DNA of 64,000 bases from Anaeromyxobacter sp. Fw109-5 (GTDB lineage Bacteria; Myxococcota; Myxococcia; Myxococcales; Anaeromyxobacteraceae), in contig NC_009675.1 of the NCBI RefSeq assembly GCF_000017505.1, forward strand, positions 310,001-374,000. The letters are read 5' to 3'. Below, one piece after another: positions 1 to 64,000 of this stretch. A model generated the notes under the pieces. That model ran no database searches. It worked only from the letters and a program-made list of their open reading frames with translations, and was not told the origin of the DNA. Made by a program: the position numbers and the translations under genes. Numbering within the stretch: position 1 is the stretch's first letter; every line of letters starts with the position of its first letter.

Positions 1-169
1 CGTCGAACTCGGGGGTCTGGCCCGGCTCCGCCCAGCCCGGCGGGCTCGTCATGCGGGCGACGCTCACCCCCGCGCTCCCGGTGGCGACGCGGCCGAACAG
101 CTCCTCGATGAGCTTGGGCGGGTTCCCCGCAGCGGGGACGACGAAGGGGGTGGTGACGAGCCGGGCCAT
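1..169 (-). CDS. cupin-domain protein, N-terminal part (runs off the left edge)
   Basis: The reading frame opens at an ATG whose first base is position 169 and runs off the window edge without a stop, giving 56 codons. It begins MARLVTTPFVVPAAG and continues with ARMTSPPGWAEPGQTPEFD, which resembles the N-terminal strand region of small single-domain cupins that keep a PGQ.PEFDE-type segment before the metal-binding motif. The metal-binding histidines would lie outside the window, so function cannot be tested here. It is divergent from nothing visible and lies downstream of the FrzS-like gene on the same strand, with about 157 bp between them. Family call is by similarity of the short visible segment. 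Confidence 0.55.
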   Translation of the reverse strand, partial: MARLVTTPFVVPAAGNPPKLIEELFGRVATGSAGVSVARMTSPPGWAEPGQTPEFD

Positions 170-326
170 GCGGCGATCGCTAGCGGGAGCGGGCTGGGCC
201 CGCAAGCGGCGCGGACGAGCGCACCCCGCCCGCGACCCGCGCGAGGAGGGGTCGCCCCGCGCGGCCGCTCGGCGCGGCCCCCCGGCGGCGTTCCTCGACG
301 CTCGAGACGAGCGGAGGTCGAGGACC

Positions 327-2882
327 TCACGACTCCTTCAGCGAGTCGATCTGCGTCTGCAGCTGCCTGTTGCGCTGCTGGTACCGCGCGACCTCGCCGT
401 TCAGGAAGTCGTTCTCGCCGCGCAGCTCCTCGAGCTCCTCGCCGAGCTTCGCGACCCGCGCCTTCAGGGTGGCGAGCTCCGCGGGATCGGCCTTCGGCGC
501 GGGCGCGGGTGGCGGCTTCGCCGAGGCCTTCTCCAGCTCCTGGACGCGCTTCTTGAGCGTCAGCTCCGCCCGGGCGCGCGTCTCGAGGTGCTTCTCCAGC
601 TCCACCATCGCGGCGCGCAGCCGGGCGACCTCGGCCTGGTGGCGCTTCTCCGCCTCCGAGGCGTCCGCCGCGAGGGCGCGCGCGCGCTGCTCGCCCTTCT
701 CGTGCGTCTTGCGGCTCTCGTCGCTGCGCGCGCTCCGCTCGCGCTCGAGCTCCTCGAGCTTCCGCCGCGCGGCGCCGAGCTCCGACTCGAGCCGGCTCGT
801 CGCGCCCTGCAGCTTGCCCGCCTCGACGGCGAGCCGCTCCTCCGCCCGGGCGCGCTCCGCCGCGGCCGCCTGGGCGGCGCGCGACGCGCTCTCCGCCGCC
901 GCGCTGCGCTGCTGCACCATCTCCTTCAGCGTGGCGACCTCCTTGCGCAGCCGGGCCGCCTCCTCGGCCACCGGCTCGAGCTTCGCGAGCCGGCCGATCT
1001 CCGCCTCGAGCCGCTTCGCCCGCTCGCGGTCCCCCTCGGCGCCGCGACGGGCGGCCTCGATGGCCTTCGCGAGCTGATCGCGCTCCGACGCCGCCTGCGC
1101 CGCCCGCCGCTCGGCGTCCGCGCGCGCGGTCTCGATGCGCGAGAGCTCGCCCTTCGTCCCGGCCACCGACGCGCGCCCCTCCTCGAGCGCCGCGCCGAGG
1201 TCGCGGATCCGCTGCTCCGCCGCGGCCAGCTCGGCCGCCTTCGCCTCGAAGGCGTGCTCGGCGGCGACGGCCTTCTCGTCGTACGCCCGCGCCTCCGCCT
1301 GCGCCTGGCCGAGCGCCTCCTCGAGCCCGGCGTGCGCCTCGGCCTGCGCCGCCGCGTCCGCCTCGAGCGCGCCGATCCGGCCGGTCGCCTCGGCGAGCTC
1401 CGCCGCGACCGCCTGGGCGCGCCCGTGGGCCTCGTCGAGCCGCGTCCGGAGGGCCTCGATCTCCGCGTCTCCCTCGCGGCGCGCCTCGGCCGCCTGCTCG
1501 AGCTTCGCGGCGAGCTCGGCGACCACGCGCCGCAGCTCGGCCGCGAGGGAGTCCCGCTCGCCGGTCAGCGCCGCGAGCCGCGCCTCCGCCTCCGCCTGCT
1601 GCGCGCCCGCCTCGTCGCGCTCGGCGGTGCGGGCGGCCTCGAGCTCGGCCTGCGCGCGCGCGTGGGCCTCGTCCGCCTCGGCGCGCGACGCCTCGAGCCG
1701 CGCGCGCTCGTCGGCGCGCTCCGCCTCGAGGCCGGCGACGGCGCGCGCGTGCGCCTCGGCCCGCTCGGCGAGCTCCGCCTCGAGCCGCGCCCGCTCCGCG
1801 TCGGCCTCGCCGATCCGCGCCGACCAGTCCTGCGCCGCCGCCTCGTGATCCTGCATCGCCTGCGAGAGCACGTCAGAGATCGACTGGCGCGTCGCCTCGC
1901 TCTCCTCGAGCCTGCGGAGCGCGTCCGCGGCGCGCGCCTCGTGCTCGGTGGCCGCCGCCCGCGCGTCGACGAGCGCGTGCTCGAGCTCGTCCGCGCGCTC
2001 CCGCGCCGCCGCCAGATCGCGCTCCAGCCCGTCCCGCTCGCCGGCGAGCTCGGCGGCCTGGCCCTTGAGCTCGCCGAAGGCGTCGCGGACGCGCGCCACG
2101 AACGCGTCGCGCGCGCGGAGCCGATCGCGGAAGTACTCGAGCTTCTCCTCCGGCGTGCCCTTCGGCGGCGCGGGATCGCGCGGCCAGTCGGCGAAGACGT
2201 CGGCGGGATCCGCCCGGCCGCCGCCGACCCTCACGCGGCCGATGGCGGCCGGGGGGCGCGCTCCGATGGGCGGCGGGGCGGGCGGGGCGGCGGGCGCCGC
2301 GGACGCGGGCGCCGGGCGCGGCGGAGGGGCGGCGGGCGGCGCGGCCGCCGCGAGGGCGGCGGCGAGTCCGCGGGCCGCGATCTGCCCGGAGTCGACGCGG
2401 GTGAGGAGCGGCGGGGCGTCGCCCTCGGGCGCGGAGCGGCGGCCGTCCGGACGCGGCGGCGCAGGCGGCGCGGGCGGCGCGTCGCGCGGCGCCGAGGGGC
2501 GGGGCGCGGCGCCGTCACCGTGCAGCAGGGCGGCAGCGCGGCCGAGCAGCTCGGCCATGTCGAAGGGCTTGCGCAGGTAGTCGTCTGCGCGCGTGCGCGT
2601 GGCGCGGTGCGCCTCGATGGCCGCGTCGGTCGCGTCTCCCGTGTAGAGCAGGAGCGGCACGGCCTGGACGGCGCGCTTCAGGCGATTGCACACCGAGAAG
2701 CCGCTCATGTCGGGCAGCTCGGCCGCCAGCAGGATGAGATCGGGCGCGGCTTGCCGGCAGCGCTCGACGGCCGGCTCGCCCGCCTGCAGCGAGGTGACCT
2801 CGAGGCCCGCCGGACCGAAGGCGCGGCGGATCTCGTCCGCGAGCGCGGCGTCCGGCTCGACGAGGAGGACGTTCAGGGACAT
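327..2882 (-). CDS. FrzS/AglZ-like pseudo-receiver with long coiled coil
   Basis: 851 residues from the ATG giving MSLNVLLVEPDAALADEI; an upstream in-frame ATG would add ten residues not typical of the fold. Residues 1-120 are a receiver-like domain. The phosphoacceptor Asp expected in PDLILLxx is Ala53, while the Lys of the RKPFD motif (Lys105) is kept, so this is probably a non-phosphorylated pseudo-receiver. An Ala/Pro-rich linker (about 122-260) follows. The rest is an almost continuous heptad-rich coiled coil dominated by Ala, Glu, Arg and Leu, ending in RYQQRNRQLQTQIDSLKES. The architecture and the missing Asp match Myxococcus FrzS and AglZ, which act at cell poles and in gliding motility. 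The motility role here is inference. Confidence 0.8.
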   Translation of the reverse strand: MSLNVLLVEPDAALADEIRRAFGPAGLEVTSLQAGEPAVERCRQAAPDLILLAAELPDMSGFSVCNRLKRAVQAVPLLLYTGDATDAAIEAHRATRTRADDYLRKPFDMAELLGRAAALLHGDGAAPRPSAPRDAPPAPPAPPRPDGRRSAPEGDAPPLLTRVDSGQIAARGLAAALAAAAPPAAPPPRPAPASAAPAAPPAPPPIGARPPAAIGRVRVGGGRADPADVFADWPRDPAPPKGTPEEKLEYFRDRLRARDAFVARVRDAFGELKGQAAELAGERDGLERDLAAARERADELEHALVDARAAATEHEARAADALRRLEESEATRQSISDVLSQAMQDHEAAAQDWSARIGEADAERARLEAELAERAEAHARAVAGLEAERADERARLEASRAEADEAHARAQAELEAARTAERDEAGAQQAEAEARLAALTGERDSLAAELRRVVAELAAKLEQAAEARREGDAEIEALRTRLDEAHGRAQAVAAELAEATGRIGALEADAAAQAEAHAGLEEALGQAQAEARAYDEKAVAAEHAFEAKAAELAAAEQRIRDLGAALEEGRASVAGTKGELSRIETARADAERRAAQAASERDQLAKAIEAARRGAEGDRERAKRLEAEIGRLAKLEPVAEEAARLRKEVATLKEMVQQRSAAAESASRAAQAAAAERARAEERLAVEAGKLQGATSRLESELGAARRKLEELERERSARSDESRKTHEKGEQRARALAADASEAEKRHQAEVARLRAAMVELEKHLETRARAELTLKKRVQELEKASAKPPPAPAPKADPAELATLKARVAKLGEELEELRGENDFLNGEVARYQQRNRQLQTQIDSLKES

Positions 2883-2998
2883 GGCGGGGCGGATCGTACC
2901 CTCGTTTGCCAAGGCCGCGAAATGAGGGGACGAGTGCGATATCGCGGGACCCAGATCCCCCTGGCCTCCGCGGGCGGGCCGGGGTACGGATGCGGCCG

Positions 2999-3850
2999 AT
3001 GCCCACCTTCTCCCTCACCCTGGATGCGGCGCGCGAGCGCGCCGAGGACCTCTCCGCCGAGCTGTTCGACGCCGGGGCGAGCGGCGTCGAGGTGCGCGAC
3101 GGCGAGGGCACGCCGATGCCGGGCATCGCCCAGCCCGCGCCGGGTCGCGCGCTGCTCGTCGCGTTCTTCTCCGACCGCGCCGACGCCGAGGAGGCCCGCG
3201 CCGCGCACGGCGGCGAGCTCGCCGAGGTCGCCGACGAGGACTGGGGCGAGACCTGGAAGAAGGGGCTCGGGCCGCTCGCGGTGGGCCGGGCCTTCGTGCG
3301 CCCGTCCTGGGTGGACGCGCCGGTCCCGCCCGGCATGGCGGAGATCGTGCTCGATCCGGGGATGGCGTTCGGCACCGGGACCCACCCCACCACCGGGCTC
3401 TGCCTGGCGGCGCTCTCGGAGCTGCTCGCCGCCCGCCCCGGGGCGTCGGTGCTCGACGTCGGCACCGGCTCGGGCCTGCTCGCCATCGCCGCGGCGAAGC
3501 TCGGCGCCGGGCGGGTCGCCGCGAACGACAACGATCCCGTCGCGGTGGCCGTCGCGCGCGAGAACGCCGACCGGAACGGAGCGGCGCTGGAGCTCACCGG
3601 GGCCGCGGTCGGGGAGATCGCGGGCACCTTCGATCTCGTGGTCGCGAACATCCTCGCCAACACGCTCGTCGAGCTCGCGCCCGACGTCGCCGCGCGGGTG
3701 GCGCCGGGTGGCACGGTGCTCCTCGCCGGGATCCTCACCCCGCAGGAGGACGAGGTCCGCGCCGCCTACGTCGCCCAGGGGCTCCGCCCCGCCCTCGAGC
3801 GGCGTGACGCCGAGTGGAGCCTCCTCACGCTGGAGCGCCCGCGCGCGTGA
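2999..3850 (+). CDS. prmA: ribosomal protein L11 methyltransferase PrmA
   Basis: 283 residues from ATG 2999 (MPTFSLTLDAARER). The protein trimethylates ribosomal protein L11 using S-adenosylmethionine. Visible family marks are the DPGMAFGTGTHPTT segment, the Rossmann motif I VLDVGTGSGLLAIAAA and the VANILANTL loop that replaces the usual NPPY motif. An ATG at 2990 is also in frame but overlaps the candidate -10 hexamer TACGGA (2985-2990), which lies 8 nt before 2999 and favours the later start. The stop overlaps the start of rsmE by 4 nt (GTGA), so the two are translationally coupled. It is divergent from the FrzS-like gene. Confidence 0.93.
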   Translation: MPTFSLTLDAARERAEDLSAELFDAGASGVEVRDGEGTPMPGIAQPAPGRALLVAFFSDRADAEEARAAHGGELAEVADEDWGETWKKGLGPLAVGRAFVRPSWVDAPVPPGMAEIVLDPGMAFGTGTHPTTGLCLAALSELLAARPGASVLDVGTGSGLLAIAAAKLGAGRVAANDNDPVAVAVARENADRNGAALELTGAAVGEIAGTFDLVVANILANTLVELAPDVAARVAPGGTVLLAGILTPQEDEVRAAYVAQGLRPALERRDAEWSLLTLERPRA

Positions 3851-4587
3851 CGCTGCGACGCGTCCACCTGCCCCCGCAGCGCTTCGAGGGCGAGCGGGCC
3901 GCGCTCACGCCCGAGGCGCGCCACTACCTGCGCGACGTGCTGCGGCTCGGACCGGGCGCGGAGGTCGAGGTGTTCGACGGTCGCGGCGGGGCGTGGGCGG
4001 CGCGGGTCGACGCGGCCTACGAGGCGCTGCTCCTCGGCGAGCGGCGCGCGCAGGGAGGGGCGGCGGCCGAGATCTGGCTCGTGGCCGCCCTCGCGAAGGG
4101 CGAGAAGATGGACCTCGTCGTCCAGAAGGCGACCGAGCTCGGCGCGGCCGGCGTCGCGCCGTTCGCCGCGGAGCGGTCGGTGGTGCGGCTCGAGCCGGAC
4201 AAGGGCGAGGAGCGCGCGCGGCGCTGGCGGCGCATCGCCGAGGAGGCGGCGCGCCAGTGCGGCCGTGCGGACGTTCCGGAGGTGCGCGCGCCCGCGCCGC
4301 TCGCGGGCGTCCTCGCCGCGCTCCCGCCGGGCGCGCTCGCGATCGCGCTCCAGCCGGGCGGGCCCCCGGTGCTGGCGCTCGAGCCCGTCGCGGCGAGGGC
4401 CTACGCCGCGATCGTGGGGCCGGAGGGTGGGCTCACGGACGTCGAGCTCGCCGCCTGCGACGCGGCGGGCGCGCGCCGGGCCGCCCTCGGCCCGCGCGTC
4501 CTGCGCGCCGAGACCGCCGCCATCGTGGCCGTCGCCTTGCTCCAGGCCCGCTTCGGCGACCTGGGCGCCCCGGTTCCCGTTCCTTGA
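3847..4587 (+). CDS. rsmE: 16S rRNA m3U1498 methyltransferase RsmE
   Basis: 246 residues beginning at a GTG that overlaps the prmA stop codon in a GTGA arrangement. RsmE methylates N3 of U1498 in 16S rRNA. The N-terminal PUA-like domain (RRVHLPPQRF, HYLRDVLRLGPGAEVEVFDG) is followed by a SPOUT methyltransferase domain. The SPOUT trefoil-knot motifs are IVGPEGGLTDVELAACDAAG and LGPRVLRAETAAIVAVALLQ. The prmA-rsmE pairing is common in bacteria and fits a joint ribosome-modification operon. The TGA stop (4585-4587) lies inside the -35 hexamer TTGACC of the next gene. Confidence 0.93.
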   Translation: MTLRRVHLPPQRFEGERAALTPEARHYLRDVLRLGPGAEVEVFDGRGGAWAARVDAAYEALLLGERRAQGGAAAEIWLVAALAKGEKMDLVVQKATELGAAGVAPFAAERSVVRLEPDKGEERARRWRRIAEEAARQCGRADVPEVRAPAPLAGVLAALPPGALAIALQPGGPPVLALEPVAARAYAAIVGPEGGLTDVELAACDAAGARRAALGPRVLRAETAAIVAVALLQARFGDLGAPVPVP

Positions 4588-4612
4588 CCGGCCCCGCGGG
4601 CGAACTTAGCCT
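4584..4612 (+). promoter_or_regulatory. promoter of the RDD protein gene (TTGACC-17-TAGCCT)
   Basis: TTGACC at 4584-4589, 17-nt spacer, TAGCCT at 4607-4612. The start codon GTG 4619 lies 6 nt after the -10 box, so transcription would begin at or next to the start codon and the mRNA would be leaderless. The upstream rsmE stop codon TGA is embedded in the -35. Confidence 0.55.
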
Positions 4613-4618
4613 CGACCC

Positions 4619-5572
4619 GTGCTCTGCCCTCGCTGTGCCCGAGAGACGGATGAGCGCGCCGCCTTCTGCGGCGCGTGCGCCGCGCCGCTCACCCTGCGGG
4701 ACGAGCCGGCCCTGCGGACCCTCGACGTGACGCTCGACCTCGATCGGCGCAGGTCGCGCACTCCGCCGTCCCTCTCGAGCCCCTCGCCGACGCCGCCTGC
4801 CGCACCGGCCCGCGGCGCTCCGCCTCCCGAGCCCGCCTTCGTGGCGCCGCCGGCGCCCGCCCCGGCGAGCCGCTCGCACTGGGATCTCGGGCGCATGGTC
4901 GAGGAGGCGCTGCGCGACGCGGGCGTCGCCGCCGAGGCCTCGGCGCCCGCCGGTGCGCCGGCCCCCGCGGCCCAGCTCGCGGCGCCTGCGGCGGAGAGCG
5001 CCCCCTTCGCGTGGTCCGATGCCGCACCGCAGCGCTGGCCCGACGCCGCTCCGGAGGTGATCGACGCCGACGAAGCCGAGGTCCTGGGCGTCGCCGAGGT
5101 CGCCGTCCGGCCAGCGGAGGTCCACCTCCGGAGGCCCGCCACCTGGCGGCGTGCCGGCGCGTGGGCGATCGACGCCGGCCCCCTCCTGGCCGGCGTGGTC
5201 TACCTCGGCGCCTCGCTGCTGGCGCCCACCGGCTCCGGCGCCGTCGCCGGCCTGGACGGCCTGCTCGACCTGCTCGCTCGCGAGAAGGACGTCGTGCTCT
5301 CCCTCGTGGCCCTGCTGGCGCTCGCGCTCGCGGTGTACGCGACCCTGGCGCACGCGCTCGCCGGCGCCACGCTCGGCAAGTGGATGCTGGGCCTTCGCGT
5401 CGTCGGCCCGGGGGGGCGGCGCCCGTCGCTGGCGCGCAGCGCCGCGCGCTCCGGCCTCGCCGCCGCGTCCTTCGCGCTGCTCGGGCTCGGCTTCCTCCTC
5501 GCGCTCTTCACCCGCAGCGGGAGGGCCCTGCACGACCTCCTCGCGCGGACCTGGGTGGTCGAGGCTCCTTGA
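4619..5572 (+). CDS. zinc-ribbon RDD-family membrane protein
   Basis: 317 residues from GTG 4619. The N-terminus is a short zinc ribbon (CPRCARETDERAAFCGAC, two CxxC pairs). A long Ala/Pro-rich disordered linker (about 35-165) follows. The C-terminal third is an RDD domain with three predicted membrane segments: ATWRRAGAWAIDAGPLLAG with the hallmark Arg and Asp, a second helix LSLVALLALALAVYATLAHA, and LGKWMLGLRVV before the last helix. RDD proteins are membrane proteins, some linked to ion exchange, but no substrate can be inferred here. No ribosome binding site is visible, which agrees with the leaderless arrangement of its promoter. Confidence 0.8.
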   Translation: MLCPRCARETDERAAFCGACAAPLTLRDEPALRTLDVTLDLDRRRSRTPPSLSSPSPTPPAAPARGAPPPEPAFVAPPAPAPASRSHWDLGRMVEEALRDAGVAAEASAPAGAPAPAAQLAAPAAESAPFAWSDAAPQRWPDAAPEVIDADEAEVLGVAEVAVRPAEVHLRRPATWRRAGAWAIDAGPLLAGVVYLGASLLAPTGSGAVAGLDGLLDLLAREKDVVLSLVALLALALAVYATLAHALAGATLGKWMLGLRVVGPGGRRPSLARSAARSGLAAASFALLGLGFLLALFTRSGRALHDLLARTWVVEAP

Positions 5573-5597
5573 CCCCCGTTCACCGGGGTCCTACAAC
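5569..5597 (+). promoter_or_regulatory. promoter of the MshEN/GAF/HEAT gene (TTGACC-17-TACAAC)
   Basis: TTGACC at 5569-5574 contains the TGA stop (5570-5572) of the upstream RDD gene. A 17-nt spacer leads to TACAAC at 5592-5597. The GTG start at 5604 is 6 nt beyond the -10, again consistent with a leaderless transcript. Confidence 0.6.
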
Positions 5598-5603
5598 CGA
5601 GCC

Positions 5604-7637
5604 GTGCCGAAGGACCTCGCCGCCCTCCTCGTCGAAGAAGGCGTGGTCACTGCCGACGTCATGGAGCGCGCGCTCGCGCGCCGGGACGAGGCGGGCGGCG
5701 CGCTCGACACCGCGCTCCTGGAGCTCGGCGCCCTCCCCGAGGACGCGCTCGCGATCGCCCTCGCGGGCGCCGCGGACGTCCCGCCCGCGCCGCCCGAGGC
5801 GTTCGCGGGCGGCGACGCGCGCGCGCGCCGCGTCTTCCCGGCCCGCGTCGCGGACCGTCACGGGCTGGCGCCCTTCGCGCTCGACGGGCGCGAGCTGTCC
5901 GTCGTGTCCGTGTTCCCGGTCGACGCCGGCCTGCTCGACGAGATCGGCTTCATGCTCTCGCTGCACCTCACCGCGTACGTCGCGCCGGAGTGGCGGGTGC
6001 GGCTGCTCGTTCACCAGCTGTACGGGACGCCGATCGCGCCTCGCTTCGCGGCGATGGCCGTCGCGGCCGGCGCCCTCGCGCGGGAGGACTCGCCGGGTGA
6101 GGCGGACGCCGCGCCGGGGACGGAGGAGCGCGAGGAGGGCGAGGCGGCGCCGGTGGGGTTCGGCGGGGACGACGAGGGACCGCTCGAGCCGCTCGCCGCG
6201 GCGCTCGCGCAGGCGCTCGAGGAGGTCGACCCCGGCCTGGTCCGCGAAGCGCTCGCGCCGGCCGGAGGGGACGCCGCCGCGATCCGCGACGCCGCGCCGG
6301 GCGCGGAGGAGGACGTCCACGCCGCGCCGCCGGATCGCAGCGCGCCGCCCGGCTGGACGCTGGAGCACGCGCGCGCCGCGCTCGCCGCCGCGCGCACGCG
6401 GGACGAGGTGGTCCTCGTCGCGCTCCGCTACGCGCGCGACTTCTTCGCCTTCGCGGCGATGTTCGCGGTCACGCGCGACGCCGTCGCCGGGCACGACGCG
6501 CTGGGGGTGGAGCCCGAGGCCCGCGAGCTCGCGCGCGGCGTCGCCATCTACGCCGACGACCCTGGCACCTTCCGCACGGTCATCGAGACGAAGAGCCCGT
6601 ACCTCGGGCCGGTGTCGCGCGAGCCCGCCGGCAACGCGGCCATCCTCGCAGGGCTCGATCGCGGCACCCCGCGCACCGCGCTCGTCGCCCCGGTGCTGCT
6701 CCGCGATCGCCCCGTGTGCGTGCTCTTCGCCGACAACGGGGGGGCTCCGGTGTCGGCGCGGCGGCTCGGCGACCTGCTCCTCCTCGTCTCCACGCTCGGC
6801 GCCGCGTTCGAGCGGATCATCCGCGAGCGCAAGCGCCGGCGCGCCCCCGCCCGGACCCTGCCGCCGCGCGCGGCGCAGCTCGCCGCGGAGCCGGCCGCCG
6901 CGCCCCCCGCGTCCGATCCGTGGACGGCAGCGGCGCCGGGAGCCACGCCCGCGCCGCCCGCACCGGCGGCCGCGCCGGCCGATCCGTGGACGGCGACCGA
7001 GCCCGCTCGCCCCGCGCTCGCGCCCGCCGCGGCGCCCGCCATCCCCGACGAGCTCGACGCGCTCGAGATCGACGTGGACGAGAGCGTCGTCGCCCCGAAC
7101 ACCCCGCCCGCGCTGCTCGCCGACCGGGCCCTCGACGCCGATCCGGCGGTCGCCGCCGCGGCGTGCGCCGCGCTCGCCGCGCGCCGGCGCGAGCCGGCCG
7201 CCCGGGAGGCGAGCGAGCGGCTGCGGCGCGCGCTCCTCTCCGGCATCGAGGCGCGCGCCCGGCGCGCCGCGCGGGCGCTCGGGGCGCTGCGCGACGTGGA
7301 CGCGATCCCGCTGCTCGTGCAGGTGCTGGAGACGAGCGCGCCGGAGCCGGCGCGAGCGGCGGCGGACGCGCTCGCCGACATCACGCTGCAGCGGCTCGGG
7401 ACCGACGCGCGCGCCTGGCTCGGCTGGTGGAAGCAGAACCGCGGCCGCGGCCGCGCGGAGTGGCTGTTCTCCGGGCTCACGAGCCAGGAGCGCGAGACGC
7501 GCGTGGCCGCGGCGGTCGAGCTCTCCGGCGTGGCGCCTCCCCCGGTCGCCTACTCCGCGGACCTGCCGCCCGCCGAGCGCGAGAGCGCGGCGCGCGCGTG
7601 GGCGGGGTGGTGGTCGCGCAGCGGCAACGTGCTTTGA
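5604..7637 (+). CDS. MshEN-GAF-HEAT mosaic protein
   Basis: 677 residues from GTG 5604 (starting PKDLAALLVEEGVVTAD). Residues 1-60 resemble the MshEN/type II secretion ATPase N-terminal domain: a helical LLVEEGVVTADVMERALARR unit followed by ALPEDALAIALAG. That domain binds c-di-GMP in some proteins. Roughly residues 250-412 look like a GAF domain (ARDFFAFAAMFAVTRD, ALVAPVLLRDRPVCVLFADN). After a Pro/Ala-rich linker, residues about 500-610 form HEAT-like repeats (DADPAVAAAACAALAARR, IEARARRAARALGALRDVDA). No ATPase motif is present, so it is a sensor or scaffold rather than a secretion motor. Specific function is unknown. Confidence 0.65.
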   Translation: MPKDLAALLVEEGVVTADVMERALARRDEAGGALDTALLELGALPEDALAIALAGAADVPPAPPEAFAGGDARARRVFPARVADRHGLAPFALDGRELSVVSVFPVDAGLLDEIGFMLSLHLTAYVAPEWRVRLLVHQLYGTPIAPRFAAMAVAAGALAREDSPGEADAAPGTEEREEGEAAPVGFGGDDEGPLEPLAAALAQALEEVDPGLVREALAPAGGDAAAIRDAAPGAEEDVHAAPPDRSAPPGWTLEHARAALAAARTRDEVVLVALRYARDFFAFAAMFAVTRDAVAGHDALGVEPEARELARGVAIYADDPGTFRTVIETKSPYLGPVSREPAGNAAILAGLDRGTPRTALVAPVLLRDRPVCVLFADNGGAPVSARRLGDLLLLVSTLGAAFERIIRERKRRRAPARTLPPRAAQLAAEPAAAPPASDPWTAAAPGATPAPPAPAAAPADPWTATEPARPALAPAAAPAIPDELDALEIDVDESVVAPNTPPALLADRALDADPAVAAAACAALAARRREPAAREASERLRRALLSGIEARARRAARALGALRDVDAIPLLVQVLETSAPEPARAAADALADITLQRLGTDARAWLGWWKQNRGRGRAEWLFSGLTSQERETRVAAAVELSGVAPPPVAYSADLPPAERESAARAWAGWWSRSGNVL

Positions 7638-7675
7638 TCGGCGCCGACGGCCCCGCGCGGAGCCGCTCGGGCCGC

Positions 7676-7705
7676 TTGCCTCCGGTGAATGGGGGTGCGT
7701 ATCCT
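7676..7705 (+). promoter_or_regulatory. promoter of pccB (TTGCCT-18-TATCCT)
   Basis: TTGCCT at 7676-7681, 18-nt spacer, TATCCT at 7700-7705, about 28 nt of leader before ATG 7740. The leader carries the purine run GAGGTG just upstream of the start. Confidence 0.45.
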
Positions 7706-7739
7706 CCCGCCCCTCCACGCACGCACGCGCGAGGTGTCC

Positions 7740-9302
<1,563 letters not shown>

Positions 9303-9308
9303 GGGGCG

Positions 9309-9321
9309 GGGGCGCAGCCCC
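9309..9321. terminator. small hairpin between convergent genes
   Basis: GGGGC-GCA-GCCCC hairpin in the 21-bp gap between pccB and the convergent DUF2231 gene. It has no T-tract and is a weak terminator candidate. Confidence 0.3.
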
Positions 9322-9323
9322 GT

Positions 9324-9941
9324 TCAATGGATCTCGGGCTCGGCCCCGGTGCCCGCCTCGGCGATCGGCCCGAGCGCGGACCGCTGCACCCGCTCCCGGC
9401 TGGTCACCGCCCGGTAGGCCCGCTGCAGCAGCCAGCCGAGCCCGCGCCCCGCGTCTCGCCCCAGGCGCGCCATCCCGTGCGCCGAGAAGAGCGGGGGCGA
9501 CTCGGCCGCCGCGCCGCCGAGCGCCGTCACGCCGGCGCCGTGCGTGTAGACGAGCTCTCCCCCGAGGTAGGCGGTGTAGCCCGCCGCCCCCGCGGCGAGC
9601 AGCCCGCTCAGGGCGGAGGTGAGGTTCGCGTGGTTGCGCGCGCGCCAGCCGGAGACGCCGGCGGCCGCGAGGACGATGCAGAGGTTCCCGATCCCGTGTG
9701 CGAACATCATCTCGCGCGCGTGGGTGGAGCGGAGCTCGATCTCCTGCGAGGCCGCCATGCCCGTGAGCCCCGCCGCGAGCCCCGCCGACGCGGCTCCCCA
9801 CCAGAGGTTGCGACCGAGCCGGTCGAGCCGGCGGTCGCGTGGACGGAGGGCGGCGGCCAGATCCACCAGCGCCGCCGCGGGGAGGAGCACGAGCGGGGCG
9901 TGGACGAGGGACGGGTGCAGCTCGTGCGTTCGCATCGTCAT
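9324..9941 (-). CDS. DUF2231-family membrane protein
   Basis: 205 residues from the ATG whose first base is 9941 (MTMRTHELHPSLVHAPLVLL). A GAGAGG purine run 7 nt upstream supports this start; another ATG two codons later and one six codons earlier are alternatives. Four hydrophobic segments are visible: SLVHAPLVLLPAAALVDLAA, WGAASAGLAAGLTGMAAS, GIGNLCIVLAAAGVSG and ALSGLLAAGAAGYTAYLGGE. The HP.lVH.P..l start and the helix spacing fit the DUF2231 family, small membrane proteins sometimes near haem or redox genes. Conserved His residues (HPSLVHA, AHGIGN) could be ligands. Function is not known. Confidence 0.7.
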   Translation of the reverse strand: MTMRTHELHPSLVHAPLVLLPAAALVDLAAALRPRDRRLDRLGRNLWWGAASAGLAAGLTGMAASQEIELRSTHAREMMFAHGIGNLCIVLAAAGVSGWRARNHANLTSALSGLLAAGAAGYTAYLGGELVYTHGAGVTALGGAAAESPPLFSAHGMARLGRDAGRGLGWLLQRAYRAVTSRERVQRSALGPIAEAGTGAEPEIH

Positions 9942-10064
9942 GGCGGGGCCTCTCCACACACGCTGCGGCCCGTCGGCGGCCGCCGCAACGGAGTCCGCTC
10001 GGCCCGCCGCCCGTCCCGCGGGCTCGCTTCACTGCGCGTGACGAGGACCCCCCAGGATGCGCGA

Positions 10065-10096
10065 GAGCCCGGCCCCCCTGCAGAGGAACCGGGCTC
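10065..10096 (-). terminator. terminator-like hairpin downstream of the cold shock gene
   Basis: Arms GAGCCCGG (10065-10072) and CCGGGCTC (10089-10096), 8 bp, just after the cold shock protein gene read on the minus strand. There is no T-tract, so it may be an mRNA-stabilising end rather than a true intrinsic terminator. Confidence 0.35.
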
Positions 10097-10121
10097 GGTG
10101 CCGAGCGATCGCGCGGGCGAC

Positions 10122-10325
10122 CTACGTCTTCCGCACGTTCGCGGCCTGAAGGCCCTTCGGGCCCTTCACGACGTCGAACTCCACCTTCTGACCCTCGGCG
10201 AGGCTCTTGAAGCCGTCGCCCTGGATCGCGCTGTAGTGGCAGAAGACGTCCTCACCGCCGTTGTCCTGGGTGATGAAGCCGAAACCCTTCGCGTCGTTGA
10301 ACCACTTCACGGTGCCAGTCGCCAT
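10122..10325 (-). CDS. cold shock protein (CspA family)
   Basis: 67 residues, the usual size for a single cold shock domain that binds single-stranded RNA or DNA. RNP1 is KGFGFI (residues 13-18) and RNP2 is DVFCHY (26-31), where the more usual DVFVHF has Cys29 and Tyr31. The opening [18 protein letters not shown] is canonical. The gene stands alone with its own promoter and an AT-rich leader carrying a hairpin at the predicted 5' end of the mRNA. A GAAAGAGATG run precedes the start codon. Role as RNA chaperone is family knowledge; cold induction is not shown by the sequence. Confidence 0.95.
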
Positions 10326-10366
10326 TCAACATCTCTTTCGCTGGTTCGACCGCCGGTATGACGTTC

Positions 10367-10390
10367 GGTCCACCCGAAAAATGATGGACC
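10367..10390 (-). promoter_or_regulatory. 5'-terminal hairpin in the cold shock gene leader
   Basis: Inverted repeat GGTCCA/TGGACC with a 12-nt AT-rich loop, placed at the predicted transcription start (about 10389). It would cap the 5' end of the mRNA as a hairpin. Compare the structured cspA leaders of other bacteria; this one is short and not homologous by eye. Confidence 0.4.
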
Positions 10391-10395
10391 AAAAA

Positions 10396-10424
10396 TCTCT
10401 ATCCGAAAAAAACGCAAGGGTCGA
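10396..10424 (-). promoter_or_regulatory. cold shock gene promoter (TCGACC-17-TAGAGA)
   Basis: On the minus strand the -35 TCGACC occupies 10419-10424 and the -10 TAGAGA 10396-10401, separated by 17 nt that include a run of seven T. The leader to the ATG is about 64 nt. Confidence 0.5.
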
Positions 10425-10491
10425 GATGCGGCGTCCCGCGCGGGCAATCCGCTTTGACCACAATCAATGTGTCTCGAAAGGGTGCTCCGGG

Positions 10492-11664
10492 CTAGGCGCC
10501 GGCCGCGGCCGCCGCGAGCGCGGGGGCGGCCTCGAAGGCGCCGTCGTCCGTCGCCAGGCGCGCCTCGAGCTGCGCGAGGAGCTCCGCCGCGGTGGGCAGC
10601 GTCGTCACGTCACGCTCGCCGATGCGGACGAGGCTCTGGCCCGTGTAGAAGAGCCCGTTCTCCTCGTCGCCCTTCACCGCGGCGGCGAGCAGGGCGTCGG
10701 TGATGCAGAAGCTCTCCTTGAAGCCGCTCGTGCGGCAGACGCAGAGCCCCTCGCCGAGGCACTCGATGCAGGCCTTCTTGCGCCCGAGGTAGCCGTCCTT
10801 GCCGAACCACCAGGCCTTGGAGCGCGGCGGGACCGCCTCGCCGCGCGCGAGCTTCTCGGTGAACGCATTCCGCACCGCCCGCGCCTTCATCCCCTTCACG
10901 CAGCTGGTGATGATCGCGACGTCGTCCTCGCCCTTGCCGAGGTGCATCGCCTTGAACGCAGGGTGAACGTCGCCGTCGGCGCACGCGAGGAAGCGCGTCG
11001 CGAGCTGGACGCCCGCCGCGCCGCCGCGGAAGAAGCGGGCCACGTCGGACCCGTCCACGCCGCCCGCGGCGACCACCGGCAGCGACGTCGCCGAGAGCAC
11101 CTCGCGCGTGAGCGTCGGGAGCGAGTGGCCGATGTCCCCGATGTGCCCGCCCGCCTCGGAGCCCTCGGCGACGACGAAGTCCGCGCCCCACTTCTCGTAC
11201 ATCGCCGCGAGCCGTCCGGAGGAGACGATGCCCGCGAACGGCACGCCGCCCTCCTTGCACCAGCGGACGATCTCGCGGGAGATCCCGGCGCCCTGCACGA
11301 TGAAGGAGACCCGCTCCTCGATGGAGAGGCGGGCGAGGAGCTCGAAGTCGGCCTTGTTGATGGCCGCCATCAGGTTGACGCCCACGAAGCCTCCCGGGGC
11401 TTCGCGGCGCGCGCGGCGGATCTCGGCGCGGAGCTGCTCCGGCGTCTTGAGGACCGCGGAGATCGTGCCCACGCCGACGAGCCGGGCGCCCCGGTGCGCG
11501 GCGACCTTGCCGCTCACGCCATCCGACGCGTGGATGCCCATCCCGCCCTGGACGAGCAGGCGGCGCCCCGACCGGACGATCGCCTCGATGGCGGCGCGAT
11601 CGAGGCGGGCCAGCGGCGCGGAGGTCTCCTCGGCGTGCAGCGGCGCGGGATCGGTGACGGGCAT
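10492..11664 (-). CDS. nitronate monooxygenase / FabK-like FMN protein with Cys-rich tail
   Basis: 390 residues; AAGGAG lies 9 nt upstream of the ATG. It is a TIM-barrel flavoprotein of the 2-nitropropane dioxygenase/FabK superfamily. Marks are the N-terminal LLVQGGMGIHASDG, GVNLMAAINKADF, the FMN phosphate segment VVAEGSEAGGHIGDIG, LPVVAAGGVDG and GAAGVQLATRFLAC. Beyond the usual barrel it carries CIECLGEGLCVCRTS, a cluster of four Cys in ten residues, with another Cys in KESFC. That is unusual for the family and could bind iron-sulfur or zinc. Substrate is not predictable: nitronates, enoyl-thioesters and other electron acceptors all occur in the superfamily. It is upstream of the cold shock gene but has a separate 165-bp spacer. 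Confidence 0.75.
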   Translation of the reverse strand: MPVTDPAPLHAEETSAPLARLDRAAIEAIVRSGRRLLVQGGMGIHASDGVSGKVAAHRGARLVGVGTISAVLKTPEQLRAEIRRARREAPGGFVGVNLMAAINKADFELLARLSIEERVSFIVQGAGISREIVRWCKEGGVPFAGIVSSGRLAAMYEKWGADFVVAEGSEAGGHIGDIGHSLPTLTREVLSATSLPVVAAGGVDGSDVARFFRGGAAGVQLATRFLACADGDVHPAFKAMHLGKGEDDVAIITSCVKGMKARAVRNAFTEKLARGEAVPPRSKAWWFGKDGYLGRKKACIECLGEGLCVCRTSGFKESFCITDALLAAAVKGDEENGLFYTGQSLVRIGERDVTTLPTAAELLAQLEARLATDDGAFEAAPALAAAAAGA

Positions 11665-11868
11665 TTGGTGAAGCTCCTTCGCGCCCGGGGTGGAGACGGC
11701 GGGACGCGAGGCGGAACCCTACGATCCCGGTGTCACCCGAGCGTCACGGCTCCCGCCGAAATCCTTCGACGCGACGCGTAAGCGGGCCTGCGGGCGGTCG
11801 CCCCCACGACGCGCTGCGTCCCGCTCAACCGGGGCGCCCGCGTGAGGTACGCTCGGCCGGCACGCGCC

Positions 11869-13203
11869 ATGACCTCACGCTCGCTCGAACCGAAGCCGCT
11901 CGTCGTCGCCGTGGAGATGGGCTACGGGCACATGCGCGCCGCGATGCCGCTCGCGGATGCGCTCGGCACGGAGGTGCTGCAGGTGGACAAGGCGCCGCTC
12001 GTGGCGCCGGGCGAGGAGCGGCTGTGGCAGCGGGTGCGCCGGACCTACGAGGGGGTCTCCCGCCTGTCGCAGGTGCCGTGGGCCGGCGCGCCGCTCCGGC
12101 GGGCGCTGGAAGCGGTCACCGACATCCCGCGCCTCTACCCCTACCGCGACCTCTCCGCGCCCACCCGCGGGGTCCACGCGCTCGACCGGCTCGTGCGGGG
12201 GCGGGAGCTGGGCCGCGGGCTGGTCGCCGAGCTCCGCCGGACGGGCGCGCCGCTCCTCACCACCTTCTACTCGCCGGCGATCGTCGCCGACGCGGCCGGC
12301 GTGGAGCGGGTCTTCTGCGTCGCGACCGACTCGGACCTGAACCGGATCTGGGCGCCGGTGGAGCCGGGGCGCACGCACATCCGCTACCTGGTCCCGACCC
12401 GCCGCGCCGCGCGGCGGCTCCGATCGTACGGCGTGCCGGAGGACCGGATCACCTTCACCGGCTTCCCGCTGCCCGACGCGCTCGTGGGCGGGACCGCGCT
12501 GGGTGCGCTCAAGCGGAACCTGGCGGCGCGGATCGTGCGGCTCGATCCCTCGGGCGAGTTCCGCCGATCGATCCCCGAGGAGCTCGCGCACTTCCTCGGC
12601 GCCCTCCCGGCCGAGGAGGAGGGCCGGCCGCCGCTCCTCGCCTTCGCGGTCGGCGGCGCCGGGGCGCAGGCGGGGATGGCCGCGGAGCTGCTGCCCGGCT
12701 TCCGCCCCGCGCTGGAGGGCGGAGCGCTGCGGATCTGCCTCGTGGCGGGGGTGCGCGCCGAGGTGGCGGCCCGCTTCGCCGAGATCGTCCGGCGCGCCGG
12801 GATGGAGCCGCTCCTGGGCGGGCCGCTGGAGATCCTGCTCGCCCCCGGGTTCCGCGAGTACTACGCGCGCTTCAACGCGCTCCTCGCGCGCACCGACGTG
12901 CTGTGGACGAAGCCCTCGGAGCTCACCTTCTACGGCGCGCTGGGGATCCCGCTCGTGCTGGCGCCGCCCGTGGGGGTTCACGAACGGTATAACCTCCGCT
13001 GGGCGCGGGAGAGCGGCGCCGGGCTGAAGCAGCGGGACGCACGGTTCGCCTCGGAGTGGCTCGCCGACGGGCTCGCCGACGGCGTGCTCGCCGCCGCCGC
13101 CTGGGCCGGCTACATGCGGCTCCCCAAGTTCGGCCTGCAGCGCATCCTCGAGACGGTGGGCGCCGCGCCCGAGGCGCGCATCGCGGCCCCCCGCGGCGGC
13201 TGA
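11869..13203 (+). CDS. GT-B glycosyltransferase-like protein
   Basis: 444 residues from ATG 11869 (MTSRSLEPKPLVVAVEMGYGHMRAAMPLADALG). The opening VVAVEMGYGHMRAAMPLADAL matches the first strand and Gly-rich turn of GT-B enzymes such as MurG and the diacylglycerol glucosyltransferases (GGGH.RA.aL). Later segments FAVGGAGAQAGMAAELLPGF and the C-terminal donor-site-like DVLWTKPSELTFYGALGIPLVLAPPVGVHERYN also fit. The following gene is a PlsC acyltransferase, so a role in glycolipid or cell-envelope lipid synthesis is a reasonable inference. I cannot name the donor or acceptor. An in-frame start at 11842 is less likely. Confidence 0.6.
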   Translation: MTSRSLEPKPLVVAVEMGYGHMRAAMPLADALGTEVLQVDKAPLVAPGEERLWQRVRRTYEGVSRLSQVPWAGAPLRRALEAVTDIPRLYPYRDLSAPTRGVHALDRLVRGRELGRGLVAELRRTGAPLLTTFYSPAIVADAAGVERVFCVATDSDLNRIWAPVEPGRTHIRYLVPTRRAARRLRSYGVPEDRITFTGFPLPDALVGGTALGALKRNLAARIVRLDPSGEFRRSIPEELAHFLGALPAEEEGRPPLLAFAVGGAGAQAGMAAELLPGFRPALEGGALRICLVAGVRAEVAARFAEIVRRAGMEPLLGGPLEILLAPGFREYYARFNALLARTDVLWTKPSELTFYGALGIPLVLAPPVGVHERYNLRWARESGAGLKQRDARFASEWLADGLADGVLAAAAWAGYMRLPKFGLQRILETVGAAPEARIAAPRGG

Positions 13204-13278
13204 GGCCGACGTGTGCGGCGGCCCCGCGGCGCCCGCCCGCCGCTTGCCGCGCCGCCAGGGGCGGAGGAGGATGCGCCC

Positions 13279-14052
13279 GTGCTGCGGGCCTTCTCGGTCG
13301 TCTACTGGGTCTTCTTCGTCGCCACGCTGCCCATCCTGTTCCTGGGGGCGGCGCTGGTGTTCCTCGTCACCGTCCCGTTCGACCGGCGCCGCGTCGCGGT
13401 CCACCTCTACTCGTGCGCCTGGGCCACCTTCTACGTCCTCGCGAACCCGCTCTGGAGCACCTCGATCCACGGCCGCGAGCGGCTCCCGTGGAAGGGCGCC
13501 GCGGTCCTCGTCGCGAACCACCTCTCGCTCCTCGACATCCTCGTCGTGTACGGGCTCTTCCGTCCCTTCAAGTGGGTGTCGAAGGCCGAGATCTTCCGCG
13601 TGCCGTTCGTCGGCTGGAACCTGTGGCTCAACGACTACGTGGCGGTGAAGCGGGGCGACCGGGAGTCGATCCGGGAGATGATGGACCGCTGTCGCGCCCA
13701 CCTCGCGCGCGGCTCGCCGGTGATGCTCTTCCCGGAGGGGACCCGCTCCCGCGACGGCCGGCTGGGGCCGTTCAAGGACGGCGCCTTCCGGCTCGCGATC
13801 GAGGCGGGCTGCCCGGTCATCCCCCTCGTCGTCAGCGGCACGGGCGACGCCCTCCCCAAGCACGGGCTCGTGCTGCGCCAGCGGATGCGAGCGCGCGTCG
13901 AGGTGCTCGAGCCGCTGCATCCGGAGGACTTCCCGGCCTGCGACGCGCTCCGCGACGCGGCCCGCGCCGCGATCGCGGCCGCGCTCCCCGAGGCCAACCG
14001 GCCGGCGGGGCCGCTGCGATCCGCGCCGCCGGGGTTGCCGCAGGTCCGCTGA
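13279..14052 (+). CDS. 1-acyl-glycerol-3-phosphate acyltransferase (PlsC family)
   Basis: 257 residues from GTG 13279, preceded by a strong GGAGGAGG ribosome binding site; the earlier ATG at 13213 has none. An N-terminal hydrophobic helix (about 3-32) anchors it in the membrane. The catalytic HX4D motif is NHLSLLD (His81, Asp86), the second motif includes KWVSKAEIFRVPFVGWN, the third is FPEGTRSRDGRLGPFKDG and the fourth is VIPLVVSGTG. It would acylate lysophosphatidate or a related lysolipid. It follows the glycosyltransferase-like gene by 75 bp on the same strand. Confidence 0.9.
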   Translation: MLRAFSVVYWVFFVATLPILFLGAALVFLVTVPFDRRRVAVHLYSCAWATFYVLANPLWSTSIHGRERLPWKGAAVLVANHLSLLDILVVYGLFRPFKWVSKAEIFRVPFVGWNLWLNDYVAVKRGDRESIREMMDRCRAHLARGSPVMLFPEGTRSRDGRLGPFKDGAFRLAIEAGCPVIPLVVSGTGDALPKHGLVLRQRMRARVEVLEPLHPEDFPACDALRDAARAAIAAALPEANRPAGPLRSAPPGLPQVR

Positions 14053-14133
14053 CGTCCGGGCGGGCGCCCGCCGCCGCGCCCGTGGCCCGGCCGCCGCGCT
14101 GCGCCGCGCCGGGGTCACGCGCATGTTCTCGGC

Positions 14134-14610
14134 ATGGCGGGCGAATACCAGGTGACGGGCGGATACGGCGACGCGGTCCCGGGGACGGTCGGCCCCGACG
14201 CGATCGACGGGCGCGTGGAGTGGGTCGACGTGGCCGGGCAGAGCCTCGCGGAGCGGCTGGAGGCGCGGCTCGGCTCGGAGGTGGATCTCCGCAAGGTCCT
14301 GCTCGGCGTGCTCGTCCCGCTCGCCGGCGCGCTGCACGGGGAGCCCACCCGCGCCATCGCCGCGCGGCTGCCGTACCCGCTCGCGCGCGAGCTGCTAGAC
14401 GCCGACGACGGCGTGGCGCGCGTCCCGGCCGGCGTGGAGACCTACCTGCGCGACGTCGCGGAGCTCGTCCAGCACCCCGTCCCGAGCGCCGCCCTCTACG
14501 CGCGCGCGGTCCTCGACACGGTGCGCGAGGCGTTGCCCGCGGAGGCGGCGTCCGAGGTGGAGCGCCGGCTCCCGGCGGCGCTCGCCGCGCTCTGGCGCGC
14601 CGCGCGCTGA
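14134..14610 (+). CDS. uncharacterised protein, possibly DUF2267-like
   Basis: 158 residues from ATG 14134. After a polar N-terminus (MAGEYQVTGGYGDAVPGTVG), the body is helical with SLAERLEARLGSEVDLRKVL, IAARLPYPLARELLDADDG and a closing helical stretch. The alternation of alpha-helices and the RLP-phi-.-LARELL segment recall DUF2267 proteins, but the match is weak and I do not assign a function. Its stop lies 10 bp from the convergent histidine kinase gene. Confidence 0.5.
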   Translation: MAGEYQVTGGYGDAVPGTVGPDAIDGRVEWVDVAGQSLAERLEARLGSEVDLRKVLLGVLVPLAGALHGEPTRAIAARLPYPLARELLDADDGVARVPAGVETYLRDVAELVQHPVPSAALYARAVLDTVREALPAEAASEVERRLPAALAALWRAAR

Positions 14611-14620
14611 CCGCGGGGCG

Positions 14621-15865
14621 TCACGCGGTGGGGCGCGCGACGCAGCGGCGCGGGAGGTGCACCGTCACGATCGTCTCGCCGTCGTGCGAGCTCGCCTCGA
14701 CCTCGCCTCCGTGCCCGCGCACGATCTGGCGGGAGATGTAGAGGCCCAGGCCGAGCCCGGAGGCCTTGCGGCTCTTCTCGTCCGGCCCGCGCGCGAACGG
14801 CTCGAAGAGGTGAGAGAGCACCTCCGCCGGGATGCCCGGCCCGCCGTTGCGAACGTGCAGCAGGAGCCGCTCCGCATCGTCGCCGTCCACCTCGACGCGG
14901 ACGGGGACCGCGGGGTCGCCGTGGTCGATGGCGTTCGACACGAGGTTCGAGGCGACCTGCTCGAGCCGGTCGGGATCCCACTCGCCCGCGGGGTCGCCGT
15001 GGACGGCGATCTCGATGGCGCGATCGCTGTTCACGGCGCGGAGCTCGTCCACCACCTTGCGGGCGATGGCGTCGAAGCTCGCCGGGCACGGGTTGATCGG
15101 GATGCCGTTGCCGAGCCGGGTCCGGGTGTAGCTGAGCAGGTCCTGGATGATGCGGCCCATGCGGCCGGCCGACGAGCGCATCCGCTCGATGGCGCGCGCC
15201 TGCCAGCCCTCGAGCGCGCCTTTCCGGTGCAGCAGCGCGGCGGACATGTGGATCGCGCCGAGCGGGTTGCGCAGGTCGTGCCCCACCACGCCGAGGATGA
15301 AGTCGACCGTCCGGCGCCGGTTCTCGAGGTCGCCCTCGGCGCGGCGGAGCGTCTCGCGGGCGTCCTCCTGGGCGCGGGCGAAGCGCGCGCGATCGATCGT
15401 ACGGGCCGCGCGCTCCGCCGCGACGCGGAGCAGCAGCAGCGCGTCCGCGTCGAGCGGCTCCTCGCCGCGAGTGCCCGCGAGGAGCGCGCCGGGCGCGGCG
15501 CACGCGAGGAGCGGAGCGCCCGCGCCGTGGCGCGTGCCGGGCGGGAAAGGCGAGCCCGGCCGTCCGGTCGTGCGGAGCGTCCCGGAGTCCGCCACCTCGG
15601 CGGCGAGGCCGGCGGCGATCGCCGCGGGCGCTCCTTCGTCCAGCCCCACGGCGGCGACGAGCTCGAGCCGGTCTGCCTCGCGCACGAGCAGCGCGACGGA
15701 GTCGATGGCGGGCACGACCTCCGCCAGCGCACCGAGGAGCCGTCGGAGCGCGTGCTCCTCCGGCTCGACGGCGAGGAGGCGCTCGAGGCCGCCGGCGAGC
15801 GGCACGCGCGTGCGCTCGGAGGCTTCGTCACCCTCGGGCTCGCGGCGCACGACGTCCTCTGGCAT
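14621..15865 (-). CDS. GAF-domain sensor histidine kinase
   Basis: 414 residues from ATG 15865 (MPEDVVRREPEGDEASERTR). No membrane segment is visible, so it is cytosolic. A GAF-like sensor domain covers about residues 28-165 (LLGALAEVVPAIDSVALLVR, LRVAAERAARTIDRARFA), then a short coiled coil. The H-box is VVGHDLRNPLGAIHMS with His196 as the phosphorylated residue. The ATP-binding boxes are N (NLVSNAIDHG), G1 (NGGPGIPAEV), F (LFEPFARGP) and G2 (GLGLGLYISRQI). No response regulator is adjacent, so it is an orphan kinase. Divergent from accC across 218 bp. Confidence 0.88.
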   Translation of the reverse strand: MPEDVVRREPEGDEASERTRVPLAGGLERLLAVEPEEHALRRLLGALAEVVPAIDSVALLVREADRLELVAAVGLDEGAPAAIAAGLAAEVADSGTLRTTGRPGSPFPPGTRHGAGAPLLACAAPGALLAGTRGEEPLDADALLLLRVAAERAARTIDRARFARAQEDARETLRRAEGDLENRRRTVDFILGVVGHDLRNPLGAIHMSAALLHRKGALEGWQARAIERMRSSAGRMGRIIQDLLSYTRTRLGNGIPINPCPASFDAIARKVVDELRAVNSDRAIEIAVHGDPAGEWDPDRLEQVASNLVSNAIDHGDPAVPVRVEVDGDDAERLLLHVRNGGPGIPAEVLSHLFEPFARGPDEKSRKASGLGLGLYISRQIVRGHGGEVEASSHDGETIVTVHLPRRCVARPTA

Positions 15866-15983
15866 CGCTGGACATCGTGGGCGCGCCGCCGTCCGGCGGG
15901 AACCCCCCGTGACGCGCTCCGCGGCTCCCTGCCAGTCGGCGCCCCGCACGTTGCGGACTCGAGGGGTCGATGTGGGAGAGGCT

Positions 15984-16012
15984 TTGCGTGCGCGTGCGCG
16001 CGCAGGTATCGT
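15984..16012 (+). promoter_or_regulatory. candidate accC promoter (TTGCGT-17-TATCGT)
   Basis: TTGCGT at 15984-15989, 17-nt spacer, TATCGT at 16007-16012, leaving a leader of about 65 nt before ATG 16084. It would serve the accC-carrier-mutase group. Confidence 0.4.
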
Positions 16013-16083
16013 GGCCCGCTCCCGAGCGCCCCGCATCCCGCGCCGGACCCCGCTGCGACCGAGAACGTCCTCGAGGCCCGAGA

Positions 16084-17616
16084 ATGAGCCCGAAGAAGCC
16101 CATCCGGAAGGTCCTCGTCGCCAACCGCGGCGAGATCGCCGTGCGGGTCATGCGGACCTGCCGGGAGATGGCGATCGCGACGGTGGCGGTCTACTCCGAC
16201 GCGGATCGCGGCGCGCTGCACGTGCGCAAGGCGGACGAGGCCGTCCACATCGGGGCCTCCCCCGCGCGCGACAGCTACCTCGTGGTCGAGAAGGTGGTCG
16301 ACGCCGCCAAGAAGGCCGGCGCCGACGCGATCCACCCTGGCTACGGGTTCCTCTCCGAGAAGGCCGAGCTGGCCCGCGCGTGCGAGGCGGCGGGCATCAC
16401 CTTCGTCGGCCCGAGCGCCGCGTCGATGGACGCGATGGGAGTGAAGACCACCGCCCGCAGGAACATGAACGCGGCGGGGGTGCCGACCGTGCCCGGGTCG
16501 GAAGGCCCGATCGCCGACGAGCAGGAGGCCAAGGCCTTCGCGGACGCGATCGGCTACCCCGTCATGATCAAGGCTGCGGCCGGCGGCGGCGGGAAGGGCA
16601 TGAAGAAGGTGGAGCGGGAGGCGGACTTCCTCTCGCTGTGGGCCTCCGCGCGGCGGGAGTCGGCGGCAGCCTTCGGCGACGACCGGCTCTACCTCGAGAA
16701 GTTCCTGGACCGCCCGCGCCACGTCGAGATCCAGGTGTTCGCCGACGAGCACGGGAACGTCATCCACCTCGGCGAGCGCGAGTGCTCGATCCAGCGCCGG
16801 CAGCAGAAGGTGGTGGAGGAGAGCCCGAGCTGCGTCCTCGACGAGCGGATGCGCGAGGCGATGGGGCAGGTCGCCGTGCGGGCCGCGAAGGCGGTGGGCT
16901 ACCGCGGCGCCGGGACCGTCGAGTTCCTGGTGGACGCGCAGCGGGACTTCTACTTCCTCGAGATGAACACGCGGCTGCAGGTCGAGCACCCCGTCACCGA
17001 GATGCTCACCGGGCTCGATCTCGTGCGCATGCAGCTCGAGGTCGCCCGCGGCGAGCGGATCCTCGCGCAGGACCAGGTCGTCCGCCGCGGCCACGCCATC
17101 GAGGCCCGCGTCTACGCCGAGGACCCGGCCCGGCGCTTCCTGCCGTCGCCCGGGAAGATCACCTACCTGCGCGTGCCGGGCGGCCCGGGCGTGCGCGACG
17201 ACTCGGGCGTGTACACGGGCTGGGTGGTCCCGCAGTTCTACGATCCGATGATCTCGAAGCTCGTCGCCTGGGCGCCCACCCGGGAGCAGGCCATCGAGCG
17301 GCTCATCCGCGCCCTGGGCGAGTACACCGTCCACGGCATCGCCACCAACGTGGCCTACCTCGCGGCGGTGCTCGATCACCCCGCCTTCCGCTCGGGCGAT
17401 TACGACACCGGCTTCTGCGTCGCGTACGAGCGCGACCTGGTGCGGCCGCCGGACCCTGCCTTCGAGGGCGTGGCGCTCATCGCCGCCGCGGTCGAGGCGT
17501 TCCGGCGCGATCGCGACGCCGCCGAGACGTTCGCCGCGCGGGCCGGGGCGGCGGCGACGCGCTCCGGCTGGGCGCGGCTCGGGCGCGCCCGGGCCCTGCG
17601 GGGAGGTGGACGGTGA
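16084..17616 (+). CDS. accC: acyl-CoA carboxylase biotin carboxylase subunit
   Basis: 510 residues from ATG 16084 (MSPKKPIRKVLVANRGEIAV). It carboxylates biotin on the carrier subunit using ATP and bicarbonate. Domains in order: pre-ATP-grasp (VLVANRGEIAVRVMRTCREM), ATP-grasp with the Gly-rich loop IKAAAGGGGKGMKKV, the metal and substrate site FLEMNTRLQVEHPVTEMLTG, and the C-terminal biotin carboxylase domain (GHAIEARVYAEDPARRFLPS). The length matches a separate AccC/PccA-type BC subunit. Its stop overlaps the GTG start of the carrier subunit by 4 nt, so the two are translationally coupled. It works with pccB at 7.7-9.3 kb. Confidence 0.93.
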   Translation: MSPKKPIRKVLVANRGEIAVRVMRTCREMAIATVAVYSDADRGALHVRKADEAVHIGASPARDSYLVVEKVVDAAKKAGADAIHPGYGFLSEKAELARACEAAGITFVGPSAASMDAMGVKTTARRNMNAAGVPTVPGSEGPIADEQEAKAFADAIGYPVMIKAAAGGGGKGMKKVEREADFLSLWASARRESAAAFGDDRLYLEKFLDRPRHVEIQVFADEHGNVIHLGERECSIQRRQQKVVEESPSCVLDERMREAMGQVAVRAAKAVGYRGAGTVEFLVDAQRDFYFLEMNTRLQVEHPVTEMLTGLDLVRMQLEVARGERILAQDQVVRRGHAIEARVYAEDPARRFLPSPGKITYLRVPGGPGVRDDSGVYTGWVVPQFYDPMISKLVAWAPTREQAIERLIRALGEYTVHGIATNVAYLAAVLDHPAFRSGDYDTGFCVAYERDLVRPPDPAFEGVALIAAAVEAFRRDRDAAETFAARAGAAATRSGWARLGRARALRGGGR

Positions 17617-18125
17617 GCACGTACGTCGCCCTCCTCGACGGCGGAAGGCGCGAGGAGTCGATCGAGGTGAGGCAGACCGGCGCCGGCACCTTCGAGGTGC
17701 GCCTCCGCGGCGAGGTGCACGTCGTCGACGCCTACAAGCACGACTACGGGACGCTGTCCCTCATCGTGGACACCGCGAGCTACACGGCCACGCTGGATCG
17801 CCGCGACGCCCACGTGCGGGTCCGGGTGAGGGACTCGGTGTATCCCATCGAGATCCTCGACGAGAAGAAGCTCCGCATACGGCGCGCGACGGCCAGGTTC
17901 ACGGTCGACGGCCGGCAGATCCTCACGGCGCCGATGCCGGGGAGGATCGTGCGGGTGCTGGCGAAGGCCGGCGACGCGGTGAAGGCGGGTCAGGGGCTGG
18001 TGGTGGTCGAGGCGCTGCAGATGGAGAACGAGATGAAGAGCCCCAAGGACGGCAAGGTCCTCGAGGTCCTCGTCGCGGAGGGCCAGGCCGTCGAGGCGAA
18101 CGCGAAGCTCTGCGTGGTCGAGTAG
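17613..18125 (+). CDS. biotin/lipoyl carrier subunit of acyl-CoA carboxylase, acceptor Lys replaced by Gln
   Basis: 170 residues from GTG 17613, overlapping the accC stop. Residues 1-95 form a beta-rich N-terminal region (VHVVDAYKHDYGTLSLIVDT) as in carboxylase BT-like domains. Residues about 103-170 are a biotinyl domain: ILTAPMPGRIVRVLAKAGD, GQGLVVVEAL, then KSPKDGKVLEVLVAEGQAV. The site that should read EAMKM or EALKM reads EALQMENEM: codon CAG at 18018-18020 gives Gln136, 34 residues from the C-terminus, exactly where the biotinylated Lys belongs. Without it, the protein cannot carry biotin in the normal way. The rest of the fold is intact, so it is not an obvious pseudogene. Confidence 0.85.
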   Translation: MSTYVALLDGGRREESIEVRQTGAGTFEVRLRGEVHVVDAYKHDYGTLSLIVDTASYTATLDRRDAHVRVRVRDSVYPIEILDEKKLRIRRATARFTVDGRQILTAPMPGRIVRVLAKAGDAVKAGQGLVVVEALQMENEMKSPKDGKVLEVLVAEGQAVEANAKLCVVE

Positions 18126-18188
18126 CGAACCCACCCATCTCACCGCGCGGCCCGCACTCGCGGCGCCGCGGCTCGGCGAGGGACCGAC

Positions 18189-19838
<1,650 letters not shown>

Positions 19839-19845
19839 CCGGCCG

Positions 19846-21729
19846 GTGAGCGACGGGAACGGGCAGGGGAAGGCGGCCGGGGCGCAGCAGCCGGCGGACG
19901 AGGCGCCGCCGCGGCTCGACCGCGTGCCCCCCGGCTACCGCCCGCCGCCCGTCCGCGCCGCGACCCCGCCGCCGCGCGTGGCGCCCGAGGCTTCGGCTCG
20001 CGCCGCTCCGCCCGTCCCGCCCCGCGCGTCGTACGGTCTCGCCGAGCGCGAGGTGACGGCCGCGGCTGCGATCGCCGCGGGCCTCGCGCGCGAGGGATCC
20101 CTCCGCGCGGAGGGGGCGCTGCACCTGTTCCTGCTCGCCGCCGCGAACCAGGCGCACGGGCGGCTCGCGCTCGCCTCCGGGCCGGTGCGCTACGCGCTCA
20201 CCTTCCGCCGCGGCACCGTGGAGCACGTCGCCTCGGCGGCGCCGGAGGACGGCCTCGGCCGGTTCCTCGTCCGGCGCGGCGCGCTGACGCCCGAGCAGCT
20301 CGTCCGGGCGGACGGGGCGTGCGCGCCCGGCGGCGACCTCGTCGCGACGCTCGTGGCCGAGCGGCTCCTGGCCCCCTCGGACGTCGCGGCCCTCCTCGGC
20401 GAGCACGGCGCGTCGCTCGTCGCGCGCGCCCTCGCCGTCGAGGACGGGAGCTGGAGCTGGGAGCCCGGCGCGGCGCCGCCGCCGTCCGGCTTCCCGCTCG
20501 GCAACCCGTACGGCATGGCCGCCGCCGCGGTGCGCGCCGTCGACGCCGCAGGCGCGGAGCGCCGCCTGGGCGATCGCGCCGGGCGCGCCGCCTCGCGCGT
20601 GGTCGGACGCGTGCGCCTGGAGGACCTGCGGCTCGCCCCCCAGGAGGCGCGCCTCACCGGCCTCTTCGACGGGCGGAGCGCGCTGGAGCTCGCCGCCGCC
20701 CATCCCGCCGACGCGGCGACGATCCTGCGCGTCGCGCTGCTCCTCGCCGAGGCGGAGCTGCTCGCGTTCGGAGCGGCGCGCGCCTCGCCGCCCCGCGCGG
20801 TCCCGGGCGCGAGCGCGTCCGCGTCCTCCGCCGCGGCCGCGCAGCCGACCTCGACCCCGACCGCGCCGCGAAACCCTGAGGCCGGTCACCCTTCCGCGGC
20901 CTCCGGCCGCGACGCTCAGGACAGGCCGCGCGTCGCGTCCTCCGCCGCGGCGCGAGCCCCGACCTCGACCCCGACCGCGGGAGCGCGAACGGCCGCTCAT
21001 CCCGAGCGTAGCGCCGCCGCGGCAGCGGCGGAGCGAGCTCGAGGGACGCCACCCGTTCCCGTCGATCCCGCCACGCTGCGTGCGCTCCTCCAGCGGCTCG
21101 CGGCCGCCGACCACTTCGAGGTCCTCGGCGTGAAGCGCGACGCCGCCCCGGCGCAGGTGAAGGTCGCCTACTTCCGGCTCGCGAAGAGCTATCACCCGGA
21201 CGCGGTGCCCGCCTCCGTCTCCGCGGAGGTCCGCGGCCTCTGCGCCGACGTGTTCGCCAAGGTGAGCGCCGCCTGGGCCGTGCTCGGCGACGACGCGCAG
21301 CGCGCGAAGTACCTGGACGAGCTCGCCTCCGGCGGCGCAGCGGACGTGGACGTGATGCGGATCCTCCAGGCGGAGAACGTGTTCCAGGCGGGCACGGTCC
21401 TCGTGCGGGCACGCCGCTACGCGGAGGCGCTCGAGAAGTTCCGCGACGCGGCGGTCCTCAACGAGGACGAGCCGGAGTTCGCGATCTGGCTCGCGTGGTG
21501 CGAGTTCCTCGTCGCGAAGGAGCCGCGGGCGCAGCACGCCGCGAGCGCCGCCGCCATCGAGGACGGGCTGCGCCGGAACGCGCGCTGCGCGCCGGGGTAC
21601 CTGTTCCTCGCCCAGATGGCCAAGATCGTGGGGGACCTCTCCCTCGCGGAGCGCCATCTCCGCCGCGGCCTCGCGGTCGCGCCGGAGCACGTGGACCTCG
21701 TCCGCGAGCTCCGCTACCTCAGGAAGTGA
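19846..21729 (+). CDS. DUF4388 / J-domain / TPR mosaic protein
   Basis: 627 residues from GTG 19846, 7 bp after the mutase stop. After a Pro/Ala-rich start, residues about 75-300 look like a DUF4388 (PATAN-like) region: GALHLFLLAAANQAHGRLAL, YALTFRRGTVEHVASAAPED and two helical LxxRGALTPEQL-type units. A low-complexity linker (about 320-400) leads to a J domain: HFEVLGVKRDAAPAQVKVAY with the HPD motif in AKSYHPDAVP. The rest is TPR-like helices (AGTVLVRARRYAEALEKFRD, LFLAQMAKIVGDLSLAERHL). This architecture is typical of Myxococcota signalling or co-chaperone proteins. The J domain implies a DnaK partner; the target is unknown. Confidence 0.75.
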   Translation: MSDGNGQGKAAGAQQPADEAPPRLDRVPPGYRPPPVRAATPPPRVAPEASARAAPPVPPRASYGLAEREVTAAAAIAAGLAREGSLRAEGALHLFLLAAANQAHGRLALASGPVRYALTFRRGTVEHVASAAPEDGLGRFLVRRGALTPEQLVRADGACAPGGDLVATLVAERLLAPSDVAALLGEHGASLVARALAVEDGSWSWEPGAAPPPSGFPLGNPYGMAAAAVRAVDAAGAERRLGDRAGRAASRVVGRVRLEDLRLAPQEARLTGLFDGRSALELAAAHPADAATILRVALLLAEAELLAFGAARASPPRAVPGASASASSAAAAQPTSTPTAPRNPEAGHPSAASGRDAQDRPRVASSAAARAPTSTPTAGARTAAHPERSAAAAAAERARGTPPVPVDPATLRALLQRLAAADHFEVLGVKRDAAPAQVKVAYFRLAKSYHPDAVPASVSAEVRGLCADVFAKVSAAWAVLGDDAQRAKYLDELASGGAADVDVMRILQAENVFQAGTVLVRARRYAEALEKFRDAAVLNEDEPEFAIWLAWCEFLVAKEPRAQHAASAAAIEDGLRRNARCAPGYLFLAQMAKIVGDLSLAERHLRRGLAVAPEHVDLVRELRYLRK

Positions 21730-21736
21730 GCCGCAC

Positions 21737-22243
21737 ATGCCCGCACCGACGAACCCGAAGAAGCGCGCCCTCATGCCCTCGACCCGGCTCCGCAAGACGC
21801 TCCGCGCGGCCGGGCACCACCTCTCGCCCGTCGTGCAGGTCGGGAAGGAGGGGGTCACCGAGGCGGTCCTGCGCCAGCTCGACGAGGCGCTCTCCGCGCA
21901 CGAGCTCGTGAAGGTGAAGATCGGCACGGAGACCCCCGAGGATCGCTTCGAGGCGGCGGACCGGCTCGGCGCGGACAGCGGCGCGCAGGTGGCGCAGATC
22001 CTCGGCCGCACGATCCTGGTGTACCGCCGGCACCCGGAGAAGCCGCGCTACGAGGCCCCCACCGCGCGCCCCGCACTGAAGGAGCTGGAGAGCCCCGCGC
22101 CCCGCACCCGCGGCAAGGCCCGCCGCTCCCCGGCGCGCGGCGCGAAGGGGCCGGCGCGCGGCGCGAAGCCTGGGCGCGGCGCGAAGGGGGCGGCGCGCGG
22201 CGCGAAGCCCGCGCGCGGCGCGGCGCGGACGCGGTCCAGGTAG
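21737..22243 (+). CDS. yhbY: YhbY-family (CRM domain) RNA-binding protein with repetitive basic tail
   Basis: 168 residues from ATG 21737, 7 bp after the preceding stop. Residues 14-100 are a CRM/YhbY domain that binds pre-50S ribosomal RNA: LRKTLRAAGHHLSPVVQVGK contains the GxxG-like loop, followed by VTEAVLRQLDEALSAHELVK and AQVAQILGRTILVYRRHP. Unlike the roughly 97-residue E. coli YhbY it has about 60 extra residues made of repeated ARGAK units (GPARGAKPGRGAKGAARGAK). That tail is strongly positive and probably adds non-specific RNA affinity. Involvement in ribosome assembly is family knowledge. Confidence 0.85.
   Translation: MPAPTNPKKRALMPSTRLRKTLRAAGHHLSPVVQVGKEGVTEAVLRQLDEALSAHELVKVKIGTETPEDRFEAADRLGADSGAQVAQILGRTILVYRRHPEKPRYEAPTARPALKELESPAPRTRGKARRSPARGAKGPARGAKPGRGAKGAARGAKPARGAARTRSR
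22130..22235 (+). repeat. degenerate direct repeats in the YhbY tail
   Basis: At least five imperfect copies of a unit built around CGCGCGGCGCGAAG, in frame with yhbY and encoding ARGAK motifs. In-frame unit lengths imply expansion or contraction without frameshift. Confidence 0.7.
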
Positions 22244-22312
22244 TCGCGCGAGGCCGTTCGCGTGGGCTCGGACTGAAGCTGGCAGGGAGGGGCCCCGTCG
22301 CGAAGCGGCGGG

Positions 22313-22444
22313 GAGGGACGCAGTCCCTCGTGCGACTTCGGCGAGCGCAGGCGCAGCCCGATGAGGCTGCGCCGGAGCGAGCCGGGGGGCCCCGGGGGAC
22401 GCGCAGCATGCGTCCCCCCCGGTAAGAAGCCGGGACGCAGTCCC
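22313..22444. repeat. three related GGGACGC...GTCCC hairpins between convergent genes
   Basis: Hairpin 1: GAGGGAC-GCA-GTCCCTC (22313-22329). Hairpin 2: GGGGGACGC / GCGTCCCCC with a 7-nt loop (22394-22418). Hairpin 3: GGGAC-GCA-GTCCC (22432-22444). The shared core suggests duplication of one element. They sit between yhbY and the convergent 100-residue gene and can act as a bidirectional terminator. The rest of 22244-22456 holds no gene I can support. Confidence 0.6.
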
Positions 22445-22456
22445 CGTCAGATCAGA

Positions 22457-22759
22457 TCAGTTCAGCTCGCCGTCGCGCGCGCGGTCGTAGCCCGACGTCG
22501 CGTCCGCCACGAACCGCCGGCGCACCGCCTCGATGTCGTCCTCGTCGGCGACGCCCTTCTCGAGCAGCACGTTCTCGGCGATCTCCGCCTGCGTGACCGC
22601 CTGGGCGACCTCGGCCTCGGCGGCCTCGAGCCGGAGCCCCAGCTCCTTCACGCGCTCGCCGAGGTCGCCGACCTCACCGGCGAGCTCGCGCTCCCGGCGG
22701 GCGAACCGCAGGACCGCGGTGGCGAGCACGACGACGGCGATCCAGAGGAGCAACGGCAT
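22457..22759 (-). CDS. small membrane-anchored coiled-coil protein
   Basis: 100 residues. One N-terminal membrane helix (PLLLWIAVVVLATAVLRFA) is followed by a heptad-rich segment (RERELAGEVGDLGERVKELG, LRLEAAEAEVAQAVTQAE) and an acidic C-terminus. It looks like a cytoplasm-facing single-pass protein. I do not recognise a named family. The -10-like TACGAT (22768-22773, minus strand) lies 8 nt before the ATG and there is no ribosome binding site, so the mRNA may be leaderless. Confidence 0.65.
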   Translation of the reverse strand: MPLLLWIAVVVLATAVLRFARRERELAGEVGDLGERVKELGLRLEAAEAEVAQAVTQAEIAENVLLEKGVADEDDIEAVRRRFVADATSGYDRARDGELN

Positions 22760-22869
22760 CGGCGGTCATCGTACCGGCGCCCCGCGCCGAAGTGAAGAAG
22801 CGGGTGCGCCCATCGGCGACGGCATGCGACCTTGTCCGACGGGCGCCGGTGGGCCATCCTGAACCGCGC

Positions 22870-23487
22870 GTGGCCCGTCTGAACGTGACGCTCGCGGTGA
22901 AGCGGCTCGTGCGCGACGTCGCGGCGCGGGTCCCCGAGCTGGCGCACGTGCGCAGCTCCCGCGTCCTCGTGGTCGCCGGCGAGGCGCGGCGGGCCTCGCG
23001 GGCCACCATCCGCCCGGCGCACTTCAAGCGGCCGCGCGCGCCAGGGACGGGGGGGCGGCAGAAGCCGCTCATCCGCGTGAGGGGGAGGAAGATCCTCTAC
23101 GTCATCACCCTGCGGCCGCTCTGGTTCCGCGCGTCGACGCCCGAGCAGCGGATCGGCACGATCCTGCACGAGCTCTACCACGCCTCGAACCGCTTCGACG
23201 GAACCCTGCACCGCGGCCGCCGCCACTCGCGGCTCCCGCGCGCCCGCTACAACCGCAAGATCCGCCGGCTCCTCGAGCGCTACCTGGCGGTGGCGCCCCC
23301 GGAGATCGTGGCGCCGTTCTCCGCGAGCGGGATCGTGCGCGCGCGGATGTGGCTCGAGCGCCCGGGAGGCTCGTTCCCGGAGGAGGGCTTCACCGGGCGG
23401 CGGCTGTACACGGAGCGGCAGCTCTTCTGCGGGCTCGTGCGGATGGTGACGCCGCGGAGGCGCAAGACGCGCCGCGCGGCGGGGTGA
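22870..23487 (+). CDS. putative zinc metallopeptidase (HExxH)
   Basis: 205 residues from GTG 22870; a GTG at 22792 would add 26 residues of low similarity to anything I know. The zinc-binding motif HELYH lies at residues 100-104 (ILHELYHAS), with further His at DGTLHRGRRHSRLP as possible third ligands. Upstream beta strands KILYVITLRPLWF precede the helix, as in small zincin-like putative metallopeptidases found in phages and archaea. The N- and C-termini are very basic. No signal peptide is present, so it would be cytosolic. Substrate unknown. Confidence 0.65.
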   Translation: MARLNVTLAVKRLVRDVAARVPELAHVRSSRVLVVAGEARRASRATIRPAHFKRPRAPGTGGRQKPLIRVRGRKILYVITLRPLWFRASTPEQRIGTILHELYHASNRFDGTLHRGRRHSRLPRARYNRKIRRLLERYLAVAPPEIVAPFSASGIVRARMWLERPGGSFPEEGFTGRRLYTERQLFCGLVRMVTPRRRKTRRAAG

Positions 23488-23546
23488 GGACCCGGCACCC
23501 GGAGCCTGCCGCCGGCCGACGCAGTCCGCGATGGGCGGCGCGCCGT

Positions 23547-24140
23547 TCAGACGGTGGTGCGCCCGAGCAGCGCGCGCGCGGCCTCGGCCTCGCGCGCGAG
23601 CGTGGCGTGGAGGCTCTCCCCGTGCGCGTCCATCGTGACGATCGCCGGGAAGTCCTTCACCTCGATGTCCCAGATCGCCTCGCGCACCCCGAGGTCGTCG
23701 AGCCCGTGCACGCCGTGCACGTGGACGACGCGCCGCGCGAGCCCCACGGCGAGCGCGCCGACCGCGTGCAGGTAGACCGCGCCCCGGGCAGCCAGCGCCG
23801 CCAGCGTGGCGGGGCCCATCCCGCCCTTGCCCACGACGCCGCGCACGCCGTAGCGGGCGATGAGCTCCGCCTCGTACGGCTCCTCTCGCATCGACGTCCC
23901 GGGCCCGGCGGCGACGAAGCGCCAGGCCCGGGTGACGGGATCCTGCGCGACGACCGGCCCGCAGTGGTAGACGAAGCTGCCCTCCACGAGCCGCTTCACC
24001 GCGGGATCGAGCTCCCGCAGGAGGGCGCGGTGCGCCGCCGCGCGGGCGGTGATCAGCCGTCCGCTGAAACGCACCTCGTCGCCGACGTGGAGCGACCGCA
24101 CGGTCTCCTCGTCGATCGGCAGGGTGAGCGAGGTGGGCAT
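23547..24140 (-). CDS. class I fumarate hydratase, beta (C-terminal) subunit
   Basis: 197 residues. The segments GDEVRFSGRLITARAAAHRA, FVYHCGPVV, GPGTSMREEPYEAELIARYG and GVVGKGGMGP are typical of the C-terminal domain of Fe-S fumarases and the beta subunit of tartrate dehydratases. The iron-sulfur cluster and much of the active site come from the alpha subunit, which is not adjacent: the gene upstream is the divergent RluA-family synthase. It must pair with an alpha subunit encoded elsewhere. The -10-like TAGGTC lies 7 nt before the ATG with no ribosome binding site. Confidence 0.85.
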   Translation of the reverse strand: MPTSLTLPIDEETVRSLHVGDEVRFSGRLITARAAAHRALLRELDPAVKRLVEGSFVYHCGPVVAQDPVTRAWRFVAAGPGTSMREEPYEAELIARYGVRGVVGKGGMGPATLAALAARGAVYLHAVGALAVGLARRVVHVHGVHGLDDLGVREAIWDIEVKDFPAIVTMDAHGESLHATLAREAEAARALLGRTTV

Positions 24141-24419
24141 CGATCTGGACCTATCGACCTCCCCGCCGTCCTGCCACCCCCCGTCCGCGCGTCGGCCCCG
24201 GGGCGTGGCGCCGCCTCGCGAACGGCGAAGTCGACGCTTCGAGCGCCGCCCGAAGCCGGGAGAGCGCCTCGTCGGCCCGCAATCGCGGTTGCCTTCGCGG
24301 CGGGGGAGGCTCTATCTCCCGTCCCGGGCGGAGCACCCGCTCCCGCGCGGGCGAGCCGCTCGCGAGGGGGAGGGCGGGGGCGGACCGCAGGGCCGCGCGC
24401 GGCGCGGGGAACGGATCGC

Positions 24420-25355
24420 ATGCGACGGGAGATTCGGCTGCCGCTCACCGCCTCGGGGCGGCTCGATCGGGCGCTCGCGGACGCGCTCGGACTGGGGCGC
24501 GCCTCGGTGAAGCGCGCCTTCCTGCTCGGCGAGGTGCGCGTGCGCGGACGCCGCGCGCGGGCGAGCGACCCGGCGGAGCCGGGCGCCCTCGTGGAGCTCG
24601 ACGTGGAGGAGCCGGCCGGAGCGCCGGAGCCGGAGCCGGAGGCGCCCCTCGCGGTGCTCGTCGAGACGCCGCGCCTCGTCGTGGTGGACAAGCCGGCCGG
24701 CGTCGCGGTCCACCCGCTGGCGCCGGGGGAGGGCGGCACGCTCGCGAACGCGGTCGTCGCGCGCTTCCCGGAGTGCGCGGGCGCCTCCCCCGAGCCCCGC
24801 GAGGGCGGGGCGGTCCAGCGGCTCGATCTCGAGACGAGCGGCTGCGTGACGTTCGCGCGCGACCCGGAGGCCTGGCAGGAGCTCCACGCCCGGCTCTCGG
24901 CGCGCGAGGTGGAGAAGATCTACCTGGCGCTCGTGGCGGGTCGGATGGCCACGGTCGGCGTCTCCTCGGTGCCGCTGGCGCAGCGTGGAGGGAGGGCGAT
25001 CCCGGTGCCCGATCCCGAGACGGAGGAGCGGCTCCGCGCGAAGGGGCTCCGCCCGCGGCCCGCGGAGACGCACTGGGACGTCGCGAGGCGCTTCGAGACC
25101 CACACGCTCCTGCGCGTCCGCATCGTCACGGGCGTCATGCACCAGATCCGGGCGCACCTCGCGCACCTCGGCCACCCCGTGGCCGGCGACGCGCTCTACG
25201 GCGGCGACGCGGCGGCGCTCCCCGGCCTGCGGCGTCAGTTCCTCCACGCCACGCGGCTCGCCCTCGAGGGACCGGACGGCGAGCGCGTCGAGGCGGAGAG
25301 CCCGCTGCCGCCCGAGCTCGAGGCCGTGCTGGCGCGGCTGGGCGCGGGCAGGTAG
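24420..25355 (+). CDS. RluA-family pseudouridine synthase
   Basis: 311 residues from ATG 24420. An N-terminal S4-like RNA-binding domain (GRLDRALADALGLGRASVKR, about 11-60) is followed by the synthase domain. The catalytic motif VQRLDLETSGCVTFAR contains Asp136; the family usually has HRLDRETSG, and Gln replaces the His here. Further family marks are RLVVVDKPAGVAVHP, VMHQIRAHLAHLGHPVAGDA and LHATRLAL. It converts uridine to pseudouridine in rRNA or tRNA, but RluA, RluC and RluD types cannot be told apart by eye. The 279 bp between it and the divergent fumarase gene hold nothing else I can support. Confidence 0.88.
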   Translation: MRREIRLPLTASGRLDRALADALGLGRASVKRAFLLGEVRVRGRRARASDPAEPGALVELDVEEPAGAPEPEPEAPLAVLVETPRLVVVDKPAGVAVHPLAPGEGGTLANAVVARFPECAGASPEPREGGAVQRLDLETSGCVTFARDPEAWQELHARLSAREVEKIYLALVAGRMATVGVSSVPLAQRGGRAIPVPDPETEERLRAKGLRPRPAETHWDVARRFETHTLLRVRIVTGVMHQIRAHLAHLGHPVAGDALYGGDAAALPGLRRQFLHATRLALEGPDGERVEAESPLPPELEAVLARLGAGR

Positions 25356-25396
25356 CTCCTCGGTCGCCGCAGCCCCCGCGATCGCTCGCCGTCCGC

Positions 25397-25474
25397 TCAT
25401 CCTGAGCCTGTCGAAGGCCCGGTCATCCTGAGCCTGTCGAAGGCCCGGTCATCCTGAGCCTGTCGAAGGACGGC
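25397..25474. repeat. three tandem 26-bp intergenic repeats
   Basis: Units start at 25397, 25423 and 25449, each with the core TCATCCTGAGCCTGTCGAAG. The first two are identical over 26 bp. The last copy can form a hairpin through CCTGAGCC (25453-25460) and GGCTCAGG (25476-25483). The core matches a widespread dispersed repeat of GC-rich bacteria; a further copy of its 13-mer lies at 51405. It lies between the RluA-type gene and the convergent exbD operon. Confidence 0.8.
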
Positions 25475-25506
25475 GGGCTCAGGGCGAGCGGTCTGCTCGA
25501 TCGCTG

Positions 25507-25537
25507 CCAAAAGGAAAGGGCCGGCTCGCGCCGGCCC
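25507..25537 (-). terminator. intrinsic terminator of the tonB-exbB-exbD operon
   Basis: Perfect 8-bp stem GGGCCGGC/GCCGGCCC (25518-25525 and 25530-25537) with a 4-nt loop. Read on the minus strand it is followed by TTTCCTTTT. It lies 26 bp after the last exbD stop. Confidence 0.85.
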
Positions 25538-25562
25538 TCGGGTCCCCTTCCCCGCTGACCCG

Positions 25563-26018
25563 CTACTGCGGGGCCGCCTCCGCCGGTGCGGCCTGCGCGG
25601 TGAGGGGCGGATCGGTCATCATCCCGATCGTGTTCACGCCCGCTCCGTGCGCCTGGTCGAGCACGTACACCACCTGGTCGTACTTGACGTTGTCCTCGGC
25701 GTTGAAGAACAGCACCTTGGAGGGGCGGCCCTCGTACGCAGGGCCGAGCCGCTGCATCGCGTCCGCGACGCTCAGCTCCTGCTTGTTCAGGAGCACGTTC
25801 CCGTTGCGCAGCGCCGTCAGGATCGTCTGATCCGGCGGCACCGAGTCCGGCGGGACCGGCTGCATCTCGGGCTGGTAGTCCGGGACGCGCATGAACTTCT
25901 GCTTCTCGGCGAGCGGCGTCAGCACCATGAAGATGATGAGCAGCACCAGCACCACGTCGATGAGCGGCGTGACGTTGATGTCCGAGGCGGGCTTCTTGGT
26001 CCCGAGCGCCATCCCCAT
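25563..26018 (-). CDS. exbD: ExbD/TolR-family biopolymer transport protein (second copy)
   Basis: 151 residues. A short cytoplasmic start (MGMALGTKKPASDINVTPL) is followed by a single membrane helix with the essential Asp in LIDVVLVLLIIFMVLTPLAE. The periplasmic domain (ILTALRNGNVLLNKQEL, VLFFNAEDNVKYDQVVYVLD) has the usual TolR/ExbD pattern. It starts 2 bp after the stop of the first exbD copy and ends the operon. With ExbB it forms the proton-driven motor for TonB. Confidence 0.93.
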   Translation of the reverse strand: MGMALGTKKPASDINVTPLIDVVLVLLIIFMVLTPLAEKQKFMRVPDYQPEMQPVPPDSVPPDQTILTALRNGNVLLNKQELSVADAMQRLGPAYEGRPSKVLFFNAEDNVKYDQVVYVLDQAHGAGVNTIGMMTDPPLTAQAAPAEAAPQ

Positions 26019-26020
26019 GG

Positions 26021-26434
26021 CTACTTCTCCTTGATCTCGCTGGCGGCGAGGCTCACGCCGAGCAGGTGCGTCTTCGAGACCTCGAGGATGATCTCGCGGA
26101 CCTTCTTGTAGTCGAGGCTCTTGTCGCCCTTGATCATCACCGGAGAGCCCGGCGACATCTGCATCGCCACGGTGAGCTCGGTGGAGAGCTGATCGAGCGG
26201 GACCTCCGCCTTGTCGATCCAGGCCTTCCCGTCGGCGGTGATGGAGAGGAGGACCGGATCGCCGCCGCCCTTCAGCGCGGAGACGTGCTTGGCGTCGGGG
26301 AGCTGGACCGGCTTTCCGCGCTGCAGCATCGGGGTGATGACCATGAAGATGATGAGGAGCACCAGCACGACGTCGACGAGCGGCGTCACGTTGATGTCGC
26401 TCTTCACCGACTTGCTGCCGACATCCATCGACAT
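26021..26434 (-). CDS. exbD: ExbD/TolR-family biopolymer transport protein (first copy)
   Basis: 137 residues from ATG 26434. The membrane helix carries the proton-pathway Asp in VTPLVDVVLVLLIIFMVITP. The periplasmic part reads VLLSITADGKAWIDKAEVPL and SPVMIKGDKSLDYKKVREII. It lies 38 bp after exbB and 2 bp before the second exbD. Two different ExbD proteins next to one ExbB is a layout known from Myxococcus and Xanthomonas-type TonB systems, where they may form mixed complexes. Confidence 0.93.
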   Translation of the reverse strand: MSMDVGSKSVKSDINVTPLVDVVLVLLIIFMVITPMLQRGKPVQLPDAKHVSALKGGGDPVLLSITADGKAWIDKAEVPLDQLSTELTVAMQMSPGSPVMIKGDKSLDYKKVREIILEVSKTHLLGVSLAASEIKEK

Positions 26435-26472
26435 CGCGTTCGGCTCCTGGCGCTTCGAGGAGGGGGGGGAGG

Positions 26473-27246
26473 CTACCTCGCCTCGCCGCGCCCCTCCTTC
26501 ATGAAGAAGTCGACGAGCTCCGTGGCGGAGTCGGTGATGTCGACCTGCATGTCCTCGACGCGGTTCGTGAGGTAGTTGAACATCATGACCGCCGGGATCG
26601 CGACGAGGAGGCCGAAGGCGGTGTTGATGAGCGCCTCGGCGATCGCGCCGGACACCGTGCCGAGACCGCCGGAGCCGGTGGCCGCCATGTTCTGGAAGGC
26701 CTTGATGATGCCCCACACCGTGCCGAGGAGGCCGACGAACGGAGCCGTCGAGCCGATCGTGGCGAGCGAGCCGAGGCCGCGGCGGAGATCGTTCACCGTG
26801 CGGAGCGAGCTCCGCTCCACGGCGCGGTTCACGGCGGCGATGACGTCGAAGTCGCCCACGTCCTTGGGGCCGCGGGTGTGCAGCGCCTCGACGCCGCGGC
26901 TGTACTCCTCGATCGCCAGGCCGAGCACCTTGGGGAGGTGGCCCCGCTTCAGCTTCCTCGAGAGCTCCACGGCGTCACCGAACTTCCCGCCGGGGAGGAG
27001 GTCGCGCAGGCTGGCCGCGTACTGGCGGGACGCCTTGTTGGCGCGGGAGTAGGTCACGAGCCGCTCGGCCATCACGCCGAGCGAGTAGATGCTCATGATC
27101 CCGAGGATCACGGCGACGACGATTCCGAAGCCCTCGATCGACTTGATCATGTTGACCAGATCGAAGGTGCCCGGGGCGGCGCCGGCGCCGTGCGCCTGCG
27201 CGAGGGCGAGATTGTGGACGGCATCGAGCGGCTGGAACATCGACAT
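26473..27246 (-). CDS. exbB: ExbB/TolQ/MotA-family proton channel protein
   Basis: 257 residues. Three membrane helices: GFGIVVAVILGIMSIYSLGV near the N-terminus, then a long cytoplasmic loop, LGSLATIGSTAPFVGLLGTV and ALINTAFGLLVAIPAVMMFN. The GSTAPFVGLLGTVWGIIKAF segment is the MotA/TolQ/ExbB signature. With ExbD it uses the proton gradient to energise TonB. It sits between tonB and two exbD genes. Confidence 0.95.
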   Translation of the reverse strand: MSMFQPLDAVHNLALAQAHGAGAAPGTFDLVNMIKSIEGFGIVVAVILGIMSIYSLGVMAERLVTYSRANKASRQYAASLRDLLPGGKFGDAVELSRKLKRGHLPKVLGLAIEEYSRGVEALHTRGPKDVGDFDVIAAVNRAVERSSLRTVNDLRRGLGSLATIGSTAPFVGLLGTVWGIIKAFQNMAATGSGGLGTVSGAIAEALINTAFGLLVAIPAVMMFNYLTNRVEDMQVDITDSATELVDFFMKEGRGEAR

Positions 27247-27307
27247 CTCCTGTGGGCTGAAACTACAGGTGCGGGTGCGGAAAGAGCGGTGAGACGAGCG
27301 GGCTCGG

Positions 27308-28051
27308 TCAGCCCGAGGTGAAGCGGATGGGGAGGATGACCCAGATCGCCACCGGGCGGCCCTGCGCGTCGGCGCCGGGGACCCACTTGCAGCTCTGGAC
27401 CGCCTGCCAGATCGAGGTCGAGATGCGCTGGTCCGGGACCGTGCCCATCACCTCGAACCGGCTAGGGACGCCGTCCGGGCGGATGGCGAACTTCACGGTG
27501 ATCGGACCCGAGATGTACCCCGCGAGCTGCTGCGGGATGCGGACCGACCGCTGCACGCACCCCGGCTCCTTCATCTGCGGCTTGCGATAGCCCGCGGTGG
27601 CGTAGGCCGGCGCGTCCTCGATGTCGTTGGCGGCCTGCGCGCCGACGACGCCGCCGACCACCCCCTCGCCCTCGCCGACGTCGCCGTAGTCGTACTCCGG
27701 CTCGGGAGCCTCGTTGGGATCCGGCGCCTTCATCTCGGGCTGGATCTCCTGCGGCTGGATCAGCGCCTGCGGAGGAGGCGGCTTGGGGAGATCGGTCCGC
27801 GGCTTCGACTCCGGCGGACGCTTCCGCGCCGCCGGGGGGGCGGGCGGAGGAGGAGGCGGGGGCGGGGGCGGCGCGGTCTTGACGAACTTCACGTCGACGA
27901 CCGGCTCGTCGATGACCTTCGCCTTGATCGCCGCCGACGCGAAGATGACCGCCGCGATCAGGATTCCCTGGAAAACCGTAGAGCCGAAGACGTAGCCCGC
28001 GCGTCGCGCGGCGGCCTTACCGCCTTCCTTCTTCGTGACTTCGTCGAACAC
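27308..28051 (-). CDS. tonB: TonB-family energy transducer
   Basis: 247 residues. A cytoplasmic N-terminus is followed by one membrane helix (VFGSTVFQGILIAAVIFASA), a run of ten Pro after KTA, and a Pro/Glu-rich periplasmic span. The C-terminal TonB domain reads VRIPQQLAGYISGPITVKFA, SRFEVMGTVPDQRISTSIWQ and WVPGADAQGRPVAIWVILPI. It is the first gene of the operon, divergent from a TonB-dependent receptor. The spacer region includes a Gly-rich GEGEGVVGGVVG segment. Confidence 0.92.
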   Translation of the reverse strand: MFDEVTKKEGGKAAARRAGYVFGSTVFQGILIAAVIFASAAIKAKVIDEPVVDVKFVKTAPPPPPPPPPPAPPAARKRPPESKPRTDLPKPPPPQALIQPQEIQPEMKAPDPNEAPEPEYDYGDVGEGEGVVGGVVGAQAANDIEDAPAYATAGYRKPQMKEPGCVQRSVRIPQQLAGYISGPITVKFAIRPDGVPSRFEVMGTVPDQRISTSIWQAVQSCKWVPGADAQGRPVAIWVILPIRFTSG

Positions 28052-28112
28052 GCGCGGCTGGCCTCGCTGCTGCTGCGGTTGACGGCAGAATCAGCCGGAA
28101 AAATGAAGACGC

Positions 28113-28142
28113 TTCCTAGTCTCGGGACCTGCGTCTTGTCAA
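28113..28142 (-). promoter_or_regulatory. tonB operon promoter (TTGACA-18-TAGGAA)
   Basis: On the minus strand, perfect TTGACA at 28137-28142, 18-nt spacer, TAGGAA at 28113-28118, with a leader of about 55 nt before tonB. The spacer length and -35 match the divergent receptor promoter. Confidence 0.6.
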
Positions 28143-28404
28143 TACCGGTCCGCGACAATACTGCGCACGGGGGAGAGTCGCAGGAAACCGATCGAAATCG
28201 CGCGGTTCGGCGTCGCGCCTTTCGCCTCGATCGCTCCCGGACGACATGCGCGCCGATGGCGCAACGCGGCTCTAGGGGCGCCTTCACGGCCCTAGCCCAC
28301 AAGGCCGCGACACTCTGGCGCTTTCGCAAAAACCTGCGTGAACCCGGAGTGTTGCGCCCCGAGGGGGGCGTAAACGACACGCCCCCCTAACAGCTGGCCC
28401 CGTC

Positions 28405-28434
28405 TTGACATTCCTCACAGCGGGTGCCTAGAAC
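28405..28434 (+). promoter_or_regulatory. TonB-dependent receptor promoter (TTGACA-18-TAGAAC)
   Basis: Perfect TTGACA at 28405-28410, 18-nt spacer, TAGAAC at 28429-28434, leader about 100 nt. The 490-bp region between tonB and the receptor also holds an unassigned stretch (28150-28400) with no gene I can support. Confidence 0.65.
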
Positions 28435-28541
28435 GGCGGATCGATTGACCCGTCGGTCGACCGCCACGTGTGCCGTGCCTGTATCCATACGTGCGCTCGA
28501 CCGTCTGGCTGCGGCTGAGTGCTCTCTCCCTGGAGGAAGTC

Positions 28542-31500
28542 ATGAGGAAGAAGTTGCTGCGCTTCCTGCGGCTCGCGCCGCTCGCGCTGCTGTTCGCGAG
28601 CACTGCGTCCGCGCAAACCACCGGCACCATCCTCGGCGTGGTGACCGATGCGTCGACCGGAAAGCCGGTCGCCGGCGCCGTCATCATCGCCACGAGCCCT
28701 TCGCTGCAGGGCGAGCAGACGGCGGTGACGGACAACAACGGTTCCTTCCGTCTCCCGCAGCTGCCGCCGGGTGACTACAAGCTCGCGGTCCAGCTCGACG
28801 GCTACAAGCCGGCCGAGCGGTCCGACATCACGGTGCGCCTCGACAAGACCATCCGCGCGAACCTCGCGGTCGTCCCCGAGGCCGTCCAGATGGAGGAGCA
28901 GGTCGTGCGCACGGGCGCGGCGCCGGTCATCAACATCGGCGCGGCCGAGAGCGGCGCGGTCATCTCCCGCGAGTTCGTGGCGAGCGTCCCCGTCGGCCGC
29001 ACGGTCGAGGCCGTCTCGGCGACGGTGCCGACCGCGTCCGTCGACCAGTACGGCGTCGGCTTCGCCGGCTCGCAGTCGCCCGAGAACGCCTACATCCTCG
29101 ACGGCATGAACGTGACGGACCCGGTGTACGGCACGTTCGGCGGCAACCCGACCGCGCAGAACCCGCAGACGACCCTCATCACGAACTTCATCCAGGAGGT
29201 CGACGTCAAGACCGGCGGCTTCATGCCGGAGTACGGCCGCGCCACGGGCGGTGTGCTCAACATGGTCGCGAAGTCGGGCTCGAACGAGTTCCACGGCTCG
29301 GTGTTCGGCAACCTGACCCCGCGCTTCCTGTTCCAGCCGACGGGCCGCACGGCCGGTGCGGCCGGTGAGGCGGTGGCGTGGCGGTTCAAGCCGGACGAGG
29401 GCTCCTACGACCTCGACCTCGGCTTCGAGATCGGCGGCCCCATCCAGAAGGACAAGCTCTGGTTCTACGCCGGCTTCGCGCCGGTCATCACGAAGCGCAA
29501 CACGGAGCGGTTCCTCCGCTCCAACGTGCTCGGTGACGTCGGGACGGGGAACTGCGCGGTGGAGGATCCGCTCGAGCTCGGCCGCTGCATCGACTCGAAC
29601 GGCAACTTCGTCCAGAACACGATCCCGGGCACGAGCGAGATCATCGAGAGCGGCCGGAGCACCTACCAGTTCACCGGCAAGCTCACCTACCTGCTGAACG
29701 AGAACAACAACTTCACGCTCTCCGGGTTCGGCCTGCCGTCCACCGAGAAGCGCTACGCGATGAACGGCGCCGAGCAGCGCCGCACCATCGAGAGCACCGA
29801 CAACATCTTCGACGTGATCGGCCGCTACTCCGGCAAGTTCCTCGACAAGCGGCTCATCACCGAGGTCGTCGCCGGCTGGCACGGCTCCACCTCCGTGGAC
29901 GATCCGTCCTCGTTCCAGGCCAGCAACTCCGCGATCGAGTGGTACGACAACCTCCCGCTCTCCGGGTTCGAGGGTGATCGCCCCGGCGTGGACGCCGCCT
30001 GCAACACGGCGGACCCGCTCGCGAGCTGCACGGTGTTCGGCTACCTCACCGGCGGCTCCGGCTTCCTGAACGACTCGGCCGCGAACCGCCTGGCGGGCCG
30101 CGTGAACGCCACCTACCTGTTCGACGCCTTCGGCTCCCACGCCACGAAGGGCGGCCTCGACGTCGAGCGCTCCACCTACGGGATCACGAAGCGCTACGGC
30201 GGCGGCGCCTACTTCCGCGCCGTCCCCAACGCCACCGGGACGGACGCCAGCCTCCGCGTGTTCCGCGGCTACGGCGTCGTCAACAACGGCACGCCGAGCG
30301 ACACCTTCGGCGTCATCGCCGAGCCGGGAGCCCTGATCGGCCCTGACGGCATCAACCAGTTCGAGAGCATCGAGACGAACTCGCAGACGACGTCCACCGC
30401 GCTCTACCTGCAGGACTCGTGGCAGCTCCCCATCCAGAACGTGACGCTGAACTACGGTCTCCGCTGGGAGATGCAGGACATGTCCAACCGGGACAACCCG
30501 GAGGACAACGGGTTCACGATCTCGAACAACTGGGCGCCGCGCGTCCAGGCGATCTGGGACTTCACCGGGAACGGCCGCGGCAAGCTGGCCGGCAGCTGGG
30601 GCCGCTTCTACTACATGATGCCGCTCGACATGGGCGACCGCGCCTTCGGCCTCGAGGACAACCTCCGCTACCGTCTGACGGCTTCGACGTGCGGTAACTG
30701 GGCCCAGTCGGGCGCCGTGGGCAACTACGCCGCGTTCGACGCGACGCAGGTCGGCCTCGGCAGGAGCACCTGCGAGATCGAGACCCGCACCGCCGCCGGC
30801 GAGACGTTCGACGCGTTCCAGTCGGGCGGCTTCACGCCGGTCGATCCGAACCTCGACGCGACCTACGTCGACCAGTTCGGCGGCCAGCTCGAGTACGAGG
30901 TGCTCTCCGACCTCTCGCTCGGCCTCGAGTACCAGGGCCGTCGCCAGGGCGCGACGATCGAGGACATGTCCTCCGACGACGGCGTCCACTACTACATCGG
31001 CAACCCGGGCACCGGCAGCCCGTTCACGATCGACGGGGTGACCTACGATCCGGTCAACGTGACCACGTTCGACGTGATGACGGGCCGCGAGGTCAACGTG
31101 AAGTTCCCCGAGCCCGAGCGCTCGTACGACGCGATCACCGTCTTCGGGCGGAAGAACTTCTCCCAGAACTGGCAGGCCTTCGCGAGCTACACCTACTCGT
31201 ACCTGCGCGGTAACCTCGCCGGCCCGTACCGCGAGGAGGACGGCCAGATCGACCCGGGCATCACCTCCGAGTACGACCTCGCCTCCCTCATGGCGAACAA
31301 GCACGGTCGACTCCCCGGCGACCGTCCGCACCAGGTGAAGCTGTACGGCTCGTACACCTTCAACTTCGGGCCGCGGTTCAACCTCACCACCGGCGCGGGG
31401 TACACCGGCACCTCCGGAAACCCCGTCAACGCGCTCGGCGCCGACGGCGGCGCGGGCGACTACGGCGAGGGCCAGGCGTTCATCCTCCCGCGCGGCATGG

Positions 31501-31871
31501 CGGGGCGCTCGCCGTTCCTCCACAACGTCGACCTCAAGGGCTCGCTCAGCTACGTCATCACGCCGCCGTACGCGCTCCAGTTCTCGGTGGACGTGTTCAA
31601 CGTCTTCAACACCGAGGAGGTCCGGCTGACGGACGAGAACTACACGTTCGACGCCGTCCAGCCGATCGTCGGCCTGAACTGCGACACGAGCGCCGGCGGC
31701 TCGAGCAACCCGGTCGCGAAGCTCCAGGCCGACTGCTCCGACGTGCGGTACCTCAAGACCGTCGACGGCCGTCCGGTGAGCGTCAACCCGAACTGGGGCA
31801 AGGCCGCCCCGGGCGTCAACTCGTTCCAGGCGCCGCTCTCGCTGCGCTTCGGCGTCGCCCTCTCGTTCTAG
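28542..31871 (+). CDS. TonB-dependent outer-membrane receptor, Oar-like
   Basis: 1109 residues from ATG 28542, preceded by GGAGG. A signal peptide (KLLRFLRLAPLALLFASTAS, cut after ASA) is followed by a carboxypeptidase-regulatory-like beta domain (about 28-95: TGTILGVVTDASTGKPVAGA, NGSFRLPQLPPGDYKLAVQL). Next comes a plug (SPENAYILDGMNVTDPVYG, IQEVDVKTGGFMPEYGRATG, VLNMVAKSGSNEFHGS) and a long beta-barrel ending in LSLRFGVALSF with the C-terminal Phe used by BAM. The same layout is seen in Myxococcus Oar and peptide or protein-importing receptors. Substrate unknown. Neighbours tonB-exbB-exbD supply energy and the next gene encodes a lipoprotein. Confidence 0.92.
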   Translation: MRKKLLRFLRLAPLALLFASTASAQTTGTILGVVTDASTGKPVAGAVIIATSPSLQGEQTAVTDNNGSFRLPQLPPGDYKLAVQLDGYKPAERSDITVRLDKTIRANLAVVPEAVQMEEQVVRTGAAPVINIGAAESGAVISREFVASVPVGRTVEAVSATVPTASVDQYGVGFAGSQSPENAYILDGMNVTDPVYGTFGGNPTAQNPQTTLITNFIQEVDVKTGGFMPEYGRATGGVLNMVAKSGSNEFHGSVFGNLTPRFLFQPTGRTAGAAGEAVAWRFKPDEGSYDLDLGFEIGGPIQKDKLWFYAGFAPVITKRNTERFLRSNVLGDVGTGNCAVEDPLELGRCIDSNGNFVQNTIPGTSEIIESGRSTYQFTGKLTYLLNENNNFTLSGFGLPSTEKRYAMNGAEQRRTIESTDNIFDVIGRYSGKFLDKRLITEVVAGWHGSTSVDDPSSFQASNSAIEWYDNLPLSGFEGDRPGVDAACNTADPLASCTVFGYLTGGSGFLNDSAANRLAGRVNATYLFDAFGSHATKGGLDVERSTYGITKRYGGGAYFRAVPNATGTDASLRVFRGYGVVNNGTPSDTFGVIAEPGALIGPDGINQFESIETNSQTTSTALYLQDSWQLPIQNVTLNYGLRWEMQDMSNRDNPEDNGFTISNNWAPRVQAIWDFTGNGRGKLAGSWGRFYYMMPLDMGDRAFGLEDNLRYRLTASTCGNWAQSGAVGNYAAFDATQVGLGRSTCEIETRTAAGETFDAFQSGGFTPVDPNLDATYVDQFGGQLEYEVLSDLSLGLEYQGRRQGATIEDMSSDDGVHYYIGNPGTGSPFTIDGVTYDPVNVTTFDVMTGREVNVKFPEPERSYDAITVFGRKNFSQNWQAFASYTYSYLRGNLAGPYREEDGQIDPGITSEYDLASLMANKHGRLPGDRPHQVKLYGSYTFNFGPRFNLTTGAGYTGTSGNPVNALGADGGAGDYGEGQAFILPRGMAGRSPFLHNVDLKGSLSYVITPPYALQFSVDVFNVFNTEEVRLTDENYTFDAVQPIVGLNCDTSAGGSSNPVAKLQADCSDVRYLKTVDGRPVSVNPNWGKAAPGVNSFQAPLSLRFGVALSF

Positions 31872-31893
31872 GCCGCGCCAGGAGACAACGACC

Positions 31894-33552
31894 ATGAACA
31901 GCATCAGGAAACTGTGGTGGGTCGGAGCGGTGGCGATCATCGCCGCCTGCGATCCGTACGACGACGAGAACAAGGGGCCGCCCTCGATCCTCTCGGCCTT
32001 CGCCTCGAACGCCGACGAGGCGGCCGAGGGCGAGCTGGTCGACGGGTTCTGGACGATCCGCTCCTCGTCCGTCTGCGAGGGCGCGCACCTCGCGCCCCGC
32101 GGCGTCGTGCCTCGCGGCGCGTCGGCGGAGGCGTCGACGATCGCCGACATCCCGGTCGTCTACGTGAAGACCAACAAGCTCCTCGACGGGGCCTCGATCC
32201 AGGCGGATCCGCTGAGCTGCGATCCGGCCGTCCGCGACGGCGCGCCGTGGCTCAAGGTGACCCGCGTGGTGGGCGCGACGGAGACGGACGACTCGGCCAA
32301 CTGGCTGAGCTGCTACAACCCGTCGTCTCCGACCTCCTCGGAGGGCGCGTCGATCATCATCTACCGCGGCGAGGACGTCTCGGGCGGCGTCGCTGGGGAC
32401 GGCTGGTTCGCCGTCAGCGAGGTCGAGGGCGACGCGGCCGAGGTCGCCACCTACCGCATCGAAGGCACCGTCTTCGATCGGCAGGGCAACGCGCTCCCGG
32501 TGAACGTCGCGTTCGAGCTCGAGCCGGACGCCGGCCCGATCAAGTCCTTCCGCGCGACCGAGCTCGCCGGCTCGGGTGACGCCGTCACCGCCAACTTCGA
32601 GTTCACGCCCGGCGCCTGCGGCAGCGCGACCGAGTACGTGGTGCAGAAGGTCACGGGCAAGGACGCGGACGGCGACCCGATCTGGACGGCCCTCGAAGGC
32701 GCGACGTTCACGGTCGCGGATCCGCCCGCGACGACGTACTCCTTCACCGACACCGTCACGGCCGGCGAGGTCTACGACTACCGGATCCGCGCGACGGTTC
32801 CGGGCGTGGGCGAGGAGTTCACCGAGACCGCCGGCGAGTACACGCTCACGGCCCTCGAGATTCCCGCTGGGGCGCCGACGGCCGCCTTCCTGCCGGCCGA
32901 AGGTACGGGCACGGCTGCGAAGCCGAACCGGATCTCGGTGAACACGAGCGCGACCGCTCTCCCCGCGGGTGCCAGCGCCTTCGTGGTCCTCCGGGCCACG
33001 GAGGACGAGTCCATCGCGACGGAGGATCTGCCGGGCGCGTTCTCGGTGGTCGCTCCCGAGGTCGGCCTCGCCGGCTCGACGACCGAGGCGAAGTTCCCGT
33101 TCGAGGACACCAAGCTCAGCGGCTGCCAGCAGTACTTCTACGCGCTGGCGGTCACGGACGCCGACGGCAACGTCGGCCCCTACGGTGACCCCTCGCCCGG
33201 CGTCAAGTCGCCGGTCGCCAAGGTCGCTGCGCCGACGCTCGAGGCCGTGACCGCGGGCGGCGTGAAGGTGACGTGGAAGATCCTCCGCGGCGCCCTCACG
33301 TACGACGTGCAGCGCGCGCCGGACGCCGCTGGCGTGCCGGGCACCTATGAGACCATCGCTGCGAACGTCGCTCAGCCCGCCAATCCGGTGGATCCGACGG
33401 CGAAGGCGGTCACGACGGCGAACGTCACGGACGCGACCGCGGCGGCCGGGACGAAGTACCACTACCGCGTGAACGTCGCGACGAGCGACTCCACGCTCTG
33501 CAGCGACGTGGTCACGACGAGCACGGGCACCGCCGCCTCCATCACGCGGTAA
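31894..33552 (+). CDS. secreted lipoprotein with FnIII-like repeats
   Basis: 552 residues, 22 bp after the receptor, with AGGAG before the ATG. The N-terminus MNSIRKLWWVGAVAIIAAC is a lipoprotein signal with lipobox IAAC; Asp follows the lipidated Cys. Residues about 190-545 look like three fibronectin-III-like beta sandwiches, for example ATEYVVQKVTGKDADGDPIW with VTAGEVYDYRIRATVPG, and VTWKILRGALTYDVQRAPD with GTKYHYRVNVATSD. The N-terminal 180 residues have Cys-containing segments without a family I recognise. Co-transcription with the receptor suggests a surface or periplasmic partner, which is inference. Confidence 0.75.
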   Translation: MNSIRKLWWVGAVAIIAACDPYDDENKGPPSILSAFASNADEAAEGELVDGFWTIRSSSVCEGAHLAPRGVVPRGASAEASTIADIPVVYVKTNKLLDGASIQADPLSCDPAVRDGAPWLKVTRVVGATETDDSANWLSCYNPSSPTSSEGASIIIYRGEDVSGGVAGDGWFAVSEVEGDAAEVATYRIEGTVFDRQGNALPVNVAFELEPDAGPIKSFRATELAGSGDAVTANFEFTPGACGSATEYVVQKVTGKDADGDPIWTALEGATFTVADPPATTYSFTDTVTAGEVYDYRIRATVPGVGEEFTETAGEYTLTALEIPAGAPTAAFLPAEGTGTAAKPNRISVNTSATALPAGASAFVVLRATEDESIATEDLPGAFSVVAPEVGLAGSTTEAKFPFEDTKLSGCQQYFYALAVTDADGNVGPYGDPSPGVKSPVAKVAAPTLEAVTAGGVKVTWKILRGALTYDVQRAPDAAGVPGTYETIAANVAQPANPVDPTAKAVTTANVTDATAAAGTKYHYRVNVATSDSTLCSDVVTTSTGTAASITR

Positions 33553-33575
33553 CCCGTAGTCGACTCGAACGAAAA

Positions 33576-33608
33576 GGGAGCCGGCCACCGTGCCGGCTCC
33601 CTTTTTTT
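33576..33608 (+). terminator. strong intrinsic terminator after the receptor-lipoprotein operon
   Basis: Perfect 10-bp stem GGGAGCCGGC/GCCGGCTCCC (33576-33585, 33592-33601), 6-nt loop, followed by seven T. It starts 24 bp after the lipoprotein stop. Confidence 0.95.
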
Positions 33609-33655
33609 GCGCGTGCGCGTGCCCCACGCGCGCGCGTGCCCGACCCGCGTGCCCG

Positions 33656-33689
33656 ACCGAGAGTTCCGCGCCTCGGCCGCTACGTCCGC
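33656..33689 (+). repeat. 34-bp dispersed repeat, copy A
   Basis: Begins ACCGAGAGTTCCGCGCCTCG; matches copy B at 48467-48500 (reverse orientation) over 34 bp with three mismatches. It lies between two converging terminators in a non-coding gap. Confidence 0.7.
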
Positions 33690-33730
33690 GCCACGCCCGC
33701 GGGGAACGAACACGCGCGCCACAGCCGCGC

Positions 33731-33771
33731 GGAAAGAGAAAGCCCCGGCCCGCACGCGGCGGACCGGGGCT
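33731..33771 (-). terminator. intrinsic terminator of the rpsB-tsf operon
   Basis: Stem AGCCCCGG/CCGGGGCT (33741-33748, 33764-33771) followed on the minus strand by TTCTCTTTCC. It lies 28 bp after the tsf stop. Confidence 0.75.
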
Positions 33772-33798
33772 CGTTGCTTCGTGAGGCTCGAAAGCGAG

Positions 33799-34458
33799 CT
33801 ACTTCTGCAGCCCGGCCGCCTTGGCGACCTCTTCGGCCAGGTTCTCCTGCTTCTTCTCGAGCCCCTCGCCCAGCACGAAGCGGGCGAAGCGCCGGACCTG
33901 GATGTTCTCGCCGATCTTGGCGACCGCGTCGGTGAGGACCTCGGACATCTTCTTCTTGTCCTCCTTCACGAACGGCTGATCGAGGAGGCAGAACTGCTCG
34001 TAGAACTTCTCGAGCTTGCCCTGGGCGATCTTCTCGAGGATCGCCTCGGGCTTCTTCTGGTCGCGCATCTGCGCCTTCGCGATCTCGAGCTCCTTCGCGA
34101 CGACATCGGCGGGGACCTCGTCGCGGCGCACCCACTGCGGCGCGGCGGCGGCGATCTGCATCGCGATGTCCTTCACCAGCGCCTGGAAGCCGTCAGTGCG
34201 GGCGACGAAGTCGGTCTCGCAGTTCACCTCCACGAGGACGCCGATCTTGCCGCCCATGTGGATGTAGCTCGCGACCTGGCCCTCGGTGGCGGCGCGGGAG
34301 GACTTCTTGGCGGCGGCGGCGAGGCCCTTCTTGCGGAGCACCTCCTCCGCCTTCGCGAAGTCGCCGCCGGCCTCGGCGAGCGCCTTCTTGCAGTCCATCA
34401 TGCCGGCCCCGGTCTTCTCGCGGAGCTCCTTCACCATGTTCGCGTTCACTTCGGCCAC
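33799..34458 (-). CDS. tsf: elongation factor Ts
   Basis: 219 residues from GTG 34458, with AAGGAG upstream. EF-Ts exchanges GDP for GTP on EF-Tu. The UBA-like N-terminal domain is VKELREKTGAGMMDCKKALA and the EF-Tu contact motif is CETDFVARTDGFQALVKDIA. The C-terminal dimerisation part contains EQFCLLDQPFVKEDKKKMSE. It is shorter than E. coli EF-Ts (about 283 residues) because the second core subdomain is reduced, as in several other phyla. It is 82 bp downstream of rpsB and probably co-transcribed. Confidence 0.97.
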   Translation of the reverse strand: MAEVNANMVKELREKTGAGMMDCKKALAEAGGDFAKAEEVLRKKGLAAAAKKSSRAATEGQVASYIHMGGKIGVLVEVNCETDFVARTDGFQALVKDIAMQIAAAAPQWVRRDEVPADVVAKELEIAKAQMRDQKKPEAILEKIAQGKLEKFYEQFCLLDQPFVKEDKKKMSEVLTDAVAKIGENIQVRRFARFVLGEGLEKKQENLAEEVAKAAGLQK

Positions 34459-34540
34459 GGGTCGTTCTCCTTCGTGCGTTGAAAAAGGTCGGGGGCGGAC
34501 CCGCCGGGTCCGCCCCCGGAGGCTCCGGGATGCGCGGGGG

Positions 34541-35596
34541 CTAGCGGTTGGCGTCGCTGCCGGGCGCGGGCTGCGCCGGCGTCACCTCGCCCTTGCGGAC
34601 GACCTCGACGTTCGCGCTCGCGGCGGCGCGGTCCTCGCGCGGCTCGCGGCGCTCGCGGTCACGCCCGCCTCCCCGGCGGTCGCGGCGATCGCGGCGGTCC
34701 TTCTGCCCGCGCTCGCTCGCGGCGTCACGATCCTCCTCGCCCGGACGCCGCTCCTCGCCGTGCTGCGCGGCCCAGGTGGAGTAGCGGGCGCGGCCCTCGA
34801 TGCAGGCCTCGGCGATCTTGCCGGTGAAGAGGCGGATGGAGCGGATCGCGTCGTCGTTGCCGGGGATGACGTACTCGATGCCCTCGGGATCGCAGTTCGT
34901 GTCGACGACCGCGACCACCGGGATGCCGAGCCGGTTCGCCTCGTGCACCGCGATGTGCTCCTTCTTCGTGTCGATGACGAAGATCGCGGCGGGCAGGCGG
35001 CTCATCTCCTTGATGCCGCCGAGGTTCTTCTCCAGCTTCTCGCGCTCGCGCTCGAGCTGGGCGACCTCCTTCTTGGGAAGCCGCTCGTAGGTGCCATCCG
35101 CCGCCATCTTCTCGATGGTCTTCAGCCGGTCGATGCCCTGCTTCACGGTCTTGAAGTTCGTGAGCGTGCCGCCGAGCCAGCGGTTCGTGACGTGGTACTG
35201 GCCGGAGCGGGAGGCCTCCTCGCGGATGGCGTCCTGGGCCTGCTTCTTCGTGCCGACGAAGAGGACCATGCCGCCCTTCGCGACCGCATCCGAGACGAAG
35301 CGGAGCGCGCCGCGCGCGAGGCCGACGGTCTTCTGGAGGTCGATGATGTAGATGCCGTTGCGGGCGCCGAAGATGTACGGCTTCATCTTCGGGTTCCAGC
35401 GCTTCGTCTGGTGGCCGAAGTGGACGCCCGCCTCGAGGAGCTGCTTCATCGTGATGGCGGTGCCCTGCGTCGTGAGGGCGCTCGCCATCGTCTCGCCCTG
35501 GGCCTGCGCCGGGGCCGCCGCCTCGGGCGCCGGGGTCGGCGTCGGGGGAGCGATGGGGTCCTGCTGCTGCTGCTGCTGCGGCTGCTGGTTTTCCAT
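34541..35596 (-). CDS. rpsB: 30S ribosomal protein S2 with Gln-rich N-terminal and charged C-terminal extensions
   Basis: 351 residues from ATG 35596, with GGAG 7 nt upstream; typical S2 has about 240. The S2 core runs from about residue 50 ([20 protein letters not shown]) through [40 protein letters not shown] and [20 protein letters not shown]. Before it are about 49 extra residues that begin [20 protein letters not shown]; after it is a 60-residue tail rich in Arg, Asp and Glu ([20 protein letters not shown]). The alternative start at Met37 lacks a good ribosome binding site. Both tails are probably disordered. Confidence 0.95.
35561..35578 (-). repeat. CAG trinucleotide tract in rpsB
   Basis: Six CTG units on the plus strand encode the poly-Gln run near the S2 N-terminus. 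Length changes would stay in frame. Confidence 0.8.
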
Positions 35597-35787
35597 GTGT
35601 TCTCCGGTTCGTGTCCGCCACCTCGCCGAGCTGAAGACGCGCCTTTTGACCCACGGGACGGGCGAGAAGCCGCCGTCGCCGGGAGCACCGGAGCGCGCCG
35701 ATGCGGGAGGTGTGTGAATTTGCTGCGCCACGCGCCCCCTGCTGCGGGCCGCGCCACCGCGAGCCGAGTCGGCGCACGGGGGACCGT

Positions 35788-35816
35788 CCTCTAACACAAC
35801 GAACCGCACGTCGCAA
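35788..35816 (-). promoter_or_regulatory. candidate rpsB promoter (TTGCGA-17-TAGAGG)
   Basis: On the minus strand TTGCGA at 35811-35816, 17-nt spacer, TAGAGG at 35788-35793. It predicts a leader of about 185 nt before rpsB. The 304-bp gap 35597-35900 otherwise holds only this leader and a palindrome. Confidence 0.45.
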
Positions 35817-35845
35817 GGCGAGCGGAGGCGGGCCGTGGACGAGAA

Positions 35846-35859
35846 AATCCGTACGGATT
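35846..35859. promoter_or_regulatory. 14-bp perfect palindrome upstream of the rpsB promoter
   Basis: AATCCGTACGGATT is its own reverse complement and lies 30 bp upstream of the rpsB -35 and 42 bp after the CoiA-like gene. It could be a dimeric regulator site. No regulator is identified. Confidence 0.35.
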
Positions 35860-35900
35860 CCGCGGGGTGCCGCAGGAGGACCTGCGCGCTGCGTGAAGGC

Positions 35901-36944
35901 TCAGCGCTGCCACCACGACAGGGTCACCACCGCGCCGTCGTACCCCCGCCAGGCGACCGGGCGGGCGGTCCCTCCGGGGCAGGCGTGGCGGGCCAAGCGC
36001 TCGCCCAGGTCGAGGCGCGTCAGGCCGCAGTCGGGGCAGCGGAAGCGATCGGCGAGCGCCGCCCGCTCTTCCCTCGACAGCGGCGCGTCGTGCGGCGCGA
36101 CGGGCGCCGGCAGCCCCGCGGGACGGGCGGAGAAGAAGCCGCGCGCCCGGTACGCCTCGAGCTCGGCGATCTCGGCCCCCTCGCCTCCGCGCGCCCGGTC
36201 CTCGTCGGCGCGGGCGTGCGCGGCGCAGGTCGGGCAGGGAGGGAAGCCGAGGCTCCGCGCGCAGGCGAGCTCGACCCCATCCGCGCCCTCCCGCTCCCAC
36301 TCGTCGCGCGCGTCGATCTCCACCGCAGGTACCCCCGCGGTCGCGAGCGCCACCTCCTTGGCGGCGTCCACCGCGTGCGTCACCACCACCTCGATGGCGA
36401 GGGCAGGGCGCTCCCCCGCCAGCACGAGCACGTCCGCGCGGAGCGCGCCGATCGCGCCTTCCGTGACGGCCCGATCGCCCTCGCGCGCCACCTCCCGCGG
36501 CGCGGCGCGCCGGCACGCCGGGCAGCGGGTGAGGAGCGTCACGCGCCGCCTTCCCGTGAAGGCGTCCTCGCACAGGGCTAGGAGCCGCTCCTTCGCGTCG
36601 AGGTGCAGCGCCGTCTCCGGTGCGGTGAGCGGGCAGGCCGACCCGGCCCGGTGCGCGAAGTGGGGAGCGCGGACCTTTCCGAGGTGCGGGACGAGCTCCT
36701 CCCCGCAGCCGAGGCACGTGAAGGGGGCGCGGGCGCGCCGGTCGTTCGCGTCGAGCCGCACCGCGTGGACCTTCCTGCCGTCCCGGTCGCGCGCCCAGGC
36801 GAGGAGGACGTCGCCCGCGGCCCTCGCCGCCGTCGGCCGCTCTCCGGGCGCCGTCGGCGCCGTCTCCGGCTTGCCCGGGGGCGCGCGCCGGGCGCGGGGC
36901 ACCGAGGCTGGCGGACCGTGTCTCGGCTTCGAGCGGCGGCGCAT
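35901..36944 (-). CDS. CoiA-like competence nuclease family protein
   Basis: 347 residues. After a basic, Pro-rich N-terminus, a zinc-finger-like [20 protein letters not shown] followed by AHRAGSAC is typical of CoiA family proteins. The PD-(D/E)xK-like core follows: [20 protein letters not shown] with Asp and Glu in the expected spacing. Two more CxxC pairs appear later ([17 protein letters not shown]) plus a final HACPG. CoiA is needed for DNA transformation in Streptococcus; wider members are putative nucleases. The -10-like TACACT lies 8 nt before the ATG (36953-36958, minus strand), with no ribosome binding site. Confidence 0.65.
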
Positions 36945-37071
36945 TGGGGCGGAGTGTAGCGCCGTCCCCGCCCGGGATCCTGCGCCCGGGGGCCGGACCG
37001 GGTACGGCTACGCGGTCGCTCCGCGCGCCCGGACACACCGATGGCCCCGGGCGGGCGAGCCAGGAGGATTC

Positions 37072-37527
37072 ATGGCGCTCGAGGTGGGCAAGAAGGCCCC
37101 GCAGTTCGCGCTGCCCGACGAGGACGAGAACGAGGTGAAGCTCTCGGACTTCGCGGGGAAGCGCGTGGTCGTGTTCTTCTTCCCCAAGGCCGACACGCCC
37201 GGCTGAACGCGGGAGGCCTGCGACTTCCGGGACGAAGTCGACGCGTTCAAGAGGAAAAAGGTGGCGGTGGTGGGGATCTCCAAGGACAAGCCCGCCGCGC
37301 AGAAGAAGTTCAAGGAGAAGTACGACCTGCCGTTCCCGCTCCTCTCCGACCCCGACGCCGAGGTGCAGCAGGCCTGGGGCGTCTGGAAGGAAAAGAGCAT
37401 GTACGGCAAGACGACCATGGGCACCGAGCGGACGACCGTGATCGTCGGTCCGGACGGCAAGGTCGAGCACGTCTTCCCCAAGGTGAAGGTGGAGGGCCAC
37501 GTGGCGCAGGTGCTCGAGAGCCTGTAA
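37072..37527 (+). CDS. selenocysteine-containing peroxiredoxin (BCP/PrxQ type)
   Basis: 151 residues if the in-frame TGA at 37204-37206 is read as selenocysteine (residue 45). AGGAGG lies 4 nt before the ATG. The first part is FPKADTPG; after the TGA comes TREACDFRDEVDAFKRKKVA. In BCP peroxiredoxins the sequence is DTPGCTxEAC, with the peroxidatic Cys at 45 and the resolving Cys at 50; here Sec45 and Cys50 fall at those exact places. The rest of the thioredoxin fold is intact (VVGISKDKPAAQKKFKEKYD, YGKTTMGTERTTVIVGPDGK). A hairpin at 37221-37240 meets bacterial SECIS rules. The enzyme reduces peroxides in the cytosol. Confidence 0.93.
37221..37240 (+). promoter_or_regulatory. bacterial SECIS-like hairpin
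   Basis: Perfect 7-bp stem CGACTTC/GAAGTCG with loop CGGGAC. The loop starts 21 nt after the TGA and has G at its second position, within the published bacterial SECIS model (16-37 nt; G in the first two loop positions). It would recruit SelB. Confidence 0.75.
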
Positions 37528-37535
37528 GGTCGCGC

Positions 37536-37560
37536 GCCCGCCGGCTCCGCGCCGGCGGGC
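37536..37560 (+). terminator. GC-rich hairpin between the peroxiredoxin and rsmB genes
   Basis: Perfect 10-bp stem GCCCGCCGGC/GCCGGCGGGC with a 5-nt loop. There is no T-tract and rsmB begins 7 bp later, so it may act as an attenuator or RNA-stability element rather than a full terminator. Confidence 0.45.
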
Positions 37561-37567
37561 CCTCCCC

Positions 37568-38881
37568 ATGCCGCGCAAACCGCTCCGACCCCGCCCGAAC
37601 CGAAACGACCTCGTGGACCCGCTGGTGCTCGAGGTCCACGGCCTCGTGCGCGACCAGGGCTGGCTCGCGGATCGCGCCCTCGAGCGCGCGCTCCGGCGCG
37701 AGCCGAAGCCCTGGGCCTCCGAGCGGCGCGCGGTAGCCGAGTCGGTCTACGGGCTCATCCGCTGGCAGGGGCTGCTCGACTTCCTGCTCGGCGGGAAGCC
37801 CGACCTCGCGACGCGCTACGCCGCCTGGCTCGTGCGGTTCGAGGGCGTCCCGGTGGCGGACGCTGCGCGGCGGCTCGCGGTCCCACCGGCCGCGCTCGCG
37901 GGGCTCGCGAGCGCGGAGGCGCGGCTCGCCGCGGTGACCGAGCCGGTGGAGCGGCTCTCCCTCGAGGCGTCCCTGCCGAGCTGGATCGCGGAGCGCTTCG
38001 TCCGCGAGCTCGGGGAGGTCGAGGCGCGCACGCTCGCGGCGGCGATGAACGCGCGTGCGCCGCTCACGGTCCGCGCGAACCTGCTGAAGATCGATCGCGA
38101 GGAGCTGCGCGGAAAGCTCGGCTCGGAGGGCATGGCGTCGGAGCCGACGCGCTTCTCGCCGTGGGGGCTCGTCCTCGACGGCCACCAGAACGCCTTCGCC
38201 CTCGGCTCGTTCCGCGACGGGCTGTTCGAGATCCAGGACGAGGGCAGCCAGCTCATCGCCCTCGCCTGCGGCGCGCGGCCCGGCAAGACGGTGGTGGACG
38301 CCTGCGCCGGCGCCGGGGGCAAGTCGCTCGCGCTCGCGATGGAGATGCGGAACAAGGGCTCGCTCCACGCGCTCGACACGGACGAGGGGCGCCTCGACGA
38401 CGCCAAGAAGCGCGCCCGCCGCGCCGGCGTGCACAACCTCCGCGCGCGCGTCATCGCCGCCGGGGCCGAGGCCGAGGCGCAGCTCGCGGACCTCGCCGGG
38501 CAGGCCGACGTCGTGCTCGTGGACGCCCCGTGCAGCGGCCTCGGCACGCTGCGCCGCAAGCCCGACGCGCGCTGGCGGCTCACCCCGGAGGACCCCGAGC
38601 GCTTCGCGGGGATCCAGCGCACGCTGGTCCGGCGCTTCGCGGCGCTGCTCCGGCCGGGCGGCCGGCTCGTGTACGCCACCTGCTCCGTCGGCAAGACCGA
38701 GAACGGCGACATCGCGGACTACGCCGAGCGGGAGGTCGGCCTCGCGCCGGTGCCGCTCGCGCCGCTCCTCGGGGAGGAGCGGGCGAAGGCCCTGGGAGTG
38801 GACGGCGCTCGCCTCGAGCTCTTCCCGCACCGGCACGGGACGGACGGGTTCTTCGTGGCGGCGTTCGAGAAGAGGAAGTAG
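37568..38881 (+). CDS. rsmB: RsmB/NOP2-family rRNA m5C methyltransferase
   Basis: 437 residues. An N-terminal NusB-like helical domain (about 15-110: LVRDQGWLADRALERALRRE, VAESVYGLIRWQGLLDFLLG) precedes the methyltransferase. Motif I is VVDACAGAGGKSLALAMEM. The catalytic Cys pair are VDAPCSGLGTLRRKPDARW (motif IV) and VYATCSVGKTENGD (motif VI). The NusB plus catalytic arrangement matches RsmB, which makes m5C967 in 16S rRNA, although related RsmF-type targets cannot be excluded. Two bases separate its stop from mutM. Confidence 0.85.
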   Translation: MPRKPLRPRPNRNDLVDPLVLEVHGLVRDQGWLADRALERALRREPKPWASERRAVAESVYGLIRWQGLLDFLLGGKPDLATRYAAWLVRFEGVPVADAARRLAVPPAALAGLASAEARLAAVTEPVERLSLEASLPSWIAERFVRELGEVEARTLAAAMNARAPLTVRANLLKIDREELRGKLGSEGMASEPTRFSPWGLVLDGHQNAFALGSFRDGLFEIQDEGSQLIALACGARPGKTVVDACAGAGGKSLALAMEMRNKGSLHALDTDEGRLDDAKKRARRAGVHNLRARVIAAGAEAEAQLADLAGQADVVLVDAPCSGLGTLRRKPDARWRLTPEDPERFAGIQRTLVRRFAALLRPGGRLVYATCSVGKTENGDIADYAEREVGLAPVPLAPLLGEERAKALGVDGARLELFPHRHGTDGFFVAAFEKRK

Positions 38882-38883
38882 GC

Positions 38884-39714
38884 GTGCCCGAGCTCCCCGA
38901 GGTCGAGATCGCGGCCCGCAACCTGCGGCGCTGGACGATGGGCCGGCGCATCGAGCGGATCGAGCCCGACCCGAAGGCGCGCTACGTCTTCCGCCCGGCG
39001 ACGCCCACCGCCTTCGCGCGCGGCCTCGAGGGGGCGCGCTTCGGCCCGATCCGCCGCATCGGCAAGCACCTCCTCGTCTCGATGAAGAAGGACGGCGCGC
39101 CGGTCGGGCTCCTCGCCCACCTCGGCATGACCGGCAAGTGGCTCCGCCGCGAGGGGGACGCCGCGCCGTCCCGCTTCTCGCGCGCGCGCTTCCACCTCGA
39201 CGACGGCGCGGTGCTGCACTTCGACGACATGCGGCTCTTCGGCCGGCTCCGGGTCGTGCCCGGCGCACGCTTCGAGGAGGTCCGGGAGATCGCCGAGCTG
39301 GGTCCCGATCCCCTGGAGCAGGGCATCGACCTCGACCGGCTCGCGGAGGCGCTCGGGCGCTCGAGGCTGGCGGTGAAGGTCCGCATCATGGACCAGGCGC
39401 TCCTCCCCGGTGTCGGCAACATCGTCGCGAGCGAGTCGCTCTTCCTCGCGAAGATCGACCCGCGCCGCCAGGCCCGCTCGCTCACGCCCGCCGAGGTCCG
39501 CAAGCTCGCCGACGGAATCCTCGCGACGGTGAAGGAGACCATCGCGCGCGAGGACAGCCCCGAGATCAGCTACGTCGAGGAGCCCGGGTCGGAGAACCCG
39601 TTCCTCGTGTACGCGCGCGAGGGCGAGAGGTGCCCGCGCTGCCGGCGGGCGGAGATCGTCCGCGTCGTCCAGGCGCAGCGCTCGACGTACTACTGTCCGC
39701 GCTGTCAGCGGTGA
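38884..39714 (+). CDS. mutM: formamidopyrimidine-DNA glycosylase MutM
   Basis: 276 residues from GTG 38884; Pro2 of the PELPEVEIAARNLR start is the Schiff-base nucleophile and Glu3 the proton donor. It removes 8-oxoguanine and formamidopyrimidines from DNA. The H2TH part includes RIMDQALLPGVGNIVASESL. The C-terminal zinc finger is CPRCRRAEIVRVVQAQRS followed by YYCPRCQR. Placement after a peroxide-reducing enzyme suggests an oxidative-damage theme, but there is no proof of co-regulation. Confidence 0.95.
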   Translation: MPELPEVEIAARNLRRWTMGRRIERIEPDPKARYVFRPATPTAFARGLEGARFGPIRRIGKHLLVSMKKDGAPVGLLAHLGMTGKWLRREGDAAPSRFSRARFHLDDGAVLHFDDMRLFGRLRVVPGARFEEVREIAELGPDPLEQGIDLDRLAEALGRSRLAVKVRIMDQALLPGVGNIVASESLFLAKIDPRRQARSLTPAEVRKLADGILATVKETIAREDSPEISYVEEPGSENPFLVYAREGERCPRCRRAEIVRVVQAQRSTYYCPRCQR

Positions 39715-39882
39715 GGCGTACGCACCGCGGCGGCCGGTCGGGACGGTATGCGCCATCCTGGCCGGTGTGCGCCAGCGGCCGCGGTGGTGTACGGTCAGTG
39801 CGCCTGCTAGGCTCGGGCCGAGTGAAGGTTCACCAGGACTGACTGGCAGGAGAGCCCCTGAACCCTCCTGCAGAGGAGTGCC

Positions 39883-41298
39883 ATGGCCCTTCCGTTCGCG
39901 CGCGAGAGCAGTCCCGAGGCGCGAGCCGCGCCGGAGGCTGCGCTCGCTGCGGCGCCCGACGGGCAACCTCGAAGATTCGACGGATGGCCAGGGGGCGCGG
40001 GCTTGAGCGTATCAGCGGTCTGCGCGGCACTGGTCGCGCTGACGGTGCATGCCGATGTGGACGCCGAGTGGCGTCTCCATGCTCGGAAATGGGTCGACGC
40101 AGACAAGGTGCTGTGCGGGATCGGCGAGACTTCCGACGACGTGCCCGCTCACTTGGGGCGCCGGGAAGAGGCCGGAAAGGAATTGCGAGCTGCGCGACCG
40201 TCCAATCGCGACGTCGAAGCCGCACTCCGCGGCTCGTCGCGGCCTGACCGGCTGCTCGCGAGCGCCGCGATCGCGGTGATCGGCGATGCATCGGATGCGC
40301 AGGTGGACGGGCTCACGCGCCAGGTGCAGGACCCCGATCCGTACGCGCGCTTGCTGGCGGTGCGTGCGTTGCGGAGCGCTTCGGCCGAGCAGGTCGGGAA
40401 GCGCGCGACGGCGCTGGTGGCTGCGCTCGTGCGCGAGCAGAACGGGGCCGTGCTGCTGGAGGCCATTCCGCTGCTCGAAGGGATGGATTCATCGGACGCG
40501 ACGCCGGTGTTCGGACACATGTTCGAGCTGCCGGATGATGGGCTGCATGCGTACGCGTACGCGATGCTCGAGCGTCTGGGTCGACCGTCGCTCGAGAGCG
40601 TGGAGCGCTACGTCGAGCAGCGGGGGAGTGCGCCGGCACGGGATGCGCTGCGCGGGAGTGATTGGTTGCGGGCAGCGAACCAATATGTGGATTCGTACAG
40701 GTCGTATTACTTGGGCGGGCACAATGGGATGGACGACTTCGGCGCGCTGAAGTCCGCAGGCGAACGACTCGCACGCCGCGTTCCACGCGAGTCCGTCCTC
40801 AGGGAGGCGCTCTTCCATCACGACGCGCTGAAGCGCGCTGCCGCTCTGGCGGCCCTGTCCGTCGCGAGATCTACGAACGGCGATCTGGTCCCCCGTCTCA
40901 TCCATCTGATGAGGCACGAGCGAGATCCCGTCATGCGTGGCTTTGCAGCGGACGCGCTCAGGGCCGCGCCCGAGGATGTCGTGCGGAAGAACGCGAGAGG
41001 CGTCATCGAGGCGCTCTCGGACGAGTCGGACGTTCACGTCGTGGTCGCAGAATCGTTCCTGGCGATGCGGCTCGACCCCGAGGCGGCGGTCGAGGCCATC
41101 GCGATGCTGTCCATCCGTGGAGACAACACGCTCAGGCGAGTGCTGCACGCTCAACTTCACAACATCGGAGGCCCCCCTGCCGTCGAGCGAGCCGCCCAGA
41201 TGCTCGGGCGGCTCGGGAAGACGGAGGCCGCGGCCGAGCTGAGGGAGATCGAGAAGGAGCGGGAGGAACGGGACCGAGCCAAGAGACGCGGAGACTAG
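39883..41298 (+). CDS. HEAT-repeat protein of unknown function
   Basis: 471 residues from ATG 39883, with GAGGAG upstream. A hydrophobic segment (AGLSVSAVCAALVALTV, about 38-54) may be a signal anchor. The rest is alpha-helical repeats of about 35 residues with alternating helices, for example QVQDPDPYARLLAVRALRSA, EALFHHDALKRAAALAALSV and LMRHERDPVMRGFAADALRA. Such repeats usually bind proteins. The codon use is less GC-biased than neighbouring genes, which suggests recent transfer. No partner gene is next to it. Confidence 0.65.
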   Translation: MALPFARESSPEARAAPEAALAAAPDGQPRRFDGWPGGAGLSVSAVCAALVALTVHADVDAEWRLHARKWVDADKVLCGIGETSDDVPAHLGRREEAGKELRAARPSNRDVEAALRGSSRPDRLLASAAIAVIGDASDAQVDGLTRQVQDPDPYARLLAVRALRSASAEQVGKRATALVAALVREQNGAVLLEAIPLLEGMDSSDATPVFGHMFELPDDGLHAYAYAMLERLGRPSLESVERYVEQRGSAPARDALRGSDWLRAANQYVDSYRSYYLGGHNGMDDFGALKSAGERLARRVPRESVLREALFHHDALKRAAALAALSVARSTNGDLVPRLIHLMRHERDPVMRGFAADALRAAPEDVVRKNARGVIEALSDESDVHVVVAESFLAMRLDPEAAVEAIAMLSIRGDNTLRRVLHAQLHNIGGPPAVERAAQMLGRLGKTEAAAELREIEKEREERDRAKRRGD

Positions 41299-41899
41299 TG
41301 TGCCGGCCGCAGGGGCTAAATGGGCTGCAACGGCCGCCGTTGTTCAGGTGCTGTGCGGGTGCTTCGGCCCGTGCGATGCCAAGGTGCTGTAAGAGGCAGT
41401 CGCGCCCTCGGGTCAGCGTCGTGCGGTCGTGTTTCGGAGAAGTTGGGCTGTTGTTGGAGGCCCCGAGGCCCCGAGGCCCGGACCAGTTCCTGGATGCGCT
41501 GGTGGCGCGCGCAATCAACGCGTCGTTGGGCCGGTGGGAAGCGTTCTGGGCGCCCAACAGCTACAGCGCCGTGGCGTGAACGTCGCCAGTGTTCGAACGG
41601 AGCGAACGTGTCGCGTCTGTGACGAGTACGTCATGTGGCGTGCGGTTCTGTCGTCAGGGGCTTGGTGGAATGTGCTGTACAGGCTCGATGCCTGCCCAAA
41701 CTGCGGAGCGCGCGACGATACCGAAAGGCTCGTGTGAAGGCTGTCATGGCTAACGGGCGGGCTGTGCCCTACCGAAAGCTCACGGCCAGGTGACAAGACA
41801 GCATCGGGCGAGAAGGGCGCTCCGTCTCAAATGGCGCGCTCGACCGGCCAGCTTCCCACGGTTCCCGCCCCGCCGCCTGGTGGCGTACACTCCGCCTCG
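41299..41899 (+). other. 600-bp gap with possible gene remnants
   Basis: Two short frames look protein-like. GTG 41421 to 41579 encodes 52 residues including GPDQFLDALVARAINASLGR. A second frame ending at 41737 encodes TCRVCDEYVMWRAVLSSGAW and CPNCGARDDTERLV, with two CxxC pairs like a zinc ribbon. They lie in different frames and neither has a convincing ribosome binding site. An imperfect tandem repeat of GGCCCCGA lies near 41459-41480. Most likely the remains of one or two genes. Confidence 0.35.
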
Positions 41900-42847
41900 A
41901 TGCGCCCCGAAGACCTCGCCCGGATGTCCGTGGCCGAGCTGCGCGAGCGGTTCCTCGATCGCAACCGCGCCCTCTCGCCCGAGTGCGAGGCGGCCCTCAC
42001 GACGGACCCGCGGGCGGGCGCGCGCGAGGTGCTCCGGCTGATCCTGAAGCGCCGGCACGCCAACCGGGCGGAAGGACAGCGCCTTCGGCATCTGCTCCGG
42101 TACGAGGGAGAACTCTGGGACGGGGGCGTCACGCTCGTCGCGGGCGTGGACGAGGCCGGGATGGCGCCGCTCGCGGGGCCGGTGGTGGCGGGCGCGTGCA
42201 TCCTCCCGCGCGACTACCGGCCGCGCGGCATCGACGACTCGAAGCAGCTCGACCGGCGGGAGCGCGAGCGGCTCGCCGAGGACATCAAGGCGAACGCCGT
42301 GTGCTGGGCGGTGGCGCGCGCCGAGGTCGAGGAGATCGACCGCCTCAACATCTACCGCGCCGGGCTGCTCGCGCTCACCCGCGCGGTGCAGGCGCTCACG
42401 CCCGCGCCGGGCCACGTGCTCGTGGACGCCCGCAAGCTCCCGGAGCTCCGGCTCCCGCAGACTCCGATCATCCACGGCGACGCGCTGTCGCTCACCATCG
42501 CCGCCGCCAGCATTCTCGCGAAGACGACCCGCGACGAGCTCATGGGCGAGCTCGACGCGCTCTACCCCGGCTACGGCTTCTGCAATCACAAGGGCTACCC
42601 GACCGCCGAGCACTTCCAGGCGCTCGAGCGGCTCGGCGCCTGCCCGATCCACCGGCGCTCCTTCCAGCCGGTCCGGGAGGCGCTCGGGCTCGCGCCGCTC
42701 CAGGGCGAGCTGTTCGCCCCACCTCCCGAGAGCGCCGCCGAGCCCGGCGGGGAGGGGGCGATCGCTGGAATTGCGCCAGGATCTGCGCCGTGTGACGTCG
42801 CGGAGCCACTCCCGGCGCGCACCCCCGCGAGCGCACGAGGGATTTGA
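41900..42847 (+). CDS. rnhB: ribonuclease HII with altered GRG motif
   Basis: 315 residues from ATG 41900. RNase HII cuts RNA in RNA-DNA hybrids and starts removal of single ribonucleotides from DNA. The first catalytic pair is in [19 protein letters not shown] (Asp84, Glu85); the third Asp is in [10 protein letters not shown] and the fourth in [20 protein letters not shown]. The motif following the first pair is usually G-R-G and here is Gly-Met-Ala (87-89). About 75 residues precede the catalytic domain and 40 disordered residues follow it. The -10-like TACACT (41886-41891) lies 8 nt before the ATG. Confidence 0.9.
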
Positions 42848-42872
42848 CCTAAGCCTCGCCGCTCGCTACAAC
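42844..42872 (+). promoter_or_regulatory. pcnB promoter (TTGACC-17-TACAAC)
   Basis: TTGACC at 42844-42849 contains the rnhB stop TGA (42845-42847); 17-nt spacer; TACAAC at 42867-42872. The predicted leader to pcnB is about 84 nt. Confidence 0.6.
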
Positions 42873-42962
42873 GCCCCCCAAGGACGAGCCCGACGGTGTA
42901 GGCGCGTTTCCGCGAGCCAGGGAGTTGACCCCGGCGTGGACGCCCCCCGATCCGGCGACTAC

Positions 42963-44609
42963 ATGCACGACCGATCTCCGACCGACCTGCTCCCGGCGTC
43001 ACACGAAGAAGAACTCGAAGAGAGCCGCCCCCACCGCCCGCCGCCCGGTCTCGCGCTCGATCCTCCGGAGGAGCCGCCGCCGGAGCATCCGCCCGAGATC
43101 CCGCTCGACCGCCTCGACGCCGACGCGGTGAGGGTCATCGCGCGGCTGCGGCACATGCGCCACCGCGCGTACTTCGTCGGCGGCTGCGTGCGGGACCTGC
43201 TCCTCGGCGCCAAGCCCAAGGACTTCGACGTCGCCACCGACGCCCATCCCGGCGAGGTGCGCGCCATCTTCCGCAACTGCCGCCTCATCGGCCGGCGCTT
43301 CCGGCTCGCGCACGTCTACTTCCGCGGCGGGAAGGTCATCGAGGTCGCGACCTTCCGCAAGAACCCGGTGGACGTGGGCGAGGACGTGCCGGACACGGAC
43401 GACCTCCTCATCACGCGCGACAACGTGTTCGGCACCGCCGAGGAAGACGCGGTCCGCCGCGACTTCACGGTGAACGGCCTCTTCTACGACGTCGCGACCG
43501 GCGAGGTGATCGACTACGTCGGCGGCCGCGAGGACCTCGAGGCCCGCCGCATCGCGACCATCGGCGACCCCGAGATCCGCATGCGCGAGGACCCGGTGCG
43601 CCTGCTGCGCGCCGTCCGCTTCGCGGCCCGGCTCGGCTTCATCATCGCGCCCGACACCTTCGAGGCCATGCGCCGCCACGCGAGCGAGCTCGCACGCTGC
43701 GCGCCGGCCCGGGTGCTCGAGGAGATCTTCAAGATCCTGCGCTGCGGCGGCTCCGCCCGCGCCTTCGAGCTGCTCCGCGCGAGCGGGGCGCTGCCCGTCA
43801 TCCTCCCGGCGCTCGCCGCCGCGCTGGAGAGCTGGGACACGACCGGCCGCCGCGCGTTCTTCGCGCACCTCGCCGCCCTCGACCGGCTGGTGCGGTCGGG
43901 CGAGGAGGTGTCCGACGCGGTGCTGCTCGGCGCGATCGTCATGCACCTCGGAGGCCCGGCCGCCGGCCCGTCGCCGCTCGAGCCCGCGTCCGTCGACGCG
44001 ACGCCGGAGGAGGGCGCCCCGGCGCACGGCGGGCACGACGCCGCCGCCGCGCTCCTCGACTCGCTCGTCCAGAGCGCCCGGCTGCCGCGCAAGATCGCCG
44101 AGCGCACGCGCCTGGCGCTCCACGCCCTCCGGATGTTCCGGGACCCGCCGAAGAAGCGGCGCCGCCGCGGCCGTGGTGTGGCCGGCCAGAGCTACTACGA
44201 GGACGCGCTGCAGCTCCTCCAGATCTCCGTCGCCGCCACGGGCGAGGGGCAGGAGGTGCTGGAGCGCTGGCGTGCGACGTCCGGCGCCCACCCGGCGCCC
44301 GCGCCCGCGCGCGAGCAGCCCGAGCCGCGCCGCCGCGGCCCCGAGCGCACGCGGGAGCCACGCCGCGCGCACGCTCCCGCTGCGGCCGCTTCCGTCGAGA
44401 TCCCCGTCCAGGCGCAGGAGACCGCCACGGAGGAGATCCCGTTCGTGGAGGTCGCCGCCGGAGGGGAGGCACCCGAGACGCCCCGTCCGGGCACCGAGGC
44501 CACCTCGGCGGCTGCAGGGGACGGCGCGCGCCGCCGCCGCCGCCGTCGCGGCGGACGCCGTCGCCGCCGTCGCGGCGCGGGCGAGGGCGCTCCCGCCGAG
44601 CAGCCCTGA
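42963..44609 (+). CDS. pcnB: poly(A) polymerase / tRNA nucleotidyltransferase family protein
   Basis: 548 residues from ATG 42963; the longer in-frame ORF upstream crosses the promoter. The class II nucleotidyltransferase core is YFVGGCVRDLLLGAKPKDFD with DxD in KDFDVAT. Later motifs are RRDFTVNGLFYDVATGEVID and RMREDPVRLLRAVRFAARLG. The poly(A)-polymerase-type FRNCRLIGRRFRLAHVYF segment and lack of an HD domain favour PcnB over CCA-adding enzymes. The last 120 residues are disordered and end in [20 protein letters not shown], a very basic RNA-binding tail. It marks RNA for decay by adding A. Confidence 0.88.
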   Translation: MHDRSPTDLLPASHEEELEESRPHRPPPGLALDPPEEPPPEHPPEIPLDRLDADAVRVIARLRHMRHRAYFVGGCVRDLLLGAKPKDFDVATDAHPGEVRAIFRNCRLIGRRFRLAHVYFRGGKVIEVATFRKNPVDVGEDVPDTDDLLITRDNVFGTAEEDAVRRDFTVNGLFYDVATGEVIDYVGGREDLEARRIATIGDPEIRMREDPVRLLRAVRFAARLGFIIAPDTFEAMRRHASELARCAPARVLEEIFKILRCGGSARAFELLRASGALPVILPALAAALESWDTTGRRAFFAHLAALDRLVRSGEEVSDAVLLGAIVMHLGGPAAGPSPLEPASVDATPEEGAPAHGGHDAAAALLDSLVQSARLPRKIAERTRLALHALRMFRDPPKKRRRRGRGVAGQSYYEDALQLLQISVAATGEGQEVLERWRATSGAHPAPAPAREQPEPRRRGPERTREPRRAHAPAAAASVEIPVQAQETATEEIPFVEVAAGGEAPETPRPGTEATSAAAGDGARRRRRRRGGRRRRRRGAGEGAPAEQP

Positions 44610-44675
44610 GCCGACGAAGACACCCCGGCGCGCGGCCCGCGCGTCGGGTAGAATTTCGCTCCAATCCGCGCCGCC

Positions 44676-44704
44676 TTGACCGACCCGGCGCCCTTTTGTA
44701 GAAC
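44676..44704 (+). promoter_or_regulatory. pyrH promoter (TTGACC-17-TAGAAC)
   Basis: TTGACC at 44676-44681, 17-nt spacer, TAGAAC at 44699-44704. The ATG at 44714 is 9 nt beyond the -10, leaving almost no 5' leader. Confidence 0.65.
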
Positions 44705-44713
44705 GCGCCGACC

Positions 44714-45463
44714 ATGCCGAGCGACCGAGCCGCGACGCCGAAGCCCAGCTACAAGCGCATCCTCCTCAAGCTGTCGGGCGAGGCGCTCATGGGCGACGGC
44801 AAGTACGGCATCTCGCCGAAGACCCTCTCCGCCATCGCCGGCGACGTGAAGGACTGCGTCGATCTCGGCGTCGAGGTCGCGCTCACCATCGGCGGCGGCA
44901 ACATCTTCCGCGGCGTGTCCGGGGCGACGGAGGGCATGGACCGCTCCTCCGCCGACTACATGGGCATGCTCGCCACCGTCATCAACGCGATGGCGCTGCA
45001 GGACGCGCTCGAGAAGATCGGCGTGAACACGCGGGTGCAGTCGGCCATCGAGATGCACCAGGTCGCCGAGCCCTACATCCGCCGCCGCGCCATCCGCCAC
45101 CTCGAGAAGGGCCGGGTGGTGATCTTCGCGGCGGGCACCGGCAACCCGTACTTCACGACCGACACCGCCGCCTCCCTCCGCGCGATGGAGATCCACGCGG
45201 ACGTGCTGCTCAAGGCGACCAAGGTCGACGGCGTCTACACGGACGATCCGAAGAAGAACCCGGCCGCCACCAAGTTCAAGCAGCTCAGCTACATCGACGT
45301 CCTGAAGAAGAACCTGAAGGTGATGGACTCGACGGCCATCAGCCTCTGCATGGACAACGACCTGCCGATCATCGTGTTCGACTCGACGCTGCGCGGGAAC
45401 GTTCGCCGCGTCGTGCTGGGCGAGCAGATCGGGACCACGGTCGGCCGGCTCGAGGAGAAGTAG
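44714..45463 (+). CDS. pyrH: uridylate (UMP) kinase
   Basis: 249 residues. It phosphorylates UMP to UDP. The amino-acid kinase fold shows [73 protein letters not shown] and [16 protein letters not shown]. The N-terminus is about 11 residues longer than in E. coli. It is followed by frr with a 17-bp gap, the standard gene order. The usual upstream partners rpsB and tsf are 9-11 kb away on the other strand. Confidence 0.97.
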
Positions 45464-45480
45464 ACACGAGGGGAGGGGCC

Positions 45481-46044
45481 ATGAGCGTCGCGGACGACAT
45501 CCTGAACGACCTGCACGGTGGCATCGCCAACACGCTGGACGACCTCCGGCGCGAGCTGGCTTCGGTCCGCACCGGCCGCGCGAGCCTGCACCTCCTCGAC
45601 GGCGTGCGGGTCGACTACTACGGCACCTCCACCCCGCTGAACCAGGTGGCCACGCTCTCCGTCCCGGAGGCGCGGCTCATCATGGTGAAGCCCTGGGAGA
45701 AGAACCTCATCCCGGTGATCGAGAAGGCCATCCGGGACGCCAACCTCGGCGTGAACCCCCAGTCCGACAAGGACCTCGTCCGCGTCCCGATCCCGCCGCT
45801 CACCGAGGAGCGCCGCAAGGAGATCGTGAAGCAGGTGAAGCACAAGGGCGAGGATCACAAGGTCGCCATCCGCAACCAGCGCCGCGACGCGAAGGAGCTC
45901 ATCGAGGTCGCGGAGAAGGACGGCGACATCGCGGCGGACGACGCGAAGAAGGCCCTCGACAAGATGCAGAAGGAGACGGACGAGGGCGTGAAGAAGGTCG
46001 ACGAGATCGTCGCCGCGAAGGAGAAGGAAGTGATGCAGGTGTGA
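45481..46044 (+). CDS. frr: ribosome recycling factor
   Basis: 187 residues with GAGGGG upstream. RRF splits the post-termination ribosome with EF-G. The domain I three-helix bundle and domain II are seen in LRRELASVRTGRASLHLLDG, VDYYGTSTPLNQVATLSVPE, IEKAIRDANLGVNPQSDKDL and RVPIPPLTEERRKEIVKQVK. Length is typical (185). Co-transcribed with pyrH. Its stop overlaps the GTG start of a small membrane protein gene by 4 nt. Confidence 0.97.
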   Translation: MSVADDILNDLHGGIANTLDDLRRELASVRTGRASLHLLDGVRVDYYGTSTPLNQVATLSVPEARLIMVKPWEKNLIPVIEKAIRDANLGVNPQSDKDLVRVPIPPLTEERRKEIVKQVKHKGEDHKVAIRNQRRDAKELIEVAEKDGDIAADDAKKALDKMQKETDEGVKKVDEIVAAKEKEVMQV

Positions 46045-46238
46045 GGCTGCCTGCGCTCCTCCTCCTCCTCGGTCCCCTGTTCGTGATCGGCTTCGGCGCG
46101 GGCGCGCTCCGCGCCTGGTCGCACCGCCCAGGCGTGTCGGATCGCACGCGGCGCGCCCTCCAGGCGGTGTGGGTGCTGCTCCTGCTCGGCGGCACGCCCC
46201 TCTGGCTGTTCCTGGCGGCGACGCTCGGGATCTTCTGA
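46041..46238 (+). CDS. small two-helix membrane protein
   Basis: 65 residues from GTG 46041, overlapping the frr stop as GTGA. Two hydrophobic helices (RLPALLLLLGPLFVIGFGAG and QAVWVLLLLGGTPLWLFLAA) flank a basic loop (RAWSHRPGVSDRTRR). No family recognised. The tight overlap with frr and the clean two-helix pattern argue that it is real. Confidence 0.5.
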   Translation: MRLPALLLLLGPLFVIGFGAGALRAWSHRPGVSDRTRRALQAVWVLLLLGGTPLWLFLAATLGIF

Positions 46239-46265
46239 GCCCGCCGCCCAGCCGAGCCGGCCGCG

Positions 46266-46475
46266 CTACTCCTCGAACTTGAACGAGAGCTTCAGCTTGG
46301 TCCGGTAGGCGGCGATCTTCCCGCCGTCGAGGTGGATGTCCAGCGCGGAGACCTCCGCCACGCGCAGATCTCGAAGAGACTTCGAGGCCGCCTCCACGGC
46401 GGCCTGCGCTGCCTTCTCCCACGACTCGGGGCTCGATCCCACGACCTCGATCACCTTGTAGATGCTGTTCGGCAT
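46266..46475 (-). CDS. dodecin (flavin-binding)
   Basis: 69 residues with GGAGGAG before the ATG. Dodecins form hollow dodecamers that bind and buffer riboflavin, FMN or FAD. The family pattern is visible: YKVIEVVGSSPESWEKAAQA, AVEAASKSLRDLRVAEVSAL and IAAYRTKLKLSFKFEE. It stands alone, convergent with the frr operon and followed 225 bp upstream by an unrelated gene. The gap 46476-46700 holds nothing I can support. Confidence 0.9.
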   Translation of the reverse strand: MPNSIYKVIEVVGSSPESWEKAAQAAVEAASKSLRDLRVAEVSALDIHLDGGKIAAYRTKLKLSFKFEE

Positions 46476-46700
46476 CGCGGCTCCTCCTCACCGCGAACCT
46501 CGCTCGCGGCGCGCGGAACGGCACCGCCTCGCATGCGCACGTCGCGCGTCCGGCCGCGGGGAACCTTGGGCCGCCCCGCCGGCGGGTACCGCGGCGTGAC
46601 CCGTCCGTCGGGTAGCCAGGAGATCGTGCGTCGAGGGGGCGCCCGCCACCTCGGCGGGCATGTCACGACGCGCCACTCGAAGCTCGGGATGAGCCGCGGC

Positions 46701-47138
46701 TCAGACCGGGAATACCATCGTGGCGAGCGCGATGAGCCAGAGCGTGTGGGCCATGCCGGACCACATGGCCATCCGCTTCACCGGCGAGTCGGTCGGCGGC
46801 ACGTCCTGGCCCGCCGCGAGCCGAGTCGCGACGGCGCGCCAGGCCGGCCGCAGCCCGGCGAGCACGACCACCACGCGCACGATCGAGAGGGCGAACCCGA
46901 CCATGATGCCGGTGCGCGGGTGCACCCCCTGGAAGGCGAGCACCAGCAGCCCGGTGAGGATGGTCGCCACGGCCATCGCCACGTCGAGCCCGATGGCCGG
47001 GTTCACGCGCGCGGCGAGGCCGGCGGGAAAGGGACGGCCGGCGGCGAGGGTGCGACGCACGTCGCCAGCGACCCAGAGCGTGGCGCCCAGCCAGGCGGAC
47101 GCGGACAGGATGTGGAGGAACCGGAGCAGGTCGTTCAA
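46701..47138 (-). CDS. CopD-like four-helix membrane protein
   Basis: 145 residues from TTG 47138, overlapping the PPK2 stop in a TTGA arrangement; GAAGGAAA lies upstream. Four membrane helices are visible: DLLRFLHILSASAWLGATLW, LDVAMAVATILTGLLVLAFQ, GIMVGFALSIVRVVVVLAGL and MAMWSGMAHTLWLIALATMV. The RFLHILSASAWLGATLW start with a conserved His fits the CopD/DUF2214-like group of possible haem or copper membrane proteins. Function is not shown. Co-translated with the polyphosphate kinase. Confidence 0.6.
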   Translation of the reverse strand: MNDLLRFLHILSASAWLGATLWVAGDVRRTLAAGRPFPAGLAARVNPAIGLDVAMAVATILTGLLVLAFQGVHPRTGIMVGFALSIVRVVVVLAGLRPAWRAVATRLAAGQDVPPTDSPVKRMAMWSGMAHTLWLIALATMVFPV

Positions 47139-47911
47139 GGTGTCTTTCCTTCGAGGAGTCGGATGGTGGCGCGCAGCACCTCGAGCCGCGCGTGCTTCTT
47201 GTCGTTCGCCGCGACGAGGAGCCACGGGGCGTCGGGCCGATGGGTGCGTGCGAGCATGTCCTCGATCGCGCGGCGGTAGGCGGGCGCTGCCTTCCGGTTG
47301 CGCCAGTCCTCCGGGCCGAGCTTGTAGCGCTTCACCGGGTCGGCTTCGCGGTCTCGGAACCGCTCGAGCTGCGTCTTGCGGTCGATGTGGAGAAAGAACT
47401 TGAGGAGCCGGATCCCGTCCGCGGTGAGCGTCCGCTCGAACGCGTTGATCTCGTCGTACGCGCGCCGCCACTCCTCGCCCGTCGCGAGCTTCTCGACGCG
47501 CTCCACGAGGACGCGCCCGTACCAGCTCCGGTCGAACACGGCCAGCTCGCCGCGCCGCGGGAGTCGCGTCCAGAACCGCCACAGCCAGTGGTACGATCGC
47601 TCCTCCTCGTTCGGCGCGCCGATCGGCCAGACCTTGTAGCCGCGCGGGTCCATGAGCGTCGTGAGCCGCTTGATGCAGCCTCCCTTGCCGGCCGCGTCCC
47701 AGCCCTCGAAGACGACGATCGCGCGACCCTCGTCGAGGAAGTTCCGGACTTGCAGCGCGTACGCCCGCCGCTGGAGGTCGACGATCACCTGCTCGTAGCG
47801 GTCTTCGTCGACCTTCACCGACAGATCGACGTCGTCGAGCGAGAGCGTCCCCGGGGCGAACACCGGGTAGGAGAGCGCGGCGTCGGCGGTGCGAGGGCGG
47901 CGGGCGGGCAT
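47135..47911 (-). CDS. ppk2: polyphosphate kinase 2 family protein
   Basis: 258 residues from ATG 47911; the longer ORF upstream reads through a Pro-rich stretch with no ribosome binding site. PPK2 enzymes transfer phosphate between polyphosphate and nucleotides. Walker A is VVFEGWDAAGKGGCIKRL (about residues 70-78), Walker B/lid is LAVFDRSWYGRVLVERVEKL, and the PPK2 segment DPVKRYKLGPEDWRNR is present. The length fits a single-domain PPK2. The class (NDP or NMP substrate) cannot be told from sequence by eye. It overlaps the CopD-like gene. Confidence 0.9.
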   Translation of the reverse strand: MPARRPRTADAALSYPVFAPGTLSLDDVDLSVKVDEDRYEQVIVDLQRRAYALQVRNFLDEGRAIVVFEGWDAAGKGGCIKRLTTLMDPRGYKVWPIGAPNEEERSYHWLWRFWTRLPRRGELAVFDRSWYGRVLVERVEKLATGEEWRRAYDEINAFERTLTADGIRLLKFFLHIDRKTQLERFRDREADPVKRYKLGPEDWRNRKAAPAYRRAIEDMLARTHRPDAPWLLVAANDKKHARLEVLRATIRLLEGKTP

Positions 47912-48057
47912 GGCGGCTGGGGGCGCGCGGCGCCCGCCGGAACTTAACGCCAGCGCCGGCAGGGGCTCGTCACGCATGAGGGACACGGCGGGGGGCTCCG
48001 GCGTCTTCGCCACCGGTGTCTCCGACGGAGCGTGACAGGCCACCCCGAAGGCGGCAG

Positions 48058-48393
48058 TCACCCGCGCCGCAGCACCTCGTCGAGCCGGCCGGTGAGCTGA
48101 CCGCGCGTCATCACCTCGTCCACCCCGGCCGCCTCGGCGGCCTCGATGAGATCCGCCTGAAGGTGGCCCAGGAATCCCACCACGCGCGCGCCGGTGTCCC
48201 GCTTGAGCGCCGCGAGCTCCTCCACCATGCCGGGCTGGTTGAGGTCCGCGAGCACGCTCGCACCCGCGGTCTCACGGACCACGTCCCCGAGTGGCCGGTC
48301 GCGGGGCGCGAGCAGGATGGGCACCGCAAGCCGCTCGGCGGCGGAGGTGATCTTGGAGCGGAAGAGCAGGTCCCGGACGGCGACGACGATCAT
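48058..48393 (-). CDS. uncharacterised 111-residue protein, receiver-like
   Basis: 111 residues. The alternating pattern MIVVAVRDLLFRSKITSAAE, GASVLADLNQPGMVEELAAL, ARVVGFLGHLQADLIEAAEA and GVDEVMTRGQLTGRL recalls a flavodoxin-like or degenerate receiver fold of beta-alpha units, with an Asp in VLADLN where a receiver would have its acceptor. I do not recognise a named family. The -10-like TAGGTC sits 6 nt before the ATG with no ribosome binding site. Confidence 0.55.
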   Translation of the reverse strand: MIVVAVRDLLFRSKITSAAERLAVPILLAPRDRPLGDVVRETAGASVLADLNQPGMVEELAALKRDTGARVVGFLGHLQADLIEAAEAAGVDEVMTRGQLTGRLDEVLRRG

Positions 48394-48466
48394 GGGTGAG
48401 ACCTAATCGCGGCGCGGGCCGAAGGCGAGCGGGACGGCCGTCGAGACGCCGGCAATGGTCCGGGGG

Positions 48467-48500
48467 GCGGCCGTACCGGACGAGGCGCGGAACTCTCGGT
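48467..48500 (-). repeat. 34-bp dispersed repeat, copy B
   Basis: On the minus strand begins ACCGAGAGTTCCGCGCCTCG and matches copy A (33656-33689) with three mismatches. It lies in the non-coding gap 48394-48609, which holds no gene I can support. Confidence 0.7.
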
Positions 48501-48609
48501 TTGGTCGGCCGGGGTCGGCCCGCCCTGTCGGAGCTCAGCTGATCGCAGCCTCCGGGAGGCGGATGGTCGTCGCGTCCGAGGGTCGCCGCGCGGCGCGGGG
48601 TCGCGCTCG

Positions 48610-50313
48610 TCAGTACCGGTACCCGTGCGCGATCGGGAACCGCCGGCCCTCGCCGAACGCCTTCTCGCTCACCTTCAGCACCGGCGCCGCCTGGCGGCGC
48701 TTGTACTCGCTCGCCACCACCATGCGCAGCACGCGGCGGACGGTCGCCTCGGGGTGGCCGCGCGCCACGATGGCGTCGAGCGGGAGCCGCTCCTCGACGT
48801 AGGCCTCGAGGATGTCGTCGAGGACGTCGTAGGGCGGCAGCGAGTCCTGGTCCACCTGGCCCGGCTTCAGCTCGGCCGAGGGCGGCTTCGTGAAGGTGCG
48901 CTCGGGGATGAGCGTGCGCCCCGCCCGCGCGTTCGCGGCGCGCGAGACCCGGTACACGAGCGTCTTCGGGACGTCGCCGATGACGGCGAGGCCGCCCGCC
49001 ATGTCGCCGTAGAGCGTGCAGTAGCCGACCGCGAGTTCGCTCTTGTTGCCCGTCGAGAGCACGAGCCCGCCGGTGTCGTTCGAGAGCGCCATCAGGAGCT
49101 GGCCTCGGATGCGGGCCTGCACGTTCTGCTCGGCCAGGTCCCCGAGCGGCTTCCCCTCCGCCGCCTCGATCTGCCCGAGGAAGGCGGCGTGCATCGGCTC
49201 GATGGAGATCTCCTTGAAGGGGATCCCGAGGTGGTCGGCGAGGGCGGCGGCGTCCTCGCGCGAGTGGCCGGAGCTGTAGCGGGAGGGCATCGCCACGCCG
49301 AGCACGTTCGCCGCCCCGAGCGCGTCGGCCGCGAGGCAGGCCGTGAGCGCCGAGTCGATGCCGCCGGAGAGCCCCACGATGGCGCTGCGGAAGCCGCACT
49401 TGCGGACGTAGTCGCGGACCCCCAGCACGAGCGCGCTGTAGACCTCGTCCGCCTCCGGGTCGGGGGCGCCGGGCGCCACGGCGACGCCGTCGCGGCCGAG
49501 CGGGACCGCGCTGGCCGCGCCGGTCGCGAGCTCGGCGACCAGCAGCACCTCCTCGAAGAGCGGGGCGCGGGCGAGGATCGCGCCGTCGCTCCCCACCAGC
49601 ATCGAGCCGCCGTCGAAGACGAGCGCGTCGTTGCCGCCCACCTGGTTCACGTAGGCGATGGGCGCGCCGTGGCCCGCCGCGCTCGCGGAGAGCATCCGCT
49701 CGCGCAGCCCCGGCTTGCCCATGGCGTAGGGCGAGGCGGAGATGTTCACCACCAGTCCGGCGCCCCCCCTCACGAGCTCGGCGATGGGATCGCGCGCGTA
49801 GCGCGGGTGGACCCAGAAGCGCTTGTCGTTCCAGACGTCCTCGCAGACGGACAGGCCGAGGCGGAGGCCGACGCCCCCCGCGTCCGCCGCGGTCGAGCTG
49901 TCGGAGGGCAGGAAGTAGCGCGTCTCGTCGAAGACGTCGTAGGTGGGCAGGAGCGACTTGCGCCCCACGGCGGCGACGCGCCCGTCGGCGATGAGCGCCG
50001 CCGCGTTGTAGACGCCGGGCGGCGGCGCGCCCGCGACGCCCTCGGGGAAGCCGACCACGATCGCGACGTCGCGCGACCACTCCGCCGGGGCGGCGAGCTC
50101 GGCGAGCGTGCGCGCGGCGCGCTCGAGGAACTCGGGGAGGTCGAGGAAGTCGCGCGGCGGGTAGCCGCAGAGGGCGAGCTCGGGGAACACGACGAGCGTC
50201 GCGCCCTCGGCGCGCGCCCGCTCCGTGACGGCGCGGATCTTCGCGGCGTTCCCCGCGAAGTCCCCGACCGTGGTGTTCACCTGCGCGAGGGCGATGCGTC
50301 CGGTGGGAGCCAC
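48610..50313 (-). CDS. nadE: glutamine-dependent NAD+ synthetase
   Basis: 567 residues from GTG 50313. The N-terminal nitrilase-type glutaminase domain has the Glu-Lys-Cys triad: LVVFPELALCGYPP, GRKSLLPTYDVFDETRYFLP and GLSVCEDVWNDKRFW. The C-terminal synthetase has the P-loop IVGLSGGIDSALTACLAADA and the deamido-NAD site STGNKSELAVGYCTLYGDMA. It makes NAD+ from nicotinate adenine dinucleotide and ATP. A -10-like TAACAT lies 7 nt before the GTG, with no ribosome binding site. Divergent from a solute-binding lipoprotein gene. Confidence 0.95.
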   Translation of the reverse strand: MAPTGRIALAQVNTTVGDFAGNAAKIRAVTERARAEGATLVVFPELALCGYPPRDFLDLPEFLERAARTLAELAAPAEWSRDVAIVVGFPEGVAGAPPPGVYNAAALIADGRVAAVGRKSLLPTYDVFDETRYFLPSDSSTAADAGGVGLRLGLSVCEDVWNDKRFWVHPRYARDPIAELVRGGAGLVVNISASPYAMGKPGLRERMLSASAAGHGAPIAYVNQVGGNDALVFDGGSMLVGSDGAILARAPLFEEVLLVAELATGAASAVPLGRDGVAVAPGAPDPEADEVYSALVLGVRDYVRKCGFRSAIVGLSGGIDSALTACLAADALGAANVLGVAMPSRYSSGHSREDAAALADHLGIPFKEISIEPMHAAFLGQIEAAEGKPLGDLAEQNVQARIRGQLLMALSNDTGGLVLSTGNKSELAVGYCTLYGDMAGGLAVIGDVPKTLVYRVSRAANARAGRTLIPERTFTKPPSAELKPGQVDQDSLPPYDVLDDILEAYVEERLPLDAIVARGHPEATVRRVLRMVVASEYKRRQAAPVLKVSEKAFGEGRRFPIAHGYRY

Positions 50314-50392
50314 GGTGGGGATGTTACATTGCCCCGCGCGCCCCGCGCCCGCACTTCCGCGGGCGCGGCCGGCGCGAAGTCGCCGAGCCGCC

Positions 50393-51358
50393 ATGACCGC
50401 GTCCCCGCGCCGCCGCGTCCTCGCCGTGCTCCCGCTCGCGCTCGCGCTCGCCTGCTCGCGCCCGGCCCGGACGCTCCCCGAGGTGAAGGTCCACGTCGCC
50501 TCCGACCTGCCCGCCGAGGTGCTCGCCGACGTGGCCGCGCGGTTCGGGGTGGCGAAGGTGGTCCCCGTGGCCGCCGCCGCGGACGCCGAGCTCGCCTGGG
50601 TCGGGGATCCCGCCCAGGCCCTCGCGCTCGGCGAGCGGCTCGTCGCCGGCAGCGCCCCCGCCGCCGAGGACGTCCCGGCGCGCTGGCGCGATCCGAAGCG
50701 CCGCTTCGCACCGCTCGGAGCCCGCGCGCGCGTGCTGCTCGTCTCCCCCGCCGCGCGACTGCCGTTCTCGCCCTCGAACCTCCGCGATCTCGCCGACCCG
50801 CGCGCGCGTGGGCGGATCTCGGTGGTCCCGTTCGGCCGCGGCGCGGGACCGGTCACCATCGCCGCGCTCGTGCTCGCCTACGGTGGCGAGAGCGCGGGCC
50901 GCTTCCTCTCGCTCGTCGCCCGCAACGAGCCGCAGCTCGCGGACGCGGACGCCGAGGTCCGCGCGCGCGTCGCCTCGGGTCAGGCGACCTTCGGGCTCGC
51001 CGGCTCCCTCGAGGGCGCCGCCGCGGCGGCGAGCGCGACGCCGCTCGAGGTCGTCTACCCGGACCAGCTAGGCTCGGGCGCGGTGGCGCTGCCCACCGCG
51101 GTGGCGCTCCTCGGCGGCGCGTCCGACGCCGCCCGCGCCCTCGCGGCCTGGCTGGCGGGGCCGGACGCGGAGCGGGTGCTGGTGGCGCGGATCCCCGGGC
51201 TGCTCCCGCTGCGCGCGGAGGTGCCGGTGCCGGTCGGGGTGGAGCCGGCGGGGAACATCGTCTCGCTGCCGTTCGATTGGGACGCGCTCGCGGCGGAGAC
51301 GGGGAAGCAGCGAGCGCGGCTGGAGCGGTGGCCGGAGGGGTTCACCGAGCGGAAGTGA
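50393..51358 (+). CDS. extracellular solute-binding lipoprotein
   Basis: 321 residues from ATG 50393. The signal peptide RRRVLAVLPLALALAC ends in lipobox LALAC. The mature part has a periplasmic binding protein pattern: EVKVHVASDLPAEVLADVAA, ARVLLVSPAARLPFSPSNLR, RGRISVVPFGRGAGPVTIAA and SGAVALPTAVALLGGASDAA. It resembles iron or anion-binding proteins of family 1, with the closing segment AGNIVSLPFDWDALAAETGK. No ABC permease or ATPase is adjacent, so its transporter partner is unknown. Confidence 0.75.
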   Translation: MTASPRRRVLAVLPLALALACSRPARTLPEVKVHVASDLPAEVLADVAARFGVAKVVPVAAAADAELAWVGDPAQALALGERLVAGSAPAAEDVPARWRDPKRRFAPLGARARVLLVSPAARLPFSPSNLRDLADPRARGRISVVPFGRGAGPVTIAALVLAYGGESAGRFLSLVARNEPQLADADAEVRARVASGQATFGLAGSLEGAAAAASATPLEVVYPDQLGSGAVALPTAVALLGGASDAARALAAWLAGPDAERVLVARIPGLLPLRAEVPVPVGVEPAGNIVSLPFDWDALAAETGKQRARLERWPEGFTERK

Positions 51359-51404
51359 GCGGGTGGACGTCGCCGGGCGGGACCCTGCAAAGGTCGCCGC
51401 GCGC

Positions 51405-51436
51405 GCTTCGACAGGCTCCGCGCGCACCAAACCGAC
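51405..51436. repeat. isolated copy of a dispersed intergenic repeat
   Basis: Contains CTTCGACAGGCTC, the reverse complement of the core of the three tandem repeats at 25397-25474. It sits in the 165-bp gap between the solute-binding protein and the protease, which holds no gene I can support. Confidence 0.55.
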
Positions 51437-51523
51437 GGGGGCCATGGCTCGGCGAGACGCACCGCCCGGGAGGACCCTTCCTCGCAGGCGCCGCCTGCAC
51501 GGCGGGCCCCTACCTTCAGGCCG

Positions 51524-52924
51524 ATGCAAGTCCGCGCAGCCCGCGCGCTCCTTTCCCTCGCCCTCGGCGGCCTCGCGGTCGCGGGGCCCGCACCCGTCGC
51601 GGCGCGCGGTGCGCGGGGGGCGGAGTGCGTGGGGCGCTACGCGGACACCCTCTCGGCGATGAAGGCCGCGGCGCGCGAGCGCGAGGCACGCCCGGCCGCG
51701 GACTACGTGTACTGCCTGCGGGCCACCGCGGTGTACGAGCACCTCTCCTACGGCCGCGGCGGGAAGCTGCGCCGGCAGTACTACACGAAGACCCGACACG
51801 GCACCGGCTTCGCCTACGGCGCGCGCGGCGGCGAGTCGCTCGTCGCCACGAACCACCACGTGGTGGACTTCCCGGAGGTGACGGGAGAGGACACCGAGCT
51901 CGAGGGCGTGCCGGCCGGCTCGCGACGGGTGCGAGAGGAGGTCCGCATCGTCTCCAGCGAGGCGGAGCCCGAGGCGCCGGGGCAGCACGCGCTCAGCGCC
52001 GTCGTCTCGGACGAGGCGCTCGACGTGGCGGTGCTCTCCACGCCCACGAAGCTCCGCACGCTCCCGTACCGCACCGGCAGCGCGCGAGACCTGCGGGTCG
52101 GGGACGCCGTGCTGGTGCGAGGCTTCCCGCTGGGCGCGTTCCCGGCCGCCAACGCGGGGCGGGTCATCGCCGTCGGGCAGCGCGACCTCGATCGTGGCTG
52201 GGACCACGAGGACTTCGCCGTCGACGCCCTCCTCAACCTCGGCAGCTCCGGCAGCCCCGTGCTCGCCGTCTCCTGCACCACCGGTGAGCCCGAGCTCGTC
52301 GGCATCTACCACGCGGGCTACAAGGGCGCGCAGGGGCTGAACGTGGTCGTCGGCATCGACCAGGTGCGCGGCCTGCTGGAAGGGCTGCGCGCCTCGCCGC
52401 GCGAGGTCGCCGCGCGGGATCCGGGCGTCGATCGGGCCTCGGCGCGTGCCGTGCTCGCGAAGGGGCCGGTCGTCATGCCTTTCGGGGGGCGCGTGGTGCG
52501 CGCCGAGCTCTCCGGCGGCGGAGTACGGTTCTCGCTCCTCGACGCGAGCTATCCCCTCTCGACCCGCGTGGAGCTCGCCGTGCTCGACACCGGCCCGCGC
52601 TCCGGCCCCGGCGGGGACGAGCTCAGCGAGGCGCTCTGGGAGCAGCTCGGGCTGGTCCTCCACTACCGGCGGGTCGAGGAGGAGCGCGAGAGCGCGAGCG
52701 CTTCGTCCGCGCGCGCGCGCGTCGAGGAGCACATCCGTGACCGCGAGGAGGAGCAGGCGGACCTCATCGCGGCGGCGGAGGCGGGCGCGGACGGGCTCGC
52801 GCTGATCGGAGGGGCGGTGCGCGACCCGGCGACCGGCACCGCGGCCCCCGACGCTCGGACGCCGAGAGGAGCCCCTCCTCCGCCCGCGCGCACGCGGGGC
52901 CTGCGACAAACGGTCGCCCCCTGA
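51524..52924 (+). CDS. secreted trypsin-like serine protease
   Basis: 466 residues from ATG 51524. A signal peptide (QVRAARALLSLALGGLAVAG) ends in AAR-type cleavage residues. The chymotrypsin-fold triad is visible: His112 in SLVATNHHVVDFPEV, Asp167 in DEALDVAVLSTPT and Ser242 in NLGSSGSPVLAVS, where the usual GNSGGP is GSSGSP. After the protease domain are about 200 residues with charged, partly helical sequence (ERESASASSARARVEEHIRD) and a Pro/Arg-rich end. Substrate unknown; periplasmic quality control is one possibility. Confidence 0.75.
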   Translation: MQVRAARALLSLALGGLAVAGPAPVAARGARGAECVGRYADTLSAMKAAAREREARPAADYVYCLRATAVYEHLSYGRGGKLRRQYYTKTRHGTGFAYGARGGESLVATNHHVVDFPEVTGEDTELEGVPAGSRRVREEVRIVSSEAEPEAPGQHALSAVVSDEALDVAVLSTPTKLRTLPYRTGSARDLRVGDAVLVRGFPLGAFPAANAGRVIAVGQRDLDRGWDHEDFAVDALLNLGSSGSPVLAVSCTTGEPELVGIYHAGYKGAQGLNVVVGIDQVRGLLEGLRASPREVAARDPGVDRASARAVLAKGPVVMPFGGRVVRAELSGGGVRFSLLDASYPLSTRVELAVLDTGPRSGPGGDELSEALWEQLGLVLHYRRVEEERESASASSARARVEEHIRDREEEQADLIAAAEAGADGLALIGGAVRDPATGTAAPDARTPRGAPPPPARTRGLRQTVAP

Positions 52925-53181
52925 CCCCGGCACACCGGAGGGTCGGCATGCGAGCTTTCGCCGCGCCCCCCGTCAGGACAATAGCCAGAAATCATTAGTG
53001 ATACCAGTCCATTGCGAAATAGTTGTGCCGGGGGGTGGCAACCGTGTGGGGCGTTATTATCGTCCCCTTCGCCGACGACGGGCGACCGAGCGGGGGTGCG
53101 GTGAGGCAGCAGTAGCTCGGCTGTGCCTCGATTCGTTCGGCGAAACGGCCCTACACTTGGGGCCCTTCCGGGGAAGAAACG
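52925..53181. other. AT-richer intergenic region before the HTH gene
   Basis: Positions 52975-53075 are notably rich in A/T for this genome, with GAAATCATTAGTGATACCAG and a TATTAT box near 53055. It probably contains the HTH gene promoter, but the -35 is not clear. No gene supported. Confidence 0.35.
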
Positions 53182-53523
53182 ATGGCTCAGATCGATATCG
53201 AGATCCTCACGCCGTTCGCCGCCAAGTTCATGGAGGGCACGACGCTCACGCCTGCTGAGCGCGCCGAGGTCCTCCGGATCGCCCAGGGCTTCGCCTGCAA
53301 GGACTCCGCGGCCGCCGCTGGCGTCTCGCCCGAGACCATCCGCGCGCGCCGCAAGCGCATCTACCGCAAGCTCGACGTGCCCGGCTCCGGCGAGCTCCTC
53401 GCGAGCCTCCTCGCGCTCTCGCTCAAGATGCTCGCGAAGGGCGAGCGGATCGAGCCGCGCCCCGTCACGCCGGCGCAGCCGCAGCCGACCACGACGGTGT
53501 CGTCCGCCGTCGTCGCCCGCTAG
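53182..53523 (+). CDS. small LuxR/GerE-type HTH protein
   Basis: 113 residues, with GGGGAAG upstream. A LuxR-like helix-turn-helix covers about 22-75: TLTPAERAEVLRIAQGFACK, DSAAAAGVSPETIRARRKRI and YRKLDVPGSGELLASLLALS. The usual signature CNKEIAxxLxxSxxTVKxHxxxIxxKL is recognisable with SPETIRARRKRIYRKL. No sensor or receiver domain is attached, so it is a stand-alone DNA-binding protein, perhaps needing a partner for control. The C-terminus is Pro/Thr-rich. Confidence 0.8.
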   Translation: MAQIDIEILTPFAAKFMEGTTLTPAERAEVLRIAQGFACKDSAAAAGVSPETIRARRKRIYRKLDVPGSGELLASLLALSLKMLAKGERIEPRPVTPAQPQPTTTVSSAVVAR

Positions 53524-53616
53524 TCGGGCGGAACAGAACGAGCTGGGCCACGCGCGCCTTCCCACGCGCCCCGGTCACGGGGTGCGGGGGAGGGCGCGCG
53601 ATGCGTTTCAGGACGA

Positions 53617-55614
53617 CTACCGCGCCAGCCAGCTCTCGATGCGTCCGGCGATCTGCGCGGGCGTGAAGCCGTACTCCTCGGCCAGCGCCTTCTCCGGCGC
53701 GCTCGCGCCGAAGCGATCGATGCCGAGCACGAGCCCGTCCTTGCCGACGTGCTTCCACCACTCGAGCCCGCGCGCCGCCTCGAGCGCCACGGCCGGCAGG
53801 CCCGGCGGGAGCACCTGGTCCTGCCACGCCTTCGGCTGCGCCTCGAAGCACGCGAGGCACGGCACCGACACGAGCCGGCCGCGGAGCCCCTTCTGCGCGA
53901 GGACCTCGAGGGCGGCCTGCGCGAGCGCCACCTCCGACCCCGTCGCCAGGATCGAGAACCGCGCGCCCTCGGGGGCCGCAACCACGTAGGCGCCGCGGAG
54001 CGCCGCCTCCGGGTCGAAGTCGCCGTCGCGCTTCACGGGCGCGATCTTCTGGCGCGACAGGATGAGCGCGGTCGGGCCGTTCCGGCGGGTGAGCGCGTGC
54101 GCCCACGCGACCGCCACCTCGTCGCCGTCGCACGGCCGGCACACGTGGAGGTTCGGGATGGCGCGCAGCGCGGTGAGGTGCTCCACCGGCTGGTGCGTGG
54201 GGCCGTCCTCGCCGAGGAAGATGGAGTCGTGCGTCCAGACGAAGACGTTCTGGAGCCCGGAGAGCGCGGCGAGGCGCACCGTCGGGCGCATGTAGTCGGC
54301 GAACTGCAGGAACGTGCCCGTGAACGGGATGTGAAGCCCGTCGTAGGCGAGGCCGTTCGCGATCGCGCCCATGGCGTGCTCGCGGATGCCGTAGTGCACG
54401 TTGCGGCCGGCCGGGGTCGACGGGGAGAACGACCCGCCGCCCTTGATGTCGGTGAGGTTCGACTCGGCGAGGTCGGCGGAGCCGCCGACCAGGCACGGGA
54501 CGAGCGGGGCGATCTTCTGGATCGTCGCCGCGGAGAGCTTGCGTGTCGCCTCCGCGCCGGCGGCGCCGTCGAGGACGCGCTCCAGGATCCGCTCCGGCAC
54601 CCAGCGGTCCACGTGCACGTCGAGCAGCGCGGCCTTCTCGCCGTTCGCCTGGCGCCAGGCGCGCTCCTTCTCGCGCCACGCCTCGACCTGCTTCGCCTTC
54701 TCCGCCTGCACCTCGCGCCAGAGCGCGCGCACGTCGTCGGGGACGAGGAAGCGCGGCTCCTCCGGCCAGCCCAGGTTCTTCTTCGTGGCGGCGAGCTCGG
54801 CCTCGCCGAGCGGCGCGCCGTGGGCCGACGACTTGCCGGCCTTGCCCGGCGAGCCGAAGCCGATGGTGGTGCGGACGCGGATGAGCGAGGGCTTCCCGAG
54901 CTCCGCCTTGGCGGCCTGGATGGCCCGGTCGATCCCGTCGTGATCGCGGCCGTCGACCTCCTGCACGTGCCAGCCGTAGCCCTCGAAGCGCTCCGTCACG
55001 TCCTCGCCGGTGAAGGCGATGGAGGTGTGGCCGTCGATGGTGATCTCGTTGTCGTCGTAGAGGTAGACGAGCCGGCCGAGCGCGTTGTGGCCGGCGAAGC
55101 TCGCCGCCTCGGCGGCGACGCCCTCCATGAGGTCGCCGTCCGACACGATGGCGTAGACGAAGTGATCCTCGAGGGGGTTGCCGGGGCCGAGCTTGGCCGA
55201 GAGCATCGCCTGGCCGAGGGCGAAGCCCACGCCGTTCGCGAAGCCCTGGCCGAGCGGGCCGCTCGTCACCTCCACGCCGGGCAGGTAGCCGAACTCGGGG
55301 TGTCCGGGCGTGCGCGAGTGGAGCTGCCGGAACTTCTTCAGATCCTCGACGGTGCAGTCGAAGCCGGCGAGGTGGAGGAGCGAGTACAGCAGCATCGACC
55401 CGTGGCCGGCCGAGAGGACGAACCGGTCGCGGCCGATCCAGCGCGGCTGCCGCGGATCGAACCGCAGGTGGCGCGTCCACAGGACGAAGGCCATGTCCGC
55501 GGCGCCCATCGGCATGCCGGGGTGGCCGCTGTTCGCCTGCTGCACGGCGTCGGCCGACAGCATGCGGATGGTGTTGACCGCCTTCTCGACGAGGTCTCTG
55601 CTCGCGCTGGGCAC
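53617..55614 (-). CDS. tkt: transketolase
   Basis: 665 residues from GTG 55614, with GGAGG upstream; the longer frame (to 55746) overlaps the repeat element. It moves two-carbon units between sugar phosphates in the pentose phosphate and Calvin-type pathways. Visible marks: [20 protein letters not shown], the thiamine-diphosphate motif [36 protein letters not shown] and the phosphate-site region [20 protein letters not shown]. Length is typical. It is convergent with the HTH gene. Confidence 0.96.
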
Positions 55615-55746
55615 CGGGTTCCTCCGTGAAAACGCGGGCGCAACATCGCGCAGCGGGGGAGGGAGATCAAGGGGGACCCCTCGCCGGCCGCCCGACCGGT
55701 CGATCGCGGCCCCCGGCGGCGCCGGCGTCGCCGGAGAGGCGCTCAC

Positions 55747-55907
55747 AGGGTTGTTCAGAATGCCGGGACCGAGCCAGGCGAGCGAGACGCGAGCAGCGCA
55801 AGGCGCGACGACCGAGCATGGCCGTAGGCCATGTAAGGGAGGAGCAACGCAGCGATGCGACGCGGATCGTTCGCCGCGGCGACGGGACCGGCGTTCTGGA
55901 CAGCCCT
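55747..55907 (+). ncRNA. structured 161-bp repeat-like element (candidate ncRNA or MITE)
   Basis: The 20-nt ends (55747-55766 and 55888-55907) are inverted repeats with three differences. As plus-strand RNA all 20 positions pair, with three U-G wobbles; as minus-strand RNA the same three would be A-C mismatches. The stem continues through tandem G-A appositions into CCG/CGG. At the centre is a second perfect hairpin, CATGGCC-GTA-GGCCATG (55817-55833). No ORF is credible inside. It lies in the 294-bp gap between tkt and sixA. Confidence 0.6.
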
Positions 55908-55908
55908 C

Positions 55909-56358
55909 TCAGGGCGGCGGGCGGATCCAGGCGAGCGCGACCGTGCCGTCGGCGGCGACGTCCAGCGCCGCGACGGTGCCCGGCGGGACCGGGAGGTCGC
56001 GCCCCGCCGCGAGCGCGACGGCCTGGGCCAGCTCGGGGTTGTGGCCGACGAGGGCGGTCCCCGCCGGCGCGCGGCGCGCGAGCGACAGCAGGTCGCCCCC
56101 GCTCGACGCGCCGGAGGCGAGCGCGGGGTCCTCCGCGCTCGAGGCGCCCGTCGCGGCGGCGAGCAGCGCGGCCGTCTCAGCGGCGCGTACGAACGGCGAG
56201 GTCCGGATGGCGACCAGGGCGAGGGACGGGGAGAGCGCGCGCGCGTGGACCTCGAAGCGCGCGCGGCCCGGGGGCGTGAGGCGGCGGGCCTCGTCGGTGG
56301 TCGTCCTCGGCTCGGCGTCCGCGTGGCGGACGAGGTAGACGCGGCCGGCCACGGTCAC
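55909..56358 (-). CDS. sixA: SixA-type histidine phosphatase
   Basis: 149 residues from GTG 56358, overlapping the treY stop as GTGA. The RHG-type motif is VYLVRHADAEP (His12) and the second His is in ALVGHNPELAQAV. SixA removes phosphate from His in phosphorelay or PTS proteins. The small size without the usual phosphoglycerate mutase extensions fits SixA. It is the last gene of the malQ-treY-sixA operon, so it could act on metabolic or PTS-like signalling, which is inference. Confidence 0.85.
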   Translation of the reverse strand: MTVAGRVYLVRHADAEPRTTTDEARRLTPPGRARFEVHARALSPSLALVAIRTSPFVRAAETAALLAAATGASSAEDPALASGASSGGDLLSLARRAPAGTALVGHNPELAQAVALAAGRDLPVPPGTVAALDVAADGTVALAWIRPPP

Positions 56359-59300
56359 TCCGAGACCAGCACGGCGACGGGGAAGTCCTCGAACAGCTCG
56401 GCGAGCGGGAGCGCGTCGCCCTCGCGCCGCGCGCCGGTCACGACGTCGCGCCACCGGCGCGGCAGGCCGTGCGGGACCTCGAGCGCGCCCTCCCAGCGGA
56501 TCCGGCCGCCGCCCGCCTCGAGGAGCCCGAGCACGAGCCGGGGGACCACGCACAGCGCGGCGCGCCCGCCGTTGCCGGCGTGCGCCCTCGCGAACGCGAA
56601 CACGCTCCGGGCGTGCGGTCCCTCCGCGTGCGCCGGGCGGTAGTCGCCGGCGAGGAAGAGCTCGCGCTGCTCCCGTCGCGCGTGCAGCGCCGCGTGCAGG
56701 AGGAGGAGCTTCGCCCGGCCGTCGGCGAGCGTCTCCGGGGCGGAGACGCTCCGGGCGAGGTCTCGGCGCGCCGCGGGGCCGCGGGCGAGGTCTGCGCGAA
56801 GCGCCTCGAGCGTCTGCGCGCGCAGCGCGTAGTCCACCGGCCGGCGGTTGTCGGGATCCACGAGGGAGAGATCCCAGAGCTCGCAGCCCTGGTACACGTC
56901 CGGCACGCCCGGCGCGGCGCACTTCACGGCCACCTGGGCGAGCGAGGAGAGCCGCCCGACGGCGGCGACGCGCGCCGAGAACGCGCCGAGGTCAGCGAGG
57001 AAGGCGGGCGAAGCGAGGATGCGCTCGACGAAGGTCCGGACGCCGGCCTCGTAGTCCTCGTTCGGGCTCGTCCAGCTCGTGTGCACCTTCGCCTCGCGGA
57101 GCGCCTTCTCCATGTAGCCCTGGATCCTGCCCACGAAGTCGGCGTGTGCGCGCGTGCCCGGCGTCACCCCGCCGTCGGGCAGGGCGCCGACGAGCGTCTG
57201 GTAGAGCAGGAGCTCGTCGGCGCGGTCCGGTGCGCCGCCGCCCTCGCCGCCCACGTGCGCCCGGTTCATCCGGTGCCAGCGCAGCACCGCGGCGCGCCAC
57301 TCGGTGGGGATCTCCGAGAGCGCGTCGATCCGGACGCGCACGTCCTCGCTCCGCTTGGTGTCGTGCGTGGAGGTGGAGGAGAGCGACCCCGGGAAGCGCG
57401 CCTGCCGCTCCGAGAGCAGGCCGTGCACCTCCTCCGGCGTCGTCCCGAAGTGGCGCGGCTCGCCGCCGACCTCGTTCAGGGAGACCAGCCGCACGTACGT
57501 GTAGAACGCGGTGTCCTCGACGGCCTTGGCCGTCACCGGGCCGGTGATCTGCTGGAGCTTGAGGGTGAGCTCGAGCCACTCCCGCCGCTCGTCCTCGGTG
57601 AGCTCCTCCGGGTAGCGCTGGAGCACGACGTCGCGGAGGAAGTCGTAGATGGACGGGTCCACGACCGGGCTCCGCCGCCGGGCGCGCGCGATGGTGCGCT
57701 CGACGAGCGCGCGGTCGCGGTCGTCCACCTCGCCGCGCCGCGTGACGTAGGTGCGGTAGACCGGGAACAGGGCCACGAACTCCACGAGCGCGCGGGTGAG
57801 CTCGTTCAGCGTGAAGTCGCGCGTGCGCCGGTTCATCTCGCTGATGCGGTTGAGCCGGTGCGCGAGCATGTTCACCTCGCCCGCCATCGAGGAGGACATG
57901 ACGAGCCGCTTCTTGTCGGCCACCACGTCGGCGAACTGCTCGCGGCGGCCGGAGAGGCGCGCCCACATGCCGTCGAAGGCGCGCTCCGCCTCCGGCTCGA
58001 CGAACAGCCCGTTCACCGCGGCGAGGAACTCGTAGCCGGTGGTGCCGTCCACGTCCCAGCCGTCGGGCATCCGCTCCGGCGCGATCAGGATCTTCTCCAC
58101 GACCACGTAGAGCGGCCGGGGCGGGAGCCGCCCCGCCTCGAGCGCCTCGAACACCCGCTCGAGGACGAGCGCCTCCGTGTCGGGCTCGAGCGGCGTGCCG
58201 CGCCGGGCGGCGAGGGCGCGGGCGCGCTCGACGAGGTACGACGCCTGGAGCCTCCGGAAGTACGCCGGCGGGGCGTAGAGGCCGTCGGGGTGGTCGATGC
58301 GCAGCCCGCTGATGCGTCCGTCGCGCAGGAGCCCGAGGACGAGGCGGTGGGCCTCCTGGAAGACGCGCGGCTCCTCCATGCGGATCGCGGCGAGGGCGTT
58401 CACGTCGAAGAACCGGCGGTAGTTGATCTCCTCGCCGGCCACCCGCCAGAACGCGAGCCGGTAGGCCTGGCCCTCGAGGAGCTTCTCGAGCAGATCGAAG
58501 CTCCGCCGCTCGCTCTTCCGGCCGTTGAAGATGCGGATGTTCTCGTCCACGAACGCCCGCACGCGCGGGCTCGCCTCGCACAGCGACGCGAGGCGGCGCT
58601 TCGCGACCTCCTTCTCCCGGGCGCGATCCGCGACCGCCTGCGGCGAGGTGTCGGTGCGGGGCGCGAGCTTCTCCAGCGAGACGCAGATGGACTCGAGCTC
58701 CTGGTAGTGGACGTCGCCCGGGCCGAGCTCGCCGCGGAGCTCGTCGAGCCGATGCCGCAGCAGCTGCGGCACGGAGCGGGGCGCGACCGGGAACACGTGG
58801 TCCCAGTAGCGCACCACGAGCGCGCCGCCCTCGCGCGCGAGCTGGAGCTCGCCGCGCTCGAGGACCTTCCCGAACTGATCCCCGAGGAGCGGGACGAGCA
58901 CCTTGTGGCCGAGCTCGGCCTTCAGCGGCCGCCACTCGACGTCGAAGGCCCGCGCGTGGACCGACGACGGCCCGTTCTCGAGCACGTCCATCCACCACGC
59001 GTTCCGCGGTCCGATGCCCATGTGGTTGGGCACGAAGTCGACGAGGATCCCCATGCCGCGCTGGGCGCACGCACCCGCGAGGCGCAGGAAGCCCTCCTCG
59101 CCGCCGAGCTCCGGGTTGAGGCGGCCGTGGTTCACGACGTCGTACCCGTGCGTGGAGCCGGGCGCCGCCTCGAGGATGGGCGAGACGTACAGGTCCGAGA
59201 CGCCGAGGGCGTGGAGGTACGGCACGACTCGGGCGGCGTCCTCGAAGCCGAACCCGCCGTGGAGCTGCAGGCGGTAGGTGGAGGCCGGCCGCCGGGTCGA

Positions 59301-59396
59301 GCCCTCGCCGCGCGCCGCCTCCTGCGCGAGCGCCTCGACGAGCTCGGCCGCGAGCGCCACCCGCTCGGTCGCCGCCGTCTCAGCCGCGCTCGCCAC
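56355..59396 (-). CDS. treY: malto-oligosyltrehalose synthase
   Basis: 1013 residues. TreY turns the reducing end of maltodextrins into a trehalose unit. The GH13 barrel starts STYRLQLHGGFGFEDAARVV with YLHALGVSDLYVSPILEAAP and GILVDFVPNHMGI. Catalytic residues are Asp in GLRIDHPDGLYAP, Glu in VVEKILIAPERMPDGWDVDG and Asp in SSTSTHDTKRSEDVR. The C-terminus has the TreY-specific WDLSLVDPDNRRPVDYALR. It overlaps malQ by 17 bp. The partner TreZ, which releases free trehalose, is not in the window. Confidence 0.95.
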   Translation of the reverse strand: MASAAETAATERVALAAELVEALAQEAARGEGSTRRPASTYRLQLHGGFGFEDAARVVPYLHALGVSDLYVSPILEAAPGSTHGYDVVNHGRLNPELGGEEGFLRLAGACAQRGMGILVDFVPNHMGIGPRNAWWMDVLENGPSSVHARAFDVEWRPLKAELGHKVLVPLLGDQFGKVLERGELQLAREGGALVVRYWDHVFPVAPRSVPQLLRHRLDELRGELGPGDVHYQELESICVSLEKLAPRTDTSPQAVADRAREKEVAKRRLASLCEASPRVRAFVDENIRIFNGRKSERRSFDLLEKLLEGQAYRLAFWRVAGEEINYRRFFDVNALAAIRMEEPRVFQEAHRLVLGLLRDGRISGLRIDHPDGLYAPPAYFRRLQASYLVERARALAARRGTPLEPDTEALVLERVFEALEAGRLPPRPLYVVVEKILIAPERMPDGWDVDGTTGYEFLAAVNGLFVEPEAERAFDGMWARLSGRREQFADVVADKKRLVMSSSMAGEVNMLAHRLNRISEMNRRTRDFTLNELTRALVEFVALFPVYRTYVTRRGEVDDRDRALVERTIARARRRSPVVDPSIYDFLRDVVLQRYPEELTEDERREWLELTLKLQQITGPVTAKAVEDTAFYTYVRLVSLNEVGGEPRHFGTTPEEVHGLLSERQARFPGSLSSTSTHDTKRSEDVRVRIDALSEIPTEWRAAVLRWHRMNRAHVGGEGGGAPDRADELLLYQTLVGALPDGGVTPGTRAHADFVGRIQGYMEKALREAKVHTSWTSPNEDYEAGVRTFVERILASPAFLADLGAFSARVAAVGRLSSLAQVAVKCAAPGVPDVYQGCELWDLSLVDPDNRRPVDYALRAQTLEALRADLARGPAARRDLARSVSAPETLADGRAKLLLLHAALHARREQRELFLAGDYRPAHAEGPHARSVFAFARAHAGNGGRAALCVVPRLVLGLLEAGGGRIRWEGALEVPHGLPRRWRDVVTGARREGDALPLAELFEDFPVAVLVSE

Positions 59397-60960
59397 CGGT
59401 GCTCCCCACGAGCCGCCCGCTCCGCGCGGCGAGGTCGCGCAGCCGGTCGCGCGCGCCCAGGTCGGCCGCGAGCGCGCCGAGGTGGCGCGGCATCCGGTAC
59501 GTCCAGTTCTCGGCGGTCACCGTCCCCGGCACGTTCACGCGGTCGCGCAGCCCGAAGGCGTCCTGGAACGGCAGGAGGAGGAGCTCCGAGCCCGCCGCGT
59601 AGACGAGCTCGAGCAGCGCGTCGCGCACGGCGTCGTCGTAGAAGGCCTTCTCGCGCGCGCGCAGGCCGGCCAGCCCGGGCAGGGCGAGGAGCGCCGCGCG
59701 CTCGTCGTCCGGCATCCCGTCCCACCAGTCCGCCAGCGAGTCGGTGTCGTGCGTGCCCGTCGTGGCGACCGAGAGGGCCGGCCAGGTGCGAGGGTCGCGG
59801 AACGGCTGGTCCGGAACGTGCCAGTGGCGCTCCCAGCGGAGGACGCAGTAGCCGGGGACCTCGATGCGCCGGAGCGACTCGCGCACGAAGTCCGGGACGG
59901 TGCCGAGGTCCTCCGCCGTGACGCGCGCGCCGGCGGAGAAGAGGCCGAGGACGCGCTCGCCGTTCTTCGTCTGCGCCTCCTCGCCCTCGGGCACGAACGC
60001 CGGCGGGCTGCCGTCGTTCGGGAAGAAGTAGGTGCGGTACAGCCCGACCACGTGGTCCACCCGGTACAGGCCGTACAGGTCCGCCATGCGGCGCGCGCGC
60101 TCCCGCAGCCAGGGGTAGCCCTCGCGCTCCATCGCGTCCCAGCGGTACACGGGCAGACCCCAGTCCTGGCCGGTCGCGCTGAACGCGTCGGGGGGGACGC
60201 CCACGCGCGCGTCGAGCCGGAAGTCGCCTCGCCGCGCCCAGACGTCGGCGGAGTCGGTCGCCACCATGAAGGGCAGGTCGCCGGCGAGCTCCACGCCGGC
60301 CTCGTTCGCCGCGCGCCGCGCGGCGTGCCACTGCTCCTCGAGCTGCCACTGGAGCCAGGTGTAGAAGAGGATCGTGCGGGAGTGGCGCGCGCGGGCCTCG
60401 GCGAGCGCCTCCGGGGCGCGCTCGCGCAGCTGCTCGGGCCAGTCCATCCAGGCGCGGCCGCCGAGGGCGTCGTCGTGGATCGCGACGAAGAGCGCGTAGT
60501 CGTCGAGCCAGGCGGCCTCCGCGCGCGCGAACGCCTCGAGCGCCCGGGCCCGCGCGGTCCCGCGGGACCACTCGTCGCGCTCGAAGCGCGCGAAGGCGAG
60601 CTCCAGGGCGCGGCGCTTCAGCGCACGGACCTCGTTCCAGCGCACCGACGGCGCGGCGCGCACCCGCGCGAGCCGCTCGCGGTCCTCGGAGGAGAGCGCC
60701 TCCTCTCCGCCCGCCGCCTCGAAGTCCTCGAGCCCGCCGAGCGCGAGGTAGACCGGATCGATGGCGAAGGCCGACAGCGCGGCGTAAGGGCTGTGCTGCC
60801 CGCGCGACGCCTCGTTCACCGGCAGCACCTGCACGATGGAGAAGCCCGCCCCGGCGCACCAGCGGCCGAACGGGACGAGGTCGGGGATCTCGCCGACGCC
60901 CCAGTCGCGGGCCGAGCGGAGCGAGAAGAGCGGGAGGAGGACGCCGGCCTGTCGGGGCAT
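59380..60960 (-). CDS. malQ: 4-alpha-glucanotransferase
   Basis: 526 residues from ATG 60960 (MPRQAGVLLPLFSLRSARDW). GH77 enzyme that transfers maltodextrin segments. Marks: GRWCAGAGFSIVQVLPVNEA, SPYAALSAFAIDPVYLAL, the nucleophile Asp in GLYRVDHVVGLYRTYF, acid/base Glu in TAEDLGTVPDFVRES and the third Asp in TTGTHDTDSLADWW. Its 3' end overlaps treY by 17 bp. The pair would shorten and rearrange glycogen breakdown products before trehalose formation. Confidence 0.95.
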   Translation of the reverse strand: MPRQAGVLLPLFSLRSARDWGVGEIPDLVPFGRWCAGAGFSIVQVLPVNEASRGQHSPYAALSAFAIDPVYLALGGLEDFEAAGGEEALSSEDRERLARVRAAPSVRWNEVRALKRRALELAFARFERDEWSRGTARARALEAFARAEAAWLDDYALFVAIHDDALGGRAWMDWPEQLRERAPEALAEARARHSRTILFYTWLQWQLEEQWHAARRAANEAGVELAGDLPFMVATDSADVWARRGDFRLDARVGVPPDAFSATGQDWGLPVYRWDAMEREGYPWLRERARRMADLYGLYRVDHVVGLYRTYFFPNDGSPPAFVPEGEEAQTKNGERVLGLFSAGARVTAEDLGTVPDFVRESLRRIEVPGYCVLRWERHWHVPDQPFRDPRTWPALSVATTGTHDTDSLADWWDGMPDDERAALLALPGLAGLRAREKAFYDDAVRDALLELVYAAGSELLLLPFQDAFGLRDRVNVPGTVTAENWTYRMPRHLGALAADLGARDRLRDLAARSGRLVGSTGGERG

Positions 60961-61114
60961 GGGTCGGGGGGGCTCGGAGCGGGCCCTGGGTCGCGCTCGA
61001 AAGGATGGGGCTTGTGGTGATCGGGGGCAGGGGATTATCAGGAGCCGCGCCCATCCGGCACCCTGAAAAGCGGGTGTGGCGCGGCGCGCGCCTCGTGGCG
61101 AGGTCGCGCGGCCG

Positions 61115-62128
61115 ATGACCCTCGAGGCGGGCCGCGAGGCCCTCACGCACACTCCCTTGCGACGCGGCCGCTTCGCCCCCTCCCCCACGGGCCCGCTCCA
61201 CCTCGGCAACGCCCGGACGGCGCTCCTCTCCTGGCTCGCCGCGCGGGCGCTCGGAGGCCGCTACGCCCTGCGCGTCGAGGACCTCGACGCCCCGAGGGTC
61301 CGGCCCGGCATGGAGCCGCGCATCCTCGACGAGCTGCGCTGGCTCGGGCTCGACTGGGACGAAGGCCCGGACGTGGGAGGCCCGGCCGGCCCGTACCGAC
61401 AGTCGGAGCGGCTCGAGCGCTACGCGGCGGCGCTCGAGCGGCTCCGCGCGGCGGGGCACGTGTACCCGTGCTTCTGCTCGCGCGCCGAGATCGCCGCCTC
61501 GGCGCAGGCGCCTCACGGGCCCTCCGACGACGGCCCGCGCTACCCGGGGACCTGCCGCGCCCTCTCCGCCGCCGAGCGCGCGGAGCGCGCCCGGACCCGC
61601 GCCCCGTCGTGGCGGTTCCGCGTCCCGCACGGCCCCGTCGCGTTCGACGACGGCGTGCACGGACCTCGGACCGCGGACGTCCTCGCCACGGTGGGCGACT
61701 TCGTCGTGGCGCGCGCCGACGGCGTCCCGGCCTACCAGCTCGCGGTCGTGGTGGACGACGCGGCCATGGAGGTCACCGAGGTCGTGCGAGGCGACGACCT
61801 CCTCCCCTCGACCGCGCGCCAGCTCCTGCTCTACCGGGCGCTCGCGCTCGCGCCGCCGCGCTTCGCCCATGTCCCGCTCGTCGTCGGCGAGGACGGCGAG
61901 CGGCTGGCGAAGCGGCACGGCGCGCTCTCGCTCGGGGAGCTGCGCGAGGGCGGGGCCGCGCCGGACGCGGTGACGGGGCTCCTCGCCGAGCTGTCCGGGC
62001 TGACGCCGCCAGGCGTGCGCTGCCGGCCCTCGGACCTCGTCGCGGGCTTCTCGCTCGCGCGCCTCCCCCGCGCGCCGGCGGCGCTCGCCGCCGCGCGCGT
62101 CGCCGCGCTGCTCGACGGTGAAGCCTGA
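61115..62128 (+). CDS. gluQ: glutamyl-Q tRNA(Asp) synthetase
   Basis: 337 residues from ATG 61115. It glutamylates queuosine in tRNA(Asp). The class I signature is RFAPSPTGPLHLGNARTALL and the second motif is EDGERLAKRHGALSLGEL, where KMSKS is LAKRH. The zinc-binding set is YPCFCSRAEI and RYPGTCRALS (Cys, Cys, Tyr, Cys), specific for GluQRS. The anticodon-binding domain of full GluRS is missing, as expected. Its stop abuts the convergent beta-barrel gene with no gap. Divergent from malQ across 154 bp. Confidence 0.93.
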   Translation: MTLEAGREALTHTPLRRGRFAPSPTGPLHLGNARTALLSWLAARALGGRYALRVEDLDAPRVRPGMEPRILDELRWLGLDWDEGPDVGGPAGPYRQSERLERYAAALERLRAAGHVYPCFCSRAEIAASAQAPHGPSDDGPRYPGTCRALSAAERAERARTRAPSWRFRVPHGPVAFDDGVHGPRTADVLATVGDFVVARADGVPAYQLAVVVDDAAMEVTEVVRGDDLLPSTARQLLLYRALALAPPRFAHVPLVVGEDGERLAKRHGALSLGELREGGAAPDAVTGLLAELSGLTPPGVRCRPSDLVAGFSLARLPRAPAALAAARVAALLDGEA

Positions 62129-62668
62129 TCAGAACTCCACGCCCACCCGGCCGAGCATCCCGAGCGCGGGCTCGCCGCTCGGGGTCCCCGGCAGCCCCCA
62201 GCGCGCGAGCCCCCACACGCCGAGGCGCAGCGGGAAGGCCGGGATCTTCAGCGACACGCCCGGCCGCGCGCCGTAGAAGGTCGACCACTCGCCGGCGACC
62301 GCCGCGCCGAGGTCCTCGCGCGAGCGCAGGCTCGCGGCGCCCAGCTCGCCGAGGAGCTCGAGCCGCAGGAGCGGCAGCACGTCGAAGGCGAGACCGGCGA
62401 GCCCGCTCGCGTCGTAGCGCTCGAGCCGGGAGCCGTCGAAGTACCCGCCCGCCGCCGCTCCCACCGCGAGCGAGCCCACGCGCAGGAGGACGGTCCCGCC
62501 CAGCTGGCCCATCTGCGCCAGCGGCTCGTTCGACCCCGGCGCGCGCTGCACGCCGAGCTGCTCGGCGCCGAGGGTGGCCTCGAGCCCCAGAGACACCGCC
62601 GCCCGGGCCGTCCCCGCCCGAGCGAGCGTCGCCATCGCCACCACCACCACCACCGTCCGGACGTGCAT
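62129..62668 (-). CDS. predicted outer-membrane beta-barrel protein
   Basis: 179 residues from ATG 62668, with GGAGAG upstream. A signal peptide (HVRTVVVVVAMATLARAGTA, ending ARA) is followed by alternating strands such as AVSLGLEATLGAEQLGVQ, GGTVLLRVGSLAVGAAAGGY and PGVSLKIPAFPLRLGVWGLA. It ends in MLGRVGVEF with the C-terminal Phe used for BAM insertion. Eight strands are plausible. No specific family is recognised. Confidence 0.65.
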   Translation of the reverse strand: MHVRTVVVVVAMATLARAGTARAAVSLGLEATLGAEQLGVQRAPGSNEPLAQMGQLGGTVLLRVGSLAVGAAAGGYFDGSRLERYDASGLAGLAFDVLPLLRLELLGELGAASLRSREDLGAAVAGEWSTFYGARPGVSLKIPAFPLRLGVWGLARWGLPGTPSGEPALGMLGRVGVEF

Positions 62669-62788
62669 GCGCTCTCCTCCCCGGGTGATCGGGCGCCTCA
62701 CCCAAGCTGCGCACCGCGCGGCACCCGGCCGACTCCGCACCGGGGGAACGACCGGGCGAGAGAGCGGGTGCCGCGCTAGATCCGGCCC

Positions 62789-63352
62789 GTGATCCTCCGC
62801 TCCGCCACCGACCCCCGCTGGCTCCCCGTCGCGCTCGCCGAGCTGCGCGCCACGCTCGCCGACCACGCCCACTGCGAGAAGAAGGCGGCCGCGAGCGCGC
62901 TGAAGCTCGTCGCCGATCACGCCGATCGGCCCGATCTCGTCCACAGCCTCGCGCGGCTCGCGCAGGAGGAGCTGCAGCACTTCCTCGCCGTGCTCGCCGA
63001 GATGGCCCGCCTCGGCGTGCCGCTCCCGTCCGACGAGGGGGACCCGTACGCCCAGGCGCTCCTGCGGCGCGTCCGCGGCGGACCGGGGCGCCTCGCCGAC
63101 CGGCTCCTCGTGGCCGCGCTCATCGAGGCGCGCAGCTGCGAGCGGCTCGGGCTGCTCGCCGCCGCGCTCGAGGACCCGCGGCTGCGCGAGCTGTACGCGC
63201 GGCTCGCGCAGTCGGAGGCGGGGCACGAGCGGCTGTTCGTCGAGCTCGCGCGGCGTCACGGCGCGGGCGACGTGGAGGCGCGCCTCGCGGAGCTGGCCGC
63301 GGACGAGGCCCACATCGTCGCGGGTCTCCCGCTCCTGCCGCGCATTCACTGA
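62789..63352 (+). CDS. miaE: tRNA-(ms2io6A)-hydroxylase MiaE
   Basis: 187 residues from GTG 62789. MiaE hydroxylates the isopentenyl group of ms2i6A37 in tRNA. The ferritin-like di-iron fold shows ADHAHCEKKAAASALKLVAD, LARLAQEELQHFLAVLAEMA (ExxH), LVAALIEARSCERLGLLAAA and LAQSEAGHERLFVELARRHG (ExxH). The -10-like TAGATC (62777-62782) lies 6 nt before the GTG with no ribosome binding site. Divergent from the beta-barrel gene. Confidence 0.93.
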   Translation: MILRSATDPRWLPVALAELRATLADHAHCEKKAAASALKLVADHADRPDLVHSLARLAQEELQHFLAVLAEMARLGVPLPSDEGDPYAQALLRRVRGGPGRLADRLLVAALIEARSCERLGLLAAALEDPRLRELYARLAQSEAGHERLFVELARRHGAGDVEARLAELAADEAHIVAGLPLLPRIH

Positions 63353-63545
63353 CCGCGTCCTCCGCGGGGGTCCCGGTCCGGAGCCGGCGAGCCCGCGCAC
63401 CGGGAGCGGCGAGGCGAGCGCCGATGCGCGAAACGGTCGCATCCGTCGTGGTCCTGCCATTCCGCGCTCGGGCGGGGGACGCTGCGAAACGGCGCGGCGC
63501 GCTCGTTCCGCTCGCCGCGACGGTCGAGGACCGGAGGAGGCTCGA

Positions 63546-64000
63546 ATGAAGGCGCTCGTCTATCACGGACCCGGCAAGAAGGCCTGGGAGGAGAAGCCGA
63601 AGCCGACGATCAAGGGACCCACCGACGCGATCGTGAAGGTCCTGAAGACCACCATCTGCGGCACCGACCTCCACATCCTGAAGGGCGACGTCCCGGCGGT
63701 CACGGACGGGCGGATCCTCGGCCACGAGGGCGTCGGCGTGATCGAGGAGGCGGGCCCGGCCGTCACGAACTTCAAGAAGGGTGACCGGGTCCTGATCTCC
63801 TGCATCACCTCGGACGGCAAGTGCGAAGCCTGCAAGAAGGGGATGTACTCGCACTGCGCGAACGGCGGCTGGATCCTGGGGCATCTCATCGACGGGACGC
63901 AGGCCGAGTACGTCCGCGTCCCGTACGCCGACACCAGCCTGTACGCGGTGCCCCGCGGCGCCGACGAGGGCGCGCTCGTCATGCTGAGCGACATCCTCCC
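63546..64000 (+). CDS. zinc-dependent alcohol dehydrogenase, N-terminal part
   Basis: 151 codons are visible before the right edge. The zinc MDR fold is clear: KALVYHGPGKKAWEEKPKPT, the catalytic zinc site in KTTICGTDLHILKGD, GRILGHEGVGVIEEAGPAV and NFKKGDRVLISCITSDGKCE. The structural zinc site normally has four Cys; here the first is Asp (TSDGKCEACKKGMYSHC), an acidic ligand as in some archaeal enzymes. The Rossmann domain is outside the window, so cofactor and substrate are unknown. AGGAGG precedes the start. Confidence 0.9.
   Translation, partial: MKALVYHGPGKKAWEEKPKPTIKGPTDAIVKVLKTTICGTDLHILKGDVPAVTDGRILGHEGVGVIEEAGPAVTNFKKGDRVLISCITSDGKCEACKKGMYSHCANGGWILGHLIDGTQAEYVRVPYADTSLYAVPRGADEGALVMLSDIL

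Follow-up and report, generated by a model that had tools for sequence, protein, structure and literature searches.

Loss of the biotin-acceptor lysine in a putative PCC carrier subunit of Anaeromyxobacteraceae and its possible conversion into an assembly subunit

The gene at positions 17613-18125 of the window (the whole stretch of 64,000 nucleotides analysed here, i.e., bases 310001-374000 of a genome assembled as one contig of 5,277,990 bases, with an estimated completeness of 99.96%) appears to code for a genuine subunit, putatively of a propionyl-CoA carboxylase (PCC), whose normal biotinylation site can no longer be used. Biotin is vitamin B7; the function of a carrier domain centres on its acceptor lysine, whose loss is expected to end the use of the gene. 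According to the sequence comparisons, the lysine has gone at least three times independently in one family of soil bacteria, the Anaeromyxobacteraceae, and the protein is still under selection. As the best explanation of the data, which taken as a whole we regard as about evenly balanced between right and wrong, we propose that the product is a non-biotinylated, BADC-like assembly subunit, with biotin supplied in trans, most likely by a small free carrier (sBCCP).

The lysine-less subunit and its gene neighbourhood

The original prediction described a biotin carrier subunit with Gln (CAG at 18018-18020) in place of the acceptor lysine, 34 residues from the C-terminus. The re-reading of the ORF agrees: it runs from a GTG start to a TAG stop, codes for 170 residues (the protein contains GQGLVVVEALQMENEMKSPKDGK) and has CAG as codon 136. 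The motif is E-A-L-Q-M-E-N-E, compared to E-A-M-K-M in the orthologues, Met135 being also replaced, by Leu. A change of a single base (CAG from AAG) had been considered as well; the closest relatives have GAG GCG ATG AAG ATG where the window has GAG GCG CTG CAG ATG, so that two bases differ, and other relatives lost the lysine otherwise (Arg, Gly, truncation, deletion). The relatives matched by sequence were Anaeromyxobacter terrae, A. soli, A. oryzae, and one Anaeromyxobacter MAG. The features of the region are listed below, in window coordinates; automatic gene calls are unreliable in GC-rich loci and served only as a guide.

7740 (approximate) to 9302, + strand: PCC beta (PCCbeta), carboxyltransferase of the PCCbeta/MmdA type; start picked by inspection, frame open from 7689
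10492-11664, - strand: nitronate monooxygenase, between PCCbeta and BC
11842-13203: DUF6938 protein, between PCCbeta and BC
13213-14052: acyltransferase, between PCCbeta and BC
14134-14610: DUF2267 protein, between PCCbeta and BC
14621-16036, - strand: histidine kinase, between PCCbeta and BC
16084-17616, + strand: putative PCC biotin carboxylase (BC) subunit; catalytic residues intact; 4-base overlap with the carrier gene
17613-18125, + strand: putative lysine-less BT + biotinyl subunit of a split PCC alpha, 170 residues (Pfam, human PCC alpha match)
17613-17897, + strand: N-terminal BT-like region (BC-CT interaction), residues ~1-95; predicted structure of low confidence
17913-18122, + strand: biotinyl domain, residues 101-170; predicted fold intact
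17931-17942, + strand: PMPG motif, residues 107-110; intact in the window, altered in older lysine-less relatives
18015-18020, + strand: CTG CAG (Leu135 Gln136) replacing ATG AAG (Met Lys), biotin acceptor site
18189-19838, + strand: methylmalonyl-CoA mutase N-terminal (catalytic) domain protein
19846-21729: DUF4388 + DnaJ-domain protein, directly after the mutase gene

The sequence GGGGAGG lies just 5' of the GTG start, which overlaps by four bases (GTGA) the TGA stop of the BC gene (17614-17616). The upstream gene, called accC in the original prediction and described there as translationally coupled, looks like the BC of a PCC, with PCCbeta and the mutase nearby, and not like an acetyl-CoA carboxylase gene. 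In the window, some 6.8 kb separate PCCbeta from the downstream BC gene, while the two genes adjoin in several other Myxococcota families; the genes separating them (9302-16084) are unrelated.

The domain is otherwise well conserved, as had been stated: the protein matches Pfam Biotin_lipoyl (PF00364) with E=1.2e-16, and only residues 135 and 136 are altered among the invariant sites discussed below. Human PCC alpha aligns with residues 24-160, spanning the biotinyl region and the adjoining BT region, the latter corresponding to the domain through which BC and CT interact in PCC alpha (PMC3199775). This match, together with the nearby BC, PCCbeta, and mutase genes, is why the gene is read as the BT + biotinyl part of a split PCC alpha; substrate assignments such as this one are putative. 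In PCC alpha (human 7ybu, bacterial 3n6r), the BC, BT, and biotinyl parts follow one another as they do here, with a sequence match over the last two; the window version differs in being split into two genes and in lacking the acceptor lysine. The split subunit of other Myxococcota is orthologous and has the same gene order behind BC, although all 60 sampled copies have E-A-M-K-M.

In the predicted structure, residues 101-170 have a pLDDT of 84-95 and superpose on the biotin carrier protein 5gua with an rmsd of 0.8 A; the model was built with six sequences, and the N-terminal BT part came out with low confidence. Of the marks of a carrier protein, the biotin/lipoyl fold is predicted to be present and the lysine of E-A-M-K-M is absent (Gln136); in being an otherwise conserved domain that lacks the biotinylation motif, with selection persisting after the loss, it is BADC-like. 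Another lysine nearby was also considered as the acceptor and discarded, the protein of G023 (Arg type) having no lysine at 135-148; K142 and K145 of the window protein fall outside the hairpin turn.

Distribution of the lysine and selection on the lysine-less copies

The alignment with orthologues from Myxococcota, which the original prediction had recommended, located the loss in a single family: Lys136 is kept in 60/60 sampled orthologues outside Anaeromyxobacteraceae (EAMKMEN), and, among the sampled orthologues, it is missing only within this family. All 69 lysine-bearing orthologues, 60 from other families and nine from Anaeromyxobacteraceae, have both Lys136 and Met135; as the nine were chosen for bearing the lysine, the independent count is 60/60.

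Within Anaeromyxobacteraceae, the lysine is present in G001-G006, G008, G009, and G010. Among the family orthologues compared, the Gln form occurs in the window genome only, the Arg form (CTG CGG) in G019 and G023, and the Gly form (ATG GGG/GGA) in G015 and G016. The orthologue of G011 (L059:7168-7462) stops after about 95 residues, the biotinyl domain being gone; the resulting BT-only protein sits directly behind an intact BC. In G022, an in-frame deletion fuses the first 29 BC residues with the last part of the biotinyl domain (CREM|RMENEL...); this remnant (L068:8833-9027, about 65 codons open) looks like a small fossil of an Arg-type gene. In G014, PCCbeta and the mutase remain and both BC and carrier are gone. 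A search for lysine-less motifs in 195 Myxococcota genomes gave four matches, all of them at this locus and in Anaeromyxobacteraceae, and zero control matches; the search covered most lysine-replacing codons, and G016 escaped it solely through a difference in a later codon.

In a tree built on BC, mutase, and PCCbeta, whose deep within-family nodes are weakly supported, the window sits among lysine-bearing sister genomes and G011 next to G012 (the carrier gene of the latter is not on its contig), the Gly and Arg types falling elsewhere. This placement of the lysine-less genomes points to at least three independent losses. The PCCbeta of G017 is a foreign copy: at this locus (L064:6619-9040), a gene with just 57% identity has taken the place of the native one, and a carrier with an intact EAMKM comes after it.

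Selection was evaluated through codon models run in an in-house script (F3x4, fixed tree), in which the lysine-less tips were given a dN/dS of their own. For the biotinyl domain, dN/dS was 0.062 in lysine-less and 0.073 in lysine-bearing copies, i.e., there was no difference, and a value of 1 was rejected (2dlnL 85). Excluding codons 135-136, dN/dS was 0.059 for the Gly pair (2dlnL 38 against 1), near zero for the Arg pair (2dlnL 44), and 0.087 for the window branch (2dlnL 5.8). Synonymous sites are near saturation, which makes these values approximate, and the contrast with neutrality is large; simple pairwise estimates are higher (0.25-0.46), again with no difference between lysine-bearing and lysine-less pairs. 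Since the residue is shared within the Gly and the Arg pairs, the loss predates the split in each, and the constraint must have come after the loss. The lysine-less copies are under strong purifying selection, at a level like that of the lysine-bearing ones; a pseudogene is ruled out for the Arg and Gly pairs, the test on the window branch being weaker (2dlnL 5.8).

The partner genes are constrained as well. The dN/dS of BC was 0.058 in lysine-less genomes vs 0.062, and that of PCCbeta was 0.036 in genomes without a working carrier of their own vs 0.054. All sequences that cover the catalytic residues of BC have them intact (the contig of G019 covers the C-terminal part only).

Among the positions from 101 to 170 at which the 69 lysine-bearing sequences all agree, the lysine-less proteins differ only at 107, 108, 109 (in PMPG), 135, 136, and 140, and the glycines and other fold positions of the domain are retained. 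The window is altered only at 135 and 136, so its loss is probably the youngest. Changes clustering in both biotin motifs, together with a fold predicted to be intact, are as expected of a domain kept for its shape rather than for biotin.

Candidate carriers in the window genome

A second biotinyl protein had been proposed as something to look for, and the genome has five other biotinyl domains, all keeping the lysine, with one match to a biotin protein ligase (BPL). The domains belong to the ACC BCCP, a pyruvate carboxylase, two multi-domain acyl-CoA carboxylases, and the free sBCCP of 70 residues (ESMKMEM; G000:C1:4504855-4505064). It is followed by a crotonase-family gene (both lie within L070:4067-5065, G000:C1:4504066-4505064), whose second-best NCBIfam match, below the cut-off, is methylmalonyl-CoA decarboxylase.

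The sBCCP is found phylum-wide in Myxococcota, lysine-bearing Anaeromyxobacteraceae included. In nine of eleven sampled genomes from other families of the same order or class it lies directly behind a BC gene of its own, often with a crotonase gene behind it; in G155 the BC is 2.7 kb upstream, and in G054 no BC was found near it. In Anaeromyxobacteraceae, the searches revealed no trace of an sBCCP-linked BC, the crotonase gene being still present. An orphan carboxyltransferase of the methylcrotonyl-CoA type, clustered with genes for HMG-CoA lyase, acyl-CoA dehydrogenase, and enoyl-CoA hydratase, and also with no BC there, is the likely partner of the sBCCP. Both being without a BC, the sBCCP would have to borrow one, and the window BC seems the best candidate.

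Within the family, genomes with sBCCP strongly tend to lack a fused MCC (Fisher p=4e-5, kinship ignored). Among genomes at least 90% complete, sBCCP is present in 5/5 that lack the lysine and keep BC, and absent in 2/2 in which BC is deleted; the co-occurrence of lysine-less subunit and sBCCP is not significant by itself (Fisher p=0.12), and the association is suggestive only. G016 (Gly form) keeps sBCCP, yet its fused MCC is complete and it lacks an orphan carboxyltransferase; PCC is thus the most obvious remaining carboxylase needing sBCCP there. No sBCCP match was found in G019 (Arg type, 81% complete).

The idea that sBCCP occurs only in lysine-less genomes is false, given its phylum-wide distribution, and its presence alone is consequently not the trigger of the loss. 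Nor is an orphan sBCCP enough: in G054, G033, and G034, sBCCP is present, just two BC genes were detected, and the lysine is kept, so sharing alone does not cause the loss.

Possible explanations and comparison with known systems

In the proposed scenario, sBCCP would have become a shared carrier using the PCC BC in Anaeromyxobacteraceae, making the carrier function of the BT + biotinyl subunit dispensable. The BT region would still tie BC to PCCbeta, the biotinyl domain no longer acting as a carrier but being retained for structure or docking, and biotinylated sBCCP, with the window BC, would serve both PCCbeta and the orphan methylcrotonyl-CoA-type carboxyltransferase. Two steps are backed in other systems: PCCbeta of S. 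coelicolor, expressed in E. coli, yielded product although its alpha subunit was missing, apparently served by the ACC carrier of the host (PMC5509990), and BADC proteins help assemble BC with the biotinylated carrier in plants (PMC11926652). Of the three options originally offered, another carrier and a structural job are hence favoured, and are mutually compatible, whereas the change of a single base is disfavoured. Against the proposed scenario stands G011, which does without the biotinyl domain entirely.

In the main alternative, which we judge unlikely, the PCC alpha arm would be slowly disappearing (lysine, then domain, then genes), the lysine-less subunit being a slowly decaying relic and BC being retained only to serve sBCCP and the orphan MCC-type carboxyltransferase. 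The graded series of Gln, Arg, Gly, truncation (G011), in-frame deletion (G022), and complete loss (G014) fits such a decay, and so do the erosion of PMPG in the older lysine-less lineages and the separation of PCCbeta and BC in the window, compared to their adjoining in several other families; however, the biotinyl domain is not relaxed, neutrality being strongly rejected in the Arg and Gly pairs, whose loss predates the split, and PCCbeta remains strongly constrained. A sequencing or assembly error in the window genome is far less probable still: although the species is represented by a single sequence, two substitutions in adjacent codons would be required, the Arg-type relatives share the Met to Leu change alongside the loss of the lysine, and the single-contig genome is nearly complete (99.96%).

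The same constraint, the predicted intact fold, and the overlap with BC would also suit a negative regulator competing with the biotinylated carrier for BC or PCCbeta and damping carboxylation, an inhibitor model having once been proposed for plant BADC (PMC11926652). This is rather improbable, for no second BT-containing carrier was found in the window genome, the carrier to be regulated is the very one that has been replaced, and G011 retains only the BT part. It is quite improbable, too, that PCCbeta draws carboxybiotin from another carboxylase (the ACC BCCP, a CT-BC-BCCP enzyme, or other), with sBCCP and the lysine-less subunit irrelevant to PCC. The other five lysine-bearing domains and the single BPL, the persistence of PCCbeta in G014 and G022 without the PCC BC, and the apparent service of a foreign PCCbeta by the E. 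coli carrier (PMC5509990) point in this direction, but the selection on the coupled BC and lysine-less subunit would be left unexplained.

Returning to the assembly subunit, we tentatively suggest, as a single claim held with somewhat less assurance than the reading of the window gene, that Anaeromyxobacteraceae repeatedly turned the carrier of one carboxylase into a non-biotinylated assembly subunit, the carrier job having moved to a free biotin protein that two carboxylases share, and that this would be a bacterial counterpart of plant BADC caught at several stages. The graded series (intact, Gln, Arg, Gly, truncated, deleted) makes the sequence of events directly testable. If an assembly role is true, the carrier and scaffold roles of the biotinyl domain are separable, carriers can be shared in trans among biotin-dependent carboxylases, and annotation from a domain match alone will misname such proteins.

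Non-biotinylated carrier-like proteins are already known as a kind, from plants. A literature search for a bacterial non-biotinylated BCCP, with most subscription papers outside its reach, found nothing relevant; as far as this literature goes, it is new for a bacterial PCC to lose the lysine of its only BT-type carrier recurrently within one family and in graded stages. Plant BADC (biotin attachment domain-containing), of the plastid acetyl-CoA carboxylase, is likewise a carrier-like protein without the biotinylation motif. However, BADC proteins stand beside the biotinylated BCCP of the same enzyme, whereas here several lineages have independently lost the lysine from the sole BT-type carrier of a bacterial PCC, a separate small protein being the candidate for the carrier role. 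The likeness would then be a functional analogy, lysine-bearing sister species pointing to a parallel origin. The AccE or epsilon subunit of actinobacterial acyl-CoA carboxylases is not known to be a biotinyl-domain protein. It is a supplementary subunit involved in subunit interaction (PMC3199775), and in this it would resemble the window subunit.
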